Shown: piece by piece, positions 1 to 64,000 of the stretch | Position numbering within the stretch: the first letter of the stretch is position 1 | Layout of the letters: each line of letters opens with the position of its first letter | NCBI GenBank assembly: GCA_946183145.1 | Contig: CAMGZM010000001.1 | Span: forward strand, 186,001 to 250,000 | Origin: an uncultured Fretibacterium sp. | Lineage (GTDB): Bacteria; Synergistota; Synergistia; Synergistales; Aminobacteriaceae | DNA: 64,000 nt | Direction: 5' to 3' | The notes under the pieces: generated by a model | What the model was told of the DNA's origin: nothing | The model's input: only the letters and a program-made list of their open reading frames with translations | The model's database searches: none | Program-made: the position numbers and the translations under genes

Positions 1-2
1 TC

Positions 3-608
3 CCTGATTTCGTTGCTGAGTATCTCATGAAGATTAACCCGTCATACGTTCCCTGCTGTGTGTCAAATTCAGGGCAGATGACATTATGCTTTGGATTCAT
101 GAAGAACCGCCAGCACCTTTTAGCCCGCTGGAATCAAGCAATACTCTCAATGAGAAATGATTACACGCTTTCGGGATTGTTCCAGAAGTACGTGAAGAAT
201 TTTCCGCCCGATGAAAGCTATGATGCGATTTACGGAATCTCACAGAAGCAAAGACGCAGGCAGAGGCGAATAACGTTTGATGTTTTTCCCAGTGCGCAGA
301 CGGTGAAAGTTGCTGTTACTGGTGATTTGCCGCCCGTTGATTTCGTTGATGATGAGGGATTTGCGGCGGGTTACAGCACTGCGGTTCTTGCGGAAATCGG
401 ACGGAGGCTCAAGCTCAACATTGAGATTGTTCAGGTTGATACGGCCTCGCGTACTGCCGCTATAGTTTCGGGAAAAGCTGATGTAGTTTTCTGGTACGAG
501 GTCAGCAAGATGACAGATGAATATCTTGATGTCCCTAAAGAAATATTAATCTCAGAGCCTTATCTCGAATGGAACACATTTATACACCTGACATTTGACG
601 AAAAATAA
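3..608 (+). CDS. Amino-acid ABC solute-binding protein, permuted, 5' truncated by window
   Basis: The reading frame is open from the first bases of the window (Pro-Asp-Phe-Val-Ala-Glu-Tyr), so the gene starts upstream and the ATG at 27 is internal. The visible part matches the next gene along its length: first the end of a SBP_bac_3 fold (lobe 2 and the C-terminal helix, FQKYV near residue 50), then a second block that is normally the start of that fold (VAVTGDLPPVDFVDDEG, GYSTAVLAEIGRRLKLN, SGKADVVFWYE). This order is reversed relative to standard periplasmic amino-acid receptors. Presumably exported, although the signal peptide is outside the window. Function inferred from family; the ligand is unknown. 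Confidence 0.75.
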   Translation, partial: PDFVAEYLMKINPSYVPCCVSNSGQMTLCFGFMKNRQHLLARWNQAILSMRNDYTLSGLFQKYVKNFPPDESYDAIYGISQKQRRRQRRITFDVFPSAQTVKVAVTGDLPPVDFVDDEGFAAGYSTAVLAEIGRRLKLNIEIVQVDTASRTAAIVSGKADVVFWYEVSKMTDEYLDVPKEILISEPYLEWNTFIHLTFDEK

Positions 609-621
609 AGGAGGATTACCC

Positions 622-1476
622 ATGAAAAAATTTTTGTGTGCGCTAATTGCATTGCTCGTTTTTGTTCCGGCATCATTTGCGGGAGACTCGCACAAAGTCG
701 GAATGGTTGAACGACTCAATGTTACGCCCAAAGAGTTCAGCAGAATGATAGCGAGCGCGGATCATGTTATAGTTCTGGCAAACAACCCTGTGAGGCCGGA
801 ATTTTTCTTTTACCGCTCAATGAGTCAAATGATTATGGCTCTCAACGCGGGAGAAATTGACGAGATACTTATGCCCGAAAGTGTTGCAGAATATTTCCTC
901 AACGTTAATTCGGATTACACCGTGAATTGTGTCGTTATGACTCCTAAAGATCCGTATTTGCTTTCGTTCGGATTCAATCAGGATCACAAAGCACTCTGCG
1001 AGTCGTTCGACAAAACTATAGCCGAGATGAAACGGGACGGGACTCTTGTAACTCTTCAGGCGAAATACATTCTCGGAGTTGATACGGCAGTGATGGAAGA
1101 AAAGCATATCACTAACCCCGATTTGCAGCAGAACGCGCCCGTAATGTTCAGGAATTTCCCCGGCGCGCCCGAAATCAAAGCAGCTGTAACAGGAGACATG
1201 CCGCCAATCGACTACATAGCCCCGGACGGTTCAGCAGAAGGTTTCAACGCCGCAATTCTCGCGGAAATCGCCGGGAGACTCGGACTCAACGTGAAGTTAC
1301 AGAATATCGAGTCAAACGCAAGAGCCGCTATGCTTTCGTCGGGAAGATCTGATGTCGTATTCTGGTTCGAGCATAAGCGCAAGGGAGGAAAAATGCACGA
1401 TGTCCCCGAAGGCGTAATACTCTCAGAACCTTATTACCAGTTCGACACGTTTTATCACTTGAAGCCAGTGAAGTAA
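622..1476 (+). CDS. Amino-acid ABC solute-binding protein with permuted SBP_bac_3 halves
   Basis: 284 aa. The start at 622 is chosen because an AAAGGAGG site lies 7-14 nt upstream and a clear signal peptide begins there (KKFLCALIALLVF, cleavage after ASFA). Residues about 45-153 look like lobe 2 and the C-terminal end of a type 3 periplasmic amino-acid receptor (MALNAGEIDEILM, FGFNQDHKAL, MKRDGTL). After a linker, residues about 180-284 look like its N-terminal half (AAVTGDMPPIDY, GFNAAILAEIAGRLGLN, SGRSDVVFWFE, SEPYYQFDTF). It is a tandem paralogue of the truncated gene before it, and probably serves the permease and ATPase downstream. Family membership is fairly sure; the ligand is unknown. 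Confidence 0.8.
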   Translation: MKKFLCALIALLVFVPASFAGDSHKVGMVERLNVTPKEFSRMIASADHVIVLANNPVRPEFFFYRSMSQMIMALNAGEIDEILMPESVAEYFLNVNSDYTVNCVVMTPKDPYLLSFGFNQDHKALCESFDKTIAEMKRDGTLVTLQAKYILGVDTAVMEEKHITNPDLQQNAPVMFRNFPGAPEIKAAVTGDMPPIDYIAPDGSAEGFNAAILAEIAGRLGLNVKLQNIESNARAAMLSSGRSDVVFWFEHKRKGGKMHDVPEGVILSEPYYQFDTFYHLKPVK

Positions 1477-1480
1477 CGCA

Positions 1481-1516
1481 AAAAAAAACGGGGAGTGAGA
1501 TTATTCCCATTCCCCG
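1481..1516 (-). terminator. Rho-independent terminator of the DUF3574-like gene
   Basis: A 9-bp stem (CGGGGAGTG at 1489-1497 with CATTCCCCG at 1508-1516, one G-T pair) is preceded on the plus strand by a run of A, which is a U-run on the minus strand. It serves the minus-strand gene and may also stop plus-strand transcription. Confidence 0.65.
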
Positions 1517-1537
1517 CAAAATTTCAGAAAATCTCAG

Positions 1538-1942
1538 CTAGTAATCACCGCCGTAAAACTCACTCTCAACTTTAGACCGCTCAACAAGAATACTATTCTG
1601 ACGGAAAACTTTTAACGCCTCGTTCATGAGATTTTTCACAGACTCTTCTGACGCGTCAACAATAACGCAGACCAGAGTCTTTTCGCTGAATGTCTTTTCG
1701 TCCTCGTGCCAGAATCCTTCAGCTTCATACACCGTATAGCCGTCAACAAATTTCCCCGCAATGTTCACAAGCATTTTTCTTGCGTCGCTGAGTTCGTATG
1801 TCGGCCTGCCTGTTTTGCCGTCATTCATCCCAATGTACAGCGTGTATTTTGTGTGAGTCTGAAACTTTAGCGCGGAAAATGCCGGAACTGTCAAAATCAT
1901 GATGAGGAATGCCGATGTGATAAGCCTGAAAATTTTTCGCAT
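1538..1942 (-). CDS. Small exported protein, DUF3574-like
   Basis: 134 aa with an N-terminal signal peptide (FRLITSAFLIMILTVPAFS). The mature part has the spacing I associate with DUF3574: a TLYIGMND strand, then FVDGYTVYEAEGFW, then a hydrophobic VCVIVDA strand, ending in an acidic, aromatic tail. No catalytic motif is visible and the role is unknown. It sits alone on the minus strand between the binding-protein genes and the permease, with an AGGGGG ribosome site before the ATG. Family call is moderate; existence as a gene is well supported by signal peptide, ribosome site and terminator. Confidence 0.6.
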   Translation of the reverse strand: MRKIFRLITSAFLIMILTVPAFSALKFQTHTKYTLYIGMNDGKTGRPTYELSDARKMLVNIAGKFVDGYTVYEAEGFWHEDEKTFSEKTLVCVIVDASEESVKNLMNEALKVFRQNSILVERSKVESEFYGGDY

Positions 1943-1974
1943 GGACTGTTACCCCCTGAAAATTTTTGCGCGTT

Positions 1975-1987
1975 CATTATAATATAC
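1975..1987. promoter_or_regulatory. Self-complementary -10 region between divergent genes
   Basis: CATTATAATATAC contains ATTATAAT, which reads TATAAT on both strands (plus 1978-1983, minus 1981-1976). It lies midway between the DUF3574-like gene (minus) and the permease (plus). No good -35 is visible on either side. The identical 13-mer occurs at 39294-39306, also between divergent genes. Confidence 0.35.
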
Positions 1988-2018
1988 GCAATATTTCACG
2001 GAAGGAGTCAAAATCTTT

Positions 2019-2696
2019 ATGCCGTTAAGCGAAATTCTTTACAGGATTCTGATTCAGGGCGGCTCATATATGACAATCCTTAAGGGTCTCAACGCAACAA
2101 TTTACATCTCGTTTTTCTCCATGCTTTTTGGGACTCTCTTGGGTGCGTTCGTTTGTCTTCTCAGAATGTCCCACCTCAAAATCTTAAACATTCCCGCAAA
2201 AATCTATATTATCGTCCTCAGAGGCTCGCCCGTATTGATGCTCTTGATGCTGATGTATTACGGGATATTCGCGAGGAGTCCCCTTGAGGCGAACACGATA
2301 GCCGTAATCACATTCTCGCTGAATGTCGCGGCGCATGTCGCTGAATTATTGCGTGCTTCAGTGAGTGCTACGGACAAGGGGCAAGTTGAGGCGGCGAGGA
2401 CTCTCGGATTCTCAGCGTGGCAGGCTTTCAGGCTCGTAACATTGCCGCAGGTCATACGAATCGCAAAGCCCGTGTATCAGTCTACAGTCGTCAATCTCAT
2501 TCAGTGGACGAGCGTTGTGGGCTACGTATCAATCACGGACTTGACCCGCGTAATCAACAACATTGCTTCACGGACAATGCAGCCGATGATAACAATCATA
2601 ATCGGAATGCTGATATATCTTGCGCTCGCGTATGTAGTTCACGGGATATTCGCATTCACAGATTACCTTCAGCAAAGAAAGGAGAAATTATCATGA
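2019..2696 (+). CDS. Amino-acid ABC transporter permease (HisM/GlnP family)
   Basis: 225 aa inner-membrane protein with about five hydrophobic segments. The family signature is intact: LRGSPVLMLLMLMYY in the first third and the EAA loop (VEAARTLGFSAWQAFRLVTLPQVIR, residues about 120-147) that docks on the ATPase. The GGAAGGAG site 10-18 nt upstream supports the ATG. Its stop overlaps the start of the ATPase gene by ATGA, so the two are translationally coupled. Together with the preceding binding proteins it forms a polar amino-acid importer. The substrate cannot be read from sequence. Confidence 0.9.
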   Translation: MPLSEILYRILIQGGSYMTILKGLNATIYISFFSMLFGTLLGAFVCLLRMSHLKILNIPAKIYIIVLRGSPVLMLLMLMYYGIFARSPLEANTIAVITFSLNVAAHVAELLRASVSATDKGQVEAARTLGFSAWQAFRLVTLPQVIRIAKPVYQSTVVNLIQWTSVVGYVSITDLTRVINNIASRTMQPMITIIIGMLIYLALAYVVHGIFAFTDYLQQRKEKLS

Positions 2697-3799
2697 GCCT
2701 GATAGAAGTTCGGAATCTCTGCAAATCTTTCGGGAGTCTCAGCGTGCTTAATGATGTTAATTTGACGGTTGAAGAGGGAGAAAGAATCGCGATAATCGGC
2801 GGTTCAGGCTGCGGAAAAAGCGTTTTTCTCCGTTCGCTTGAGCTTCTCGAACGTCCTGACAGCGGAGAAATATTCATTGACGGCGAGGAAATTACCGCAA
2901 AATCTGCTGACGTGAACAGAATACGGCGGAAAATGGGAATGGTTTACCAGAAATTTTATCTCTTCTCACACATGAACGTGATGGATAATTTGTGCCTCGC
3001 TCCCGTTAAACTCTCAGGAATGTCCCGGCAGGAAGCAGAGTCCCACGCTCTTGACTGGCTGTCGAAAGTCGGTCTAACGTCAAAAGCTCACGCCATGCCC
3101 GAAAATCTTTCAGGAGGACAGCAGCAGAGAATCGCAATTTGCAGAAGCCTCATGATGAATCCGAAAGTCTTATTGTTCGATGAGCCTACAAGCGCGTTAG
3201 ATCCTACGATGGTCGGCGAGGTTTTAGCGATGATTCGTATGCTCACGAAGCAGGATATGACAATGTTAATCGTTACTCATGAGATGAATTTTGCGCGTGA
3301 AGTTGCTGACCGTGTGTTATTTTTTGCTGACAGGGGGATATACGAGCAGGGAACTCCGGCAGAAATTTTTGACTCTCCCAAAGGTGAAAAGACAATCGCA
3401 TTCATACGGAAGCTAAAGTATTTCAGCTACGAGATAAACCGCAGAGATTTTGACTTGCTGGAAATGCAGGGGAAAATACGCGCATTCACGGAGAAATACG
3501 GACTGTCATCACGCCTTGCATACAGGCTCGAATTATGCTGCGAGGAATTAATCTACGAAATAATTTCGGGCTGCTATTCTGACGGTCATAATGTTGATAT
3601 TGATCTGGGTATTTCGTACTCTGAGGCTGACGGCTCAACGGTGATGGAAATTTCGTACAAAGGGAAAGAGTTTAACCCGTTCGAGATTCCTGAAGATGAT
3701 GATATACATTTGGGCGTAACAATGCTGAAGAAGATAGCACAAGGGAGAATCACGCATAATTATTCGGAGGGCGTGAACAGAATCAGCATTATACTTTAA
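2693..3799 (+). CDS. Amino-acid ABC ATPase fused to a C-terminal RsbW-like HATPase domain
   Basis: 368 aa from the ATG overlapping the permease stop. Residues 1-240 are a complete GlnQ/HisP-type ATPase: Walker A GGSGCGKS (36-43), signature LSGGQQQR (139-146), Walker B VLLFDEP (159-165), H-loop His196. Family members normally end near residue 245. Here about 125 extra residues follow that resemble the RsbW/SpoIIAB anti-sigma kinase fold: ELCCEELIYEII (279-290), two beta strands (VDIDLGISY, TVMEISYKG), GKEFNPFEI (324-332), and HLGVTMLKKIA followed by NRISIIL. The N-box Asn and the Asp of the usual D-x-G are not conserved, so this domain may bind partners rather than ATP. The fusion is in one uninterrupted frame. 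Confidence 0.85.
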   Translation: MSLIEVRNLCKSFGSLSVLNDVNLTVEEGERIAIIGGSGCGKSVFLRSLELLERPDSGEIFIDGEEITAKSADVNRIRRKMGMVYQKFYLFSHMNVMDNLCLAPVKLSGMSRQEAESHALDWLSKVGLTSKAHAMPENLSGGQQQRIAICRSLMMNPKVLLFDEPTSALDPTMVGEVLAMIRMLTKQDMTMLIVTHEMNFAREVADRVLFFADRGIYEQGTPAEIFDSPKGEKTIAFIRKLKYFSYEINRRDFDLLEMQGKIRAFTEKYGLSSRLAYRLELCCEELIYEIISGCYSDGHNVDIDLGISYSEADGSTVMEISYKGKEFNPFEIPEDDDIHLGVTMLKKIAQGRITHNYSEGVNRISIIL

Positions 3800-3814
3800 G
3801 ACGGGCAGTGAAAT

Positions 3815-3849
3815 TCCTCTCTGTGAAAACGCAGGGGGGATTTTTTTTT
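3815..3849 (+). terminator. Rho-independent terminator after the ABC transporter
   Basis: A 9-bp stem (3815-3823 with 3832-3840, two G-T pairs) with an 8-nt loop is followed by nine T (3841-3849). It closes the amino-acid ABC locus. The remaining bases up to 4054 show no clear structure. Confidence 0.7.
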
Positions 3850-4054
3850 CAACAACAGCAAAATTTCTCATACATACGTTGCGTGAATGCACTAAAATAT
3901 AACTATCAATTCACAACTTACGGCTGCAAATTACGACTGGAAATTTTTCCGTGAGACTCTCAGCGGGGGCTTAAAGTTTCGGGAAAATTCCGGCCATGTT
4001 TGCGGAAGAGTCATCAGCAAAAAAACTTTCACAGCACAGGAGGAATCATTTGAC

Positions 4055-4810
4055 ATGTTTACACCTGGACCGATATTAGGCGAGTTTTTCGGAACGCTTG
4101 TTCTTGTCGTATTCGGAGACGGAAACGTAGCAAACCTCGTACTCAAAGACTCAAAGGCTAACGGCTCGAACTGGGTACATATCTGCTGGGGCTGGGCATG
4201 GGCAGTAGGACTCGGAGTTTTCGCGGCCAATGGTCTCGGCTCAGCGCAGGGTGATTTGAATCCCGTTGTTACTGTCGCAAAGACTCTCGCTGGCACATAT
4301 GGCTCATGGGGCGAGGCATTCGGGATAATTATTGCTCAGATGTGCGGAGGATTCTGCGGAGCTGTAGTAGTGTGGCTTGCGTACCTGGATCACTGGAAGG
4401 GATCAGATCCCAGCGCACAGCTTGGAGTCTTCTGCACAGCACCCAACAAGAGCGAGAAAGACAGAAGCCTTCCTTGCTGCTTCCTGACAGAGGCAATAGC
4501 GACATTCTTCCTTGTTACGCTGATTATGTGCGTATTCTCAGAGGGAGTTGCGACAAAGGCAGGATTCACGCCCGGAGTTGGTACGTTCCTCGTTGCAGGC
4601 ATAATTTACGGACTCGGCGCGGCACTCGGAGGGCCTACAGGTTACGCGCTCAACCCCGCAAGAGACCTTTCACCGAGAATCGCACACTTTGTACTCCCGA
4701 TACCCGGCAAGAGGGACTCGGACTGGGCATATTCATGGGTTCCTGTAGTAGGGCCGCTCGTGGGAGCAGTCTGCGCATACTTCTTCTGCCACGCCTGCGG
4801 GATAATGTAG
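4055..4810 (+). CDS. glpF: Glycerol facilitator / aquaporin family channel
   Basis: 251 aa, six predicted membrane segments, MIP family. The second pore motif is NPARD (ALNPARDLSPR), typical of glycerol-conducting members. The first motif reads DLNPVVTVA, so the usual NPA is NPV. The gene is followed 48 nt later by glycerol kinase, which supports glycerol as substrate: GlpF lets glycerol in and GlpK traps it as glycerol 3-phosphate. An AGGAGGA site at 4039-4045 precedes the ATG. Family sure; glycerol role inferred from context and NPARD. Confidence 0.9.
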   Translation: MFTPGPILGEFFGTLVLVVFGDGNVANLVLKDSKANGSNWVHICWGWAWAVGLGVFAANGLGSAQGDLNPVVTVAKTLAGTYGSWGEAFGIIIAQMCGGFCGAVVVWLAYLDHWKGSDPSAQLGVFCTAPNKSEKDRSLPCCFLTEAIATFFLVTLIMCVFSEGVATKAGFTPGVGTFLVAGIIYGLGAALGGPTGYALNPARDLSPRIAHFVLPIPGKRDSDWAYSWVPVVGPLVGAVCAYFFCHACGIM

Positions 4811-4858
4811 CGTAAATTTTCACCAAGCCCCCGCAATTTTCACACACAGGAGTCAACA

Positions 4859-6475
4859 ATGATATTCAAGCTGTTCGGAAAAAAGAAAGAAAGCGTACCT
4901 TCAGAATCATCACAGGAAATGAAAGAGGAGGCAAAAATATCAATGTCAGGCAAGAAATATGTAGCAGCGATTGATCAGGGGACGACAAGCACTCGCTGTA
5001 TGCTTTTCACGAAAGACGGAAAGCCCGCCGGATCGTATCAGATGGAGCATGAACAGATTTTCCCTCATCCCGGCTGGGTAGAACATAACGCGATGGAGAT
5101 TTGGAGCAGGACTCAGGACGTTATACGCGGCGCGCTAAATGCCGTAAACGCTTCCCCCGATGAAATCGCCGCCGTAGGAATCACGAACCAGCGCGAGACT
5201 ACAGTAGTATGGGAGAAATCGACAGGCAAGCCGATATACAACGCTATTGTGTGGCAGTGCACAAGGACTCAGGACTTCTGCGCGGAATGGCTCAAGAAAC
5301 CCGGCTGGGGTCAGAATGAAAAAGGAGAAGGCAAAGTCAAGGACATAACCGGCCTGTTAATCAATCCATATTTCTCCGGGACAAAAATCCGCTGGATTCT
5401 CGATAACGTACCCGGAGCGCGTGAGAAAGCAGAGAAGGGAGAATTGCTTTTCGGCAACACAGACACGTGGCTAATCTGGAATCTTACGGGCGGAGTAAAT
5501 GGCGGTGTTCATGTTACTGACGTATCAAACGCCTCGCGTACCCTTCTGATGAACATTGAGACATGCGAATGGGACAAAACGATGATGGACGAGCTGAAAG
5601 TTCCCGCGTCAATGCTCCCTAAGATTATGCCGTCAAGCTCGGTTTACGGTTACACGACAGAGTCCGGGCCTTTCGGGGCAAAAATTCCTGTCGCGGGCGA
5701 TTTGGGAGATCAGCAGGCGGCGTTGTTCGGCCAGGCATGTTTGAGCGAGGGAGAAGCAAAGAACACTTACGGAACAGGCTGCTTCATGCTCATGAACATT
5801 GGCGACAAACCGATTCCATCAAAGAATGGACTCCTCACAACAGCGTTCTATTCACGCGAGAAAGGGAAATGCTATTACGCTCTCGAAGGCTCAATAGCGA
5901 TTGCAGGAGCGGCGATTCAGTGGTTACGGGATAACTTGAAGATGGTTGATGACGCGCCTGTAACGGAATATTACGCGGGAAAAGTGAAAGACTCCGCCGG
6001 AATATATTTCGTCCCTGCGTTTTCGGGACTCTTTGCGCCTTATTGGGACATGACCGCAAGAGGGGCGATTGTCGGACTGACTCGCTACGTCCGCAAAGAA
6101 CACATAATCCGTGCGACACTTGAGAGTCTCTGCTATCAGACTCGTGATGTCATTGAAGCGATGGAGAAAGACTCCGGCAAAAAGCTCACAGCCCTGAAGG
6201 TTGACGGCGGCGCGGTCGTGAATAATCTTCTCATGCAGTTGCAGGCGGATATTCTCGGAGCTGATGTTGTGCGTCCTGTCGTGAACGAGACAACAGCATT
6301 AGGCGCGGCATATGCTGCGGGACTCGCCGTAGGTTTCTGGAAAGATGAAGGCGACATCCGTGCGAACTGGGCGCAGGATCACAAGTTTACGCCTGAGCTT
6401 GAAGCCTCCGAACGTGAGAAAGCCTATGCAGGATGGCAGAAAGCTATCGAGAAGTCAAGAGCGTGGACGGACTAA
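4859..6475 (+). CDS. glpK: Glycerol kinase
   Basis: 538 aa, FGGY kinase family, makes sn-glycerol 3-phosphate from glycerol and ATP. Seen: [14 protein letters not shown] (phosphate-binding start), [64 protein letters not shown] spread over the ATP site, and [17 protein letters not shown] near the C-terminus. The family usually starts at the equivalent of Met29 (4943), which has its own GAGGAGG site; the ATG at 4859 also has AGGAG, so a 28-residue Lys/Glu-rich extension is possible. Co-transcribed with glpF. Confidence 0.95.
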
Positions 6476-6493
6476 GAATCAGTGAAAAGGTTA

Positions 6494-6532
6494 AAGGGGT
6501 TAGGGGTAAAAGATACTCCAGCCCCTTTTTTT
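6494..6532 (+). terminator. Rho-independent terminator after glpK
   Basis: Stem AAGGGGTT (6494-6501) pairs with AGCCCCTT (6520-6527) with one G-T pair, followed by a run of T to 6532. Confidence 0.75.
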
Positions 6533-6537
6533 GTGGG

Positions 6538-6876
6538 TTACCATACCCAATCAATGAATTTGCTTATTGCGTATACGCTTGCACCTATTTCGGTTACTAC
6601 GATTGTAGTTCCTGCTGCAACTGCGACTGCTGGGGCTGCTACGCTTCCTGTTGCTGCTGTTACTGCTGCCCCGCCCACAGAGGCCAGACCACCCGCCGAA
6701 TTTACAGCTGTTGCTATCAAGCCTATTGTGATTGCGCTGGCTTTGTACTTGACGTTGTTTTTTGCGTAATCGTATTGCTGTATGGTTGTGTTGTCGGTGA
6801 AAGAAAATGCTGTGCTGAGGCTTCCGAATGTGAACGCGATAACTAACAATACTGCGACAAATTTTGAATGCTTCAT
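6538..6876 (-). CDS. Small exported Gly/Ala-rich hydrophobic protein, unknown function
   Basis: 112 aa. A signal peptide (HSKFVAVLLVIAFTFG, cleavage near STAFS) is followed by a short polar stretch and then a long Ala/Gly/Val-rich hydrophobic region (residues about 47-100) ending in FIDWVW. The strong ribosome site GAAGG, 8 nt before the ATG, and the consensus promoter hexamers upstream support this strand over the overlapping Cys-rich frame on the plus strand. Composition recalls small membrane-active peptides or holin-like proteins, but I recognise no family. It lies between two halves of the glycerol locus in reverse orientation. Confidence 0.6.
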   Translation of the reverse strand: MKHSKFVAVLLVIAFTFGSLSTAFSFTDNTTIQQYDYAKNNVKYKASAITIGLIATAVNSAGGLASVGGAAVTAATGSVAAPAVAVAAGTTIVVTEIGASVYAISKFIDWVW

Positions 6877-6919
6877 GAATAAGACACCTTCTTAGAATTG
6901 GGATTGATACGTAAAATTG

Positions 6920-6952
6920 ATTATAAAAAAAAAAAAAGTGCGGAATTGTCAA
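6920..6952 (-). promoter_or_regulatory. Consensus -35/-10 pair separated by a poly-A tract
   Basis: Read on the minus strand, TTGACA (6952-6947) and TATAAT (6925-6920) are both perfect, but the spacer is 21 nt instead of 17 and contains most of an uninterrupted run of 13 T (plus-strand A 6925-6937). The predicted start lies about 37 nt before the small exported protein's ATG. Tract-length change would alter spacing. Confidence 0.55.
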
Positions 6953-7073
6953 CAATAAACTTCACGAAATTTTTTGTATTGCTAACACACTGCGTATACC
7001 GTAAAATTTTAAAATCCATTCAGTTTATTTTGTCTATTTATCACCTAAAAATTTTTCATGAGGGGGAATACTT

Positions 7074-8543
7074 TTGTATGACATTGTGATAATCGGCGCA
7101 GGCATAACAGGCTCATCAATAGCACGCGAGCTGTCAAAATATCACGTGAAAATCGCGGTGATCGACAAAGCGTCAGAACTTCCAGCAGGAGCTTCACGCG
7201 CAAACAGCTCAATGATACACGGAGGATTTGACGACAAGCCCGGAACAGTAAAAGCAAAATTCTGCGTTCCCGGAAATAAGTTGTGGCACAAGCTCAAAGA
7301 TATTCTTGACGTTCATCTTGATGAATGCGGGTCTTACGTCTGCGCTTTCAATGATGACGAGACAAAGCACCTTGAAGAATTATTGCAGCAGGGAAAAGCT
7401 AACGGCTCTGCGGGAGTCGAAATAATTTCCGGCGATGCTCTGCGCGAAAAAGAACCAAACGTTTCACCCGAAATTGTTGCGGCTTTGTGGTCTCCTGAAG
7501 CGGGAATCATCAATAACTTTGAGGCCGTCAACGCAATGATAGAGAGCGCAAGAATCAACGGGGCTGATTTGTTCCTTGAGACCGTTGCAACAGGATTGCT
7601 CATTGATGATGCCGGGAACGTTCGAGGAGTGTCAACAAACAAGGGCGACTTCACCGCAAAAATTGTGATTAACGCGGGCGGAGTCCATTCGGGCGAGATT
7701 GCTTCATGGGCTGGCGATAACTCATTCAAAATCATTCCGACAAAGGGAGAATATTTTTTGCTTGACCGCGCGACAAAAGGATTCATTCACAGCTTTCTTT
7801 TCTCCTGCCCGTCAAAAGCCGGAAAAGGCATAACAGTTTTGCAGACAGCAGAAGGAAATCTCATGTCCGGCCCAACAGCTACAGAGCAGAAAGATCCCGA
7901 AGACAGGTCAACGACTCCCGAAGGACTCGCAGAAGTGCTGAAAGGCGCAAAAAGACTCGTGCCTAATTTCCCCGTCAACATGAACATTACGACATTTGCA
8001 GGAGTCCGGGCTAATACAGAGTCAGGAGATTTCGAGATTTCAGCGTTGAAGAGTCCCCGCGGATTCGTGAACGTCGCCGGGATTAAGTCCCCCGGATTCA
8101 CATCAGCACCCGCAATAGCAGAGTACACAGCCGACTTGCTGAAAGAAGAATTTTCCGACATCGTAACATTCTCGCCTAACGAAAAATTTATCCCCGAACG
8201 CTGCAACATTCCCCGCTTCCTGTATATGGACATGGCCGGGCGCAAGGCATTGGCGGAAAAAGACTCGTCTTACGCACAAATAGTTTGCCGCTGTGAGACA
8301 GTAACAGAAGGCCAGGTGCTGGAGGCAATACACAGAGGAGCGCGCACAGTCTCAGCCGTAAAAATGATGACCCGCGCAGGAACTGGACGCTGTCAGGGAG
8401 GATTCTGCTGTCCTAGAGTCGCCGAAATATTATCGCGTGAGTTAGGGATTCCTCTTGACGAAATCACGAGGCACGGAGGCGAGTCAAAATTGCTCATCGG
8501 AAAAACAAAAGAATTTCTGCTGAAAGGGGCTGTGTCTGAATGA
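7074..8543 (+). CDS. GlpA-like FAD oxidoreductase with C-terminal [2Fe-2S] domain
   Basis: 489 aa from a TTG start (7074) with GAGGGGG 7-8 nt upstream. The N-terminus is an FAD dinucleotide fold (DIVIIGAGITGSSIARELS), then a DAO-type glycerol-3-phosphate dehydrogenase body (SRANSSMIHGGFD, NAGGVHSGEIA, GVRANTESGDFEI). Residues about 400-460 form a BFD-like Fe-S domain with CRCETV and GRCQGGFCCPRV. In the family this oxidises glycerol 3-phosphate to dihydroxyacetone phosphate under anaerobic conditions. It overlaps the next gene by ATGA, in the GlpA-like/flavoprotein/DUF1667 arrangement. Substrate is inferred from that context and nearby glpFK. Confidence 0.88.
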   Translation: MYDIVIIGAGITGSSIARELSKYHVKIAVIDKASELPAGASRANSSMIHGGFDDKPGTVKAKFCVPGNKLWHKLKDILDVHLDECGSYVCAFNDDETKHLEELLQQGKANGSAGVEIISGDALREKEPNVSPEIVAALWSPEAGIINNFEAVNAMIESARINGADLFLETVATGLLIDDAGNVRGVSTNKGDFTAKIVINAGGVHSGEIASWAGDNSFKIIPTKGEYFLLDRATKGFIHSFLFSCPSKAGKGITVLQTAEGNLMSGPTATEQKDPEDRSTTPEGLAEVLKGAKRLVPNFPVNMNITTFAGVRANTESGDFEISALKSPRGFVNVAGIKSPGFTSAPAIAEYTADLLKEEFSDIVTFSPNEKFIPERCNIPRFLYMDMAGRKALAEKDSSYAQIVCRCETVTEGQVLEAIHRGARTVSAVKMMTRAGTGRCQGGFCCPRVAEILSRELGIPLDEITRHGGESKLLIGKTKEFLLKGAVSE

Positions 8544-9805
8544 GCGAACGAATTGACGTGTTAATCATCGGTGCAGGGCCGGCAGGAGTCGCGGCTGGAA
8601 TCGGCGCAAAGCGTGAAGGTGCTGAAAGAGTCGTTGTGATTGAGCGTGATTGGGACTTGGGCGGAATATTGCAGCAGTGCATTCATCCGGGATTCGGGCT
8701 TCGTACGTTCAAAGAGGAGTTGACCGGGCCGGAATATATGCACAGGTTCATTCAGCAGGCACATGAAGCGGGAGTCGAATTTCGTACAAACACGATGGTG
8801 TTCCAGATTGACCGCGAGAATAATACCGTGTGGACAATGAACAAAGAGCGCGGAATCGAGTCGCTTAACCCCTCAGCAATCGTTCTCACAATGGGCTGCC
8901 GTGAACGTCCTTTAGGCGCAATACGAATACCCGGCACAAGACCCGCAGGAATCTACACAGCCGGGACTGCCCAGAGATTCGTGAACATGGAAGGCTACAT
9001 GCCGGGAAAAAGAGCGGTGATTCTCGGTTCGGGCGACATAGGGCTGATCATGGCGCGGCGAATGATTTGGGAGGGCGCGACGGTTGAAGGAGTCTACGAG
9101 GTCATGTCATGGCCGGGCGGATTACGGCGTAACATTGCACAGTGCCTCGACGATTACGGGATTCCTTTTCACCTCCGCACAACTGTAACACGCATTCACG
9201 GCAACGACAGATTAGAGGGCGTTACAGTAGCACAGGTTGACGAGCATATGACACCGATAAAAGGCACAGAAAGGTTTGTTCAATGTGATACGTTATTGCT
9301 TGCGATAGGATTAATACCTGAGAACGAGTTATCACGCATGGCCGGAGTCGATATTCATCCTGTAACGGGCGGCCCTGTCGTTAATGATTTGCTGCAAACT
9401 AGCAATCCCGCAATATTCGCAGCCGGAAATGTCGTAATCGTCTATGATCTTGTCGACAACGTAAGCGACGAGGGACTAATCGCAGGAGCAAACGCCGCAA
9501 GATTCGCAGCAGGAAAAATCACGTCAGCAAAAAGAATCCCCGTCAACGGCGGTGAAAATGTCAGGCTCTATTCTCCGCAAATTGTTACGGGCGAAACTGA
9601 CGCGACAATCTTCATGCGCGTGACTCATCCGATAGAAAGCGCATGCAGAGTCTTTGCTGTTACGGACAACGGCACGGAATTATACACTCAGCGATTGAGA
9701 TATGCCCGTCCCGGCGAAATGAACGAGGTGCGAATCAATGCCGTAAAGCTCAATGAGTCCGGGAACGTCAGCAATATCACGGTAGATATTCAGGGGGTGA
9801 AATGA
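8540..9805 (+). CDS. FAD/NAD(P)-dependent oxidoreductase, partner of GlpA-like protein
   Basis: 421 aa, pyridine-nucleotide-disulfide oxidoreductase fold with two dinucleotide-binding motifs: DVLIIGAGPAGVAAGIGA at the N-terminus (FAD) and RAVILGSGDIGLIMARR near residue 155 (NAD(P)H). IFAAGNVVIVYDLVDNVS is the C-terminal FAD motif. ATGA overlaps at both ends (with the GlpA-like gene and the DUF1667 gene) indicate one complex or pathway. The likely role is passing electrons from glycerol-3-phosphate oxidation to NAD or another acceptor, replacing GlpB; this is inference from gene order. Confidence 0.85.
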   Translation: MSERIDVLIIGAGPAGVAAGIGAKREGAERVVVIERDWDLGGILQQCIHPGFGLRTFKEELTGPEYMHRFIQQAHEAGVEFRTNTMVFQIDRENNTVWTMNKERGIESLNPSAIVLTMGCRERPLGAIRIPGTRPAGIYTAGTAQRFVNMEGYMPGKRAVILGSGDIGLIMARRMIWEGATVEGVYEVMSWPGGLRRNIAQCLDDYGIPFHLRTTVTRIHGNDRLEGVTVAQVDEHMTPIKGTERFVQCDTLLLAIGLIPENELSRMAGVDIHPVTGGPVVNDLLQTSNPAIFAAGNVVIVYDLVDNVSDEGLIAGANAARFAAGKITSAKRIPVNGGENVRLYSPQIVTGETDATIFMRVTHPIESACRVFAVTDNGTELYTQRLRYARPGEMNEVRINAVKLNESGNVSNITVDIQGVK

Positions 9806-10176
9806 TGACGAGTGAGAGAAAGTTTATCTGCGTTTCGTGTCCTTTAGGCTGCGGATTGACGGTAACGCTTGATGATTCTGGTGAAGTCGTGAAAGTTGAG
9901 GGCAATACATGCGCGAGGGGTGAAAGCTATGCGCGTTCAGAGGTGAAAGATCCCCGGCGTGTCTTTGCGTCAACAGTGAGAGTCTCAGGCGGAAAATTGC
10001 CTGTATGCCCCGTGAGAAGCAAGACTCCCGCGCCAAAAGGGAAGCTCTTTGAGATTGCGGGGGCTGTTGCGGGTCTTAACGTTGAAGCACCCGTGAAAAT
10101 CGGCCAGGTGTTAATTCACAACGTCTGCGGGACTGATGTCGATATTGTAGCGAGCAGAGATTTGGAGGCTGTATAA
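9802..10176 (+). CDS. DUF1667 protein of the glycerol oxidation cluster
   Basis: 124 aa. Seen: CVSCPLGCGLTV near the N-terminus and a further Cys in NTCARGESYA, giving four Cys that could bind an Fe-S cluster or zinc, then PVRSKTPAPKGKLFEI, the conserved DUF1667 core. In many anaerobes this family is encoded third after a GlpA-like and a flavin oxidoreductase gene, exactly as here. It is therefore a probable small electron-transfer subunit of that dehydrogenase. Starts within the stop of the preceding gene (ATGA). Confidence 0.85.
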   Translation: MMTSERKFICVSCPLGCGLTVTLDDSGEVVKVEGNTCARGESYARSEVKDPRRVFASTVRVSGGKLPVCPVRSKTPAPKGKLFEIAGAVAGLNVEAPVKIGQVLIHNVCGTDVDIVASRDLEAV

Positions 10177-10974
10177 ATGAAACGTTTTGTTACGGCGTTA
10201 TTGTTGTTGCTGATGATGTTTTCACCTGCATTAGCGTTGAGCGACTCGGAATATCTGCGTATGAGGAAAAGCAGTTCAGATTTTGCGCGCGCGGATAAAA
10301 GATTGAATCAAGTTTGGGCGGGACTCAAAAAGTCATTGCCGAAAAAAATATTTTCACAGCTCGACAAATTGCAGCGTGAATGGGTAAAATCCGGCCGTGA
10401 TGAAGAAGCTGAATCACTGATGAATGACGGCTATTCGCGGATGGAGGCTTATACCCTCGCGACGAATGACCGCGCAGACTCTCTCCCGAAAATCGCAGAT
10501 GAACTCAGAGAGTCTCACGCTCAAAACACAACGAGGACTCCAATACGCAGACAGCAATCACGAAATGAAGAGTCCGAAACAGAATCACCAAGACGGAATC
10601 AGATTCGCAGGTCTCAAGATGATGACTCAGAATCAGAAGCAGAACCGCAAGAGTCCGCAATTCTCAGGCCGTCAGATATTGAAGGCGAATACCAGAATGA
10701 TTCGGGATTCGTTTCTGTGCGTATCACTGACATAAATTCTGACGAAGCAGAGGTTACTTTCAGCCGATTCAAGGACGGCGTTCACTGGACGGCTAAAGGA
10801 TGGCTTGACGGAAATACGTTAGAGCTTTCAGACCAGAATTACAGCGAGTGCCAAGCGACTCTCACATTTTCGCGGAGGTCTGTGAAAGTTGAGACTTCCG
10901 ACACAGAGGACTGGAACGAGGCAATATCACCTGACTTTGTGCTTAAGGGTACGTATAAGAAGCTCGCAAATTAA
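10177..10974 (+). CDS. Exported protein with LprI/DUF1311-like N-terminal domain
   Basis: 265 aa. A signal peptide (FVTALLLLLMMFSPALA) is followed by a helical region (DKRLNQVWAGLKKSL, LDKLQREWVKSGRDEEAES) resembling the DUF1311/LprI lysozyme-inhibitor-like fold. Residues about 110-155 are a low-complexity Arg/Glu/Gln/Ser linker. The last 110 residues form a predicted beta domain (GEYQNDSGFVSVRITDI, TAKGWLDGNTLELSD). Its ATG directly follows the DUF1667 stop, so it is in the glycerol operon by position, but a metabolic role is not evident. DUF1311-like call moderate. Confidence 0.65.
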   Translation: MKRFVTALLLLLMMFSPALALSDSEYLRMRKSSSDFARADKRLNQVWAGLKKSLPKKIFSQLDKLQREWVKSGRDEEAESLMNDGYSRMEAYTLATNDRADSLPKIADELRESHAQNTTRTPIRRQQSRNEESETESPRRNQIRRSQDDDSESEAEPQESAILRPSDIEGEYQNDSGFVSVRITDINSDEAEVTFSRFKDGVHWTAKGWLDGNTLELSDQNYSECQATLTFSRRSVKVETSDTEDWNEAISPDFVLKGTYKKLAN

Positions 10975-10992
10975 TTTGGAGCAAAAACGCAA

Positions 10993-11034
10993 CAAAAAAT
11001 CCCCCTGACATTTCGCCGGGGGGATTCGTTTTTT
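10993..11034. terminator. Bidirectional terminator between convergent genes
   Basis: AATCCCCC pairs with GGGGGATT (ending 11026); A-run on the left and T-run (11029-11034) on the right make it usable for both the plus-strand DUF1311-like gene and the minus-strand permease. Confidence 0.75.
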
Positions 11035-11040
11035 CAGATT

Positions 11041-12447
11041 CTATTCACTTTCACCGGGCTTAACGTTAATTCCGCGTTCTTTGTCCGTTCCGGGAATGAG
11101 TGAGTCGCAGATTGCCGCGCAAATTCCAGCAACAGCCATCGGAGTCTTCAAGACTGCCCAGCACATTCCGCCGAGTGTGTGCGCTAATTGTCCCTGAGCG
11201 TCATTCATGAACAACGCCTGATTAGCCTCAACCCATCCGGGCAAGCCTAACGCCATCAAGAACGCAAAGCCGACAATCAGAATATTTCTCTGGCTCGACA
11301 TATCCGCACGCATTAAGACCTGTATACCCATTGCGCCAATCGTACCGAACAAAGCTATGTACGCTCCTCCGATTATCGGTGAGGGCATTGTAGCGATTAA
11401 CGCGCTTAACTTTCCGACAAAGCTCATCAGGATTAATATCACCGCTCCAGTTCTCACTACTACTCTTGAAGCGACTCCAGTCAAGCCGATTAACCCGATA
11501 TTCTCAGTGTATGATGTTGTTCCGACTGAGCCGAAAACGCCCGACAAAGCGCAGCACATTCCTTCCGCGCCGAGTCCCCTGCTTATCGTCCCGGAGTCAG
11601 GGTCGTCAACCCCGGAAGCATACGAGACTGAATGATAGTCGCCGATCGACTCAATCATCGTCGCAAAGAATCCTGCAAGCATGGCCGCAATCGCCATAAG
11701 GCTGAACTTAGGCATACCCCAAGGGAATATCACTGTCCTGAAATCACGAATCCATTTCGCTTCCTCAACTTTTGCGAGGCTGATATACGCGGGGTGATTC
11801 GGGGCAAATGTTCCGTTCACTGACAGCCACAAGCATACGCAGTACGTAATCACAATCGCAAGCAATATCGCGAAAATGTTTATGTACTTGTTCTTCAACA
11901 CCAAGCTGAAAAGGAATATCAGAATGACAACTCCCAATGACGCAGGCCAGTAATTAGCGGCGTTACCCTGAACGGCTGTTCCTGCGAGTGAGAAGCCTAT
12001 TGCCATTATCACCGGGCCGATTACGACAGGAGTTATGACTCTGCGGATTACTCCAGCTATACGGCTGTAACCGATTATTGAGAGGATTATTCCGCCCGCT
12101 ATAAGTCCTCCGCCCATGTACTGCATGACCTGCTCAGGGCCTCCGGCTTTGTAGAGGGCTATCACCGTCATAACCGAGGGGATAAAAGAAAAGCTCGATC
12201 CCTGGACGATTGGCAATCCTGAACCGAGCTTTTTGCTTGTCTGTATGAGCGTTGCTACTCCCATTCCGAAATAAACGCAGGAGATTAACGAAGCTATTTG
12301 CAGCGCGTCCATCCCCATCGCAGGACCGAATATCAACGGAACTAGTGTTGTCGAACCGAAGAGGGTTAATACGTGCTGTGCTCCTGAGAGAAGCGTTATA
12401 AAGAATGGGGGAGTGTCGTTTATGCCGTAAACCATTTTTCTGGCCAT
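11041..12447 (-). CDS. Uracil/xanthine permease, NCS2 family
   Basis: 468 aa, about 12-14 membrane segments. Family motifs seen: AQHVLTLFGSTTLVPLIFG at the N-terminus, GSGLPIVQGSSFSF, the FFATMIESIGDYHSVS segment carrying the substrate-site Glu, and GTTSYTENIGLIGLTGVASR. These proteins import nucleobases with protons or sodium. The divergently transcribed neighbour is a nucleoside-type BMP ABC transporter, so both probably salvage purines or pyrimidines. The exact base (uracil, xanthine, uric acid) cannot be decided. A TTGACA-17-TATAAT-like promoter lies just upstream, and AGGAGG precedes the ATG. Confidence 0.9.
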   Translation of the reverse strand: MARKMVYGINDTPPFFITLLSGAQHVLTLFGSTTLVPLIFGPAMGMDALQIASLISCVYFGMGVATLIQTSKKLGSGLPIVQGSSFSFIPSVMTVIALYKAGGPEQVMQYMGGGLIAGGIILSIIGYSRIAGVIRRVITPVVIGPVIMAIGFSLAGTAVQGNAANYWPASLGVVILIFLFSLVLKNKYINIFAILLAIVITYCVCLWLSVNGTFAPNHPAYISLAKVEEAKWIRDFRTVIFPWGMPKFSLMAIAAMLAGFFATMIESIGDYHSVSYASGVDDPDSGTISRGLGAEGMCCALSGVFGSVGTTSYTENIGLIGLTGVASRVVVRTGAVILILMSFVGKLSALIATMPSPIIGGAYIALFGTIGAMGIQVLMRADMSSQRNILIVGFAFLMALGLPGWVEANQALFMNDAQGQLAHTLGGMCWAVLKTPMAVAGICAAICDSLIPGTDKERGINVKPGESE

Positions 12448-12486
12448 GTAGAAACCTCCTGAAAAGTTTGTTTTTTCAGGCGTGAA

Positions 12487-12515
12487 ATTTTACAGGCGGA
12501 AAAATTTTTTGTCAA
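12487..12515 (-). promoter_or_regulatory. Sigma-70-type promoter of the NCS2 permease
   Basis: On the minus strand TTGACA (12515-12510) and TAAAAT (12492-12487) are separated by exactly 17 nt, about 40 nt before the permease ATG. Confidence 0.75.
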
Positions 12516-12521
12516 GACATG

Positions 12522-12527
12522 TATAAT
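12522..12527 (+). promoter_or_regulatory. -10 element of the BMP transporter operon
   Basis: TATAAT on the plus strand, about 37 nt before the BMP start. No good -35 at 17 nt. It lies only 7 nt from the -35 hexamer of the divergent permease promoter, so the two promoters cannot easily be occupied together. Confidence 0.45.
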
Positions 12528-12563
12528 TATCACATCCATATTTCACAAAGAGGTGTTTATTCT

Positions 12564-13676
12564 ATGAGAAAGCATTTTGTTTTTGCGCTCACGGTTTTAA
12601 TGTTGCTTGCGTTTTTCGCTGGTACGTCTTTTGCTGACGGACTCAAAGTCGCAATCATCACATCACCGAATGACGTTCATGACGGAGGCTTCAACGAGGA
12701 CAACTACAACGGAGTCGTAGCGTTCGAGAAAGAGAATCCCGGCGCAAAAGTTACGGTTATTCAGGACAAAACCGGCGACCCTGCTTCGTGCATTAAGTCT
12801 GTTGAGAATATCGCGGCTGATTATGACGCTGTTGTGTGCGTCGGCTTTCAGTTTTCCGGGATACCTGACATTGCGGAGGATAACCCCGATGTGAAATTCA
12901 TTCTCGTTGACACATTCCCAGCTGATGATGACGGGAATGAAGTATCAGCTGAGAACATTTACGCGATGAGATTCAAAGAAGAGGAAGGCGGATTCCTCGC
13001 AGGACTCGCGGCGGCTCTCACAACAAAGTCGAACAAGGTAGCAGTCGTAAACGGAATCGCATTCCCCACGAACGTAAACTATCAGTACGGATTCATGTCG
13101 GGCGTGAATTACGCGAACAAGCATTACGGGACAAAAGCGCAGATCGTAGAGCTTGCCTCATATGCCGGAACTGACGTAACAGGAAAGAATATCGGCGGGA
13201 ATTATATCGGCTCATTCATTGACCAGGCGAACGGGAAAATCGTAGGTCAGGCATTAATCCGCGAGGGCTGTGATGTCATGTTTGTTGCGGCTGGCGGTGC
13301 GGGAATGGGAGTCTTCACTGCCGCGAAAGAGTCAAAAGGCGTTTACGTTATCGGCTGTGATGCTGACCAGTTCAACGACGGCAAAAACGGCGACTCAAAT
13401 ATCATTCTCACAAGCTCGCTAAAGGTCATGGGCATGAACGACAAGAGAGTCCTGAAAGAAATTGCTGACGGAAAATTCAAGGGCGGTAATTTCCTTCTCG
13501 GCGCTGAAAGCGGATCAATCAACTATGTGAAAACACCCGGACGCAATCAGCTCACAGATGACGCAATCAAGAAAATTGACTCGGCTCTCGCTCTCCTCAA
13601 AGCCGGGAAAATTAAGCCTGCCTCATCTTACAGCGGGACAATGCCGGATAACTTTGAAGGGATTGACGCGGAATAA
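12564..13676 (+). CDS. BMP-family (PnrA-like) ABC solute-binding protein
   Basis: 370 aa from the ATG at 12564, chosen because the signal peptide starts there (HFVFALTVLMLLAFFAGTSFA) with AAAGAGGTG upstream. The mature protein has the basic membrane protein pattern: VAIITSPNDVHDGGFNE, AADYDAVVCVGFQF, EEGGFLAGLAA, VMFVAAGGAGMG, VIGCDADQ. Members studied (PnrA) bind purine nucleosides. The ATPase and two permease genes follow with 1-4 nt overlaps or direct abutment, forming a complete importer. Nucleoside substrate is inferred from family and from the divergent nucleobase permease. Confidence 0.9.
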   Translation: MRKHFVFALTVLMLLAFFAGTSFADGLKVAIITSPNDVHDGGFNEDNYNGVVAFEKENPGAKVTVIQDKTGDPASCIKSVENIAADYDAVVCVGFQFSGIPDIAEDNPDVKFILVDTFPADDDGNEVSAENIYAMRFKEEEGGFLAGLAAALTTKSNKVAVVNGIAFPTNVNYQYGFMSGVNYANKHYGTKAQIVELASYAGTDVTGKNIGGNYIGSFIDQANGKIVGQALIREGCDVMFVAAGGAGMGVFTAAKESKGVYVIGCDADQFNDGKNGDSNIILTSSLKVMGMNDKRVLKEIADGKFKGGNFLLGAESGSINYVKTPGRNQLTDDAIKKIDSALALLKAGKIKPASSYSGTMPDNFEGIDAE

Positions 13677-15208
13677 TGGCGGAAAACATTGTAGAGTTCC
13701 GGCACATCACAAAACGTTTTCCCGGAATAATCGCAAATGATGATGTCTCACTCTCTATCAAGGAGGGTGAGATTTTTGCTGTTTTGGGCGAGAACGGCGC
13801 GGGAAAATCGACTCTCGTAAGTATGCTTTTCGGAATGTATGAGCCTGACGGAGGAGAAATTTACGTGCGCGGTAAACTTGAGCATATAAACTCGCCGCGT
13901 TACGCAGGTTCGCTCGGTATCGGAATGGTGCATCAGCATTTCAGACTCGTATCAAATTACACCGTCGCAGAAAATATTGTGCTTGGCCTTGAGCCTGTGA
14001 GAAAAATTTTCGGAGTCATTCCGTCTGTTGACATGAAGAAAGCGAATCATGACATCGCGGAATTGTCAGAACGTTACGGCCTGAAAGTGAATCCTACGGA
14101 CGTAATAGAGAATCTCAATGTCGCGACAAGACAGAGAGTCGAAATCCTGAAAATGTTATACCGCGAGGCCGAAATATTGATATTCGATGAGCCTACAGCA
14201 GTATTAACGCCTCAGGAAATCGCATCATTCATCGACATAGTGAGGGGGCTGCGCGAACAAGGCAAGACAATAATTCTCATCACTCACAAGCTCAACGAGA
14301 TTAAAGCCGTTGCTGACCGCTGCGCAATTATGAACAGGGGAAAATTGATAGATGTCCTTGACGTTAAGACGGCCTCAACTGATGACATGGCGCGTATGAT
14401 GGTCGGACATGATATTTCATTCACGACTGAGAGGAAGCCAGCGAGATTCGGAGGTGTGATTCTTGACGTGAAGAATTTGACGGTGAAGAATGCCGCCGGG
14501 CTTGACGCTGTGAAAAATGTATCATTCCAGATTCACGCCGGGGAAGTTTTTGCGGTTGCGGGAGTCTCTGGGAACGGCCAGAACGAATTAGCCGACTCAA
14601 TCGCCGGACTCGTAAAAATTTCGGGAGGAACTGTAACGCTTAACGGCCATGACATAACAAATGCTACAGTCCGTGAACATATCACAAAAGGAGTCGCGTA
14701 TATCCCTGAAGACCGTCATAATGTCGGACTCGTTCTTGACTTCACATTGAGGGACAATTTCCCGCTGAGGCAGTATTACACGCCAAAATTCTCACGCAAA
14801 GGAGTACTCAGCGAGTCAGAGTTCGAGACTTACGGCGAAAAGTTAGAGGAAGCGTACGACATTCGCAGCGGGCAGGGAGGCGCAACGATTACCCGCGCTA
14901 TGTCCGGCGGGAATCAGCAGAAGGCCATAATCGCACGTGAGCTTGACATGAAGACACCGCTAATAATCTTCATGCAGCCAACAAGAGGGCTTGACGCAGG
15001 AGCCGTGATGAACATTCACCGCCATATTGTTGACGAAAGAGACAGGGGAGCGGCGGTTCTGCTAATATCGCTTGACCTTGACGAGATTTTAGACTGCGCC
15101 GACACAATAGCAGTAATCTACAACGGGAGCATAAACAAAATTTCGCCCGCGTCAGAAATTTCTACGGATGAAATCGGCCTTTACATGATGGGGGTGAAAA
15201 CAGCATGA
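13676..15208 (+). CDS. Nucleoside ABC transporter ATPase with two ABC modules
   Basis: 510 aa, RbsA/NupO-type tandem ATPase. Module 1: Walker A LGENGAGKST, Walker B LIFDEPTAVL, Gln-loop VHQHFRLV. Module 2 is degenerate as usual in this family: VAGVSGNGQNE in place of Walker A, signature MSGGNQQKA, and IIFMQPTRGLD in place of a normal Walker B. The ATG shares one base with the BMP stop (TAATG), and the stop overlaps the first permease start by ATGA. Confidence 0.93.
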   Translation: MAENIVEFRHITKRFPGIIANDDVSLSIKEGEIFAVLGENGAGKSTLVSMLFGMYEPDGGEIYVRGKLEHINSPRYAGSLGIGMVHQHFRLVSNYTVAENIVLGLEPVRKIFGVIPSVDMKKANHDIAELSERYGLKVNPTDVIENLNVATRQRVEILKMLYREAEILIFDEPTAVLTPQEIASFIDIVRGLREQGKTIILITHKLNEIKAVADRCAIMNRGKLIDVLDVKTASTDDMARMMVGHDISFTTERKPARFGGVILDVKNLTVKNAAGLDAVKNVSFQIHAGEVFAVAGVSGNGQNELADSIAGLVKISGGTVTLNGHDITNATVREHITKGVAYIPEDRHNVGLVLDFTLRDNFPLRQYYTPKFSRKGVLSESEFETYGEKLEEAYDIRSGQGGATITRAMSGGNQQKAIIARELDMKTPLIIFMQPTRGLDAGAVMNIHRHIVDERDRGAAVLLISLDLDEILDCADTIAVIYNGSINKISPASEISTDEIGLYMMGVKTA

Positions 15209-16233
15209 GGAAATTCACGCAGTCATTAATCGCAATCATAATCAGCCTGATATTTGGCGCGTTAATCCTTTGGCTTATGGGAAAAGATCCCGTAACAGCG
15301 TATACAGATTTATTGCGCGGCTCCGGGTTAATGGAGAAAGTGAGATATTCAGGCCGTCAAAATATGTTCACGGACTTCATGAGCTTCATTGACGCTATGA
15401 CACCGATGATTTTTGCGTCTCTTGCTGTAGCTCTCGCGTTAAAGGGCGGCTTCTTCAACATAGGCGTATCGGGTCAAATGCTTTTTGCGGGATTCTGCGC
15501 TCACATGGCCGCAATGATTCTCCCGTCAAAAATTGCTGTCGTAATTGTGGGACTCATTGCGGGCGCGTTGATAGGCGCGTTAATCGGCTGGCTCAAATAC
15601 CGATTCAACGTCAACGAGGTTGTAAGCTCCATAATGATGAACTCAATCTTGATGTATCTGATAACGTTTTACATCAACACTTTCTATATTAATCCCGTCT
15701 CAAGACAAAGCAAATCAATCATCAGCGCGGCGAGATTGACTCTTTCGGGATTCAGGTGGGAAGGCTTGAAGATTGACATTGCGCTTGCGTTTCCTCTTGC
15801 GGTTGCAACGGCGTTGTTCCTTCACTGGTTTATTGAGCGCACGACATACGGCTACGAGATTAAAGCGTCAGGGCTTTCACCGAACGCGGCATATTACGCG
15901 GGAATGAACGTAAACAGGACTGCACTAATGACGATGACTCTTTCGGGAGCGTTGGCGGGGCTTGCTGGAGTTTCGTACTTCTGCGGCTACCTCGCTGCGA
16001 TTCAGCCCGGTGTTGTTCCGTCGATGGGATTCGATGCTATAGCGGTCTCACTTTTGGGCGGCAATAATCCTGTAGGCTGTGTGCTTGCGTCATTCCTCAT
16101 AACGGTAATCTCAAAAGGATCTGTATACATGAGTTCGCGCCAGAATATAGACATGGAAATAGCGAGCCTCATTGCGGCGTTCATACTGACATTCGCGGCG
16201 TGTTCGTCATTGCTCGGAAGGAGGCGGAAATAA
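15205..16233 (+). CDS. Nucleoside ABC transporter permease 1 (NupP-like)
   Basis: 342 aa, BPD_transp_2 family with about nine to ten membrane segments. Seen: FASLAVALALKGGFFNIGVSGQM, VNEVVSSIMMNSI, and SGALAGLAGVSYFCG followed by GFDAIAVSLLGGNNPVG, which are typical of the YufP/NupP half. It pairs with the next gene as a heterodimeric channel for the BMP receptor. Start overlaps the ATPase stop (ATGA). Confidence 0.9.
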   Translation: MRKFTQSLIAIIISLIFGALILWLMGKDPVTAYTDLLRGSGLMEKVRYSGRQNMFTDFMSFIDAMTPMIFASLAVALALKGGFFNIGVSGQMLFAGFCAHMAAMILPSKIAVVIVGLIAGALIGALIGWLKYRFNVNEVVSSIMMNSILMYLITFYINTFYINPVSRQSKSIISAARLTLSGFRWEGLKIDIALAFPLAVATALFLHWFIERTTYGYEIKASGLSPNAAYYAGMNVNRTALMTMTLSGALAGLAGVSYFCGYLAAIQPGVVPSMGFDAIAVSLLGGNNPVGCVLASFLITVISKGSVYMSSRQNIDMEIASLIAAFILTFAACSSLLGRRRK

Positions 16234-17196
16234 ATGCTTGACATGATAATAATTGACGGCCTCAGCTTTTCGCTTCCGTTATTCATAATGGCGATCGGAG
16301 GAATTTACAGCGAGAAGAGCGGAATAACGAATCTTGCGCTTGAAGGCTTCCAGGGATTCGGAGCTTTCACGGGAGCATTTGTTACGATTTACTTGTATGG
16401 GATATTCGGAGCTGAGTCGCAGGTGCCATATTACGCCGGATTCATTTGCGCTGTGATTGGCGGGGGAATTTTCGCGCTTCTTCATGCGCTGCTGTGCGTT
16501 AAGTTCAAAGCTGACCAGGTAATAAGCGGAGTCGTGATGAACATTTTGGCGATGGCATTAACGAGCTTCCTGACGAAAAGAATCAACGCATCATTTTTCG
16601 GGAATGACGCAAATAAATTCATGCTCAGTGCGAGCGCAAGAATCACAGTTCCGGGACTCTGCGATATTCCGATAATCGGAGCTGCCTTCAGGGACATATA
16701 CCCGTTCGAGATAATGATTCTTGTTGTGGCTGTCGTGATGTGGTACGTAATGTACAGGACAGTTTACGGAATGCGTTTGCGTGCCTGCGGGGACAATCCT
16801 CACTCAGCGGACGCGGCCGGGATTAACGTGTATTCAGTGCGGACGATCGCGGTATTCATATCGGGGTGCTTGTCAGGAATTGCGGGAATGAGTTTCGCAT
16901 ATTCTGTGTCAGCAAATTTCTCACCTGATATATATTTGGGTTACGGGTATTTGTCGATTGCGGCGTTAATTTTCGGGAACTGGTCAATTCTTCCTGCGTT
17001 GTTCGCGTGCTTGATGTTCGGATTTGCGCGGAGCATGGGAGCGGCTGCGATTCATCAGCTCGGATTGCCTTCAAGCTATAACGATCTCGTGAGGACTCTG
17101 CCCTATGTGCTTACGCTGTTGCTTCTTGTGTTTTTCGGAAAGAGCAACAGAAGCCCGCGTGCATTGGGACAAATTTACGACAAAGGACAGAGATAA
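16234..17196 (+). CDS. Nucleoside ABC transporter permease 2 (NupQ-like)
   Basis: 320 aa, about eight membrane segments. Seen: GGIYSEKSGITNLALEGFQGFGAF, KADQVISGVVMNILA, CGDNPHSADAAGINVYSVR, and GYGYLSIAALIFGNWS. This is the YufQ/NupQ partner of the previous permease. The ATG follows its stop directly (TAAATG). It ends the operon; a weak terminator follows. Confidence 0.9.
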   Translation: MLDMIIIDGLSFSLPLFIMAIGGIYSEKSGITNLALEGFQGFGAFTGAFVTIYLYGIFGAESQVPYYAGFICAVIGGGIFALLHALLCVKFKADQVISGVVMNILAMALTSFLTKRINASFFGNDANKFMLSASARITVPGLCDIPIIGAAFRDIYPFEIMILVVAVVMWYVMYRTVYGMRLRACGDNPHSADAAGINVYSVRTIAVFISGCLSGIAGMSFAYSVSANFSPDIYLGYGYLSIAALIFGNWSILPALFACLMFGFARSMGAAAIHQLGLPSSYNDLVRTLPYVLTLLLLVFFGKSNRSPRALGQIYDKGQR

Positions 17197-17205
17197 AAAT
17201 TTCCT

Positions 17206-17240
17206 GCCTCCTGAAAAAATTTCGGGGGGCTTATTTTTTG
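17206..17240 (+). terminator. Weak terminator after nucleoside ABC operon
   Basis: GCCTCC (17206-17211) pairs with GGGGGC (17225-17230) with one G-T pair, followed by TTATTTTTTG. Confidence 0.5.
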
Positions 17241-17247
17241 TACGGGG

Positions 17248-17253
17248 TATAAT
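17248..17253 (+). promoter_or_regulatory. -10 element upstream of GDP-fucose synthase
   Basis: TATAAT 39 nt before the ATG at 17292; no clear -35 at the expected distance, where the preceding terminator stem lies. Confidence 0.4.
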
Positions 17254-17291
17254 CCTCAGAAAAATTATTCACGGAGCGCGATAAAGTTATC

Positions 17292-18224
17292 ATGATGAAT
17301 AAAAACGCAAAAATTTTCGTTGCAGGTCATAAAGGCATGGTAGGCTCTGCAATTTTCCGCGAGCTTTCACGCAAAGGCTACACGAACATTATCACGCGGA
17401 CTCACTCTGAATTAGACCTCACGAGGCAGGCTGATGTTGAGTCATTCTTTGCGCAGGAGAAGCCCGAATACGTTTTCTTAGCGGCGGCAAAAGTCGGAGG
17501 AATCGCAGCAAATTCGGCGGCACTAGCTGATTTCATGTACTACAACATGATGATAGAGATGAACGTCATACACTCTGCATTCTCGAACGGCTGCAAAAAG
17601 CTGGAATTTCTCGGCTCATCGTGCATTTATCCCCGCATGTGTCCTCAGCCCATCAAGGAAGAATACTTGTTATCCGGCTATCTCGAAAAGACTAACGAAG
17701 CATACGCCCTCGCAAAAATTTCCGGCCTCAAATACTGCGAGTACCTTAACACACAATACGGCACAGACTATATTTCCGTCATGCCCTGCAACCTTTACGG
17801 CCCGAACGACAACTATCACCCAGAAAATTCTCACGTATTGCCCGCATTGATTCGGAGATTTCACGAGGCGAAAATTTCCGGCGCGGACTCCGTAACATGC
17901 TGGGGAGACGGAAGCCCTTTGCGCGAATTTCTGTACGTTGATGACCTCGCTGAATTGTGCGTGTATCTCATGAACAATTATTCCGGCAATGAGACAGTAA
18001 ACGCCGGCTCAGGCAAGGAGATAACCATCAAAAATTTGACGGCTCTTGTGGCTGAGATTGTAGGGTATTCGGGAAAAATTTTGTGGGACACGTCAAAGCC
18101 CAACGGAACGCCCCGCAAGATTATGGACGTAAGCAAGGCCGCTTCATTGGGCTGGAATGCTCACACGAGTCTCAAAGACGGAATCAGGCTCGCATATGAG
18201 GACTTCAAGAAGCGTTACGAGTAG
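17292..18224 (+). CDS. fcl: GDP-L-fucose synthase
   Basis: 310 aa, extended short-chain dehydrogenase. Converts GDP-4-keto-6-deoxy-D-mannose to GDP-L-fucose with NADPH. Seen: FVAGHKGMVGSAIFREL (nucleotide site), AAAKVGGIAAN, FLGSSCIYPRMCPQP, YALAKISG (catalytic Tyr-x3-Lys), NLYGPNDNYHPENSHVLPALI, WGDGSPLREFLYVDDLA. Supplies fucose for surface polysaccharide. The gmd gene for the precursor is not in the window; rmd at 39.4 kb uses the same intermediate. Its 3' end overlaps the convergent rlmN by 20 nt. Confidence 0.93.
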   Translation: MMNKNAKIFVAGHKGMVGSAIFRELSRKGYTNIITRTHSELDLTRQADVESFFAQEKPEYVFLAAAKVGGIAANSAALADFMYYNMMIEMNVIHSAFSNGCKKLEFLGSSCIYPRMCPQPIKEEYLLSGYLEKTNEAYALAKISGLKYCEYLNTQYGTDYISVMPCNLYGPNDNYHPENSHVLPALIRRFHEAKISGADSVTCWGDGSPLREFLYVDDLAELCVYLMNNYSGNETVNAGSGKEITIKNLTALVAEIVGYSGKILWDTSKPNGTPRKIMDVSKAASLGWNAHTSLKDGIRLAYEDFKKRYE

Positions 18225-19245
18225 AACCCGCCAATTGTCCGCACGCCGCCATAATATCAGTGCCTCGTTCTTTGCGTAACTCGTACTCTATTTTCATCTC
18301 AGAGAGTACAGCGCAGAAAGCCTTGATTCTTCCCTGTGATGAGCGTTTGAGGTCAGGACGTGAGGGAATCGGGTTGAACGGGATAATGTTTATGTACGGT
18401 TCGAGTCCGTCAAGCAACGCCGCTGTTTCGTAAGCTAATTCGGGGGAATCGTTCACATTTTCGATTAACGCATATTCGATTGTGATTCGTTCCCCTGTTC
18501 TTTCACGGTATCTTTTCAGCGAGGCTATTAACTTTTGGAGCGGGTATTGTTTGTTGACGGGCATTAACTTTGTGCGTAATTCGTCATTCGGCGCATGAAG
18601 TGAGAGCGATAATCTTATGGGAATCTCAAAGTCCGCAAGATCCTCAATCCCCGCTGCGATTCCCGATGTCGATATTGTTATGTGCCTCGCGCCCAAGTTC
18701 CTCATGTTTTTGTCGTTAAGCGAACGTATAGCGGAAAATACGTTGTCTTCATTCAGCAGAGGCTCTCCCATTCCCATAAACACAATATTGTTGATGTCCC
18801 CGCCGTTAATTTTCTCCATCATCAGAAATTGACCGAGAATTTCACCCCGCGTTAAGTTCCGTGTGAATCCGTTCGCGCCAGTCTCACAGAAAGCGCACTT
18901 TAACGGGCAGCCTGCTTGTGATGATATGCACGCTGTCTTGTGTCCTCCGTGATTCAGAAGAACGGACTCAATTTTCGCGCCGTCGTTCAAATGCCACAAA
19001 TATTTTCGCGTTCCGTCCTTTGAGACCTGCTGACGAATCATAACGGGCAAATTTATTGTTACGCTGTTGTTGAGTTTTTCGCGCAATGTTTTGCTGAGGT
19101 TCGTCATTCCGTCATACGTTAATTCTTTCTTCGCGTATATCCATTGGCAGACCTGAGCCGCCCGGAATTTCTGTTCATTCCAGTTTGCAAAAAGAATCTG
19201 CCAGTCATTAAGCGTTAATTCAAGTGCGTCATAAAAATTATTCAC
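18205..19245 (-). CDS. rlmN: 23S rRNA A2503 / tRNA A37 C2-methyltransferase (radical SAM)
   Basis: 346 aa from a GTG start with AAGGAGG about 10 nt upstream. The radical-SAM cluster motif is CPLKCAFCETG, preceded by KTACISSQAGC. Other family marks: FMGMGEPLLN, ARHITISTSG, RLSLSLHAPNDELR, IIPFNPIPS, and the C-terminal DIMAACGQL with the methyl-carrying Cys. Methylates C2 of adenine 2503 in 23S rRNA and of adenine 37 in some tRNAs. Overlaps fcl tail-to-tail by 20 nt with no room for a separate terminator. Confidence 0.95.
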   Translation of the reverse strand: MNNFYDALELTLNDWQILFANWNEQKFRAAQVCQWIYAKKELTYDGMTNLSKTLREKLNNSVTINLPVMIRQQVSKDGTRKYLWHLNDGAKIESVLLNHGGHKTACISSQAGCPLKCAFCETGANGFTRNLTRGEILGQFLMMEKINGGDINNIVFMGMGEPLLNEDNVFSAIRSLNDKNMRNLGARHITISTSGIAAGIEDLADFEIPIRLSLSLHAPNDELRTKLMPVNKQYPLQKLIASLKRYRERTGERITIEYALIENVNDSPELAYETAALLDGLEPYINIIPFNPIPSRPDLKRSSQGRIKAFCAVLSEMKIEYELRKERGTDIMAACGQLAGSTRNAS

Positions 19246-19270
19246 TAAGTAATTTCCTCCTTTTTTTTCA

Positions 19271-19300
19271 TTGCATTATTTCATTCTTGACCGTTATAAT
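19271..19300 (+). promoter_or_regulatory. Promoter of exported-protein gene pair
   Basis: TTGCAT (19271-19276) and TATAAT (19295-19300) with an 18-nt spacer, 43 nt before the ATG at 19343. Confidence 0.5.
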
Positions 19301-19342
19301 ATCAAATGTCCCAAGCATTTTTTACTGAGGAGGCACTATTGT

Positions 19343-19810
19343 ATGAAGAAATTTTTTGCGTTTTCCTTGCTAATCATTCTGTTATTCGCGGCGAGTTCTT
19401 TTGCTGATGATGAAATTGATGAACAATATTCCCCACGACAGAAGAATCTCGGCAAAGACCGCGCGGGGATTCAGTGGTGGATTGTTGATTTTGGTACAAG
19501 TGCATCAGGTTATTACGCAATCGCACGCGAGTATTACAACACAAACGCGGCCGCAAAATCTGAATTAGTTTACGCGCTTACTACACGCTACGGAGTATCA
19601 CAAAGCAGGGCAGAAGATGTATATTTCGCTGAGTTCAGGCTCGAATACACATCAGACGGCAGGCAATACTCAGAAGTATCACGTGTATTGTATGACATGC
19701 GCGGTGAAGAAATCTGCTCTTACAGGCCGGGAAATAGAACCTTCATTCCTGTTATTCCCAACACAGTACAGAGCAAGGGCGTTGCTTATGCTATGGGCCT
19801 GATAAGGTAA
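19343..19810 (+). CDS. Exported protein of unknown function
   Basis: 155 aa from the ATG at 19343, chosen for the GAGGAGG site 9 nt upstream and the signal peptide that starts there (FFAFSLLIILLFAASSFA). The mature part is acidic then mixed: a Trp-Trp pair (GIQWWIVDFG), repeated Tyr residues, and a predicted alpha/beta C-terminal region. No family recognised. It lies 19 nt before another exported protein and probably forms a two-gene operon. Confidence 0.7.
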   Translation: MKKFFAFSLLIILLFAASSFADDEIDEQYSPRQKNLGKDRAGIQWWIVDFGTSASGYYAIAREYYNTNAAAKSELVYALTTRYGVSQSRAEDVYFAEFRLEYTSDGRQYSEVSRVLYDMRGEEICSYRPGNRTFIPVIPNTVQSKGVAYAMGLIR

Positions 19811-19829
19811 CAGAAGGGAGATTAACGAC

Positions 19830-20498
19830 ATGACATTACGCAAAATTTCAGTGCTTGCGCTCGCGTTTATGTTCGTGATGATTTTCGCGGGAAATTCATT
19901 CGCAATTTTGGGTGAGGGGTATTTCGGCCCTGATAACCCGCCTCCTAACGGGATAATTATTGAGCCGCCTTTCTATGACTCGCCTTATGCAGTCCGCAGA
20001 GATGATTACCGCAGACAAGAAGATTATCGCAGACAAGAAGATTATCGCAGGCAGGAAGAAGCACGCAGACAAGAGGAAGAAATACGCAGACGGGAAGACG
20101 AATTACGCAGACAGGATGATTATCGCAGGCAGGATGATTATCGCAGAGAGGAAGACAGACGCAGCTTCAACCCGAACTACGAAAAATATTCCGCAGATCC
20201 TGAAAGAGTCATACGGAGTTACGGATTTGACAGAACGACAACGGAGAATCTTATTGACCTTCATCGCTCAGCGGCGAGGGGAAACGGAAAAGGTGAACGC
20301 TACGACAGGTACACCATGATATACCGGGATTTTCCGACAGATTATCTTGCGGCGTACGAGGCTTCAAGAAATGCTTACGAGATGGCCGATTACGATATGG
20401 CTATGCACTGGGTCAACAAAGCGCTTGAGATTCTCCCACAATATGTTCCTGCGAGGCAGTTCAAGCGAACAGTAGAAGGCGGGCTGAAGAGGCGTTAA
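19830..20498 (+). CDS. Exported protein with tandem YRRQED-type charged repeats
   Basis: 222 aa. A signal peptide (ISVLALAFMFVMIFAGNSFA) is followed by a Pro-rich stretch, then residues 56-111 made almost wholly of Arg, Glu, Asp, Gln and Tyr in repeated DYRRQE hexads (an 18-nt unit in DNA, 19995-20162), and a C-terminal helical region (DMAMHWVNKALEILPQY) that resembles a single TPR-like hairpin. The repeat should form a charged helix or coil in the periplasm. Function unknown. Confidence 0.7.
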   Translation: MTLRKISVLALAFMFVMIFAGNSFAILGEGYFGPDNPPPNGIIIEPPFYDSPYAVRRDDYRRQEDYRRQEDYRRQEEARRQEEEIRRREDELRRQDDYRRQDDYRREEDRRSFNPNYEKYSADPERVIRSYGFDRTTTENLIDLHRSAARGNGKGERYDRYTMIYRDFPTDYLAAYEASRNAYEMADYDMAMHWVNKALEILPQYVPARQFKRTVEGGLKRR

Positions 20499-20516
20499 AC
20501 TTTTGGGATAAATCGT

Positions 20517-20554
20517 AACAGCAGTTCTCTTTTTGCGGGGGCTGCTGTTTTTTT
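20517..20554 (+). terminator. Rho-independent terminator
   Basis: AACAGCAG (20517-20524) pairs perfectly with CTGCTGTT (20542-20549), followed by T to 20554. Confidence 0.8.
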
Positions 20555-20614
20555 GCGCTGTAAATTCTTCGCTCTGTTACCGAAAATCGCCGTAAAACCC
20601 ATAGCGGGATATAG

Positions 20615-20620
20615 TATAAT
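20615..20620 (+). promoter_or_regulatory. -10 element upstream of the ftsH leader
   Basis: TATAAT followed by seven T. If used, transcription starts near 20627 and gives a leader of about 205 nt before ftsH. Confidence 0.4.
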
Positions 20621-20679
20621 TTTTTTGCGGTTAGTCGTTCCGCGTTACCAAAAATGTATAAAGTAATGTTGTATCTCTT

Positions 20680-20800
20680 CGGAGGTTATACAGTAGGGGC
20701 GGACTGGCCACGCCTTTGAGAATAAGGGTGCCTGTTAATTCAGGTGGAAACTTAAAATCAAACTTCTCAAGAACCCCGCTTGGGGAGGCTCAGAATCCTC
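20680..20800 (+). ncRNA. Candidate structured leader RNA of ftsH
   Basis: Several helices can be drawn: TTGAGAA (20716-20722) with TTCTCAA (20764-20770), enclosing CCTG/CAGG (20731-20734 with 20741-20744); a hairpin CCCC/GGGG (20774-20785); and GAGG with CCTC near the ends. The arrangement of an arm plus a small 3' hairpin loosely recalls 6S RNA, but it is short for that and lacks sequence marks I could confirm. Could be a cis-acting leader or a small RNA; it could also be chance. Confidence 0.35.
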
Positions 20801-20832
20801 AATATTCACAAAAAACGGAGGCAATTTTCATC

Positions 20833-22788
20833 TTGGGCAAGGTAGCAAAGAATCTCGGACTCTATCTTGTGTTGGTTCTTGTTGTTGTTACGATGGTCAA
20901 CACGTTCCTGACACCTGAAGAAGTCCAGAAGCAATATGACGAAATAAGTTACAGCCAGTTCCTGAAAGATTTGGACGCGGGGAACATTCGCATTCTCCAG
21001 ATCCGGAACAACACAGTTCCCGGCGAATCAAGCTCGGCGACATTGCAGGGCGAGCTTCACAGCGGGCAGAGATTCCTGACATACGGACTTGACGTTTCAG
21101 GCATTGCGGACAAAGCAGCGTCAAAAGGAGTTACAGTTACGTTTGAGGCGCCTCAGAAAAACACGTGGCTTATGTCGCTTATGACTTCACTTTTCCCGAC
21201 ACTGTTATTGATTGGCGTATGGGTGTATTTCCTCAACAACATGCAGGGAGGCGGCGGCGGCCGTATTATGGCGTTCGGACGGAGCAAGGCAAAATTATTC
21301 CTCGACAACAAGCCGAAAGTAACATTTGCTGACGTAGCAGGCTGTGATGAGTCAAAAGAGGAGCTTCAAGAAGTAATACATTTCCTGAAAGACCCGGAGA
21401 AATTCAAGAAATTAGGCGCGAGAGTCCCAAAAGGCGTTTTGCTTGTAGGCCCTCCCGGCACTGGAAAAACTCTCTTGGCGCGTGCTGCTGCGGGTGAAGC
21501 TGATGTGCCATTCTTCAGCTCAAGCGGTTCTGATTTCGTGGAAATGTTTGTAGGCGTTGGAGCCGCTAGAGTGAGAGACCTCTTTGAACAGGCGAAAAAG
21601 TATCAGCCCTGCATAATATTTATTGACGAGATGGACGCGGTAGGACGGCACAGAGGAGCGGGACTCGGCGGAGGTCATGACGAACGCGAGCAGACGTTGA
21701 ATCAGTTGCTTGTTGAGCTTGATGGATTCGACGACACCAGCAGCACTATACTTATTGCCGCGACAAACAGACCAGACATTTTAGACCCTGCATTACTGAG
21801 GCCGGGACGTTTTGACCGTCATATTACGGTTGACCGCCCTGACGTAAAAGGCCGTGAAGAGATCCTCAAAGTTCACATGAAGGAGAAAGTTTTTGCTGAT
21901 GATGTTGATACGGGAGTATTGGCACGGAGGACTCCGGGGCTTGTCGGCGCAGACCTCGAAAATCTCGTGAATGAAGGCGCGTTATTGGCGGCGAGAAGAG
22001 GCCACGAGAAAATCACGATGGAAGATTTAGAGGAAGGAATCGAGCGCGTAATGGCCGGGCCTGAACGCAAAAGCCGAATCCTTAATGACCGCGAACGGAA
22101 AATTATCGCGTATCATGAAACGGGTCATGCAATAGTCGCAAAGATTCTCCCCGGCTCCGATCCTGTTCACAAAATCTCAATCATTCCACGAGGGCACGCG
22201 GCATTAGGCTACACATTGCAATTGCCGGAAGAAGACAGATTCCTCATCTCGAAATCCGAACTCATGAACCGAATCGCCGTATTATTGAGCGGAAGAGTCA
22301 GCGAGGAAATTGTGTTCAACGATGTAACAAGCGGCGCGGCAAATGACCTTGAAAGAGCAACACAGACAGCCCGCCAGATGGTTACGCAGTTAGGCATGAG
22401 CGACTCTCTTGGCTTGGTAAAACTCGGAAACAAACGGGAAGAAATTTTCTTAGGCCGCGACATCTCAGAGGACAGGAATTACAGCGAGCAAATAGCATAC
22501 CAGATAGACCAGGAAGTCAAATCGATAATCGATACTTGTTACGAGAACGCAAAAGAGATTCTGACTTCACACCGCGCATTGATGGACAAAATAGCGGGGG
22601 TATTGCTTGAGCGTGAAGTGATTGACGGTGAGGAATTTGACAGGCTCATGAACGAGAATACGCCAAAAGTCTCAATCACAAAGCCCGGCGATGACATGAA
22701 TAACCCTGAAAACGTACCCGATATTCCCGAAATACCTGACACAAGGGTAGACTCAATACCCAAAACAGGAAGAGATTTTATCGCATAA
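20833..22788 (+). CDS. ftsH: ATP-dependent zinc metalloprotease FtsH
   Basis: 651 aa from a TTG start at 20833 with GGAGG 11 nt upstream; the frame is open further upstream, but that part overlaps the structured leader and lacks a ribosome site. Two membrane segments ([30 protein letters not shown]) flank a periplasmic domain. The AAA domain has Walker A GPPGTGKT, Walker [12 protein letters not shown] and the second region of homology [12 protein letters not shown]. The zinc site is HETGH, with a third ligand region in the [14 protein letters not shown] helix. Degrades misfolded membrane proteins and short-lived regulators. Confidence 0.96.
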
Positions 22789-22832
22789 CTTGACGGCTTG
22801 AAGTTAATCGGCAATAATTAGCGTGTTCGATT

Positions 22833-22906
22833 TGGGATGTCGTCCAAAGGCAGGACGCGGGACTTTGGATCCTGTAATGATGGTTCGAATCCATCCATCC
22901 CAGCCA
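22833..22906 (+). tRNA. tRNA-Gln (anticodon TTG)
   Basis: A full cloverleaf can be drawn: acceptor TGGGATG/CATCCCA, anticodon arm CGGGA-CTTTGGA-TCCTG with anticodon TTG, T arm GATGG-TTCGAAT-CCATC, discriminator G and an encoded CCA (22904-22906). It lies 44 nt after ftsH and 29 nt before glmU, so it may be excised from a shared transcript. Confidence 0.95.
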
Positions 22907-22935
22907 CACGACTCATAATAGAGGTGACGCATGTC

Positions 22936-24330
22936 ATGAATAAACTCTGCGTTCTCGTCATGGCCGCCGGAAAAGGCACGCGAATGAAGAGCGCAACGCC
23001 AAAAGTTTTACAGCCAGTGCTTGACCGTCCTATTATTGACTATGTAATACGCAATGTACTTTCAGCCGGAATCAATCAGGAAGATTTAGCGGTGCTTGTA
23101 GGTTCAGGCGGTGAAGAAGTCGAATCACACATCACAGAAAATTTCCCTCACGCAAAAATCATATGGCAGCATGAACAGCTAGGTACAGGCCATGCGGTGA
23201 AGACAGCCCGCGATTTCTGGTCAGAATATGAGAAACTCATTGTGCTTAACGGAGATTTGCCGATGATGAAATCTCAAAGCCTGAAGCGTTTAATCTCATC
23301 AGCCGGGGAAAATGACTGCACTGTGATAACGTTTGAGGCAGAAAATCCCGGTGCTTACGGAAGAATCATACGGGGTAAAAACTCAGTCTCAATCATCGAA
23401 CACAAAGACGCTTCACCCGAACAGCGCGAAATTCACGAAGTCAACGCAGGCTGTTACGCCTTCAACGTAAAATCCCTCCTCGAAATCATAGACTCAATCA
23501 CAAACAAAAACTCACAGCACGAATATTACATCACGGACGCATTAGCCCTCATGAATGACGCAGAAATGACTACAGGAGCTTTCATCATGCCTGAATCCGA
23601 AATGCAGGGCGTGAATACCCAATCAGAATTGGCGAATGTATCACGTGAAATGCGTCAAGAGATTCTGACTCACTGGATGAGCGAGGGAGTGAGGATTGTT
23701 GACCCTGACACGGTATATATCGGTGCTGATGTGATTTTGTCCCACGACGTAACAATAATGCCGAATGTACAGATCTGGGGACGGACTCGAATCGGCGCGG
23801 GTTCCGTCATCGGTTCAGGCTCAATTCTGACGAACGCGGAAATCGGCGAGAATGTTCACGTCATAGCCTATGCAGTAATCGAGAACAGCACGCTGAACAA
23901 TCATGTTAAGGCCGGGCCGTTCTGCTACATTCGTGATAATACGTGCCTTGAGGAGAAATCTTTTGCGGGGAAATTCGTCGAGCTGAAAAATTCCCGTATC
24001 GGTGAAGGCTCAAAAGTTCCGCACCTGTCATACATGGGAGATGCGACTCTCGGCCATGATGTGAATATCGGAGCGGGAAGCATAACCTGCAATTACGACG
24101 GCGAACACAAGAACAAGACTCATATCGGAAATAACTGCTTCATAGGATCAAACACAATGTTTGTCGCGCCTGTTGAGGTTGGCGACGGTTCAACGACAGC
24201 GGCGGGATCTGTGATAACTCAGAGAGTGCCGGAAAATTCGTTAGGTGTAGGGAGGGCGAGACAGACAAATATAGCGGACTGGTCATTACGTAACCATAAC
24301 CACAAGACTACAACGGAAGGGGATAAGTAA
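22936..24330 (+). CDS. glmU: Bifunctional GlcNAc-1-P uridyltransferase / GlcN-1-P acetyltransferase
   Basis: 464 aa from the ATG at 22936 (GAGGTG 9 nt upstream); the longer open frame runs back into the tRNA and is rejected. N-terminal half: uridyltransferase with VMAAGKGTRMKSATPKVLQPV, QLGTGHAV, LNGDLPMM. C-terminal half: left-handed beta helix with hexapeptide repeats and the acetyltransferase site (ENSTLNNHVKAGPFCYIRD, CNYDGEHKNKTHIG). Makes UDP-GlcNAc for peptidoglycan and lipid A, the latter fed to LpxC/LpxD encoded at 62-64 kb. Followed 2 nt later by prs. Confidence 0.96.
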   Translation: MNKLCVLVMAAGKGTRMKSATPKVLQPVLDRPIIDYVIRNVLSAGINQEDLAVLVGSGGEEVESHITENFPHAKIIWQHEQLGTGHAVKTARDFWSEYEKLIVLNGDLPMMKSQSLKRLISSAGENDCTVITFEAENPGAYGRIIRGKNSVSIIEHKDASPEQREIHEVNAGCYAFNVKSLLEIIDSITNKNSQHEYYITDALALMNDAEMTTGAFIMPESEMQGVNTQSELANVSREMRQEILTHWMSEGVRIVDPDTVYIGADVILSHDVTIMPNVQIWGRTRIGAGSVIGSGSILTNAEIGENVHVIAYAVIENSTLNNHVKAGPFCYIRDNTCLEEKSFAGKFVELKNSRIGEGSKVPHLSYMGDATLGHDVNIGAGSITCNYDGEHKNKTHIGNNCFIGSNTMFVAPVEVGDGSTTAAGSVITQRVPENSLGVGRARQTNIADWSLRNHNHKTTTEGDK

Positions 24331-24332
24331 TC

Positions 24333-25298
24333 ATGCCCAGAGGTAACGGCCTCAAAATCATATCAGGAAACGCGCATCCGGAATTTGCACAGAAAGTAAG
24401 CGAGGAACTTGGAGTCCCTATTGCTGACGTAAAGAGCTTCAAGTTTTCAGACGGCGAAACGGGAATAAGATTCGGCGAAAGCGTGAGGGGCGCGGACGTG
24501 TTCATCATACAGCCTACATGCTGCCCGACAAACGAGTGCATAATGAACTTGCTGATTATGGCGGACGCTGTGAAAAGGGCTTCAGCTCATTATGTGAACG
24601 CGGTTATTCCGTATTTCGGTTATTGCCGTCAGGACAGGAAAGCAAAGCCCAGAGAGCCAATCACGGCAAAACTTGTAGCGAATCTCATAATGCACGGAGG
24701 AATTGACCGGGTAATTACGGCGGATCTTCACGCGGGGCAGATACAGGGATTCTTTGACATTCCTGTGGATCATTTGACGGCCATGAATCTTTTTGCGGAT
24801 TACTTCCGGGGATTTCTTGCTGATGACTTGAAGGCGGGAAATGTCGTAGTAGTTTCGCCTGATGTGGGAGGAGTTGCGAGGGCGAGAAAATTTGCGGTGA
24901 AGCTCGATGTTGATATAGCGATTGTCGACAAGAGACGCTCACATGACGTAGCGAATCAGTCTGAAGTGATGGACATTGTAGGAAACGTGAAGGGACGTAC
25001 GGCGATTCTTGTTGATGACATTATCGACACGGCCGGGACTATATGCCATGCTGCTGACGGACTCATTGAGCGCGGGTGCAAGAGGGTATTTGCGTGCGCG
25101 ACACATGCGGTTCTTTCGGGGAAGGCTATGGAGTACATAAACGAGTCTGCGATTGAGAGGCTGATATTCTCTGACACGATACCATTGACGGAGGACAAGA
25201 AAACGGACAAGATATTGCAGCTGTCAATAGCTCCTGCGTTTGCTGAGGCGATAAGGCGGGTACATGAGGAGCTGCCGTTGAGTCAGATGTTTGAATGA
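24333..25298 (+). CDS. prs: Ribose-phosphate pyrophosphokinase
   Basis: 321 aa. Makes PRPP from ribose 5-phosphate and ATP, the precursor for purines, pyrimidines and histidine. Seen: KIISGNAHPEFAQKVSEELG, FSDGETGIRF, YFGYCRQDRKAKPREPITAKL (ATP/metal loop), VITADLHAGQIQGFFDIP, VDKRR, and the PRPP-binding VDDIIDTAGTICHAA. The glmU-prs pairing is common in bacteria. A strong terminator follows. Confidence 0.96.
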   Translation: MPRGNGLKIISGNAHPEFAQKVSEELGVPIADVKSFKFSDGETGIRFGESVRGADVFIIQPTCCPTNECIMNLLIMADAVKRASAHYVNAVIPYFGYCRQDRKAKPREPITAKLVANLIMHGGIDRVITADLHAGQIQGFFDIPVDHLTAMNLFADYFRGFLADDLKAGNVVVVSPDVGGVARARKFAVKLDVDIAIVDKRRSHDVANQSEVMDIVGNVKGRTAILVDDIIDTAGTICHAADGLIERGCKRVFACATHAVLSGKAMEYINESAIERLIFSDTIPLTEDKKTDKILQLSIAPAFAEAIRRVHEELPLSQMFE

Positions 25299-25316
25299 AG
25301 ATATAGAGAGATTATG

Positions 25317-25344
25317 CCCCCGGTGAAAGTGCCGGGGGTTTTTT
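25317..25344 (+). terminator. Strong Rho-independent terminator after prs
   Basis: CCCCCGG (25317-25323) pairs with CCGGGGG (25332-25338), followed by six T. Confidence 0.85.
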
Positions 25345-25711
25345 GTGCGCTGAAAAATTTATGACTGGGAATTTATCTGCATGAAGACATAAAAAACATG
25401 GACAAGAAACTTTCTGTGCTATAATATAGTTTGCAGTTTGTTATTAAGCACTCGACTAATTGTAGTCTTCTTATCTCTTGTCCTGTAATTATTATAACAC
25501 AGTACAGGGCGATAATTGTTAGTTGTGTGCTTTTGTGTTAATGCGCCGGGTAGTTTCTGCGTGATGCCGGGGCTGTTTGGCGCAACCGTTTTCTTTTCTG
25601 TTCTGTCTTCATGAATGGAGGCTGATAAAATCTCGCAAAATAAAAATATTTTCAGAGGGAAAAAGCAGCAGTAAAAACTAAATTCAATACTCAGAAAAGG
25701 AAGTGCGAAAA
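25345..25711 (+). promoter_or_regulatory. Long leader region of the GLUG surface-protein gene
   Basis: No gene in about 365 nt. A TATAAT lies at 25420-25425 (no standard -35). Downstream are two inverted repeats: CCTGTA/TACAGG around 25486-25508, with TATAAC in its loop, and TGCGCC/GGCGCA in 25540-25590. These could be an operator and a leader hairpin; I recognise no riboswitch class. Confidence 0.35.
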
Positions 25712-27307
25712 TTGCGGAAATGTACGAAAGGAAATTTTCGGTTATTTGGCGTTGCTGTCCTGTTAATTGTTGCTTGCCGTGCTTCATCTGCTTCTGCCGC
25801 GTATTATGACGAGGGCAATGACGGCAACAGCTGGGAAACGGCGTATGTGATTGATTCTGTTGAAGACTTTATGCTGATGCGCGAAAGGACAGACTCATAC
25901 AGAACAACCAGAGGTGAAAGAGGAAAATATTATAAAATCACCGCTGATCTTGATGTTTCAGCAGAAACGGGAATGAATATACCTTCCTCATTTTTAGGCC
26001 ATATTGACGGGCAGAATCATACGCTGAAGATAAATATTCAGAGTGACATAAGCGGGGCAATCTTTATGGAAGTAAGCGCAGACCAAGTTGCTATAAAAAA
26101 TCTGAATGTCAGCGGAAACTGTAAAGGGTCGCACGCAGGAGGGATTGTATATCTCCTGTCAGCAGGCATAATAGAAAACTGTAGCTTCAGCGGGACTCTG
26201 GAAGGTGAGATTGCAGCAGGTATAGCATTGGGCATAAATGGTGGTACTTCAGTGAAAAACTGTACTTTCACAGGGAAAATCATTGCCTCAGGGCCAAACG
26301 TAACTGCAGGCGGTATTGTCGGCCAGTTACGCGGAGGCAGCATAGACAACTGCACTGTGTCTTCAGGTACTGTCATCACATGCAATTCTGTTAATGAGCA
26401 GGCTGGGGGATTTGCCGGGGGCATAGCGGGCATGACTTCGTCTCTCACGGAAGCTCCATCAATTACAAATTGTACTTCTTATGCTGTGCTTGAAGGAAAT
26501 GTAAAATATAAGGGAGGTATTGCGGGGACTAGCAATAATCCGTTTGCCCCTGCTTTAATTCTTTCCGGTAATACATGGCCGAATCAATACGAGGAAGTAG
26601 GTTTCAACTTCGACATCAGCATTCCAGGAAATGGAAACACTACCCCCGCACCTTCACCAACTCCGAATCCTTTTCCGGCTCCAGTAACCTCACAGGACAC
26701 CGTCTCGGAGCTTGAGATTGCCATTATTGCCCCCGTAGTTCTCAGCGATGAAGTTATAGCCAGAATCGCGCAGAACATCAGCGTTGACTCAAGCGAATTA
26801 ATACTCCTGACGAGCGCGGATTTTGACCCTTCAGACCCGCCGGAGCCTACTCAAGCAATGATACAGGAAGTGAGCAGCCAAAACGGTAGCTTCATGGCCA
26901 AACTCAACACTATAAACGTTAAAAAAGATGGCTTGTATGTGTTCATGGTTACTGTCTCGGATGATTTAGTAGGAACGCCAGTCAGCAGCTTGAAACTCTA
27001 CGTAGCAGAGGCTTCTGATTTTGCAGCCGGATCATTAAGTGCTTCTTTCGGATTGATGCCTGTGATTAATGGGATAACGGGAATGTTTGAAGTAAATAAT
27101 TTTCTCGGCATTCAGCTCGATACAGTGCCTAAACAATTTCTTACAGTAATGTTCCTGTCAGCAGGCAAGAGCTTAACTGTCTACATTGTGAAAATTCTCT
27201 TGCTGCTCTTAGGCGGCTGTAACACAGGAGGCGTAATTATGCTCAAAGGCGTTGCAATAGTCTCAGGAGGCTTTATTATCGCCAAATTTCTGCGGAGAAA
27301 ACAATAA
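25712..27307 (+). CDS. GLUG-repeat surface protein with Synerg-CTERM-like tail
   Basis: 531 aa from a TTG at 25712 with AAGGAAG 8 nt upstream (a GTG at 25703 is in frame but too close to that site). Signal peptide FGVAVLLIVACRASSASA. Residues about 100-270 carry GLUG/beta-helix-like repeats (AGGIVYLLSAGIIENCSF, GGIVGQLRGGSIDNCTV, AGGIAGMTSS, GGIAGTSNN). A Pro-rich linker (TTPAPSPTPNPFPAP) leads to a second domain. The end has LLLLGGCNTGG, a hydrophobic stretch and RRKQ, like the Synerg-CTERM sorting signal. Likely anchored or processed at the cell surface; ligand unknown. Confidence 0.75.
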   Translation: MRKCTKGNFRLFGVAVLLIVACRASSASAAYYDEGNDGNSWETAYVIDSVEDFMLMRERTDSYRTTRGERGKYYKITADLDVSAETGMNIPSSFLGHIDGQNHTLKINIQSDISGAIFMEVSADQVAIKNLNVSGNCKGSHAGGIVYLLSAGIIENCSFSGTLEGEIAAGIALGINGGTSVKNCTFTGKIIASGPNVTAGGIVGQLRGGSIDNCTVSSGTVITCNSVNEQAGGFAGGIAGMTSSLTEAPSITNCTSYAVLEGNVKYKGGIAGTSNNPFAPALILSGNTWPNQYEEVGFNFDISIPGNGNTTPAPSPTPNPFPAPVTSQDTVSELEIAIIAPVVLSDEVIARIAQNISVDSSELILLTSADFDPSDPPEPTQAMIQEVSSQNGSFMAKLNTINVKKDGLYVFMVTVSDDLVGTPVSSLKLYVAEASDFAAGSLSASFGLMPVINGITGMFEVNNFLGIQLDTVPKQFLTVMFLSAGKSLTVYIVKILLLLLGGCNTGGVIMLKGVAIVSGGFIIAKFLRRKQ

Positions 27308-27318
27308 ATTATCCGCAC

Positions 27319-27348
27319 AAAAAATCCCCTGCCATTCACGACAGGGGA
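27319..27348 (-). terminator. Terminator of the TRAP transporter operon
   Basis: TCCCCTG (27325-27331) pairs with CAGGGGA (27342-27348); the A-run at 27319-27324 is the U-run on the minus strand. Confidence 0.75.
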
Positions 27349-27356
27349 CTCAATTC

Positions 27357-29417
27357 TCACACAGCAGGACTCGCACGTCCCTTCATGTACTGCACCGTGA
27401 ACACGAATCCAACAAGCATTAACCCGATAAGGTCGCTCACGATTCCAGGCACAAGCATACTCAATCCGCCCGCACAAATTATCACCCTCATGATGATATT
27501 CATCGGCCCGAACAAGTAACCGTTCAAGCTCGCGGCGACTCCGAAAATCCCAAGAAGAGCAGTCGCACATATCAATACAATCTCAAGCCCGACAAGTATA
27601 TTCGTCAGCAATGGCCCGGTATCCGTTATCGCGATTATCGGCTGTACGTTCTCGAACAACATCGCAGGTGTGAACGCGAATATATACGGCACAATGAACG
27701 CACCTATAGCGAGTTTCGTTGCGTTGAAGGCTGTCCTCATCGGGGGAGCTTTCGCGATTGCAGAACCAGCATAAGCCGCTAATGCTACAGGCGGTGTGAT
27801 GTCCGCAACAATCCCGAAATAGAACACGAAGAAGTGAGCGCAAATTTTCTCGATACCGATAGCCGGAGCCATGAGAATCGGAGCGCATGTAGCCGCCATT
27901 ATGCAGTAGTTCGCCGTTGTAGGAACTCCCATTCCCAGAATTACGCAGCATATCATTGTGAGTACGAGTGCTATAAACGCATGTCCGCCCGAAACGTTCA
28001 CAACCATTGTGATTAATTCTGACGCGAGTCCCGTTGACGTTATGCACCCTGCAACAAGCCCGGCCATAGCGCACGCAACTGCTACTGTTATCGTTCCTCG
28101 TCCGCCCGCCTCTAACGCGTCAATGATTTTGCGGGGGGTAATACGTTCGTCCTTGTTCAAGAGTCCCACGAGAATCGCAAAGCCTATCGCAATAGCCGCA
28201 GAGAATTGCATCGTGTAAATGTTCATTGACACCATCACAACGAGAATGATTAACGGCAGGAGCAAATATATTTTCGGCAGAAGGGAAATTATACGGGGCA
28301 ATTCTTCTTTCGGTATACCCTTCAAGCCTAATTTCTTTGCTTCAAGGTGAACGGCTATATATATTCCCGCAAAGTAAAGCACAGCCGGCAATATCGCTTT
28401 AAGCGCAACCTGTGAGTACGGTATTCCCATATATTCGGCCATGAGGAAAGCCGCCGCTCCCATTATCGGAGGCATGATTTGTCCGCCCGTTGACGCAGCA
28501 GCCTCGACAGCCCCGGCAAATTCCGGTTTATAGCCCGTGCGCTTCATCATCGGGATTGTTACGCTTCCTGTTGTTACGGTGTTTCCGACTGATGAGCCTG
28601 ATACCATTCCGCAAAGTGCTGACGAGATTACTGCGACTTTTGCAGGCCCTCCCGCGCTTGCTCCTGCTATAGCGTTGGCGAGGTTGATGAAGAATGTAGA
28701 TATCCCCGTACGTTCGAGGAATGCGCCGAAAATGATGAACACGACAATATATTTCGCGCATACTTCAATCGGCGTGCTTCTGAGTCCGTCGCCTGTCGAA
28801 TAAAACAGGTCATAAATCACCTTCCCGAATCTCACTGTCGAGAACGCATAGAACATTAACGCGCCGACAACGCAAAGTATTGGGATTCCCACGCACCTCC
28901 GGCATAATTCCATCGCTGAAAGAATCGCCATAACCGCAAGTGTGATCATCATGTAATAATTCGGGTTACGGGGGCTTGTTACACGGAGCGCAAGTTTGAT
29001 TATGCTCTCGGCGTTAAGCGCAAAGTAGAAGAATGGTATTGTCCCGGCAAGCATTAATATTATGTCGTAAAACGGAATCGAGTTTACGCGGGGAGTCGTG
29101 TCGAACGTCAAAGGAATCGAAATCGAGTCGCTTATTCCCGGCTTGAGAGTCCCGGAAGATTTTCGTATTGGGTAATGAAGATAGCCGAGAATTATTATCA
29201 GTCCGAGAAATACATTCAGCCTTATTTCGGGCATGGCCGTGCTGAAAAGCGTAACATATATGCAGTAAAGCGAGAAAAACGCCGACAGCCACCGCACAAT
29301 AACCGCCGGAGTCCCTTCCCATATCCGCACGTTGGACTCACGGTCATATTTCTTCATTACGGCGTCAACGTCTGCTTCCATCTGGGCAATGTCTTCACGT
29401 GTTATATCATCACTCAT
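27357..29417 (-). CDS. TRAP transporter fused 4TM/12TM permease (TAXI type)
   Basis: 686 aa, about 16-18 membrane segments, DctQ-like and DctM-like parts in one chain. Seen: GAFLERTGISTFFINLANAIAG, SALCGMVSGSSVGNTVTTGSVTIPMMKRTG, AAASTGGQIMPPIMGAAAFLMAEYMGI, and GMGVPTTANYCIMAATCAPIL, the classic TAXI-TRAP permease signature. Imports an organic acid or amino acid driven by a sodium or proton gradient, using the receptors encoded upstream. AAGGAGG precedes the ATG. Confidence 0.93.
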   Translation of the reverse strand: MSDDITREDIAQMEADVDAVMKKYDRESNVRIWEGTPAVIVRWLSAFFSLYCIYVTLFSTAMPEIRLNVFLGLIIILGYLHYPIRKSSGTLKPGISDSISIPLTFDTTPRVNSIPFYDIILMLAGTIPFFYFALNAESIIKLALRVTSPRNPNYYMMITLAVMAILSAMELCRRCVGIPILCVVGALMFYAFSTVRFGKVIYDLFYSTGDGLRSTPIEVCAKYIVVFIIFGAFLERTGISTFFINLANAIAGASAGGPAKVAVISSALCGMVSGSSVGNTVTTGSVTIPMMKRTGYKPEFAGAVEAAASTGGQIMPPIMGAAAFLMAEYMGIPYSQVALKAILPAVLYFAGIYIAVHLEAKKLGLKGIPKEELPRIISLLPKIYLLLPLIILVVMVSMNIYTMQFSAAIAIGFAILVGLLNKDERITPRKIIDALEAGGRGTITVAVACAMAGLVAGCITSTGLASELITMVVNVSGGHAFIALVLTMICCVILGMGVPTTANYCIMAATCAPILMAPAIGIEKICAHFFVFYFGIVADITPPVALAAYAGSAIAKAPPMRTAFNATKLAIGAFIVPYIFAFTPAMLFENVQPIIAITDTGPLLTNILVGLEIVLICATALLGIFGVAASLNGYLFGPMNIIMRVIICAGGLSMLVPGIVSDLIGLMLVGFVFTVQYMKGRASPAV

Positions 29418-29494
29418 TGAATTTCCTCCTTCCTAAATGAAAAGCGGCCATGAAGTGAATCACAGCCGCCCGAAAATTTTTGTCGTTCAGGAAA

Positions 29495-30451
29495 TTATTT
29501 TCCCATAACTTTTATGTCATGTTCACCGAAATATTTGACCGCGCCTTTGTGGTAAGGGACTGCCGTATATGATGCCGCGAATGTCATATCAAGCTCCGCG
29601 CCTTTTGCGTGTGCTTTTGAGATCTCGTCCTTGTTGTCGAAAACTCCGCAGAGGAAGTTATACACGTCAGCTTCAGAGACATCATCACGCGCGATTACCA
29701 CAGCTCCGACTGCTACCGTTACTGTGTCTTCATCCGTGCCGTAAACATCTTTCTTGATGACGTTCATGCTGTAGTATGGCGATTTACCGATAAGCGCGAG
29801 TACATGCTCATCATCAAATCCGACAAGATAGACTTTCTTTGTTGCCGCAAGTGATGTTACTGCTGTTGTAGGCGCGCCCGCTACGATGAATGCCGCGTCT
29901 ATTTTCCCGTCCTGCAAAGCCTCGACCGAGTCGCCGAATGACTGATACGTCGGCTTAATGTCCTTGTCAACATCAAGTCCGTACGCTTCAAGAACATCTA
30001 CAGCGTTGAAATATACTCCTGAACCTGCCGCGCCGATTGAGACGTTTTTCCCTTTGAGGTCTGCGACTGTCTTTATTGACGGATCAAGCGTTACGATCTG
30101 CACCTGCTCCATGTAGAGATTTGCGACTGTTGAGAAGTTTGTGATTTTCTCCTCGAAAAGCCTCGTCCCTCTGTACGCGTATGCTCCTACGTCTGACTGC
30201 ACAAAGCCTAATTGCGCGTCCCCGTCATCCATTGCCTCAATATTTGCCTTTGAGCCGCCGGAAGTTATTGCTGTGATTGTCGTTGATGTCTTTTCGCCGA
30301 CTTTTCCCGCGAGGACTCCGCCGAAACCGTAATATGTTCCCTGCGCGCCGCCTGTCGTGAATACGAGCTTTGTTCCGCCCGGCATACCGTCAGCAAACGC
30401 ACAGCCCGCAATCATCATTAACGCAACTGCAACCGCTAAAATTTTCCTCAT
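29495..30451 (-). CDS. TAXI-family TRAP solute-binding protein 1
   Basis: 318 aa with signal peptide (ILAVAVALMMIAGCAFA). Family marks: KLVFTTGGAQGTYYGFGGVLAGKV, TAITSGGSKANIEAMDDGDAQLGFVQSDV, NVSIGAAGSGVYFNAVDVLEAYGL, QDGKIDAAFIVAGAPT. Periplasmic receptor of the adjacent fused permease. It is a close paralogue of the next receptor, from which it is separated by only 18 nt, so a recent tandem duplication is likely. Ligand unknown; glutamate or other dicarboxylates are typical for the family. Confidence 0.9.
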   Translation of the reverse strand: MRKILAVAVALMMIAGCAFADGMPGGTKLVFTTGGAQGTYYGFGGVLAGKVGEKTSTTITAITSGGSKANIEAMDDGDAQLGFVQSDVGAYAYRGTRLFEEKITNFSTVANLYMEQVQIVTLDPSIKTVADLKGKNVSIGAAGSGVYFNAVDVLEAYGLDVDKDIKPTYQSFGDSVEALQDGKIDAAFIVAGAPTTAVTSLAATKKVYLVGFDDEHVLALIGKSPYYSMNVIKKDVYGTDEDTVTVAVGAVVIARDDVSEADVYNFLCGVFDNKDEISKAHAKGAELDMTFAASYTAVPYHKGAVKYFGEHDIKVMGK

Positions 30452-30469
30452 CGTGATTCATTCCTCCTG

Positions 30470-31456
30470 TTAGTTTTTGCCTGATACGAGGATTCCGTTT
30501 TCACCGAGATATTTCACTGCGCCGGGGTGATAACGTACTGCCGGATAACCTGCCGCTGTCTTGAGTGTGAGATATTCAGCGCGGGGATTCGCTTTCTTCA
30601 GGCCGTCAAGATTCTCAAAAATTCCGTACATGAAGTTGTAGATGTCGTTTTCTTTCACGTCATCACGAGCGACTATTACAGCATGTACCGCGACAGTAAC
30701 ATCATTGTCGTTTGTTCCGTACGTTGACTTTGGCAGCTCAATTTTTCCGTAATATGGGCATTCACCGATGAGCTTCATTATGTGCTCGTCGTCAAAGCTG
30801 ACTATTGAGACTTTTCCTGATTTCGCAAGCTCGCTTACTGCCGGGGTAGGAGTCCCCGCAACGATAAAAGCAGCGTCAATCTTGCCTTCCTTCAGAGCCT
30901 CAACAGAATCGCCGAATGATTCATACACGGGGTTAATGTCTGTCTCGATGTCCATACCGTAAGCGGTGAAAACGTCTACAGCGTTGAAATATGTCCCGGA
31001 GCCTTCTGAACCTACAGAAACGGTTTTGCCCTTGAGGTGTTCAACGTGGGTTATTTTGGGATCAAGCGTTACTATCTGGACGGCTTCAGGGTAAAGCACA
31101 GCGACTGTAGAAAATTTGTCGTGCTTGCTGTTGAAGAGCCTTGTACCGCGTGAAGCGTAAAATCCTACGTCCGTCTGTATGAAGGCTATTTTCGCGTTGT
31201 TCCTGTCGAGGGCTTCAACGTTGTTCATTGCGCCGCGTGAAGAAACTGCGCGAACCTGAGTCGTTGTCTTTCTGCTCACCATTTCCGCAATCGCAGAGCC
31301 GAAAGCGTAATACTCTCCCTGTTCACCGCCCGTTGCGAGTGTGAGTCTTGTGCCGTCTTTGTATGGCCCGCTCAACATTGCGCCCTCAGTCGCGCCGAAT
31401 GAAGGCAAAGCAAACATTACCGCAAGAATCACAGCAAGAGAAAATATCTTCTTCAT
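30470..31456 (-). CDS. TAXI-family TRAP solute-binding protein 2
   Basis: 328 aa from the ATG at 31456; a TTG two codons upstream is also in frame, but the AGGAGG spacing (11 versus 5 nt) does not decide firmly. Signal peptide IFSLAVILAVMFALPSFG. Same layout as its paralogue: LTLATGGEQGEYYAFGSAIAEMV, RAVSSRGAMNNVEALDRNNAKIAFIQTDVG, TVSVGSEGSGTYFNAVDVFTAYGM, KEGKIDAAFIVAGTPT. Both receptors are upstream of a single fused permease. Confidence 0.9.
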   Translation of the reverse strand: MKKIFSLAVILAVMFALPSFGATEGAMLSGPYKDGTRLTLATGGEQGEYYAFGSAIAEMVSRKTTTQVRAVSSRGAMNNVEALDRNNAKIAFIQTDVGFYASRGTRLFNSKHDKFSTVAVLYPEAVQIVTLDPKITHVEHLKGKTVSVGSEGSGTYFNAVDVFTAYGMDIETDINPVYESFGDSVEALKEGKIDAAFIVAGTPTPAVSELAKSGKVSIVSFDDEHIMKLIGECPYYGKIELPKSTYGTNDNDVTVAVHAVIVARDDVKENDIYNFMYGIFENLDGLKKANPRAEYLTLKTAAGYPAVRYHPGAVKYLGENGILVSGKN

Positions 31457-31504
31457 GCTCAATTCAACCTCCTGAAAAAATTTTTCGATTGTCCGAATAT
31501 TTTA

Positions 31505-31789
31505 TCATGACTCATTTTCAAGCACCCGTTTATATCCTCCCGGCCCGCTTTCAAGACACCTTTTCACGCGGCTTATTGTTGCCGTCCCTGCTCCTGTGAG
31601 TTTCATGATTTCGGGATAAGTTTTTGGCACGCTCAATAATCTTGCGACCTCTAATCTTTGCGACATTGCGCGGATTTCTCCCGGCGACGCTATATCATCA
31701 AGAAATATTCTCACGCTCTCAGGGTCATTCAATCCAGCAAAAGCCCGGCATAAATTTTCCGTCAGATCACTTTTCGGACTCTCCGTCAT
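31505..31789 (-). CDS. YerC/YecD family TrpR-like DNA-binding protein
   Basis: 94 aa all-helical protein. SPGEIRAMSQRLEVARLLSVPKTYPEIMKLTGAGTATISRVKRCL spans the Trp-repressor-like helix-turn-helix; the family (TrpR, YerC) has this layout and length. It overlaps the 3' end of the mechanosensitive channel gene by 23 nt and lies 48 nt before the TAXI receptor, so it may regulate the transporter operon that follows. No effector can be read from sequence. Confidence 0.85.
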   Translation of the reverse strand: MTESPKSDLTENLCRAFAGLNDPESVRIFLDDIASPGEIRAMSQRLEVARLLSVPKTYPEIMKLTGAGTATISRVKRCLESGPGGYKRVLENES

Positions 31790-34031
31790 TTTCGGCCTCC
31801 GGGATTTTTTCAGGGTTATTCGCGGCCATGTGTATGACTCTCTGCGGGTACGGTATATCGATTCCCTCGCGCTTGAATACGGCTGATATATGATGCCTCA
31901 TGTCGCTTGAGATTTTTGCGCCCGAACCTTTTCTCAGCTCGAACCAGTAATATATCTCAAATTCGAGTCCGTCATCCCCGAAATTCTTGAACAGCACAAA
32001 CGGCGCGGGATTCTTCAGAACGCTTGAATGTCCGCTCACAACGTCAAGAAGAATTTTCTCAACCTTCCGTGAGTCTGAGTCATATGACACGCTTACTTTG
32101 AGGATTTCACGCTTCCTTAGGTCTGATTTCGTCCAGTTCGTTACGGTGTTCTCAAGAAAATACCTGTTCGGCAAAACTACGTCGAGTCCGTCCCAAGTCT
32201 TTATAGTCGTCGAACGTGAGCCAATATCCTCAACTACTCCCTGAGTCCCGGCAACGTCAACAATATCATTAACCTTGAAGGGACGCGAGAATATTACGAT
32301 AAAGCCGCTTATGAGGTTGTTAAAGATATTCTGCATTCCGAAACCTATACCGACCGCCATAGCACCGCCCATGAAAGCAAAAGCCGTTAAAGGTATGTCG
32401 ACAATGTTCAACGCAATTAGAGCGAATGCTACCCACAAGATATAGAACGTTATGCGCTGGATTGCATTTGCCGCCGTAATGCTGGCTTTTGCGCGTTTCA
32501 TTATTTTGCGCTTTATCCATTTGCTGCCCCATGAGCTTAGGAAAAAACTAGAGAGAAATACAAAGATTGCTATTGTGAGTTTGCTGACTGTTACGGAATA
32601 TCCTTCGCCCTGCCATAATTCAGTGTCAAGGAAATTCATAACGGTTTCTTTGCTGAATGAGCTTACTTTTTCGGCGAGTCTAACCGCGCTCATTTTGCTG
32701 TTTGCTTCATCGTAGAGTCTCTGATAGTAGAAAATCATACGGGGGATTAATGTCTCGTAGCGTTCGAATATGTCTGAAACAATTTTGCGCCTGTTGTTGA
32801 CGACCTGAAGCAAATTCTGCTGAATGATTCCCGTAACGCCTTCTGCTGTTGCCTGAGTCTGTGCGGAAGCTACATCGCGGATCATTGCATTCTCCATTGA
32901 GCGGACTCCGTCAAGCTGCCTCTGCAATTCTATGATTCTTGCCTGGGACTCCTCGCGTATCTTCCAGATTTCCTCGCCTGTAGCTGTGTCGTTGAAGAGC
33001 TTGAATCTTTTGCGCCACAAATCCTGAAGCTCGCGGACAAATTCGGCCTCATCGTTAATCATTGTTATCATGTATTCCCAGTAATTGACTCTTACGTTTC
33101 TTGCCATGTATGAAGCCGATGCGCTTGTGAGAATATTTACATCAGCAGAGCCGAGAGTCGCCCTTGCGCGTTTGAGTGATGAGTTTGCTGACTCTAAAGC
33201 CTTTCTTGCTTCGCTCATCTCTGCGCTTAATTCTTTCAGCCTTGCGTTAAGTTTCTCAATGATTGAGTCTAACAGCGTTTGCGGGAATGATAATTTGTCC
33301 TGTATGTCGTTAAACCGTCTTCTTAAACGCTGAATTGTGGATACGTTAGCGTCAAATACTTTCATCCGCTCGCGAACCTGAAGCCTGCTCAAAGCCGCGT
33401 TGATTCGTGCGTTCTCAAGGCTCAATATGTGCGTGCGTGGCAATTCTATCGCGTCTCCTCCTTCCTGCGCTGCCTTAAGCTGTTTGCGGAGTGATGCGGC
33501 TTCCGACAAGTCTAATCTGAGCTTGCTGATTTTCGACTGCAAATAGAACACTTGAACGTCAAGCCCCCGTGATACTTTTGTGATTTCCTGCCGTAAATTG
33601 TCGCTTGTGTTTATGTCGGGTGAAGTGATGTTTGCGAGTGTCATTACGTCTTCTGAGGCTGGCTGACTGCCTGCATGACCCTGAATTAGCGCGAGATAAG
33701 CGGAATATGCCGTGATTAATTCTGTAACTATATTCGCGTGAATCTCTCTTTGTTCGGGAGTATAACCCCATGCGGCCATGTCATCGGAGAGAGTCTGACT
33801 CATTGCTTCAAGATCATGAATGCGGTTCGTGATGTCCGTGCTTGTGAGCTTCATGTCTGCAAGTTCGCTGTCAGCTGTGTCCTTGAGCTTTGAGATGTCC
33901 GCGCTGATTTCGTTTTTGATTCTCGTAACATAATCGGCGGCCATTTCGTTATTTTCCGCGCCGTAAAAAATTGATGGTGTTATCGTGATTATGATAAGTG
34001 AGAAAAGTAACAGCAATAATTTTCTGTGCAA
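31767..34031 (-). CDS. Large MscS-family mechanosensitive channel with periplasmic coiled coils
   Basis: 754 aa, inner membrane. A signal peptide (LLLLLFSLIIITITPSIFYG) is followed by about 450 residues of mainly helical, coiled-coil-rich periplasmic sequence, as in MscK/MscM-type proteins. The channel core starts near residue 490: helices LTIAIFVFLSSFFLS and ITFYILWVAFALIALNI, the pore helix FMGGAMAVGIGFGMQNIFNNLISG, then the MscS beta domain (RPFKVNDIVDVAGTQGVVEDIG, TWDGLDVVLPNRYFLENTVTNW). Releases solutes on osmotic downshock. Overlaps the TrpR-like gene at its 3' end. Confidence 0.92.
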   Translation of the reverse strand: MHRKLLLLLFSLIIITITPSIFYGAENNEMAADYVTRIKNEISADISKLKDTADSELADMKLTSTDITNRIHDLEAMSQTLSDDMAAWGYTPEQREIHANIVTELITAYSAYLALIQGHAGSQPASEDVMTLANITSPDINTSDNLRQEITKVSRGLDVQVFYLQSKISKLRLDLSEAASLRKQLKAAQEGGDAIELPRTHILSLENARINAALSRLQVRERMKVFDANVSTIQRLRRRFNDIQDKLSFPQTLLDSIIEKLNARLKELSAEMSEARKALESANSSLKRARATLGSADVNILTSASASYMARNVRVNYWEYMITMINDEAEFVRELQDLWRKRFKLFNDTATGEEIWKIREESQARIIELQRQLDGVRSMENAMIRDVASAQTQATAEGVTGIIQQNLLQVVNNRRKIVSDIFERYETLIPRMIFYYQRLYDEANSKMSAVRLAEKVSSFSKETVMNFLDTELWQGEGYSVTVSKLTIAIFVFLSSFFLSSWGSKWIKRKIMKRAKASITAANAIQRITFYILWVAFALIALNIVDIPLTAFAFMGGAMAVGIGFGMQNIFNNLISGFIVIFSRPFKVNDIVDVAGTQGVVEDIGSRSTTIKTWDGLDVVLPNRYFLENTVTNWTKSDLRKREILKVSVSYDSDSRKVEKILLDVVSGHSSVLKNPAPFVLFKNFGDDGLEFEIYYWFELRKGSGAKISSDMRHHISAVFKREGIDIPYPQRVIHMAANNPEKIPEAENDGESEK

Positions 34032-34136
34032 GATAATTCCTCCTTGAGTATTGGGAAAATTTGCAGTGATTATAGCTTAATATTGTTATATACTTATACC
34101 ATCCAATAAAAAAATTTCGGAAGGAGATAGTCAGCT

Positions 34137-34142
34137 TATAAT
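34137..34142 (+). promoter_or_regulatory. -10 element upstream of the structured RNA
   Basis: TATAAT in the region between the channel gene and the reductase. A separate TTGACA occurs at 34183-34188, but its -10 would be the poor TACTCT (34206-34211), which overlaps the 5' arm of the RNA's closing stem. The TATAAT here is therefore the better candidate. Confidence 0.35.
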
Positions 34143-34209
34143 TTAATGTAAAGTTGTTCTACTCTATGTTACTTACAGCACCTTGACAAAAAATTAAGGG
34201 AGGATTACT

Positions 34210-34435
34210 CTGCTACGTAAGCCGGGGTGCTAGACACGAACCGATAAGAAAAGAAATACCCGGAGAAATCCGGCTACCGTGGGCTAACGCGGGAAGTAAA
34301 GCCTCTGGACTGCCATACAAACTTTAGTAGCTGAATTATTGCGAACGAGGGCAGGAAATGTCATAGCAATATGGAAAGAATGAGGAAAATTCGAAAAAGT
34401 GTCGGTAACACGAAATAACACTTTTTACGTAGCAG
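34210..34435 (+). ncRNA. Candidate structured RNA, about 226 nt, upstream of the reductase
   Basis: A perfect 11-bp closing stem pairs CTGCTACGTAA (34210-34220) with TTACGTAGCAG (34425-34435) across more than 200 nt. Inside: AGCC/GGCT (34220-34223 with 34272-34275), GGGT/ACCC (34225-34228 with 34258-34261), CCGTG/CGCGG (34277-34281 with 34288-34292), CTGCC/GGCAG (34310-34314 with 34350-34354), TATTGC/GCAATA (34337-34342 with 34366-34371), CCATA/TATGG (34313-34317 with 34370-34374, partly alternative), and AAAAAGTGT/ACACTTTTT (34394-34402 with 34418-34426). No coding frame fits. It ends 10 nt before the reductase ATG, which has no ribosome site. Class not recognised. Confidence 0.5.
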
Positions 34436-34445
34436 CAATACTATC

Positions 34446-36317
34446 ATGAAGAAAAAAGTATTTGCGCTTGTTTCAGCCATAGTGATAATAATCATTATGG
34501 TAATCACACAGCAGCAGCGAGGCTCGTCCGTAATGGGTTCTGGAACTGCTGACGGATTCGGCGGCCCCGGCGCGATCTCCGTAACAATCACCCTCAAAGA
34601 CGGCAAAATCTCCGACGTAAAAGCAGACGGCCCGAAAGAGACTCCCGGCATAGGCTCAGTAGCAGTCGAGAAAATGCCCGGCGAAATGGTTGCGGGAAAC
34701 ACAATCAACGTTGACGGCGTTTCAGGAGCAACAGTAACATCAACAGGAATCCTCAAGGCGGCAGAGTCAGCACTCAAAGCGGCGGGCGTAAATCCTGAGT
34801 CATTCAAGGGCGCATCAGTCGCAAAAGCTGAGGATAAGACATATGACGTTGATGTTGTTATCGTCGGTGCGGGCGGTGCTGGAATGATCGCGGCGATTAC
34901 GGCTGCTGACGCTGGGAAAAAAGTCGTCCTCATTGAGAAGCAGGCCATGACGGGCGGAAACTCTGTGCGTGCTTCTGGCGGAATGAACGCGGCTAATACT
35001 CCTGAGCAGAACAGCAACACATTCACGGAGGAAGCCGGAGTCGAAAAGACCCTCAAGAATGCCGCAGACAAATGGTCATCTCATCCCGCAATTACAGCAC
35101 TTGCCGCAAAAGTCAAAGCTGAATGGGACGCGTACAAAGCAAAGCCGGAAGGATATTTTGACCGCTCCGAATTAATGCAGCTTGATACACTCATCGGCGG
35201 ACATGGCATCAACAATCCCGAACTCGTAAAGACTCTCGCCGACAACACAGCAGATGCTATAGCATGGCTCAAAACGGTAAATATTGACCTGTCATCAGTC
35301 GGTTTTGCCGGAGCTGCGTCAGTAAAACGAATCCACAGGCCATTGAACGAACAGAAGAAAGTTGTATCTGTAGGCGGCTATATGGTTCCGAGACTGGAAG
35401 CGGCCTGCAAATCACGCAAGAACATCACAATGTTAATGGAGACAACCGCGAAATCAATAATGACCGACAAAGACGGCAAAATCTCCGGCATTGAGGCAGA
35501 AAGCAAAGGAGCAAAAATCACCGTCAACGCAAAAGCCGTAATTCTTGCGACAGGGGGATTCGGCGCGAACTTGAAGATGGTTGCGAGACTCAATCCTGCG
35601 CTTGAAGGTTTCATGACTACGAACGCACCCGGCATTAACGGCGAGGGAATCGTAATGGCTCAGGAACTCGGAGCTGCTACAGTCGACATGAAGCAGATTC
35701 AGATTCACCCTACAGTTCAGTATGATTCATCTAACCTCATTACGGAAGGTTTGCGCGGTGATGGCGCGATTCTCGTGAACACTAACGGAAAGAGATTCAT
35801 TGATGAAGTTCTTGCGCGTGATGTTGTCTCAAAGGCAGAAATTGAGCAGCCTAACTCATTCGCTTACCTGATAATAGATCAGAAAATGGTTGACGAGTCG
35901 CTCCTCATTCAAGGCTATATAGCAAAGGGATATTCATTCAAGGGCGACACATACGAGGCATTAGCGAAGGAGATAAATATTCCTGCTGACGTTTTCGCAA
36001 AAACAATGACGGACTGGAACAGCTACGTAACGGCGAGGAAAGATCCTGATTTCGGACGGACGAGCTTTATGAATCCTCTCGACAAAGCCCCGTATTACGC
36101 GATAAAAGTTACGCCGGGAATCCATCACACAATGGGCGGACTCAAGATTGACACAAGGACTCGCGTTCTTCGTGCTGACGGCTCAGTGATTGAGGGATTG
36201 TACGCGGCCGGAGAAATTACCGGTGGTGTTCACGGCGGAAATAGGCTCGGAGGAACAGCAGTATCAGATTTCGTTGTGTTCGGGAGAATCGCAGGACAGG
36301 AAGCCGCGAAATTCTAG
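34446..36317 (+). CDS. Exported fumarate/urocanate reductase-type flavoprotein with FMN-binding domain
   Basis: 623 aa. An N-terminal hydrophobic anchor or signal (VFALVSAIVIIIIMVI) is followed by an FMN_bind domain with the flavin-attachment motif DGVSGATVTSTG (residues about 93-104), then an FAD-binding reductase domain: VVIVGAGGAGMIAAITAA, EKQAMTGGNSVRASGGMNAA, ILATGGFGANLKMVARLNP, PGIHHTMGGLKIDTRTRV, GLYAAGEITGGVHGGNRLGG. This is the UrdA/flavocytochrome c layout without the haem domain. It probably uses an enoate (fumarate, urocanate, acrylate type) as a periplasmic electron acceptor; the exact substrate is not readable. Confidence 0.9.
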   Translation: MKKKVFALVSAIVIIIIMVITQQQRGSSVMGSGTADGFGGPGAISVTITLKDGKISDVKADGPKETPGIGSVAVEKMPGEMVAGNTINVDGVSGATVTSTGILKAAESALKAAGVNPESFKGASVAKAEDKTYDVDVVIVGAGGAGMIAAITAADAGKKVVLIEKQAMTGGNSVRASGGMNAANTPEQNSNTFTEEAGVEKTLKNAADKWSSHPAITALAAKVKAEWDAYKAKPEGYFDRSELMQLDTLIGGHGINNPELVKTLADNTADAIAWLKTVNIDLSSVGFAGAASVKRIHRPLNEQKKVVSVGGYMVPRLEAACKSRKNITMLMETTAKSIMTDKDGKISGIEAESKGAKITVNAKAVILATGGFGANLKMVARLNPALEGFMTTNAPGINGEGIVMAQELGAATVDMKQIQIHPTVQYDSSNLITEGLRGDGAILVNTNGKRFIDEVLARDVVSKAEIEQPNSFAYLIIDQKMVDESLLIQGYIAKGYSFKGDTYEALAKEINIPADVFAKTMTDWNSYVTARKDPDFGRTSFMNPLDKAPYYAIKVTPGIHHTMGGLKIDTRTRVLRADGSVIEGLYAAGEITGGVHGGNRLGGTAVSDFVVFGRIAGQEAAKF

Positions 36318-36334
36318 GATTGTTCACGACATGG

Positions 36335-36368
36335 CCGGGTCTCTTTTCGGGGACTCGGTTTTCTTTTT
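36335..36368 (+). terminator. Terminator after the reductase
   Basis: CCGGGTCTC (36335-36343) pairs over 9 bp (two G-T) with 36350-36358, loop of 6 nt, followed by a T-rich stretch to 36368. Confidence 0.75.
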
Positions 36369-36370
36369 GC

Positions 36371-36379
36371 TGATATAAT
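36371..36379 (+). promoter_or_regulatory. Extended -10 promoter of the GltD-like gene
   Basis: TGATATAAT matches TGN-TATAAT. The -35 position lies inside the preceding terminator stem and has no TTGACA-like sequence, so an extended -10 is the likely recognition element. Confidence 0.5.
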
Positions 36380-36418
36380 CTCATCAATTCCAGATTTCAC
36401 ACGAGGGGGAAAAATTCA

Positions 36419-37651
36419 ATGCCTCTGCACATAATCACAGAAGCCGAACGCTGTTTGCAGTGCAAAAATCCATTGTGCCAGAAGGGCTGCCCTGTTCACA
36501 CGCCGATTCCGCAGGTTATACAGCTCTTCAAGGAACACAAGCTCATTGAGGCCGGAGAAATTTTGTTCCGCAATAATCCTTTGTCGCTCGTCTGCTCAAT
36601 GGTCTGCAACCACGCAAAACAGTGCGCGGGAAACTGCATCAGGGGACGCAAAGACAGCCCGGTGCATTTCTCCAGCATTGAGACGTATATCTCCGACATG
36701 TATCTTGACCGTATGCACGCTTCAGCACCCGCAAAGCAGAACGGGAAGCACGTCGCCATAATCGGAGCTGGCCCGGCGGGAATAACTGTAGCTGTAATTC
36801 TCGCACGTGAAGGATGCCGCGTAACAATTTTCGAGTGGAAAAGCAAAATCGGCGGCGTTATGCAGTATGGGATTCCTGAGTTCAGGTTACAGAAATCCAT
36901 TCTTGACCGCTACGAGTCCCGGCTTGAAGAGATGGGAATACAGATAAGACTCAACGCCACAATCGGAAGTATATTGATGATTGATGATTTATTCCGCGAC
37001 GGCTACGACTCTGTTTTTGTCGGAACAGGGGCGGAAAGACCCCGTACGCTTGGCATTCGCGGTGAGAGTCTCGGAAATGTACACTTTGCGATGAATTATC
37101 TTGCGAACCCGAAAGCGCATCATCTCGGTGATCATGTTGCTGTTATCGGCGTGGGTAATGCGGCAATGGACGTAGCGCGGACGGCATTACGCAACGGCAC
37201 GAAATCAGTAACACTTTACGCGATGGGAAAAGAGATAGCGGCAAGCTCAAGCGAGGTAGCATACGCTGAACTTGACGGAGCAGAAATTGAGACGGGAATG
37301 CAGGTTCAGGAAATCACCGAAAGAGGGCCTGTTTTCTGCAAAACTATTTACGGCGAAAATGATACGATAATCGGCCATGAAGACGAACGCATACAGGTTG
37401 ACGCGGACTCGACAATAATCTCAATCAGTCAGATACCGCGGGGGAAATTAGTGCGAACAACAAGCGGACTCACTGCTGCCGAAAATGGATTACTCATTGT
37501 TGACGAGAATTATATGACGACAAGAGAAGGAGTCTTTGCGGCTGGAGATGTAGTTACGGGCGCGAAAACTGTAGTACATGCTGTTGACGGAGCGAAGAAG
37601 GCCGCCGAGTCTATGATGAAATACATGAAGATTGATACGCCGTCAGAATAA
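36419..37651 (+). CDS. GltD-like NAD(P)-dependent Fe-S flavin oxidoreductase
   Basis: 410 aa. The N-terminus has two Cys clusters for 4Fe-4S centres (CLQCKNPLCQKGCPVHTPIPQ; CSMVCNHAKQCAGNC), then FAD motif VAIIGAGPAGITVAVILA, IGGVMQYGIPEFRLQK, NAD(P) motif VAVIGVGNAAMDVARTA and GVFAAGDVVTGAKTVVHAVDGAK. This is the small subunit fold of glutamate synthase, but no large subunit gene is adjacent. Stand-alone members transfer electrons between NADPH, ferredoxin and other partners. GAGGGGGA precedes the ATG. Confidence 0.88.
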   Translation: MPLHIITEAERCLQCKNPLCQKGCPVHTPIPQVIQLFKEHKLIEAGEILFRNNPLSLVCSMVCNHAKQCAGNCIRGRKDSPVHFSSIETYISDMYLDRMHASAPAKQNGKHVAIIGAGPAGITVAVILAREGCRVTIFEWKSKIGGVMQYGIPEFRLQKSILDRYESRLEEMGIQIRLNATIGSILMIDDLFRDGYDSVFVGTGAERPRTLGIRGESLGNVHFAMNYLANPKAHHLGDHVAVIGVGNAAMDVARTALRNGTKSVTLYAMGKEIAASSSEVAYAELDGAEIETGMQVQEITERGPVFCKTIYGENDTIIGHEDERIQVDADSTIISISQIPRGKLVRTTSGLTAAENGLLIVDENYMTTREGVFAAGDVVTGAKTVVHAVDGAKKAAESMMKYMKIDTPSE

Positions 37652-37672
37652 TATTCAGCTGGCAACACAAAA

Positions 37673-37711
37673 TCCCCCTGCCTCGCTGTTGGACTGGGGG
37701 AAATTTTTTTT
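37673..37711 (+). terminator. Terminator after the GltD-like gene
   Basis: TCCCCC (37673-37678) pairs with GGGGGA (37696-37701), followed by AA and eight T. Confidence 0.7.
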
Positions 37712-37768
37712 GCTTATTGACAATACCCCCCTAAAATTAATCGCCATAAAAAATTGACGGGTGTATTT

Positions 37769-38017
37769 ATGCAGGTCAAACTTGAGATTTTACGTGAAGG
37801 CGATTCTGTTTTGTCGGCATGGGACTCACATGTTGCAGTCAAGAAAGAATCGGGCGAAGTTGAGATTTTTCAGTACTACCTTGATGAAGAGGGGTCTGCC
37901 GAGACTGTCAGGCGGCACTGTTCTGGTTACATAATGGGAGCGGCATTCCACGCCAGAAAAAGCGAGCTTCCCGGAAAAATCAAGAAAGCATTAAGCTGGA
38001 GCGGCAAAAATGAGTAA
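37769..38017 (+). CDS. Small protein of unknown function paired with HNH nuclease
   Basis: 82 aa from the ATG at 37769 (GGGTG 7 nt upstream); an in-frame TTG at 37754 would add five residues. Predicted mixed alpha/beta, with VKLEILREGDSVLSAWDSHVA and EVEIFQYYLDEEGS; no signal peptide, no membrane segment, no family recognised. Its last codons overlap the HNH gene start (ATGAGTAA, 8 nt), so the two are translated together. Could be an accessory, inhibitor or substrate-binding partner of the nuclease. Confidence 0.6.
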   Translation: MQVKLEILREGDSVLSAWDSHVAVKKESGEVEIFQYYLDEEGSAETVRRHCSGYIMGAAFHARKSELPGKIKKALSWSGKNE

Positions 38018-38258
38018 GAATAAAAGACCTCCCGAACATGTGCGGGCACAAAGAGAAGGCAAAGAACGCGATGAATATATGTGTTCTTTCTGCCATAAAC
38101 AAGCCTTAGAGGAAGAAAGGTCTTCTATTCAGGGACATCACATCATTCAATACGCTGAAGACGGCCCGGCCACAAAGGACAATATCATAGCCCTGTGCAA
38201 AGAATGCCATGATGATTATCATTCCGGTAAACTCAATATCGACATTTCAGCTTTATAA
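38010..38258 (+). CDS. Small HNH endonuclease-fold protein
   Basis: 82 aa. The zinc ribbon and HNH core are complete: CSFCHKQ (residues about 25-31), GHHIIQYAEDGPATKDNIIALC with the catalytic His-His and Asn, then CKECHDDYH. There is no additional domain, so this is a minimal HNH protein like those in McrA-type nucleases, phage genes and bacterial toxins. It is translationally coupled to the preceding unknown gene, and the pair is bounded by terminators on both sides. Confidence 0.85.
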   Translation: MSKNKRPPEHVRAQREGKERDEYMCSFCHKQALEEERSSIQGHHIIQYAEDGPATKDNIIALCKECHDDYHSGKLNIDISAL

Positions 38259-38268
38259 GGCAAATAAC

Positions 38269-38312
38269 AAAAAACCAGGACTCCCGAAAAAGGAATCCCG
38301 GCTTTCTTTTCT
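38269..38312. terminator. Bidirectional terminator between HNH gene and gspH
   Basis: Imperfect stem 38275-38284 with 38292-38301 (8 of 10 pairs), A-run on the left and T-rich stretch on the right. Confidence 0.6.
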
Positions 38313-38319
38313 CACTCTG

Positions 38320-38850
38320 CTAAAATTTCTTCTCAACCTTCATGCAATACCCCGTAACAGTAAGCACATATTGATCTGCGTTGTTCTCAGAAATATTTTT
38401 TCCTGCCTGTGAGATTTTTGCGGGTGAACATGAGCCGTCAGAGTAGAAATATATTATTTCAGGCTCAAATCTCCATCCGTCATCTTCAGGGAGATTTTTC
38501 ATCTTGACATTCTGCCATTCAAGCACAACAGGCTTCATTTTGTCAGTGCCAAGAAATGAGCTTAAACTGTCTTCGGGTTCTTCTTTCTGTGTCAATGCTT
38601 CTGCTACGATTACTCCGCGTTTGGTACCGAGACTTGAAGATTTCACCGAGAGTCTTACGGGGACTCCTGACAATGCGAGGTCAGATGCTTCTTCTATTGC
38701 GCGCTGTAAAATTGCTGAGGGCGGCTCAAAGTAAAACGAGATTCGCGGGAGCATAACTGACGCTAACATTCCCACGATTGAAAGCACTATGAGAATCTCA
38801 ACGAGCGTAAAGCCTTTTTGCGTGTTAATCCTCGTTCGTGATGTCGGCAT
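38320..38850 (-). CDS. gspH: Type II secretion minor pseudopilin GspH-like
   Basis: 176 aa from the ATG at 38850 (AAGGAG about 5 nt upstream; a longer frame to 38874 overlaps gspG further). Prepilin cleavage and methylation site QKGFTLVEILIVLSIVGML, then a variable C-terminal domain. Overlaps gspG by 26 nt. Assignment as GspH rests on position after gspG and size; other minor pseudopilin classes are possible. Confidence 0.75.
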   Translation of the reverse strand: MPTSRTRINTQKGFTLVEILIVLSIVGMLASVMLPRISFYFEPPSAILQRAIEEASDLALSGVPVRLSVKSSSLGTKRGVIVAEALTQKEEPEDSLSSFLGTDKMKPVVLEWQNVKMKNLPEDDGWRFEPEIIYFYSDGSCSPAKISQAGKNISENNADQYVLTVTGYCMKVEKKF

Positions 38851-39259
38851 TGACTCCTTCTCCGCCTTCTTCACCGTCAGGGCCGTAACTGGTTATTGTG
38901 ATTCGGCCGTTGTTGTTGCGGTAAACGTAGGGATTTCCCCAAGGGTCTTCAGGTACTTTCTTGAGGTATCCGCCTTCCGCGTAACGTTTCGGGACTGGTG
39001 TTGTTGTCGGTGCTGTAACAAGTGCGTCAAGCCCCTGCTGTGTTGAGGGGTAAAATCCGTTGTGCATCCTGTACATTTCGAGAGCGTCCTCAAGTGAGCG
39101 TATCTGTGTCGCCGCTGTCGTTCGCTGTGCTTCTGCTACCTGCGGGCCGATTCTGGGTACTACGAGTGCCGCAAGAAGTCCCAAAATCACAACGACAACC
39201 ATTATTTCAATGAGCGTAAATCCTGAACGGCGCACTAACTTTAACTTTTTGCTTTTCAT
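38825..39259 (-). CDS. gspG: Type II secretion major pseudopilin
   Basis: 144 aa from the ATG at 39259 (TGGAGG 8-9 nt upstream). Prepilin motif RRSGFTLIEIMVVVVILGLLAALVVP, then the family features RTTAATQIRSLEDALEMYRMHNGFYPSTQQGLDAL and PEDPWGNPYVYRNN with a calcium-site-like acidic tail. Builds the pseudopilus that pushes substrates through the GspD secretin. Separated from the rest of the gsp genes by rmd on the other strand. Confidence 0.92.
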   Translation of the reverse strand: MKSKKLKLVRRSGFTLIEIMVVVVILGLLAALVVPRIGPQVAEAQRTTAATQIRSLEDALEMYRMHNGFYPSTQQGLDALVTAPTTTPVPKRYAEGGYLKKVPEDPWGNPYVYRNNNGRITITSYGPDGEEGGEGVNADITNED

Positions 39260-39293
39260 AATGAATATAGCCTCCATAGTTTATTGCTTGTTG

Positions 39294-39306
39294 CATTATA
39301 ATATAC
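39294..39306. promoter_or_regulatory. Self-complementary -10 region between gspG and rmd
   Basis: The same 13-mer, CATTATAATATAC, as at 1975-1987. TATAAT reads on plus (39297-39302) and minus (39300-39295), midway between gspG and rmd starts. Confidence 0.35.
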
Positions 39307-39356
39307 CAATCACAAAATTTTTCATTCCTCAACATTTACAGAAAGGTTCTCGGAAA

Positions 39357-40283
39357 ATGAAAAGTGTATTGATTTTCGGCAGCGCAGGTTTTGTAGGCTC
39401 ATATTTGGCTCAGGAATTTTACTCGCACGGTTACAGCGTATACGGCACGGATATAGCTCCGCTGAAGTCATCACAGCATTGTTTCAATGAGTACATTCTC
39501 ATGAATATGCTTGACTATGACAAAGTTTTGAAGCTCATCGAACACGCAAGCCCCGACTACATCATTAACCTTGCGGCAATAAGCTCAGTCGGTGATTCGT
39601 GGAAGATTCCTCAGAAAGCTGTTGAAGTAAACATAAATGGCACACTGAATATTCTTGAGGCAGTAAGAAATATCGGCATCAAGTCAAAAATTCTTCTTGT
39701 AGGCTCAAGCGAGGAATACGAAATATCAGATTCGCCGATTTCGGAAGGCTATCCGCTGAACGCAAGCAACCCTTACGGCATAACGAAAATAGCTCAGGAA
39801 AATTTTGCTGAGATTTACAGGAAAAGTTACGGGCTTGACATAATCAGCACACGGACATTCAATCACACCGGCATCGGACAGAGTGAAAAGTTTGTGCTTC
39901 CTTCATGGGTGAAACAGGCAGCAGATATTCACAATTCGGGCGGGAACGGAAAAATTTTTGTCGGCAATCTCTCAGTAAAGCGTGATTTCGGTGATGTCAG
40001 GGATATGGCATCAGCATACAGGATGATACTGGAGAGCAACACGCAAAGAACTGTCTTCAATGTCGGAAGCGGCATAACACGAAGCCTTGAGGAACTTTTG
40101 AGCTATATATTGTCGCTTGTTGGCGGAAATGCTGAAGCGGTTGTGTCAACAGAGAAATTCCGCCCTGCTGACAACCCTGTTATATGGTGTGATAATTCTC
40201 TTCTGCGTTCTGAAACTGGATGGGAAGCAAAATATACTATCTTTGAGACTTTGCGGGGAATGTTTGAGAGCATGACAGCATAG
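39357..40283 (+). CDS. rmd: GDP-6-deoxy-D-mannose reductase (Rmd-like)
   Basis: 308 aa from the ATG at 39357; the longer frame upstream lies over gspG. Extended SDR fold: VLIFGSAGFVGSYLAQEF, NLAAISSVGDSWKIPQ, VGSSEEYE, YGITKIAQ (Tyr-x3-Lys), then the Rmd/Gmd-type RTFNHTGIGQS and VKRDFGDVRDMASAYRMILE. Reduces GDP-4-keto-6-deoxy-D-mannose to GDP-D-rhamnose; this is inferred from resemblance to Rmd, and a related nucleotide-sugar epimerase is possible. Sits alone on the plus strand between gspG and gspF. Confidence 0.75.
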   Translation: MKSVLIFGSAGFVGSYLAQEFYSHGYSVYGTDIAPLKSSQHCFNEYILMNMLDYDKVLKLIEHASPDYIINLAAISSVGDSWKIPQKAVEVNINGTLNILEAVRNIGIKSKILLVGSSEEYEISDSPISEGYPLNASNPYGITKIAQENFAEIYRKSYGLDIISTRTFNHTGIGQSEKFVLPSWVKQAADIHNSGGNGKIFVGNLSVKRDFGDVRDMASAYRMILESNTQRTVFNVGSGITRSLEELLSYILSLVGGNAEAVVSTEKFRPADNPVIWCDNSLLRSETGWEAKYTIFETLRGMFESMTA

Positions 40284-40302
40284 CTTCAAGCACCCCCGCT
40301 TT

Positions 40303-41460
40303 TTACTTCACTATACCTGCAAGGTCAAACACTGGCGTTAATATTGCAAGCACGATAAATCCTACGCTGAATCCTAATGTCAATACCATTATCGGCTCCA
40401 TTAATGTGGAAAGCCGCTCCATTCTCGTTTGCGCAATCTCTCTTGACTGGTCAGAAACGTTTGTTAATGACTCGGCTAATTCTCCGCCCATTTCACCAAC
40501 TCTCACAACTGCAACAGTTTCCTCCGGCATTCCGATTTTCTCAAGTGCTTTGTCGAATCTGTGTCCTGCTTTCACCATTTCCGCAGCGTCAAGCCATCTC
40601 TGACTCTTTGTGTCCATTGTCGAGGCCATTCGCAACGCCTGTACGAGGGGTATACCTGATTTGAGAAGTGTGCTTATGTGGGACATTACGAGGGCTAAAT
40701 TGAGCTGGTCTGTTATCCCGCGCATGAAAGGAAGAGTGATTTTACGGCCTGTACGTTTCATCCACAAGTAAGCGACTGCGAGCGCAAGAAGTATCCATAA
40801 TCCGTAATTGCTCAGGAAATCCGACATTCCGATTAACATTCTTGTGGGTAATGGCAATGTCTGGTGCATGTCCTCGAATAATTCCGAGATTTTCGGCACA
40901 ACGTATGTCAGCATGAACGAGACGACTCCGACACCTACAACAGCCATAACAATTGGGTACGTCATTGCTCCGCGAATTTTCCTGCGCAAGTCATCCTCTA
41001 ACTTGAACTCGTCAGCGGCTTCATTGAGGACGGAGATTAACGTCCCGGACTGTTCGCCCGACTCAGCAACACGCCACAAACTTTCACGGAACGCGCCCGA
41101 CTCGGCTAATGCTGTGTGGAATTTCCGCCCGCCCTCAACTTCTGAGAGCAATTTCTCCATTACGGGCTTCATGTTTCTGTCTCTTGCCTGACGCGACATT
41201 ATTCGGAGGCAGTCCGCTAATGGTAATCCCGACTTGAGATATGATGCTAAACTTCTGCAAAAGAATATATGCTGGTCTAACGGGAGTAACTTTATCTTTG
41301 CTGATTTGCCGCTGTTTTTGTCCTCTGCTATTTTCACGTCAACAACTACAATCCCGCGCTCCGTTAATCGGTCAACAGCCTGAATTGATGAGCCTGCTTC
41401 TATTGTTCCCTTTGTCGTTTTGCCTTTTGCGTCATAGCCTGAATAGCTGAAATACGGCAT
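40303..41460 (-). CDS. gspF: Type II secretion inner-membrane platform protein
   Basis: 385 aa with two repeated GspF/PilC domains, each ending in membrane helices (GAMTYPIVMAVVGVGVVSFMLTYVVP; PIMVLTLGFSVGFIVLAILTPVF). Other marks: FFCRSLASYLKSGLPL, AESGEQSGTLISVL, and in the second half HISTLLKSGIPLVQAL and VRVGEMGGELAESL. Platform for the GspE ATPase. Last gene of a long minus-strand run; starts 3 nt after gspE. Confidence 0.95.
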   Translation of the reverse strand: MPYFSYSGYDAKGKTTKGTIEAGSSIQAVDRLTERGIVVVDVKIAEDKNSGKSAKIKLLPLDQHIFFCRSLASYLKSGLPLADCLRIMSRQARDRNMKPVMEKLLSEVEGGRKFHTALAESGAFRESLWRVAESGEQSGTLISVLNEAADEFKLEDDLRRKIRGAMTYPIVMAVVGVGVVSFMLTYVVPKISELFEDMHQTLPLPTRMLIGMSDFLSNYGLWILLALAVAYLWMKRTGRKITLPFMRGITDQLNLALVMSHISTLLKSGIPLVQALRMASTMDTKSQRWLDAAEMVKAGHRFDKALEKIGMPEETVAVVRVGEMGGELAESLTNVSDQSREIAQTRMERLSTLMEPIMVLTLGFSVGFIVLAILTPVFDLAGIVK

Positions 41461-41463
41461 GAA

Positions 41464-43014
41464 TTAATCCTCTCCTGCTACACGCGTTAATTCATCGGGT
41501 GATGTCAGTCCTGACTGAACCGCCGACAATCCGATCTCCCACAACGTTTTGAAGCCTGACTCACGCGCTATATCACGTAATTTTGAGGCAGCTGCACCCG
41601 CTACAAATGCTTCCTGTATTGCCTCGTTTATCACAAACTGCTCGTAAAGTCCCACACGCCCCCGATACCCCGTGTTATGGCACTCCGAACAGCCTACGGG
41701 AGCAAATGCACGTGTAAGTCCTTGTTTCGCCATCATGGCCGGGGGATTGATTTCCTTCCTGCAATGTGGGCATAATCTCCGGGCTAATCTCTGTGCTACA
41801 GTACCAATCATACAGCTTGCGGCTAAATACGGCTCTATTCCCATGTCTACAAGCCTGATTATCGCGCTTATGCTGTCGTTCGTGTGCAGTGTCGACAAAA
41901 CTAAATGTCCCGTCAATGATGCCTGTACTCCTATATGTGCAGTCTCAAAATCTCGCATTTCTCCAATCATTACTATATCGGGGTCTTGACGCAAAATTGA
42001 GCGCAGTGCTGAAGCGAATGTTACTCCCGCTTTCTCGTTGACCTGTATTTGTGATACTCCGGGGAGCGCATATTCTACGGGGTCTTCTACTGTGATTATG
42101 TTTACTTGAGGGCTTGCGAGGGCTTGAAGGATTGCGTAAAGGCTCGTCGATTTTCCTGAACCTGTAGGGCCGGTGAACAGTATCATTCCGTGAGGGTGAT
42201 GGATTAATTCATTCATGATTTCACGCTCTCTTGCTTCCATTCCTAAATCTTCAAGCGTCAGTAATCCGTGTCCTTTGTCAAGAAGTCTCATCGCTATTCT
42301 TTCTCCGTATTGTGTCGGCACTAATCCCACACGTACATCTACCGCCCTGTCTCCTACCGTTATTCCTATTCGCCCGTCCTGCGGTGCCATATGCTCGGCT
42401 ATGTCCATTCGAGACATGACTTTTATTCGGCTCGTCAATGGTGCCTGATTTGAACGCGGCAATCTCAATCTGTCCTGCAATACACCATCAATGCGAAATC
42501 GTATCAATACTTCATCTTCATACGGCTCTACGTGAATATCCGTCGCTCTCTGCCTCAATGCGTCAACAAATAATCCGTTCACAAGACGTATAACAGGCAC
42601 GTCAACACTATCACTCAATACATCCTCACGCGTCAAATCGTCTATATCGTCAATGCCCTCGATATTTTTCGCCGCCTCGTCTGCTGCTACGCTCCTCAAG
42701 TCGTAAAGTGTGTGCAATAAGTCTCCGATTTCCTTCTCGTCCCGTATTTCTATGTCTATCGGATAACCCAATGCAACGCCTAACATCTGCGCTTTCGGCC
42801 ATGCGTCATAATTCACTGCTCCTATGATTAATACGCCGTCTTCTACCCTCAGAGGAACTATTCGAGCCTGACGGAGAATATCAAGCCCCATTCCATCAGG
42901 TAAGAGGCTGGATACTTCTTTTGCTTCAGGCAATGGGGGTAATGTTTTTTCGGGTGAAGTTTGTGAAGGTGATGATGTTTCTGATGATTTCTCAAGCGTT
43001 AATGTCTCGGCCAT
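41464..43014 (-). CDS. gspE: Type II secretion ATPase
   Basis: 516 aa. N-terminal GspE domain (residues about 30-140), then the secretion ATPase: VDALRQRATDIHVEPYEDEVLIRFRIDG, Walker A FTGPTGSGKSTSLY, Asp box VNIITVEDPVEY, Walker B RQDPDIVMIGEMRD, His box GHLVLSTLHTN. A CxxC zinc motif pair (CPHCRK, CSECHN) sits near residue 440-465. Powers pseudopilus assembly at the inner membrane with GspF/L. GGAGG precedes the ATG. Confidence 0.96.
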   Translation of the reverse strand: MAETLTLEKSSETSSPSQTSPEKTLPPLPEAKEVSSLLPDGMGLDILRQARIVPLRVEDGVLIIGAVNYDAWPKAQMLGVALGYPIDIEIRDEKEIGDLLHTLYDLRSVAADEAAKNIEGIDDIDDLTREDVLSDSVDVPVIRLVNGLFVDALRQRATDIHVEPYEDEVLIRFRIDGVLQDRLRLPRSNQAPLTSRIKVMSRMDIAEHMAPQDGRIGITVGDRAVDVRVGLVPTQYGERIAMRLLDKGHGLLTLEDLGMEAREREIMNELIHHPHGMILFTGPTGSGKSTSLYAILQALASPQVNIITVEDPVEYALPGVSQIQVNEKAGVTFASALRSILRQDPDIVMIGEMRDFETAHIGVQASLTGHLVLSTLHTNDSISAIIRLVDMGIEPYLAASCMIGTVAQRLARRLCPHCRKEINPPAMMAKQGLTRAFAPVGCSECHNTGYRGRVGLYEQFVINEAIQEAFVAGAAASKLRDIARESGFKTLWEIGLSAVQSGLTSPDELTRVAGED

Positions 43015-43019
43015 GTCAG

Positions 43020-45077
43020 TTATTTCCTCCGTAAACTCTTCTGGTAAAGCTCACGGAAGCGTATATCTATATCGGCTTCAACTGGGCTTACATCGACGCT
43101 CAATAATTCACGCCGCGCCTTTTCCGGCATTATACCTTCAAATCCCATATCTCCAGATACATATTGTGAGGCAAATCCCGATGCCGCGATCGTTGCATGT
43201 CTCATTTCAGACGGGTCTTCTATTATCTGAGGCGTTAAGAATATCACAAAGTCTACTTTCTCCTTCTCCTTTGAAATACTCTTGAACAGGCCGCCGATTA
43301 ATGGGATATACGCAAGCCCCGGCACTTTCTTCGTGAGTGAGCGTTCTGTCTCCTTAATCATTCCTCCGAGTATTATCGTCTCCCCGTCTCCTACTACTAC
43401 TGACGTGTTCACTTCTCGCTTTGACGTTCGAGGCGTTGGGTCTCCGGGTGCTGTCAATACATCTTCTGTTGTCTGCTTTATGTCCATCGCTACAAGATTT
43501 CCGCTCCTTATGTGTGGTGTTACCGTCAGCGTTAATCCTGTGTCCTTGTAGTCAACATTCGTCTGTACTGCTGAAGGGTTGCTCAAGTCTGATGTCGTTC
43601 CCTTCATTAAGGGGATTACCTGCCCGACCTGGAACGAGCTTTCTTTGTTGTCCGTACACATTAAGCGGGGAACTGAGAGAACGTTTACGGCGTTGTACTT
43701 CTTCAGCATGTTGATTGTCGCGTACATTAACGCCATTGGGTTATAGTTTGTTACGCTGTAGGTACTTCCGCCACGCTCTAAAAGTTCTTCACGTTTCGAC
43801 AGGTCATTAAACCATTGCATGAATGTTGAAGGCACACTGCTTTCTCCGAATGTCATATTTCCGCCTATCAGCAAATCATCGAACATCATACCGCCGATTA
43901 CGTTCCAATCTATTCCCTGATTTTCGAGGTTCGTTACGTTGATTTCTGCGATAAAGCCTCGCAACAATATCTGTTTGGGCTGTATGTCTATCGCGTCAAG
44001 TATCGGCACTAAGCTGTCAAACTGTCTTTGTGTCGCCGCAAATATCAAGCTGTTTGTCGCTACGTCTGGTACTACTGTTGCAGGGAATTTCGCCGCGTCT
44101 ACCCCTAACATAGGGGCTGTTGACGCTAATACTTTTGCTACCTGCTCGGAGGCCGCCGTTGCATCTATATTCTTCAGCTTGTAGATGTGAAAATCTCCTA
44201 TCTTGCTGTCTACGTCCAAATCCTGAACTATCTTTGTTGCCCTGTCTACTGCCGCTGAACTTCCTACTACGATTACTTTCTTGCTTGGCGCGTCAGCTAT
44301 TGCGTTCAGTCCCTGAAGTGGCCCGTTCGCTCCGGCTATTGCGTTCAACTGTGCCGCTACTGTTGCGGGGTCTCCGTATTTCAGCTCGTACGTTCGTGTT
44401 ATCCTCGCGCTTTGCGGAGTGTCCATTCTCCTTATGAGTTCCATTCCTTTGCGGACATCTGTTGCTCGTCCCTGCAACAATATATCCCTTCCGTTGCCTA
44501 CTGGAAGCGCGATTAATGCAGGGCCAAACGTCTGCTGTATCGCCGGAATTATGCTCTCTAACGTTATGTAGTCTACTGGGACTATGTATGTTACTGTCTC
44601 TTCCCCAAATCCTGGCCCCGAACGTCCCCGATATACATTAGGCGAGGGGCTGTTTCCTCCTTGTCGCACTATCGAGTAGCTTCCCATGTTCTGAAGCGAG
44701 AAATTGTACATCTGTAGCGTCGAAAGCATTATTTCTCGGCTCTCTCGCACCGTTACGGGATGAGGTGATATTATCGTTATCTTGCTGCTAATATTAGGAG
44801 GCACTATGAAATTCTCTTGCAGCACTTCTGACATGAAACGCATAAATCTCACTAAATCCATATCCTTGAAGTTAAACTGCACAAGTCCCGCACGTCTCAT
44901 ACTCTGCGCCGCTTCTATGAGATTTTGCTCCTCCTCCGCACTCATGGCCGAACCCGCTCCGCTCTGTGCCTGCGTGTTATTGGTCGGCTGTGCCTGTACT
45001 CGTCTCGTCGCTCCCTCTGAACATGACGACATAGCAAGAATTATCGTCAATATACATGTAGTTTTCTTGAAGTCCAA
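43020..45077 (-). CDS. gspD: Type II secretion outer-membrane secretin
   Basis: 685 aa from a TTG at 45077 with GGAG 11 nt upstream; in-frame starts at 45098/45101 lack a ribosome site. Signal sequence CILTIILAMSSCSEG, possibly lipoprotein type. Domains: N0 (LVQFNFKDMDLVRFMRFMSEVL), repeated N1-N3 (YIVPVDYITLESIIPAI, YKLKNIDATAASEQVAKVL), then the secretin channel (RGFIAEINVTNLE, VLSVPRLMCTDNKES, DTGLTLTVTPHI, VVGDGETIILGGMIKE, PLIGGLFKS). Forms the outer-membrane gate. Confidence 0.93.
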   Translation of the reverse strand: MDFKKTTCILTIILAMSSCSEGATRRVQAQPTNNTQAQSGAGSAMSAEEEQNLIEAAQSMRRAGLVQFNFKDMDLVRFMRFMSEVLQENFIVPPNISSKITIISPHPVTVRESREIMLSTLQMYNFSLQNMGSYSIVRQGGNSPSPNVYRGRSGPGFGEETVTYIVPVDYITLESIIPAIQQTFGPALIALPVGNGRDILLQGRATDVRKGMELIRRMDTPQSARITRTYELKYGDPATVAAQLNAIAGANGPLQGLNAIADAPSKKVIVVGSSAAVDRATKIVQDLDVDSKIGDFHIYKLKNIDATAASEQVAKVLASTAPMLGVDAAKFPATVVPDVATNSLIFAATQRQFDSLVPILDAIDIQPKQILLRGFIAEINVTNLENQGIDWNVIGGMMFDDLLIGGNMTFGESSVPSTFMQWFNDLSKREELLERGGSTYSVTNYNPMALMYATINMLKKYNAVNVLSVPRLMCTDNKESSFQVGQVIPLMKGTTSDLSNPSAVQTNVDYKDTGLTLTVTPHIRSGNLVAMDIKQTTEDVLTAPGDPTPRTSKREVNTSVVVGDGETIILGGMIKETERSLTKKVPGLAYIPLIGGLFKSISKEKEKVDFVIFLTPQIIEDPSEMRHATIAASGFASQYVSGDMGFEGIMPEKARRELLSVDVSPVEADIDIRFRELYQKSLRRK

Positions 45078-45152
45078 AACTTGAACATCTCCGTTCATCA
45101 ATAGCAGGGTAAATATTAAACATTCCGTATTTTATCAGAATGCAGGCATTTT

Positions 45153-45485
45153 TCATTCAGATACGTAAATTACTGTCGAACGTCCGTCTTCAATCGTTAC
45201 TGTTACTTTCCTGTATTTCAGCTCGTAATCCTCTATTGATACTGACTGTTCTTCTGCCTTCCATGAATACCCCTTCTTGTCTTCATTCCCGCTTGAAGGC
45301 ATATCATCATCAACTCGAAATCTCAGCCATACTTCTTGCGCCGCTGACACTAAATCACGTTCACCCTGAATTTCTCCCAAAAGCCTGTATGACATCGCTA
45401 TCAGACGAAATCCCGCCGTTATCACTAGTCCTGCTATCGCCGTCGCTACTAGCACTTCCATTAACGTAAATCCCCGGCTCATCAT
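45153..45485 (-). CDS. gspI: Type II secretion minor pseudopilin GspI-like
   Basis: 110 aa. Prepilin motif SRGFTLMEVLVATAIAGLVITAGF, then a short globular part ending in YRKVTVTIEDGRSTVIYVSE. Size and MEVLVA sequence fit GspI, the minor pseudopilin that forms the tip complex with GspJ and GspK. Overlaps gspC by 4 nt. The 75-nt gap to gspD is the longest within the run from gspF to gspJ. Confidence 0.8.
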   Translation of the reverse strand: MMSRGFTLMEVLVATAIAGLVITAGFRLIAMSYRLLGEIQGERDLVSAAQEVWLRFRVDDDMPSSGNEDKKGYSWKAEEQSVSIEDYELKYRKVTVTIEDGRSTVIYVSE

Positions 45486-46450
45486 TTCACCACGTAACGC
45501 AATGCCGTATTCTGTCCGCCCCTCGTTACTTCTACATCAAATCTCTCACTCGTCATCAATGAGTTTATCGAGTTCGCTATATCTCCCATGTTCGTAAAGG
45601 GTATCCCGTTCACCGACTTTATCACATCTCCGCGCTGTACTCCCAATCGCTTTAACAGGCTGTCGTTCTGTATCCATTGTACTTCAAGACCTCCGGCTTT
45701 CTCGTTCGGGCGCATTCGTATCCGCTTCAGTTCGTCAAAGGGATTTTGCACGAGATTGCTCACGAGTTCACCGGGGACTTGCCCTTCCTGTGAGCCGGGA
45801 ACTGCCGCTACTATGTTCCCCGTCTGCTTTGCGGGCTGTGGCGCGGCTGGCTTCGGTGCTGAGGCTGTCTGCTTGGGCGGGTCTGGCTTCTTTGCGTTCG
45901 TAGGGCCGTAAATTATGTACTTCTTCACGGGCTTCTCTTTCCCTCGCTGGAATAACGCATCTCCGTAATTTACTGCTATCAGCTTGTAACGGTCTACATT
46001 CTTCCCAACTAGTACGAGTTTAAGCTCATTCTTCACGTCAAACCATGCCCCTATCCCCGGCAATGTCCCACGTAATATTATGTCGTCAAGAGCGGTGTCG
46101 GGTTCTTTCGGAGCTTCCTCTTTGGGCTTCGGTGCTACAGGGGCAGGCGTATCGGTCTTCTGAGGGGAAATCTTAAACGGGTTCGATGACAGAAACGCTT
46201 CAAGCCCCCGCGTGGTGTTCACGGAATTTGCTTCCGAATGTATATCCGTCGCAGCCTCGCTTATCATCCCATTATTACCCGAAAATTTATCCAGTATATA
46301 GCCTATTCCCGCGTCCGCTATTCGCCCAAATACAAACCCCATCAGCAACGGCAACACTAACAGCCACAACTTATATAACCCGCTGTTGCTGTAATCCTCC
46401 GTCGATGTGTTACGGCTGAATATCTTTATGCGTCTCAATAGCGTTTTCAT
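45482..46450 (-). CDS. gspC: Type II secretion inner-membrane coupling protein
   Basis: 322 aa. A single membrane segment (LWLLVLPLLMGFVFGRIADAG), a homology region (LDDIILRGTLPGIGAWFDVKNELKLVLVGKN), a Pro-rich linker, and a C-terminal PDZ domain (RLGVQRGDVIKSVNGIPFTNMGDIANSINSL). Connects inner-membrane components to the secretin and helps select substrates. The linker is long and rich in Pro, Lys and Ala. Confidence 0.88.
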   Translation of the reverse strand: MKTLLRRIKIFSRNTSTEDYSNSGLYKLWLLVLPLLMGFVFGRIADAGIGYILDKFSGNNGMISEAATDIHSEANSVNTTRGLEAFLSSNPFKISPQKTDTPAPVAPKPKEEAPKEPDTALDDIILRGTLPGIGAWFDVKNELKLVLVGKNVDRYKLIAVNYGDALFQRGKEKPVKKYIIYGPTNAKKPDPPKQTASAPKPAAPQPAKQTGNIVAAVPGSQEGQVPGELVSNLVQNPFDELKRIRMRPNEKAGGLEVQWIQNDSLLKRLGVQRGDVIKSVNGIPFTNMGDIANSINSLMTSERFDVEVTRGGQNTALRYVVK

Positions 46451-46457
46451 TTACTCC

Positions 46458-47033
46458 TCACTTCCTCCGCAAATACCACGTTCCGCCCTCTTCTATTATC
46501 GGCAGAAAGTTCTTCATCATGTTCATGTTCTGCGAAAATTCTTCCGGCACCGTCAATTTCGCGTCCGCATGGCCTATCCTCAGCGTCGATGTGTCTATCG
46601 TTATGTAGCCGTCAAGGGAAAATTCCCCGTTCGTCTTCATGTCCTCAAGCAGAATTTCACGCCCAGCCGTAAGCAATAATCTCCCGTCCCCGAAATTCAT
46701 CGTCTGACCTAACCGCACATTTCCCCCCGTGAATGTTATCCGGCATACGGGCGCAAGTGATAATATGCTCGTCATCAGTTCAGGCTTGATTGTTACGGAG
46801 CTTAACGAGATATTCGCCATCCCCGATAGTTTCACGTTGTGTACCGTAAATCCTCCGTCCTCTCCTGATACATCAGAGTAATTCAAACGCATTCCGCGAC
46901 GCTGTAATATGTTATGTGCTGTCGACATCGCAAAATTTCCAGCCTCACGCCATGGCATGAATATATATAACGCAGAAAAAAGTCCGGCCATGAATATTAT
47001 CGTCTTCGTTATTGTTATGAGTGTTCGTTTCAT
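46458..47033 (-). CDS. gspN: Type II secretion protein GspN-like
   Basis: 191 aa with an N-terminal membrane anchor (IIFMAGLFSALYIFMPW) followed by beta-rich sequence with repeated amphipathic strands (GGFTVHNVKLSGMANISLSSVTI). This layout matches the GspN family, AsmA-like periplasmic proteins found in some type II systems. Spaced 7-10 nt from its neighbours. Identification is by shape and position. Confidence 0.7.
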   Translation of the reverse strand: MKRTLITITKTIIFMAGLFSALYIFMPWREAGNFAMSTAHNILQRRGMRLNYSDVSGEDGGFTVHNVKLSGMANISLSSVTIKPELMTSILSLAPVCRITFTGGNVRLGQTMNFGDGRLLLTAGREILLEDMKTNGEFSLDGYITIDTSTLRIGHADAKLTVPEEFSQNMNMMKNFLPIIEEGGTWYLRRK

Positions 47034-47043
47034 CGTCGTCTCT

Positions 47044-47550
47044 TTATGGGTTCGCTGGCCCTATTATCGCTGATACAGTGAATAATCTTTCACGCCCAGC
47101 CGGCAATGCTCGTATCTCAGCCGCTATTATCCGCACTCCACGTGATGATAACTGCTTCTGAAGATCCGCTAATTCCTCCGCGTAAAGACGGTTTATCTCT
47201 ACTGACTGATTGCGCCCGTCCGGCGTTATCCGATTTACTCGGTTGCCCAATGTCATGTTCTCCGAGACTTGCGCAAATACTACCGCTACATCTACATTCC
47301 CCGTCTGCGCTTGTGAGGCTTCAGGCTGTATGTTCTTGTACTCCTCGCCTAACATCAACAGCGTGTGAAATCTCCCCTGCAATGAGTTCAAACGTGTACG
47401 CTCCGTTGCATTCCAGCCGCTTATCGTCCATACCGTAAACCATATCACCAACATTATCAGGCATGAAATCACAAACTTTGTTGAGCCTCGCACTTCTCCA
47501 CGCATTACTGACATTATGCCGTTGATTAATGCTTCTATATTTACCGTCAT
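47044..47550 (-). CDS. gspM: Type II secretion assembly protein GspM-like
   Basis: 168 aa: one membrane helix near residues 27-46 (FVISCLIMLVIWFTVWTISGW), then a short coiled coil and a ferredoxin-like periplasmic part (NRVNRITPDGRNQSVEINRLY). Fits GspM, partner of GspL in the inner-membrane platform. Starts 4 nt after gspL. Confidence 0.7.
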   Translation of the reverse strand: MTVNIEALINGIMSVMRGEVRGSTKFVISCLIMLVIWFTVWTISGWNATERTRLNSLQGRFHTLLMLGEEYKNIQPEASQAQTGNVDVAVVFAQVSENMTLGNRVNRITPDGRNQSVEINRLYAEELADLQKQLSSRGVRIIAAEIRALPAGRERLFTVSAIIGPANP

Positions 47551-47554
47551 CGCT

Positions 47555-48724
47555 TCACCATCTTATCCGCAAGTCAAACCTGTATCCTATTCCTGATACA
47601 AATTGCGTGTTGTCGACCTGCACCAAATTCGCTTTGTCCTCCCATGAACGCCGGAAATTTAGCACCGTCGTCATATCGGGCGCTGTTCCTGAGCAGTCTA
47701 TTCCGTCAGCGTTGTAGCGTATTATGTCTATCGTTATGTTGTCTCCCTTCATACCGCTGTAAATTTCTCCCAAGTCCGCAAGTACTTCTTCTACAGTATG
47801 CACATATTCTCCCTTCCCTGAGAGTGAAGCTATCTTATCACGAGCTAAATTCACAGGGTTTGAGATGCGTCCTGTCCGTGATGGGTCAAAGGTCGTACGG
47901 TAATATTCCGCGCTTCGGGTCGTCATCTCTTCCGCGTCGGACTTGATACGGTAATAATCTGCCGCCTCTGCTCCAAGCATTATTACTCCCGCTGTCAAAA
48001 GCCATATTGACACCTTACCCAAAATTCTCACTGTTCGCTCTAAATTCCTCGTTCCCTCCAACGCTGTACGTGATAAATTCACGTCGTTGATCCATGCGCA
48101 TATTCTCACGCTGTCAGATGCTATTTCCTGTATGTCGTCGTCAGGGTCTGTTGCGTCGTATACATAATCCCCGCCGCGCTCTAATCCACGTTCATGACAA
48201 TAGCCGTCGTACCATGATAGTATTTGCGCCTGGGATGATACACTCTTCTTGTTCCAACGGTATAATACAGGCCTGTTTGACTGCCATAATAACGAGCTGA
48301 TATTCTCCTCATCTTTCCACAACGTTACTCCGTTCCCGCCGTATTCCTCCAACTGTGAGATAAACGGCAACGGGGAAGGCCAGATCTTTGATGACTTTGT
48401 TGACGGGATTTCAAGCTCTGACGGTGATACGTACCATACTATTCCCCCTGCATTACGACCTGTACGCGATAATATTACGGGGAATATCTCCATTTCGCCC
48501 CCCGCTGTGAATGGCATTACCTGCAACTTTAACGCGTCCCGTATCTTCGTCGTGTTCTGGAATGGAAACGTAAAATCCTCTAACGATAAGGAACGCATTG
48601 GCACTAGCATTATTGACGATTTACCGCCCCCGCCCGTTATAGGCTTCTGCGCTTGCGATATTAGACGCGAAAATTCCGTGCCTCCGTAATCGTTATGCGT
48701 TCTACCTTTGCTGAATATACTCAT
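47555..48724 (-). CDS. gspL: Type II secretion assembly protein GspL-like
   Basis: 389 aa from the ATG at 48724, which overlaps the gspK stop (ATGA). The N-terminal cytoplasmic part resembles the actin-like GspL/PilM fold (TKIRDALKLQVMPFT, GIVWYVSPSELE). A membrane helix (VSIWLLTAGVIMLGAEAADYY) near residue 245 is followed by a PilN-like periplasmic domain. Anchors GspE to the membrane with GspM. Confidence 0.72.
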   Translation of the reverse strand: MSIFSKGRTHNDYGGTEFSRLISQAQKPITGGGGKSSIMLVPMRSLSLEDFTFPFQNTTKIRDALKLQVMPFTAGGEMEIFPVILSRTGRNAGGIVWYVSPSELEIPSTKSSKIWPSPLPFISQLEEYGGNGVTLWKDEENISSLLWQSNRPVLYRWNKKSVSSQAQILSWYDGYCHERGLERGGDYVYDATDPDDDIQEIASDSVRICAWINDVNLSRTALEGTRNLERTVRILGKVSIWLLTAGVIMLGAEAADYYRIKSDAEEMTTRSAEYYRTTFDPSRTGRISNPVNLARDKIASLSGKGEYVHTVEEVLADLGEIYSGMKGDNITIDIIRYNADGIDCSGTAPDMTTVLNFRRSWEDKANLVQVDNTQFVSGIGYRFDLRIRW

Positions 48725-49638
48725 ATTTCCTCCCATCCTACTATCTTCTTCGCTGTTCGGTCAAATATTACAGTGAATGACGCTGTTTCGTCGTCTTCTT
48801 CGTTCATGCTCTCTAGTTTTATGTTAAAGTATCGGCTCTTGAATGATACTATGTTCGTTAATCGCGTTGAGGTTCTTGCGCTCGCCCCGGGAAGCTTCTG
48901 CAAGTCCTGGAAATTCTCGATTGCGTTCTCCGTTCGGTGCTCCGCTATGCTCTGCGCTAATCCCCCTGTATCAAGCCCGGGCAATAATTCCATCACATGA
49001 ACAGGCGCTACGTTTATGTTGATTTTTCCGTCGCTGTATACCGTGCAATAGTCCGATAATCCTAAATTTCCCTCTTCTCCGTATACTATTTCTCGCGTTA
49101 TATCGTTGCTCATGATTAAGAGTTCTGAGATGTCATAAGGCGCACGGTTGATGAAATATTTTTCCTCCCGGCTTCCCACACGAGGACGGTTGTTCTTGTC
49201 TATGAAGTCTAATGTCAACTGCTCTAACTCTCGGTGCTTCAGCTTGTTCCACATTTCTCGCCACACTTCCGTAAACTCCCGCCTCATCGTATTACCGTCA
49301 GGAAGAAATATATTCCTTAACGGGATTTTGTCATCTAACGGCGTTACTTGAACAATCCACATTCCCATTTCCGGCACGCTGAATATAAACGGCTTGTACC
49401 ATCTCTGTACCGGGCTGTCATAATTCGTGTGCGATGACGCTTCCGACAAAAGAGACATTACGGAATTTGCTAACACGCTCGCTAATGTTCGCTTTGAGAG
49501 GGTCTGTGTTTCTCGACGCATTCCACGCACCTGCATTCGCACAAACCATGAAAATGATGTTGCACACGAAATCAGCAATACTCCAAGCATTAATACACTT
49601 ATCAGCACAAATCCGCGCTTATGGGAGCGATATAACAC
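48721..49638 (-). CDS. gspK: Type II secretion minor pseudopilin GspK
   Basis: 305 aa from a GTG at 49638, chosen for its AGGAGG 6-7 nt upstream; an in-frame ATG at 49668 would overlap gspJ more. Prepilin-like start RGFVLISVLMLGVLLISCATSF, without the usual Glu at +5, which is typical of GspK. The body has DDKIPLRNIFL, YDISELLIMS, SDGKINININVAP-like KININVAPVHV and a helix-hairpin-helix-like AQSIAEHRTENAIENFQDL. Tip of the pseudopilus with GspI/J. Confidence 0.85.
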   Translation of the reverse strand: MLYRSHKRGFVLISVLMLGVLLISCATSFSWFVRMQVRGMRRETQTLSKRTLASVLANSVMSLLSEASSHTNYDSPVQRWYKPFIFSVPEMGMWIVQVTPLDDKIPLRNIFLPDGNTMRREFTEVWREMWNKLKHRELEQLTLDFIDKNNRPRVGSREEKYFINRAPYDISELLIMSNDITREIVYGEEGNLGLSDYCTVYSDGKININVAPVHVMELLPGLDTGGLAQSIAEHRTENAIENFQDLQKLPGASARTSTRLTNIVSFKSRYFNIKLESMNEEDDETASFTVIFDRTAKKIVGWEEI

Positions 49639-50239
49639 TTTCAACCCTCCTCGTCCTGTCATCGTCATTCTCCGCTCCTCGCCCTATCTTGAGGTATATT
49701 CCTGTCGGCAATTGCCCAGTATATTCCTTCTGGCGGTCATCCTCGTGCGAGCCTTTCGGGACTTCCGCGCAAAATTCATCTACCCCCGGCAATACTAGTT
49801 GAGCGTCGGACGGGTTTAACGTGTCTGTCTTCACGTCTGAGGCATCTACCCCCGGCAATATCCATCTGTACAGACCAGGCAATATATCCCCGTGAAGTAT
49901 TCCTCCCTCCGTTACCGCATATACCACGCTCCCGGGAGGCATTCCCTGTGATGACGGCGACGTACTCATGAATATCAGTATGTCCGCATCCTTGCCTCCT
50001 AGTGCTTCCTTGTCCTCTATCTTCAGCACTGTCGGGGACATTCGCATTGCACACGACAAATCACGCGCTATAAAGCTCATCACTCGCGATAATGCCGATA
50101 TGTCTGCGTACTCCCTCTGCGTGTCTACTGTTCGCCTTACCGTTGACGCTACAGGGGCTAACGCTAATGACGCTAATAACCCCGTCAGCATCACTGAGAC
50201 TAGTATCTCGATTAACGTAAATGCTCGTCTACTCGTCAT
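49619..50239 (-). CDS. gspJ: Type II secretion minor pseudopilin GspJ
   Basis: 206 aa. Prepilin motif RRAFTLIEILVSVMLTGLLASLAL, then YADISALSRVMSFIARDLSCAMR and a variable domain ending in a charged segment. Size and order (J-K-L-M) support GspJ. Overlaps gspK by 20 nt and the O-antigen-ligase-like gene by 11 nt (ATGACGAGTAG). Confidence 0.82.
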   Translation of the reverse strand: MTSRRAFTLIEILVSVMLTGLLASLALAPVASTVRRTVDTQREYADISALSRVMSFIARDLSCAMRMSPTVLKIEDKEALGGKDADILIFMSTSPSSQGMPPGSVVYAVTEGGILHGDILPGLYRWILPGVDASDVKTDTLNPSDAQLVLPGVDEFCAEVPKGSHEDDRQKEYTGQLPTGIYLKIGRGAENDDDRTRRVESVISLP

Positions 50240-52253
50240 CGCTCCCCGGCCCGTTCAGCAATAATAACGCGTTCACTACATGGCCCGCATTATCCCTCTG
50301 TGGTACTCGCTTAAGGTGATAATCCCCAGGCTTGAAGTATGACGCTATCTCTCGGATTACTGGCTCTATCTGGTAACGCTGCGCAAAATTCAACAGCCGT
50401 GATATGTCCTCTGAATGCGGCTCCCGCTGAAATTCATCCCACAATGTATTAAAGCCTTGTGTCAGAAGCGCAGGGTCATTCTTCTGCTCACCTAACTGCA
50501 TGTAGTGATATCCTATGTTACGCAGTGTATCTTCACGAACTATAGGGTATTCTTTCGCCTCGTTCAGATAATATAGCTGTAATTGCTCGTCGCTCGTCGA
50601 AAGGGCTTTACGCAGTACATAATTTCCGTATATTCCGCCCCATATGTATATCATTCCTGCTATCGAGGAAAGGATTATTATTGCTCCGAATATCTTGCGC
50701 GATGAGGCTGTCTTAAGGCACTCAAACTTCAGGCGGGTGGTGAAAAATTCTCGGTTCGACAACGCAAATGCTAACGTTATCCATACCATATTTTCTATGC
50801 GGTGAAATGGACGCGTGAATAATCCGCAAAATGTTATCAGCGTTACTAACGCCATTCCCCAAACTGCACTCTCTTTGATGGTCATACGTTCGCGTTTTAT
50901 CAGCCCTCGTAAAGCTGGTATCAGCCACGATAACCATAGCAATATCAGCATTATCCCACCGATATATCCGCCTTCACAGAAAAATTGAAGAAACTCATTA
51001 TGCGCCCAATGCGTATATTGCCATTTGTACCAGCTGTCATTCACCAGCTTAAAGCCGTATCGCTGGCCGTCCAAGTAATGCCATTTGTATTGGCCGATAC
51101 CTACTCCGTGAGGGTGTTCGAGAAACATTGCGTAACTCGTCAGCCATATTCCCCGGCGGTTCCCTATCGTCTCCGCATTCTTGATGATGTCCGCCGTCTT
51201 GTCCACTATCTGACCTGAACGAGGAGAGTATAACGATACGTAAAACACTGACGCTAAAATTAATCCGGCGCATATAAAACGATGAACGTATCTCCGCTCG
51301 TATTTCCACATCGCTACAATCAGCATCGTGAATAATCCTAATATTAATGCTATCGTCGCTGAACGGCTCGTGCTGTTCATCAATCCCCAAAAGTTCCACG
51401 ACATTAATACGACTATTAACGGTGAATAGAAACTGCGGGTTATGATGAATGATGACAATATCAACGCAACTGCTATCACTCCCAGCAATATACTCTCATT
51501 CATCACCGCATACTTCAGAATTATTACGGCTATTCCCGTTAAACATACGTTGTACAATCCTTTGCGAATGTCGGAAGGACGGTATTTCTCATCGTACACA
51601 AATAAATACACCGCTCCTAATACCGCTACTGCGCACCATAATCCGAACATGTTTTGCTGGGCCGTGTTGCCGATATAGTTACCGGGTGTAGGAAGGATTA
51701 TGTTGCTGTACTGCTGAAGCCGAGCTAATGATGTTCCCTGCAAAAATGATAAGTTGTTCAGGTTTCGGATCTGCAGCTCCGCAAAGATTATGTTTATTGA
51801 CGCGTTAAGATTGCCTAATAGTAATACCGTTCGCAATCCGCTTGATGGGAACGATTTAACGCTCAGTACGTAAAATCCCCATACCGTTACAAAACATACC
51901 ATCTCCAGCACGTACGCCGTCGGTGATTGTATGTCCGTCCATAATGGCATCATCCCGCAATATATCAGTATCATCAGCCATATTAACCCAAATATATCAA
52001 GCTCGGCTTTAAGGCGTTCAGGGCCGTATTTCATCAGGCGTATTCCTGCTATGATTAACGCTATCCCTACAGGTACTCCCGTTATCGTCCATTTCAGGAT
52101 GTGCAACGTATCCGCAAACATTACTCCGGAGTATATCAGGTTCGGCCATGCTAACGAGATTATCCACAAAAATATTATCGCCCATGACGGCACTAACTCT
52201 ACTGGCTGGTATTTCTCCGGGATTTTCTTGGGCTTTGACGTTTGAGGCTTCAT
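50229..52253 (-). CDS. O-antigen ligase/Wzy-like membrane protein with C-terminal helical repeats
   Basis: 674 aa, about 12 membrane segments in the first 480 residues. The periplasmic loop carries the Wzy_C-type sequence RRGIWLTSYAMFLEHPHGVGIGQ and HWAHNEFLQFFCEGGYIGG, as in WaaL and PglL. The last 150 residues are soluble and TPR-like (YYLNEAKEYPIVREDTLRNIGYHYMQLGE). It is 11 nt overlapped with gspJ, so it belongs to the secretion operon. It may transfer glycan to lipid A or to pseudopilins; sequence alone cannot separate these. Confidence 0.8.
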   Translation of the reverse strand: MKPQTSKPKKIPEKYQPVELVPSWAIIFLWIISLAWPNLIYSGVMFADTLHILKWTITGVPVGIALIIAGIRLMKYGPERLKAELDIFGLIWLMILIYCGMMPLWTDIQSPTAYVLEMVCFVTVWGFYVLSVKSFPSSGLRTVLLLGNLNASINIIFAELQIRNLNNLSFLQGTSLARLQQYSNIILPTPGNYIGNTAQQNMFGLWCAVAVLGAVYLFVYDEKYRPSDIRKGLYNVCLTGIAVIILKYAVMNESILLGVIAVALILSSFIITRSFYSPLIVVLMSWNFWGLMNSTSRSATIALILGLFTMLIVAMWKYERRYVHRFICAGLILASVFYVSLYSPRSGQIVDKTADIIKNAETIGNRRGIWLTSYAMFLEHPHGVGIGQYKWHYLDGQRYGFKLVNDSWYKWQYTHWAHNEFLQFFCEGGYIGGIMLILLWLSWLIPALRGLIKRERMTIKESAVWGMALVTLITFCGLFTRPFHRIENMVWITLAFALSNREFFTTRLKFECLKTASSRKIFGAIIILSSIAGMIYIWGGIYGNYVLRKALSTSDEQLQLYYLNEAKEYPIVREDTLRNIGYHYMQLGEQKNDPALLTQGFNTLWDEFQREPHSEDISRLLNFAQRYQIEPVIREIASYFKPGDYHLKRVPQRDNAGHVVNALLLLNGPGSDDE

Positions 52254-52268
52254 ATTCTCTATTCTCCT

Positions 52269-53774
52269 TTACTGCATTAACGCATATTTTTCGACCGGCG
52301 CAAAACTATCCGTAAATACCGGCACTGAAGCATCAGGCGTAAACGGCTCTAACCATTGATGAGACAATAATTCCGCGTATTTATCCCCTGAGGCTACACT
52401 CGCTGGCACCATATCACCAGCCACAAGCATTATGTTCTGCAACGCTCTGGCGTAACGAGGGTCGGGCGCATTCGCTGGGAATATCATCATCGTGCTGAAT
52501 GAACGCGAAAATGCTTTGTAGATACCGTGCAACATTCCCGATTTCGTCCCGTACATTGATGAGATTATGTTCACCACTAACACGCCCCCGGGCTTCAACA
52601 GTTTTCGCAAGTGCGCTCCAGTCTCCGCCGTCGTCAGGTGAAACGGAATATTCGCCGCTGAGTTGAACGTGTCCATAAATATCGCGTCATATGGCTCTAT
52701 CTTGTCCCGCTCCGAACGGTTCAGAAATGTACGCGCGTCCTCATGGTATATTCTCAGGTTCGGATTGTCCTCAAGGCAGAAATATTCTCGCGCTATTCTC
52801 GTTATTCCCTCGTCTAACTCTACTACGTCCATTGATACATCTTTGTGTTCTGATAATACATGCTTGGGGACGCTGTAACCTCCTCCGCCTAGCATTAATA
52901 TACGCTTGACTTCGGGATTGTAGCGAAATGCCAAATCGTAATATTTCGTGTATTCACTCACTAATTCCGCAGGGTTATCCAGATACATTAACGATTGCGC
53001 TGATGATGGATCCGTTATCATTATCCGCACCCGCCGCCCGTTTCGCCGGTCTATGCTCTCCGCTAATGTTACGTGATTATGCGCCGTGTCTTTCTGCACT
53101 AATACAGGGGAATACGGCAATCCTTTCGCCAATGCGTAATATGACAGCCCAGCTCCCCCTATCACAAATATCACCGCTACTTTACGCCATGTACCCGTGT
53201 ATGTTATCACCGACAAAAACGCAAGCAATGTCGCAACCAACATCAATATCACCGCTGAAGGAATTAACGATATCAGCACAAATCCTCCCAAGAATGTACC
53301 CAATATACTCCCCGCGCTGTTCAACGCCGATAACCTTCCTACTACTCCACCCGATGATTTCACGTCCCTCATCGCTAACCGTACTACAAACGGCTGTACC
53401 ATTCCCAGCAATATACTTGACGGCGCAAATAACGCACACGCACTGTATACTGACGATATATAAAGGTTGATTTCAAGCTCCTGTATGCTGTTCAGAATAA
53501 AATTGCTACCGTACGCTGTCCCAGCCGTTATCACTGCCGCATACATTAACGTTCGCCCTAAGAGCTTTTCTTCAGGACGTTTATCCGCCGAGCTTCCTCC
53601 TAACCAGTTCCCTATACATAACGATGTCATTATGATACCTATTAACGCCGTCCATACTATTAATGACGTTCCGAAATATGGCGCAACTAATCGCGAACCA
53701 GCCATCTCGATTATCATCGTCGCCGCTCCTCCGAAAAATGATACCGCCTGCAATCTCATCGGGATTTTTACCAT
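52269..53774 (-). CDS. Membrane protein fused to spermidine-synthase-like domain
   Basis: 501 aa from the ATG at 53774 (AAGGAG 11 nt upstream; a GTG at 53786 abuts that site). About seven membrane segments (FFGGAATMIIEMAGSRLVAPYFG is the typical start), then from residue about 215 a Rossmann domain like spermidine synthase. The motif equivalent to GGGDGG is GGGGYSVP and the catalytic DSTDP region is MDTFNS, so aminopropyl transfer is doubtful. Many bacteria carry such fused proteins with unknown substrate. Lies 15 nt from both neighbours. Confidence 0.82.
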   Translation of the reverse strand: MVKIPMRLQAVSFFGGAATMIIEMAGSRLVAPYFGTSLIVWTALIGIIMTSLCIGNWLGGSSADKRPEEKLLGRTLMYAAVITAGTAYGSNFILNSIQELEINLYISSVYSACALFAPSSILLGMVQPFVVRLAMRDVKSSGGVVGRLSALNSAGSILGTFLGGFVLISLIPSAVILMLVATLLAFLSVITYTGTWRKVAVIFVIGGAGLSYYALAKGLPYSPVLVQKDTAHNHVTLAESIDRRNGRRVRIMITDPSSAQSLMYLDNPAELVSEYTKYYDLAFRYNPEVKRILMLGGGGYSVPKHVLSEHKDVSMDVVELDEGITRIAREYFCLEDNPNLRIYHEDARTFLNRSERDKIEPYDAIFMDTFNSAANIPFHLTTAETGAHLRKLLKPGGVLVVNIISSMYGTKSGMLHGIYKAFSRSFSTMMIFPANAPDPRYARALQNIMLVAGDMVPASVASGDKYAELLSHQWLEPFTPDASVPVFTDSFAPVEKYALMQ

Positions 53775-53789
53775 TACTATAATCACTCC

Positions 53790-55235
53790 TTATCTCTTGT
53801 ATATACCTGGCATAAGCAACAATATCACCGCAAATAATTCAAGCCTCCCTGCTAACATTAAGAATGACAATAACCATTTCAACGCACTAGGTAACCACGC
53901 AAAATTTTCCTGCGCTCCTAAATAGTCTAAACCAGGCCCGACATTACTTAGGCACGTCAACACTCCCGTAAATGAAGTCAATACTTCTATTCCGAATGAT
54001 GACATTATCAACGTTCCTACACATAACATAATCATGTACAGTGCAAAAAATGCCGTCGATGAGTTTATTGTGTCCTGCGTTAAGGGCTGACCGTTCATTG
54101 ACGGCGTTATTACCGCTCGAGGATGCAACAATCTCATTGCCTCGCTCTTCAACTCTCGATACATTATCTGAAATCTTGAGACTTTACACCCTCCGCCCGT
54201 TGAGCCTCCACATGCTCCGCTGAACATTAACAGGATTATTATCACTCGCGCAAACTGTGGCCATTTGTCAAAATCTTCCGTTACAAATCCCGTCGTCGTT
54301 ATCACACTCACTACCGTAAAGCACGAATGACGCAATATATATTCAATACCTTCTAGATGTCCCGTTACGTAAAGGCTCGTCATTATTCCTATCACTGAAA
54401 ACGTTATCACTCGGATATATCCGCGCAGTTCATCATCTGAAAATATTTCACGGAGCTTCTTTTTCGGAATAAGAAAGTATAACGAGAAATTTATCCCGGA
54501 CAAAAACATGAATACTATTATCACCCACTGAATATATGCGCTGTGGTAATAGGCTATAGAGTTGTTCTTTGTCGAAAATCCTCCCGTCGCTAATGTACTG
54601 CATGAATGACAGAACGCGTCAAATAACGTCATTCCTCCCATCTTCAGCAATACCGTTTCAACAAGCGCAAGCGAGATATATATTACCCATAATCGCAACG
54701 CTGTCTGATGCAAACGGGGCGTTACTTTTCCCGCCGTTACTCCGGGAACTTCCGCCTTGTACATCTCCATTCCCGACACTCCCAAAAACGGCAGTACCGC
54801 AAGGCTCAACACAATAATTCCCATTCCGCCCATTAAGTGAGTTAGTGAACGCCATAACAATATTCCATCCGGCAACGCTTCTATGTCCGTGAATATCGTC
54901 GCTCCCGTCGTCGTAAATCCGCTCATCGCCTCGAAAAACGCATCCGTATACGACACTCCACAGCTCAAACTATACGGCAATGCACCGAGCATTGAGACTA
55001 TTACCCACGAAAATACCGTGATACATATTCCCTCTCGTATTCCCCCGGTCATGTTACTGTTACGCGTCGCCTTCAGCATCATTATTCCGCATATCATCCC
55101 AGCTGTTACTGACATCGCAAACGCTACTTTATCCGGCGTTCCTTCATGAAGTGAGACCAGAAGAGGCAGTATCATCACTCCCGTTGACACTAGCACTATA
55201 CATCCAAGCACTCGAACAGTAAATTTCACGTTCAT
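53790..55235 (-). CDS. trkH: Potassium uptake channel subunit TrkH
   Basis: 481 aa, about 10-12 membrane segments, four K-channel-like repeats with filter Gly residues: MSGFTTTGATIF, CSTLATGGFSTKN, ISVITTTGFVTEDFDKWP and LSNVGPGLD. ACGGSTGGGCKVSRFQI is the conserved loop between repeats. Forms the membrane pore gated by TrkA. Its start overlaps the trkA stop by 4 nt. Confidence 0.95.
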   Translation of the reverse strand: MNVKFTVRVLGCIVLVSTGVMILPLLVSLHEGTPDKVAFAMSVTAGMICGIMMLKATRNSNMTGGIREGICITVFSWVIVSMLGALPYSLSCGVSYTDAFFEAMSGFTTTGATIFTDIEALPDGILLWRSLTHLMGGMGIIVLSLAVLPFLGVSGMEMYKAEVPGVTAGKVTPRLHQTALRLWVIYISLALVETVLLKMGGMTLFDAFCHSCSTLATGGFSTKNNSIAYYHSAYIQWVIIVFMFLSGINFSLYFLIPKKKLREIFSDDELRGYIRVITFSVIGIMTSLYVTGHLEGIEYILRHSCFTVVSVITTTGFVTEDFDKWPQFARVIIILLMFSGACGGSTGGGCKVSRFQIMYRELKSEAMRLLHPRAVITPSMNGQPLTQDTINSSTAFFALYMIMLCVGTLIMSSFGIEVLTSFTGVLTCLSNVGPGLDYLGAQENFAWLPSALKWLLSFLMLAGRLELFAVILLLMPGIYKR

Positions 55236-56623
55236 GATATTTCTGCACCAAATATTTCTGCCGTCTTCGTCATCATTTCTGACACCGCAAACAATATCAC
55301 CCTGTCCCCTTCTTGAAGGCTCGTTCCTCCATCAGGCAACAATATTTCCTCGCCACGACGTATTAACGCTATTACTGCTCCCTTTGAGAGACGTAACTCC
55401 GCTAATGTCTTTCCGATTACAGGCAAATCTTTACGCAGACTTACTTCTAGCATTTCAGCGTTTATGCTGTCTATCATCGAATATGCGAACGTGTTGGACT
55501 GGTATTTCACGTATTGCAGTATCACATCCGACAATGAGCCGTATGCGTCTACTGCCGCCGATATTCCCATTTCGGGCGCAACTTCTCGGTAATCTTTTCG
55601 CCTAACTATGGCTATTGTGCGTCTTGCTCCCATCGTCTTGGCCATCGCGCAATATATCATGTTCAGCTCGTCAGAACTCGTTGCGCATATATACGCGTCC
55701 GCTCCGTCTATTCCCTCGTCCTGTAATGCCCGCCTGTCTGAACCGTCGATATTCAGCACTAAATCTTCCCCAAAATCCTCCGATAACTTTTTGCACCGCG
55801 CTAAATTTATGTCGATTATTCGCAGGCTGATATTCCCAAATTCTCGCTTTATCATCAGTGCTATCTGCGTTCCTAATTTTCCACCTCCTACAATAAATAT
55901 TTTCCCGCTTGATTTTCCGCTTTCATTCGGACATAACAATTTCTCCAATAATCCCGCGCTTTCCTTGTACGTTACTACGTAGCATATATCTCCGCTGTGA
56001 AGCTCATCATTCCCGCCGGGGACACCTGACATACCATCTTGACGCTCTATGTACACAAATACAGCCTTTAACGCTGGGAATTTCGGACGTATATCCTTCA
56101 ACGCCATTCCGCTTAACGGTGAGCCGTCGGCTATCTTCATCGTATACAGTGCCGCTCTTCCCCCTAAAAGTTCTGCGGCGTGCGTGGCCGAACTTACCTG
56201 CAACAATCCCATCACTTCACGCGCTATAGACCTTTCAGGCGAAATCATTATGTCTATGCCTAACTTGCGACCCCAGTCGGGCGTGTCCGTAAACTCTAGG
56301 CTTCTCGTACGGGAAATTACTCGCGGTACTCCGGCACTATGCGCTATCCAGCATGAGAGCATATTCACTTCATCACGGTTAGTACACGCTATCAATATGT
56401 CCGTATCACCGCCACGAATTACTCCAGCTTCAGCTAGGATATGAGGACGTGCGCCATTACCGCAAATTACTTCCGTGTCAAGCTCAGACTTTATGCGGGC
56501 GGCTTTGGCGGGGTCATTCTCCACTATGTAGATATTCGCTCCCTCTGCTGAAAGCCTTTGCGCTACGTTGCATCCTACCTCTCCGGCTCCTACTATTACG
56601 ATATTGCGGCCTTCTATGCTCAT
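55232..56623 (-). CDS. trkA: Trk potassium uptake regulator TrkA
   Basis: 463 aa from the ATG at 56623 (GGAGG 10 nt upstream; overlaps the thioesterase stop by ATGA). Two RCK units, each a Rossmann domain plus TrkA_C: IVIVGAGEVGCNVAQRL with ENDPAKAARI, and IFIVGGGKLGTQIALMI with DINLARCKKL. TrkA_C parts end in EVSLRKDLPVIGKTLAELRL and GTSLQEGDRVILFA. Cytoplasmic NAD(H)/nucleotide-sensing ring on TrkH. Confidence 0.95.
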   Translation of the reverse strand: MSIEGRNIVIVGAGEVGCNVAQRLSAEGANIYIVENDPAKAARIKSELDTEVICGNGARPHILAEAGVIRGGDTDILIACTNRDEVNMLSCWIAHSAGVPRVISRTRSLEFTDTPDWGRKLGIDIMISPERSIAREVMGLLQVSSATHAAELLGGRAALYTMKIADGSPLSGMALKDIRPKFPALKAVFVYIERQDGMSGVPGGNDELHSGDICYVVTYKESAGLLEKLLCPNESGKSSGKIFIVGGGKLGTQIALMIKREFGNISLRIIDINLARCKKLSEDFGEDLVLNIDGSDRRALQDEGIDGADAYICATSSDELNMIYCAMAKTMGARRTIAIVRRKDYREVAPEMGISAAVDAYGSLSDVILQYVKYQSNTFAYSMIDSINAEMLEVSLRKDLPVIGKTLAELRLSKGAVIALIRRGEEILLPDGGTSLQEGDRVILFAVSEMMTKTAEIFGAEIS

Positions 56624-57315
56624 TGCGGAAATTCCTCCGTCATAAATTCTGCACATGGCCGGGGGTTATTCTCCCTCATCACAGCGCATAAATCCCCCTC
56701 AAAGCACAGACGTATCCTCTCGCCTAATTTCGCGCCGCTCCTGAATGACGCGCAAATTCTGCGAAACTTTTTCCCTGAATAGTCGCTTAACCATCGGAAA
56801 TATATTGCGTGGTTCACATGCCCGTTGTAATCAGTATCATGTTTGTGAACGGTAATATACTCTTCACGCTCTGCATTCGTTATGTGGGGGATATTCGTGA
56901 AATCGGGCGAAATTTCTGCCTTGTCGCCGCCTGAAATTTCGGGCAAATGCGCTAGCGGTTTAACGGGACGGCCTGACCTTACATCGACGAGAAGCCATGA
57001 TGTTTTTGCTGATACTATGAGGGTATTTCCGGCTGAAAGCTCAAAGTTCCTCAGTGTGTTATAACCGTGAAAGGGGTCATGATATGTTGACACCGTGAAT
57101 TTCTGCGTTATTGACGGCAGTTCATCATGAAAACTTATCTCATAACGTGCCAATATCCACGCAAATCCGCGTTCATATAATTCGGTTGATGTGCCTTCTA
57201 TTTTCCCGACCGCTAACTCCGCTGTGTCCTGAAATGTATTCAGTACGTTGAACAGCTTTATTCTCCCCGTTAAATCTGCGTCTGAGGGCAATACTCTTAA
57301 CTCTCGTGTGAACAT
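56620..57315 (-). CDS. Acyl-ACP thioesterase, FatA/PF01643 family
   Basis: 231 aa, two hot-dog folds. FTRELRVLPSDADLTGRIKLFNVLNTFQDTAELAVG is the N-terminal hot dog; KHDTDYNGHVNHAIYFRW carries the catalytic Asp/Asn/His of the second. Releases fatty acids from acyl carrier protein and sets chain length in bacterial and plant relatives. Slightly shorter at the C-terminus than typical. Abuts hisD (0 nt) and overlaps trkA by 4 nt. Confidence 0.85.
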   Translation of the reverse strand: MFTRELRVLPSDADLTGRIKLFNVLNTFQDTAELAVGKIEGTSTELYERGFAWILARYEISFHDELPSITQKFTVSTYHDPFHGYNTLRNFELSAGNTLIVSAKTSWLLVDVRSGRPVKPLAHLPEISGGDKAEISPDFTNIPHITNAEREEYITVHKHDTDYNGHVNHAIYFRWLSDYSGKKFRRICASFRSGAKLGERIRLCFEGDLCAVMRENNPRPCAEFMTEEFPQ

Positions 57316-58572
57316 TTATACGCTCCGTATTGTTATGCTGTTTGAATGCGCCTGTAATCCTTCTGACATTGCGAACATCTGTATATCCTCTGCAACTTCA
57401 TATAGCGCGTCTTTGTCGTAGTAAACGAACTGCGAGGTTTTGAGGAAGTCATTTACGCTTAATGGGCTGGCGAAACGTGCTGTACCCATAGTAGGCAGTG
57501 TGTGATTAGTGCCTGCTACATAGTCTCCTGCGGCTTCTGGTGAGAATGAGCCTATAAACACGGTGCCGGCATTGCGAATTTCGTCGAGCCATGAGAGCGG
57601 CTCAGGTATGCAGAGCTGTAAATGTTCTGGTGCGATGTCATTGGCCAAGTCTACAGCGTCGAGCAATGTTTCTGTGATGATTATTGCGCTGTTGTTGTCG
57701 ATTGACTGACGGGCTATTGACTGGCGGGATAATGCGGAAATTTGGCGTTCAATTTCGGATTGTACTTTGCGGGCAAATTTTGCTGACGTAGTTATGAGGA
57801 TTGCGGAAGCGTTTGCGTCATGTTCAGCCTGAGCTAGCATATCAGCGGCTATGAATGCGGGGTTATTGTCATTGTCTGCGATTATGAGGATTTCCGACGG
57901 CCCTGCTATTATGTCGATGCCTGTTGTGCCGAAAACCTGACGTTTTGCTTCTGCTACGTAGACATTTCCCGGCCCTGTAATTTTGTCGACTTTGGGGACT
58001 GACTGCGTGCCGTATGCTAATGCCCCGATTGCCTGCGCTCCTCCCATACGGAATATGCCCGTTACTCCTGCAATGTGGGCGGCGGCTATTATGTTTGGTG
58101 ATACGGGCGGAGGAGTGGCGATATATATCTCATCACAGCCTGCTACATTTGCGGGGATTGCGTTCATCAATACGGTTGACGGGTATGAAGCTGTGCCTCC
58201 TGGTACATAAATTCCCGCTCGCTTTATCGGGATTATTCTCTGGCCTAAAATTACTCCTTCTTGCGGTGAATACGTGAAGCCTTTTGGGATTTGGTGAACG
58301 TGAAAATTCCTGATATTTTCAGCCGCTCTCTGAAGCATTGATGAATATTCTGATGATACTTCCCGTAACGCCGTCGCTATTTCATCTTCTGATAGTCTCA
58401 GTTCTGATATTTCGGCCTTGTCAAATTCACGCTCGTATTTCCTTATGGCATCATCACCGTTTTCTTTCACGTCCTGAAGGATTTTGCTTACGGTCTGGAA
58501 TATTTCTGCGCTTATATGGCGTTCATTGCGCTTGTATTCATCAGGTGAGATTTTTTGTACGATTTTTATCAT
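57316..58572 (-). CDS. hisD: Histidinol dehydrogenase
   Basis: 418 aa. Catalyses the last two oxidations to histidine with NAD and zinc. Seen: KRAGIYVPGGTASYPSTVLMNAIPA, GGAQAIGALAYGTQSVPKVDKITGPGN, FGTTGIDIIAGPSEILIIAD, ADMLAQAEHDANASAIL, VGTNHTLPTMGTAR-type AGTNHTLPTMGTARFASPL, all conserved including zinc ligands Gln/His. Overlaps hisG by 4 nt. Confidence 0.96.
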   Translation of the reverse strand: MIKIVQKISPDEYKRNERHISAEIFQTVSKILQDVKENGDDAIRKYEREFDKAEISELRLSEDEIATALREVSSEYSSMLQRAAENIRNFHVHQIPKGFTYSPQEGVILGQRIIPIKRAGIYVPGGTASYPSTVLMNAIPANVAGCDEIYIATPPPVSPNIIAAAHIAGVTGIFRMGGAQAIGALAYGTQSVPKVDKITGPGNVYVAEAKRQVFGTTGIDIIAGPSEILIIADNDNNPAFIAADMLAQAEHDANASAILITTSAKFARKVQSEIERQISALSRQSIARQSIDNNSAIIITETLLDAVDLANDIAPEHLQLCIPEPLSWLDEIRNAGTVFIGSFSPEAAGDYVAGTNHTLPTMGTARFASPLSVNDFLKTSQFVYYDKDALYEVAEDIQMFAMSEGLQAHSNSITIRSV

Positions 58573-59180
58573 TGTGTTATTCTCCTTATTATTTCCTTTA
58601 TTGCTTCACCTTTGAAGTGATACGCTGACTTGTTTGCTGTAAGTCTTGCGCTGATTTCGGCTACCTTTTCGATAACATGAAGATTGTTTTCACGTAATGT
58701 TGTTCCTGTCTCTACAATATCAACAATGACATCTGACAGTCCCAAAACGGGAGCAAGTTCAAGCGACCCTCTTAACGTGATAATGTCAGTCTCACGTCCT
58801 TTTTGCGCGTAAAATTTCCGTGTAATGTTGGGAAATTCAGTAGCTACTCTCAGAGTTCGTGAAGGCTCATCAATGAAATCAATTTTTCCGGCTGAAGCTA
58901 TGATACATTTTCCCGCCTTAAGGTCTGATAGCTCGTAAATATCCGGCTCACGTTCCATCAAAATATCTTTTCCCGCTATGCCTATATCAGCAACTCCCCT
59001 TTCTACATATACAGGGACATCAAACGGCTTGACCCAGAAGCACCGCAAATTATGCCCGGTATCCTCAAAGAATAATTTTCGTGTATCATCGTTCATTTCC
59101 GGGAAGAAATACCCTGCATCAGACAGAAGGGAAAATATTTTCATGCCTAACCTGCCTTTAGGGAGAGCCAAGTTAATCAT
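58569..59180 (-). CDS. hisG: ATP phosphoribosyltransferase catalytic subunit, short form
   Basis: 203 aa from the ATG at 59180 (GGAGG 10 nt upstream). First step of histidine synthesis, joining ATP and PRPP. Seen: NLALPKGRLGMKIFSLL, YVERGVADIGIAGKDILME, KIDFIDEPSRTLRVATEFPNI, RGSLELAPVLGLSDVIVDIVETGTTLREN (PRPP site). It lacks the C-terminal regulatory ACT-like domain, and so needs HisZ, which is encoded directly upstream with an 8-nt overlap. Confidence 0.95.
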   Translation of the reverse strand: MINLALPKGRLGMKIFSLLSDAGYFFPEMNDDTRKLFFEDTGHNLRCFWVKPFDVPVYVERGVADIGIAGKDILMEREPDIYELSDLKAGKCIIASAGKIDFIDEPSRTLRVATEFPNITRKFYAQKGRETDIITLRGSLELAPVLGLSDVIVDIVETGTTLRENNLHVIEKVAEISARLTANKSAYHFKGEAIKEIIRRITQ

Positions 59181-59976
59181 GATTTTTAGCCTCCATTCGG
59201 TCAAGATAAACCGCAAAACCTGCGCCCGATTTCCCCATCACTGAATACTCTCCTCCCGAAAGCACATCAAACGGAACTCCCTCAATATATCCCTTGAAGA
59301 CAATACCGTCATAGTACATCAGCTTGCTTACTGCCGAATAGTCTGCGTGAATATAGTCCTTGAAGCCGTGAAGCGATTGCATTATCTCTGAAATTCTGCC
59401 GTGAGATTGCGATAAAATTCCGTCATCTTCAGCGAGTGAAATTAACTCATCAGGTGCATGAAGCTCTTTGAGGCCATGAAGATTTTTAGCGGCGAGGCAG
59501 TTAATGATTTCGTTCTTGTCGTAACCTTCCGAAAGTCTGAGTACTTCCCCCGCGTCTGCAATGCTGAGGGATATTCTTCTTCCTCCTGAAAGCAGTTCCA
59601 GACTTTTCACCGCAAGCGTCAAAACCTCAGAAATTCCCTCGCGTGGACAGCCTAAATATTCGATGCCCGTCTGTGGAAATTCCCTGAAAGCGTTAGAATT
59701 ATGCGGAACTCTGTATACATTTTCGGCGTAACAATATTTACCTGGCTTTGCGTTTTTGATGATAGAGAGTGTTACATCTGGGCGTAAGGCTTTGAGAGTG
59801 CCTGAAGGGTCAGTGAACGTCAAAATGTTGTTTGAGTAGAGAAAATCTTTGTATGCGGCGTAAAAATCATAATCCTCAAACCTGCTCATTCTGTAGAAGG
59901 AATAATCATTAAGCGCATAAAGTTTCCTTAGGCTTAACGAGAAAAATTCCTGAGTGGTTAAAATATTATCGAACAT
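59173..59976 (-). CDS. hisZ: ATP phosphoribosyltransferase regulatory subunit
   Basis: 267 aa from the ATG at 59976. A histidyl-tRNA-synthetase-like fold without aminoacylation motifs: RMSRFEDYDFY, FTDPSGTLKALRPDVTLSIIKNAK, CYAENVYRVP, REFPQTGIEYLGCP. It is short relative to HisS and lacks an anticodon-binding domain. Forms the hetero-octamer with short HisG. First gene of the long minus-strand run that ends with gspF. Confidence 0.88.
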   Translation of the reverse strand: MFDNILTTQEFFSLSLRKLYALNDYSFYRMSRFEDYDFYAAYKDFLYSNNILTFTDPSGTLKALRPDVTLSIIKNAKPGKYCYAENVYRVPHNSNAFREFPQTGIEYLGCPREGISEVLTLAVKSLELLSGGRRISLSIADAGEVLRLSEGYDKNEIINCLAAKNLHGLKELHAPDELISLAEDDGILSQSHGRISEIMQSLHGFKDYIHADYSAVSKLMYYDGIVFKGYIEGVPFDVLSGGEYSVMGKSGAGFAVYLDRMEAKNHD

Positions 59977-60282
59977 GAAATCATCACCGTAATTTTTTGT
60001 GAATAATGATAGCACACAGTCAAAAGGCAAATGCTATAATTACGCAAAATCCAGTATGAAGGCGGTCAATAAATTTATGTACAGGGAGCGCGGGTGCGAA
60101 ATAAATCTTAAGTGTATTAAGAGTGAAACTAACTCGCGAAATAGTATTTTTGTCTCAAAACTTCACATAAGAATTCATGGCCGTATCATCACAGACATCA
60201 ATGAATAACAGCAGAATTATCACCGCAAGCATAAACCATCATGCAGTCAGAAAGCCAAGTGAAAGGGGAACACACAAACATA
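59977..60282. promoter_or_regulatory. Divergent region between hisZ and bamA
   Basis: 306 nt without a convincing gene. On the plus strand TGCTATAAT (60032-60040) is an extended -10. On the minus strand TTGACT (60023-60018) could be a -35 for the his run, but a matching -10 is poor. A 69-codon plus-strand frame at 59999-60208 has no ribosome site or signal. Confidence 0.35.
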
Positions 60283-62004
60283 ATGCGTAAAGCAATCGCA
60301 CTGGCAGTAATGCTTATTTGTGCCTCAGCGTCATACTCAGCGGAGGAACGGCAGATAACGTCCGTAAATGTCTCAGGAAATCAGAATATCTCCTCTGAAT
60401 ATATCCTGAATGTAGCGAAGATAAAACCGGGGATGACCTTAAGCCGGGACATGATACTTTCAGACATAGAGACGATATACAATCAGGGATTTTTCTCATT
60501 TGTTGACGCAGATATATCGGACGAGGGAGGAGGAACGGGAGTAACATTTACGGTGCAGGAGAACCCTTTAATTACGGGGATAAAATTCACGGGCAACACG
60601 ATATTTACGACGGAGCAATTGATGAAGGAAGTATTTTCGCTAGAAGGCACAGTGTTTAACCGTCAATTTTTCCGAAACGATTTAGACCGAATACAGGAGA
60701 AGTATCACAAAGCGGGATATGTAATGGTGCGAGTGTCAGACGTACAGATACAGGGGGGAAATATCTACGTAACGATCTTAGAGCCGAAAGTGCGGGATGT
60801 GATAATACAGGGGAACACGAAGACGAAGACATATGTAATCCGACGCGAGATAAAGTTAAAGGGAGGGGATATATTCAACGTAACGAGATTTCGTCATGAA
60901 TTGGGGAAAGTGCAGGGGTTAGGATATTTTGAAGATGTGAATGTAGCGTTTGATGTGCCAGAAGATAACGAAGAAAATGTAGACTTGATATTGACAGTGA
61001 AGGAGAAGCGAACGGCGTCCGTAGGTTTGAATGTAGGATACGGGACGGAGAGCGGCTTATCGGGAGGATTGACATACACGGACACGAATTTGTTCGGGCG
61101 AGGGATGATGTTCGAGATAGGTTTCAACGAGGGACGTGAGGCGACATACTGGACGACATTCTCAAGCCCATACATGGATGCGGAGACCTTCAGCTGGAGG
61201 ATAGGAGCGAGATACCGAACATACGACGAGAGATATTATTACCGTCAAGGGCGTAGACAGTTTGATTACGACGAGAAGACGACGAGTATATTTGCGGGAA
61301 TAGGGCGGAAGTTCAGGAATGAGGAATGGAGCTGGTATGTGACAATGCGGCGAGATGATGTAGAGTACTCGAACATACAGCGTGCAATACCCGGATATAT
61401 CAACGACCTTACGGAATGGGACGGAGTGAACCAGACAGTAGAGCTACAATTGACGTGGGACAAGAGGGACGAATACGCGCCATACCCGAAAGGTTTTGTG
61501 TGGGATACGAACCTAGAGCAGGCAGTGAAGGTATTAGGCGGCGAATATGATTATCTGAAGTACTGGACACAAGCGCGGTTATATGTATCACTGAATAGGA
61601 TACTTGACGGGCTGGCGGACATAGGGGGGATGTGGAGCGACGAGAACCCGTTATTATTTGCGGCAAGATTGCGAATAGGCTCCTCGACGGCGGACGAACT
61701 GCCTGCATTTGCTCGATACAGTTTAGGAGGGATGAATACGCTTAGGGGGTATAATTCGCGTTCATTTGAGGGCAATAATTTTTACTTGGGGAATTTTGAG
61801 TTGAGAGTGCCGATAGCGAGCGCGGTAACACTAGTAGGATTTTACGACATAGGTAACGCGGACAGTAAAATGGACTGGAGCAATTACCACGATGATTACG
61901 GAGTAGGATTGCGAGTAAAAACGCCATTCGGAAATTTGCGAGTAGATTACGCGAAGGGAGAAAACGAGAACCGAACCTATTTCGGATTTGGAGAAATGTT
62001 TTAG
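60283..62004 (+). CDS. bamA: Outer-membrane assembly factor BamA, three POTRA domains
   Basis: 573 aa from the ATG at 60283 with AAAGGGG about 12 nt upstream. Signal peptide [19 protein letters not shown]. Three POTRA-like domains are seen ([60 protein letters not shown]), then a 16-strand-type barrel ending in aromatic YFGFGEMF. E. coli BamA has five POTRA. Inserts beta-barrel proteins, including possibly GspD. Codon use favours ATA for Ile, unlike ftsH. First gene of the envelope operon. Confidence 0.9.
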
Positions 62005-62020
62005 AGGAGTGATAGGAAAA

Positions 62021-62971
62021 GTGAAGTTATCAGAAATTGGAGCGAAATTAGGATTACGGGTAACGGGGAATGCGGATCGTGAAATAATAGGGGTGTCATC
62101 TCCTGAATACCCCCGTGAAAATACGATATGTGCAGTATGGGACAAGGGAGTAATGCAGAGGCTTGAAATATCGTATGCAGTGATGACGCGGGAGAAATAT
62201 ATCACCCCCGGAAGGGACGCAATAATCTGTGAAAATCCCCGTGCGAAACTGGCTGAATTAATATCACTTTTTACACCTTCACAAAACAAGCGTGGAATAG
62301 ATGCGAAAGCGGAAGTATCACCCAATGCAAAAATCTCACCCGACGCATACATATCCCCGTTCGCGTATGTTGGAGAGGGTTGCATAGTAGAAGCCGGAAG
62401 TGTGATAGAGCCTCACGCGGTACTGATGAAGGATGTGAAGATAGGACGTAATTGCCTGATACATTCCGGGGCAGTGATAGGTACTGACGGATTTGGCTTT
62501 GAGCGCACGGAAGCGGGAATAGTGAAGATCCCGCAAACAGGCGGGGTAACGATAAGTGATGACGTAGAAATCGGAGCCTGTACGACAATCGACAGGGGAA
62601 CGCTGAACGATACAATAATCGGAGCTGGAACGAAAATCGATAACCACGTACAAATCGGCCACAACGTAAAAATCGGGCGCAACTGCATAATCTGCTCAAT
62701 GTCTGGTATAGCTGGAAGCACGGAACTCGGCGACAACGTAACAATCTCGGTGCAAGCTGGAATAACGGACCATGTGAAAATCGGCTCAAACGTAACGATA
62801 GCGGGGCGTTCGGGAGTAACGAACGACATCAAGGACGGAGCAATAGTTTCAGGATTTCCTGCGAGAAATCACAATGATGCGAAACGAGCGTTAGTATTGG
62901 CTTCAGATTTGCCGCTTTTGGTGAAGAGATTGCACAAGGTCGAACGTCGATTAGACAGCATAACGCAATGA
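62021..62971 (+). CDS. lpxD: UDP-3-O-acyl-glucosamine N-acyltransferase
   Basis: 316 aa from a GTG at 62021 that gives the normal start ([11 protein letters not shown]) with GAGGAG about 11 nt upstream; an ATG at 61988 overlaps bamA. N-terminal uridine-binding domain, then hexapeptide repeats forming a left-handed beta helix with the catalytic region [13 protein letters not shown] and [27 protein letters not shown]. Adds the N-linked acyl chain in lipid A synthesis. Confidence 0.93.
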
Positions 62972-63783
62972 GACGGTTAACGGACGAAATAACGATAAGG
63001 GGTCTAGGACTTCACAGCGGGAAGGATTGTTCATTAACGCTTGAGCCATATGATACGCCTGAAGTGATGATGAGAGTTTCTGATGAAGAATATCCGTTGC
63101 GAAAACTTTCTGCGGACGGAACTAGACGGGGCTCGGACTATATATTTCCTTCAGGAGAGACAGTGAGGACATGCGAGCATGTATTATCGTCATTATGTGG
63201 GCTGAAGATATATACGGGAGTGCGCATAACGGTAGACGGCGGAGAAATGCCAGCGGTTGATGGTTGTGCGAGAACACTTGTTGAAGCGATAATGCGTAAC
63301 TCATATGAAGACGGAGAAAAGTTGCAGTACGTAACAATCCGAGAGCCGTTAATAGTGTGTAGTGAGGACGGAAAAAGATTTGCGTGTGCATTTCCGTCGG
63401 ATAAATTTCACGTAACATACACTGTTGAATACCCTTATGTAGGGGTACAGACGTATGATTATGTTTCAGGTGAGACGAATTACGCGGAAGAAATAGCCCC
63501 TGCGAGAACGTTTGCGATGAGGAGCGAGGTTGAATATTTGCGTTCTCATGGAATGGCATTAGGAGGGACGTTGAAGAACGCGATATTAATCGGAGAAGAT
63601 ATAGAGGCCGACGGAGGGTTAAGATGGCCTGATGAATTTGTGCGTCATAAGGTGCTTGATATGATGGGCGACATATACTCATTAGGTTATCCAGTGAAAG
63701 CGCATGTGATCGCGATGAGGGCGGGTCATGAAATCCACTTGAGATTAGCGGAGAAGATGAAAGGAGCAAAGATAGATGTCTGA
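62968..63783 (+). CDS. lpxC: UDP-3-O-acyl-GlcNAc deacetylase
   Basis: 271 aa, zinc enzyme of lipid A synthesis. Seen: [30 protein letters not shown] (zinc His), [43 protein letters not shown] (zinc His and Asp), [14 protein letters not shown] (catalytic His). Starts inside the lpxD stop (ATGA) and overlaps fabZ by 8 nt. Confidence 0.96.
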
Positions 63784-64000
63784 GATAGATATATTTGGAG
63801 TGATGAAGATGCTGAAGCACCGATACCCGTTTTTGATGGTAGACAGGATAACGGACTATGACGACATGCACGTAACGGGCTACAAGAACGTAACATACAA
63901 CGAGCCGTATTTTCAGGGCCATTTTCCCGGAGACCCCACAATGCCGGGGGTGCTGATAGTTGAAAGCATGGGACAGGTTACAAGCGTTCTTCTCGGTATA
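63776..64000 (+). CDS. fabZ: 3-hydroxyacyl-ACP dehydratase, 3' truncated by window end
   Basis: 75 codons are visible up to the window edge, starting at the ATG at 63776 within the lpxC 3' end. [11 protein letters not shown] is the hot-dog start; [21 protein letters not shown] carries the catalytic His and Glu. Dehydrates 3-hydroxyacyl-ACP in fatty-acid synthesis and balances lipid A and phospholipid supply with LpxC. In related genomes lpxA follows; it is outside the window. Confidence 0.93.

Follow-up and report, generated by a model that had tools for sequence, protein, structure and literature searches.

Known promoters with homopolymeric spacers

The best-known cases of phase variation through homopolymer slippage come from pathogens and mycoplasmas. 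In Neisseria meningitidis porA, a poly-G tract separates the -35 and -10 elements, and the gain or loss of a single base alters transcription (PMC3899988). In Mycoplasma hyorhinis, each vlp gene has a poly-A tract in its promoter, and insertions and deletions there switch transcription ON or OFF (PMC10502178). Helicobacter canadensis possesses promoter-located and 5'-intragenic tracts throughout its genome, among them a promoter tract, (A)12, that ranges from 10 to 14 in sequencing reads (PMC2823697).

The promoter described here lies on the minus strand of a 64,000-nucleotide stretch of DNA from an uncultured Fretibacterium sp. (the window). As in the porA and vlp systems, a homopolymer sits between a recognizable -35 and a recognizable -10, and the same holds in two other species. 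We give a probability of about 0.65 to the reading that this is a sigma-70-type promoter of a 112-residue hydrophobic protein with a predicted export signal, and that its T run is a slippage-prone spacer making expression variable in phase or strength.

The locus shares with porA a homopolymer within the promoter spacer, porA being a membrane-protein gene. The base, the phylum and the product are different, and the effect was measured in porA whereas here we infer it. The spacers are also longer, 19-21 nt, those of porA promoters being 16-18 nt. The vlp promoters are the closest known system in base and position. However, the vlp genes form one surface-lipoprotein family, whereas the T-run promoter precedes a single small, putatively exported protein, and its sister poly-C promoters, unlike those of vlp, drive unrelated genes. 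For H. canadensis, length ranges were shown at the level of reads, whereas the change reported here is between species only; on the other hand, the promoter here has an explicit -35/-10 frame with perfect hexamers. This kind of switch is already known, but it is apparently unreported in Synergistota within the literature searched: no open-access paper in that search combines "phase variation" with "Synergistota", and the Synergistetes papers found there apparently deal with other subjects. If the reading is correct, the genus-wide set described below would extend slippage phase variation to commensals of a little-studied phylum, the gut and rumen Synergistaceae, and would offer a clean natural series relating promoter strength to spacer length.

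Architecture of the promoter and its gene

Read on the minus strand, positions 6952-6920 are TTGACA-ATTCCGCAC-T12-TATAAT (Table 1). The two perfect hexamers 21 nt apart, announced by the original prediction, are exact on re-reading, and its 13-nt homopolymer corresponds to the T run when the first T of TATAAT is counted. The stretch directly downstream of the -10, CAATTTTACGTA, likely holds the transcription start. A ribosome-site-like stretch occupies part of the 43 nt between the -10 and the ATG. That the T run might act as a terminator was considered and rejected, with no terminator-like site in 6400-7200 and the upstream gene being divergent.

Table 1. Features of the T-run promoter and its surroundings, in window coordinates.
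Feature	Position	Strand	Basis or comparison
-35 hexamer TTGACA, perfect	6947..6952	-	invariant in 3/3 species
Non-repetitive linker ATTCCGCAC, joining the -35 to the T run	6938..6946	-	diverged among species; 5/9 identical to G028
T13 run, final T being base 1 of the -10	6925..6937	-	11 T in G028, 12 T in G034
-10 hexamer TATAAT, perfect	6920..6925	-	invariant in 3/3 species
CAATTTTACGTA, directly downstream of -10, conserved	6908..6919	-	species comparison
Ribosome-binding-site-like AAGAAGGTG	6885..6893	-	read from sequence
Small hydrophobic protein, 112 aa, signal-peptide-like N-terminus, C-terminal FIDWVW	6538..6876	-	ORF; ATG at 6876
glpK-like gene, FGGY kinase, flanking the 112-aa ORF	4859-6475	+	
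Divergent FAD oxidoreductase gene, DAO and BFD domains, other flank of the 112-aa ORF	7074-8543	+	

The product had been foreseen as a small exported hydrophobic protein. Its 112 residues begin with a hydrophobic segment resembling a signal peptide (maximum 15-residue hydropathy of 2.57), so size and hydrophobicity agree with that description while export stays a prediction. No credible family was returned for this protein by Pfam, NCBIfam or PHROGs. An AlphaFold model built from a three-row alignment, mostly helical with a mean pLDDT of 43.9, was too poor for use. Besides the flanking genes of Table 1, a glycerol-channel-like gene is found near the locus.

Conservation and chance expectation

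Among the 43 genomes of the genus, the gene is found with strong scores in three: that of the window, G028 (74% identical protein) and G034 (44%). Even when weak scores at E 0.01 are included it is rare, reaching 6/43, and this rarity counts against a switch. The three species have in common TTGACAA, a T run, TATAAT and then AATTTTACG. The T runs measure 13, 11 and 12 and the spacers 21, 19 and 19 nt in the window's genome, G028 and G034, respectively, a comparison between species with one genome for each. The hexamers are thus unchanged while the run changes in length and the linker diverges, and the consensus promoter proposed at the outset is borne out as a real architecture. The protein also has a more distant relative (G000:C4:51712, G000 being the genome of the window), upstream of which there is no such tract.

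Chance would hardly produce this arrangement. A perfect TTGACA-N15..23-TATAAT occurs once in the window (0.15 expected from shuffles), and so does T13 (0.05 expected). The whole assembly (2,548,109 bp) contains 22 perfect hexamer pairs with spacers of 15-23 nt. Spacers of 21 nt occur in just two of them, each with a long homopolymer: the T13 of the window and a C11 at G000:C1:120359-120391. In the genome-wide list of T/A runs of at least 10, which has 19 overlapping matches for 12 distinct runs, T13 is also the longest. A chance pairing of hexamers and T run is very unlikely because it is conserved in two other species, and within this sequence comparison conservation is the decisive point.

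A genus-wide set of homopolymer-spacer promoters

The same build recurs in the genus. The pattern TTGACA..C8+..TATAAT is found at 15 places in 10/43 genomes and TTGACA..T8+..TATAAT at seven places in 7/43, while the reversed patterns, used as controls in the same 43 genomes, return none for either base. Across the order (180 genomes), all 10 positives for the poly-C pattern lie inside the genus, with none in the 137 Synergistales genomes outside it. Three of the seven T8+ cases are the T-run promoter of the 112-aa gene in the species already named; those in G007 and G019 form one homologous pair with a 16-nt spacer, the one in G064 (17 nt) precedes a stretch that looks tRNA-like by eye, and the one in G003 has 13 nt. 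A looser search, for TTGACA followed by C8 within 6 nt and with no -10 required, yields 32 distinct tracts in 16/43 genomes. The homopolymer thus recurs across species as C, as T and once as G. Among the products of the genes behind these promoters are a GTPase and a family-2 glycosyltransferase, along with several proteins whose N-termini look signal-like and small hydrophobic proteins rich in Gly/Ala.

Two groups of related copies were observed. In G033, three promoters (L132, L135 and L138) ahead of different genes share TTGACAGATAC(8-10)..TATAATT[GA]CTGAAAAGTCAA, a likeness suggestive of a copied promoter cassette. A homologous poly-C promoter is present in three species (L001, L131 and L137 in G000, G065 and G030, with C11, C11 and C10, respectively) upstream of small proteins and, in two of the three, of Gly/Ala-rich hydrophobic proteins.

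Since the T-run promoter is conserved and promoters built alike are numerous in the genus, slippage-driven variation of phase or strength is the best explanation; the promoter is real, functional-looking and probably variable in phase or strength, and its genus-wide setting, centred on 20 nt, is unusual. Replication slippage would add or remove one or a few bases of the T run, the distance between -35 and -10 would change and with it the promoter strength, and cells of one clone would come to hold differing amounts of the 112-aa protein, a variation of which the organism may make some biological use. A sigma-70 promoter with a 21-nt spacer should be nearly silent. At the length assembled in the window the promoter would probably be off or very weak; at the 19 nt of the two sister species it would be weak to moderate, and shorter spacers would be stronger. 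It belongs to a set of homopolymer-spacer promoters specific to the genus. Most of the set are poly-C, and their spacing is near 20 nt, which may be the upper end of what a promoter can use and where a gain or loss of one base should matter most.

Spacer length and its possible meaning

Distances to the -10 were compared in 33 promoters, the 32 tracts of the looser search and one further perfect-hexamer poly-C case. A -10-like hexamer lies at 19-21 nt in 26/33 by best score, or in 28/33 with the second-best -10 used for two rows. In six genomes, ordinary perfect promoters (n=128) have spacers peaking at 18 (58/128) and 16 nt (29/128), with 19 nt or more in 15/128. The homopolymer promoters therefore centre on 20 nt, about two bases longer than ordinary ones. 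The original prediction had also supposed that a loss of about four bases would restore an optimal 17 nt. This part is not supported, the orthologues being at 19 nt and the poly-C class centred on 20 nt, and 17 nt as the working state of the class is rejected with 28/33 at 19-21 nt. Either 20 nt is the distance at which the class works, or its spacing is kept at the long end, where it is sensitive to change; because one or the other would hold, the loss of four bases is an unneeded assumption.

Tract and flank lengths compensate for each other (r -0.68), and 0/20000 shuffles are as tight in total spacing; when two ambiguous rows are dropped along with four related copies, r is -0.64 and 5/20000 shuffles are as tight. 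The spread in total spacing is smaller than it would be if tract and flank varied independently, and length is therefore constrained. Such a constraint is needless for a freely drifting switch. The assembled lengths also cluster at 19-21 nt with no mixture of short and long, which likewise speaks against a switch.

These observations would suit a homopolymer with a fixed, structural role, whose tract is stiff or unusually twisted and serves as the spacer of a promoter tuned to ~20 nt, the differences between species being tolerated drift. Some interrupted tracts (C6TC3 and C5AC3), which also place the hexamers 19-20 nt apart, point the same way. Such a promoter might perhaps be activator-assisted, like the long-spacer promoters of the MerR type. 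The latter carry a dyad-symmetric regulator site in a spacer of 19-20 nt; no such site is seen by eye in the 21-nt spacer here, made up of nine mixed bases and T12. However, uninterrupted runs of 8-15 are an unstable means of fixing a distance, yet they recur across species in three bases. The compensation vanishes with uncorrected best-score -10s (r -0.28), and the spacing of the T-run promoter itself varies between species. We regard a fixed spacer as unlikely. The geometry of poly-C or poly-T seems too small an effect to account for a spacing of 20 nt, judging from their helical repeats.

The T run could instead serve another purpose, bending the DNA or offering a regulator an A/T-rich site to recognize, with the promoter constitutive at its given length. 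The run does adjoin the -10 directly and is kept in 3/3 species, but the related promoters use poly-C, which lacks the A/T-rich shape, and this alternative appears quite improbable.

Returning to the slippage-variable promoter, a broader proposal can be made with some reserve, at rather less than even odds: one rumen Synergistaceae genus may have evolved its own promoter class, in which the hexamers match the consensus perfectly and homopolymers (mostly C8-C15, here T13) keep them 20 +/- 1 nt apart. Because the class would sit where tolerance of spacing falls off steeply, a slip of one base would dial promoter strength up or down at scattered genes that are unrelated to one another.

Poly-C tracts in the genome of the window

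The genome of the window contains 27 poly-C runs of 9-15. Five of them have incomplete flanks; a flank-shuffle test covered the remaining 22 and the poly-T (10+) tracts other than the T13 locus itself. Three of the 22 poly-C (9+) tracts with full flanks score as promoters beyond their shuffled flanks (P <=0.05), and the idea that all these tracts are promoters is rejected. None of the 11 other poly-T (10+) tracts does so. That so few tracts pass, of either base, argues against a switch.

Five of the 50 contig ends fall at or within ~25 nt of a poly-C run. Breaks at such runs are expected from length mixtures but also from sequencing trouble, and suggest either. Although long homopolymers are error-prone, as these contig ends also recall, an assembly error hiding a shorter spacer and an ordinary promoter is very improbable, for two other assemblies carry the T run, 11 and 12 long, at the same place.

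Several poly-C tracts are close to the start of an ORF that is read from the G strand, and these could be translational switches. Among the poly-C tracts of this genome, poly-G on the opposite strand (e.g., L075:2837-2848, L085:2496-2505 and L089:2-13), the motif AAGTAATT follows 4 nt after the run in 3/27; within one mismatch it is found at 6/27 tracts, against 0.0057 per random site, for a motif picked after seeing the data. Lastly, a C10 run, near which there is a TAGAAT, precedes a gene encoding an LRAT-domain protein (L083:2990-3454).

Follow-up and report, generated by a model that had tools for sequence, protein, structure and literature searches.

The window analysed is a 64,000-nt stretch of one contig of an uncultured Fretibacterium sp. 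(Synergistota), and all features located below lie on its plus strand. A gene for a FAD-dependent reductase, flavocytochrome c-like by sequence, occupies positions 34446-36317, and its start codon is displaced from its Shine-Dalgarno (SD) sequence. The displaced AAGGAG, at 34121-34126, is the original SD of the gene, as judged from empty sites in sister genomes, and also the target-adjacent motif (TAM) at the left junction of an insertion, as judged from the IS607 TAM (PMC11061315). It is near certain that the region previously described as a structured RNA (34210-34435) belongs to one copy of a non-autonomous, IS607/TnpB-type insertion element, which spans 309 bp (34127-34435), and that this small mobile DNA carries an RNA related to the guide-RNA part of TnpB transposons. 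The left boundary of the element is therefore 34127 and not 34210.

The perfect 11-bp closing helix of the preliminary description, formed by CTGCTACGTAA (34210-34220) and TTACGTAGCAG (34425-34435), is present. The plus strand folds at -61.7 kcal/mol, against a mean of -47.7 kcal/mol for 200 dinucleotide shuffles, none of which was as good (z -3.47), while the minus strand folds more weakly (z -2.10). The nested helices and the hairpin competing with the closing stem also proved real, since a conserved helix at about 34392-34401 / 34419-34429 overlaps the right arm. A reading of the 11-bp pair as terminal inverted repeats was rejected because some 85 nt separate the left arm from the left end of the element. 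No match to a group I intron was found in the window, and the element does not qualify as an IStron.

The structured RNA is multi-copy: the window region is about 80% identical to another copy in its own genome, which contains seven strong matches to the element RNA. R1, a covariance model built on the 3' part, had matches in 28 of 43 same-genus genomes, counting in the second lineage described below. In aligned copies from many of these genomes, the right end ...TTACACTTTTTACGTAGCAG is common and is followed by complete divergence, with the start codon of some unrelated gene almost always located downstream. Many copies sit at contig ends of the draft genomes G003, G006, and G065 (e.g., L132, L133, L148, and L150), and these assemblies therefore give minimum copy numbers. 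Within the scaffold of L044, L053, L063, L064, L145, and L146, short hairpin-like insertions were observed (e.g., GGCATTAGCGTAGCGGGCCGGATGGCC) that may represent a small repeat of their own.

Empty sites define the junctions exactly. Orthologues of the reductase gene with 96% identity lack the element in the sister genomes G030 (GAAGGAG-CAATACTAATC-ATG) and G065 (GAAGGAG-CAATTACTATC-ATG), where AAGGAG is separated from ATG by 11 nt; in the window the element and 10 nt stand between AAGGAG and ATG, and comparison with the empty sites shows no duplicated target. The single-copy rpsK gene of the window's genome is split likewise, with AGCAGGAG, the element, 11 nt, and GTG. In 29 relatives, nearly all rpsK genes carry AGGAGG or a comparable purine-rich SD immediately upstream of the start (mean anti-SD energy of -11.9 kcal/mol for the 27 measured). 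A start codon follows the right end by 5-13 nt (median 9) in 61 of 71 copies; the corresponding share for random places in these loci is 11.5%. Before the left end, 33 of 41 copies show an AGGAG-like, TAM-like motif, where shuffles would give 10.7. Some relatives from Firmicutes likewise end a few nucleotides before an ATG; in a number of the Firmicutes IS607 loci L297-L316 and L322, this right end is often GAGTAGCAG. The SD-start spacer as a landing site thus probably follows from the target motif and is not special to this genus. These loci suggest that this TnpB clade generally lands in such spacers, since its TAM is an SD.

The RNA had been called unclassified, a label that does not hold: RAGATH-18 scores are 54-56 bits for TnpB-bearing copies of this element family and 65 bits for a second TnpB copy of the window's genome, belonging to the second lineage. 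A RAGATH-18-like core is located at 34302-34369 (28.8 bits, E 0.0011). The window RNA is related to RAGATH-18 but is not a member by Rfam's rule, its score being below the gathering threshold of 44.9 bits. An Rfam scan returned nothing above threshold near the region, and RAGATH-18 was the sole notable match with permissive settings; a RAGATH-33 match of 12.3 bits was dismissed as chance level. The core is flanked by two scaffold hairpins. The stem of the 5' hairpin (34277-34292) covaries strongly, and its loop GGCUA can pair with UAGC at 34430-34433, this loop/right-end pair being formed in 98.3% of cases. The 3' hairpin (34392-34429) overlaps the right arm and is paired in 99% of alignment cells over 29 copies. 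In the scaffold common to the window copy and the TnpB-bearing copies, 98.5% of cells are paired, and covariation is 0.238 versus 0.128 in shuffled alignments and at most 0.096 in slid controls.

In IS607 TnpB systems, RAGATH-18 RNA is the guide-RNA scaffold, the 20-nt guide lies directly 3' of it, and the target-adjacent motif is AGGAG or GAGGG (PMC11061315). By analogy, the window RNA may act as a TnpB guide (omegaRNA/reRNA), and positions 34436-34455, comprising the host SD-ATG spacer and the first codons, are the candidate guide if TnpB uses the RNA. A tnpB gene of the IS607/ISFba1 clade is located directly upstream of the same RNA end at three loci, one in the window's genome (L044) and two in two sister genomes (L074 and L075). 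The own-genome TnpB is intact, contains Pfam TnpB domains, and keeps the three RuvC positions; its closest solved structure is 8IAZ (ISFba1 TnpB; 392 bits). TnpB-bearing copies of the window's family contain neither the internal SD nor the left arm, and one of them precedes murC in the own genome. The IS607 TnpA serine recombinase (NF033518) was not detected in the own genome, and the resolvase at C19:10972 was rejected as the transposase since it looks like an ordinary resolvase. In 8 of the 43 genus genomes NF033518 exceeded its cut-off, and there the hits share contigs with second-lineage RNA matches and lie close to them (e.g., G005:C88 and G009:C81).

As had been stated earlier, ATG 34446 has no nearby ribosome-binding site; it begins 10 nt past the helix. 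A strong SD-like GGAGG at 34199-34203, just outside the closing helix, had not been mentioned. It is part of the internal SD-like sequence AAGGGAGG (34196-34203), located 6 nt before the left arm CUGCUACGUAA (34210-34220), which pairs with 34425-34435 and shows compensatory changes. The right arm UUACGUAGCAG (34425-34435) is the right end of the element, as placed by the empty-site junction, and is nearly invariant in the 29-copy alignment. In non-autonomous copies, the internal AAGGAGG is also nearly invariant and, in almost all of them, stands 6 nt before CTGCTACGTA. For the 36 relatives in which a start codon follows after 5-13 nt, the internal SD has a mean anti-SD energy of -11.9 kcal/mol, equal to that of the natural rpsK SDs, and all 36 reach -6 or better; the corresponding values for the stretch directly before the start are -2.7 kcal/mol and 4 of 36. 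A leader peptide after the internal SD was rejected, since an ATG (GTAATG) is present in some copies, absent in the window copy and several others, and its frame is not conserved.

The preliminary description had named a lack of compensatory changes in the 11-bp stem, beforehand, as one of the outcomes that would refute it. Compensatory changes were found, and the structure was not refuted. The closing helix is 95.5% paired over 36 distinct arm pairs, and its covariation is 0.171 versus 0.108 in shuffled alignments (0 of 500 as high), with slid controls not exceeding 0.098. The exchanges comprise GC/AU/CG, UA/AU, and AU/GU/GC. This signal is carried by few columns: 3 of the 11 pairs changed on both sides, a count reached in 61 of 500 shuffles. 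Together, the compensatory changes in the scaffold and the closing helix support the large structured non-coding RNA proposed at the outset. Some computed folds pair the internal SD or the AUG in part. Individual copies depart from the common arrangement. L129 lost the left arm, and a search for a downstream start codon found none there; L143 precedes an ORF yet has neither the internal SD nor the left arm; L077 kept the internal SD and has no arm.

The arrangement recurs with other sequences. A second lineage in the same genus has a divergent IS607-like TnpB (38-40% identical) and the right end CTGTAACGG; its members are L162 (own genome, C1:174273-175412 and downstream) and L228-L267. Its non-autonomous copies read AAAGGAGG or AAAGGTAGGTGA, then CCGTTACAG, and finally CTGTAACGG and the start codon, and the loop CGUUA and right end UAACG preserve the same loop/right-end pairing. 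A third lineage was found in other genera of the family (L280, L282-L290, and L292-L294 in G104; L281 in G088), with the order AAGAAGGTGAAAC-CTGCTACTG...CAGTAGCAG-start and the spacing AAGAAGGTGA, 3-4 nt, CTGCTACTG, scaffold, CAGTAGCAG, start. Several of these loci contain a decaying tnpB between CTGCTACTG and CAGTAGCAG. Downstream genes of the third lineage, named by reading their sequences, include those for enolase and leuD. With differing arm sequences, the three lineages have one SD-arm-scaffold-arm-start layout.

We consider it probable that this IS607/TnpB-type element in an SD-start spacer keeps the host gene translated by means of its own SD and helix, and its RNA may guide TnpB in trans. 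An upstream SD, a start codon just downstream, a conserved helix between them, and no proximal SD were all found, and from these features we infer the following translation mechanism. In mRNA entering from upstream, the helix would close the scaffold of about 226 nt into a side structure. The element's own strong SD would then lie 6 nt before the helix, and the other strand of the helix, the right end, would lie beside the host ATG. The result would be a split ribosome-binding site, SD - 6 nt - [helix] - about 10 nt - ATG, keeping the host gene translated; the single-stranded flanks of the helix total about 15-16 nt. If TnpB acting in trans bound the RNA instead, the nucleotides following the right end would become the guide, and the guided TnpB could cleave element-free copies next to the AGGAG motif, which would favour retention and spread of the element.

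The right end does have two mutually exclusive partners, namely the left arm in the closed mRNA fold, and the 5' hairpin loop together with the 3' hairpin in the guide fold. The closed mRNA fold would place the SD beside the AUG and allow translation of the host gene. A possible but doubtful extension is that host translation and TnpB guiding compete in a two-state RNA, silent in mRNA and active as a guide, as a splice-free counterpart of the IStron.

Other readings accept less of this scheme. An unlikely one takes the element as described but assigns the helix to DNA recombination or guide folding and the internal SD to a remnant of tnpB, host translation being SD-independent or reduced. The SD could indeed descend from that of tnpB, of the type seen in L162, since this own-genome tnpB has a strong SD before its ATG; its distance to the left arm is nearly fixed, which argues that it is kept for use. 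The right end is common to TnpB-bearing copies and is therefore constrained by the recombinase and TnpB, but the left arm is not at the element terminus, and the G-U pairs kept in the helix favour pairing in RNA over DNA. TnpB-bearing copies standing before genes without the arrangement suit this reading, whereas the layout recurs with unrelated arms in the two other lineages. In L159 and L160, read by eye, changes in one arm are matched in the other, whereas the alternative loop pairing seems disrupted, which also speaks against this reading.

Promoter supply by the element, with a short SD-less leader and a helix irrelevant to translation, is quite improbable. A promoter-like TTGACA-N17-TACTCT is located at 34183-34211; it is also given as TTGACA-N17-TAATCT for the copies, and the -35-like hexamer is common (33 of 41 copies). 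By position, the predicted RNA would start inside the left arm and lack most of it, although selection preserves this arm; copies lacking the -35 retain GGAGG and, for the most part, the arm, and rpsK is part of an operon that is transcribed from upstream anyway. A ligand-sensing riboswitch, or another regulatory leader of the host, the "switch" of the preliminary description, is highly improbable. The position before a start codon, the alternative pairings, and a fold better than shuffles would suit it, but the RNA is an insertion found in front of dozens of unrelated genes, and its precise empty sites largely refute such a reading; TnpB-bearing versions exist, and Rfam searches confirmed that no riboswitch class matches.

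TnpB systems are the ancestors of Cas12. To our knowledge, IStrons, which remove themselves by splicing, are the main case in which it is understood how TnpB carriers spare host genes. The elements described here land where the damage should be greatest, because their target motif is itself an SD, and the landing sites include the fronts of genes for ribosomal proteins and central metabolism; the insertion damage appears to be repaired by an RNA fold. If true, insertion could be made harmless in a second way, nature would provide a collection of very long split ribosome-binding sites, and a selfish element would offer a case of selection for neutrality.

A literature search found no report of this arrangement, most subscription journals being outside its reach. 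The closest relative is the reRNA of IS607 TnpB (RAGATH-18, RF03064; ISFba1, 8IAZ; PMC11061315), with a homologous scaffold, a TnpB of the same clade, and an AGGAG TAM at the left junction; the guide position after the right end also matches the ISFba1 reRNA, and the pairing of the 5' hairpin loop with the 3' end resembles its PK2. Unlike that system, the element has no tnpB and contains an extra SD and a left arm; the RAGATH-18 score of the window copy falls short of the Rfam gathering threshold, and its guide role is putative. It resembles MITE-type elements in being short, multi-copy, devoid of its own transposase, and presumably mobilised in trans, but differs in carrying a guide-RNA scaffold and in residing mostly in SD-start spacers. 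Like IStrons, which combine a group I intron with IS605/IS607 parts (PMC4227781), it is a mobile element limiting host-gene harm at the RNA level; it has no intron and no splicing, and restoration would consist of translation across a folded loop. In bacteriophage T4 genes 38 and 25, structure between the SD and AUG shortens the effective spacing (22 nt to 5 nt and 27 nt to 11 nt, respectively; PMC3014915), and in Escherichia coli thrS an RNA structure interrupts the ribosome-binding site (PMC3936740, PMC3858243). The effective spacing proposed here (6 + about 10 nt) is longer than the 5 and 11 nt of T4 and, in contrast to T4 and thrS, the predicted loop is a mobile element of about 226 nt located before many unrelated genes.
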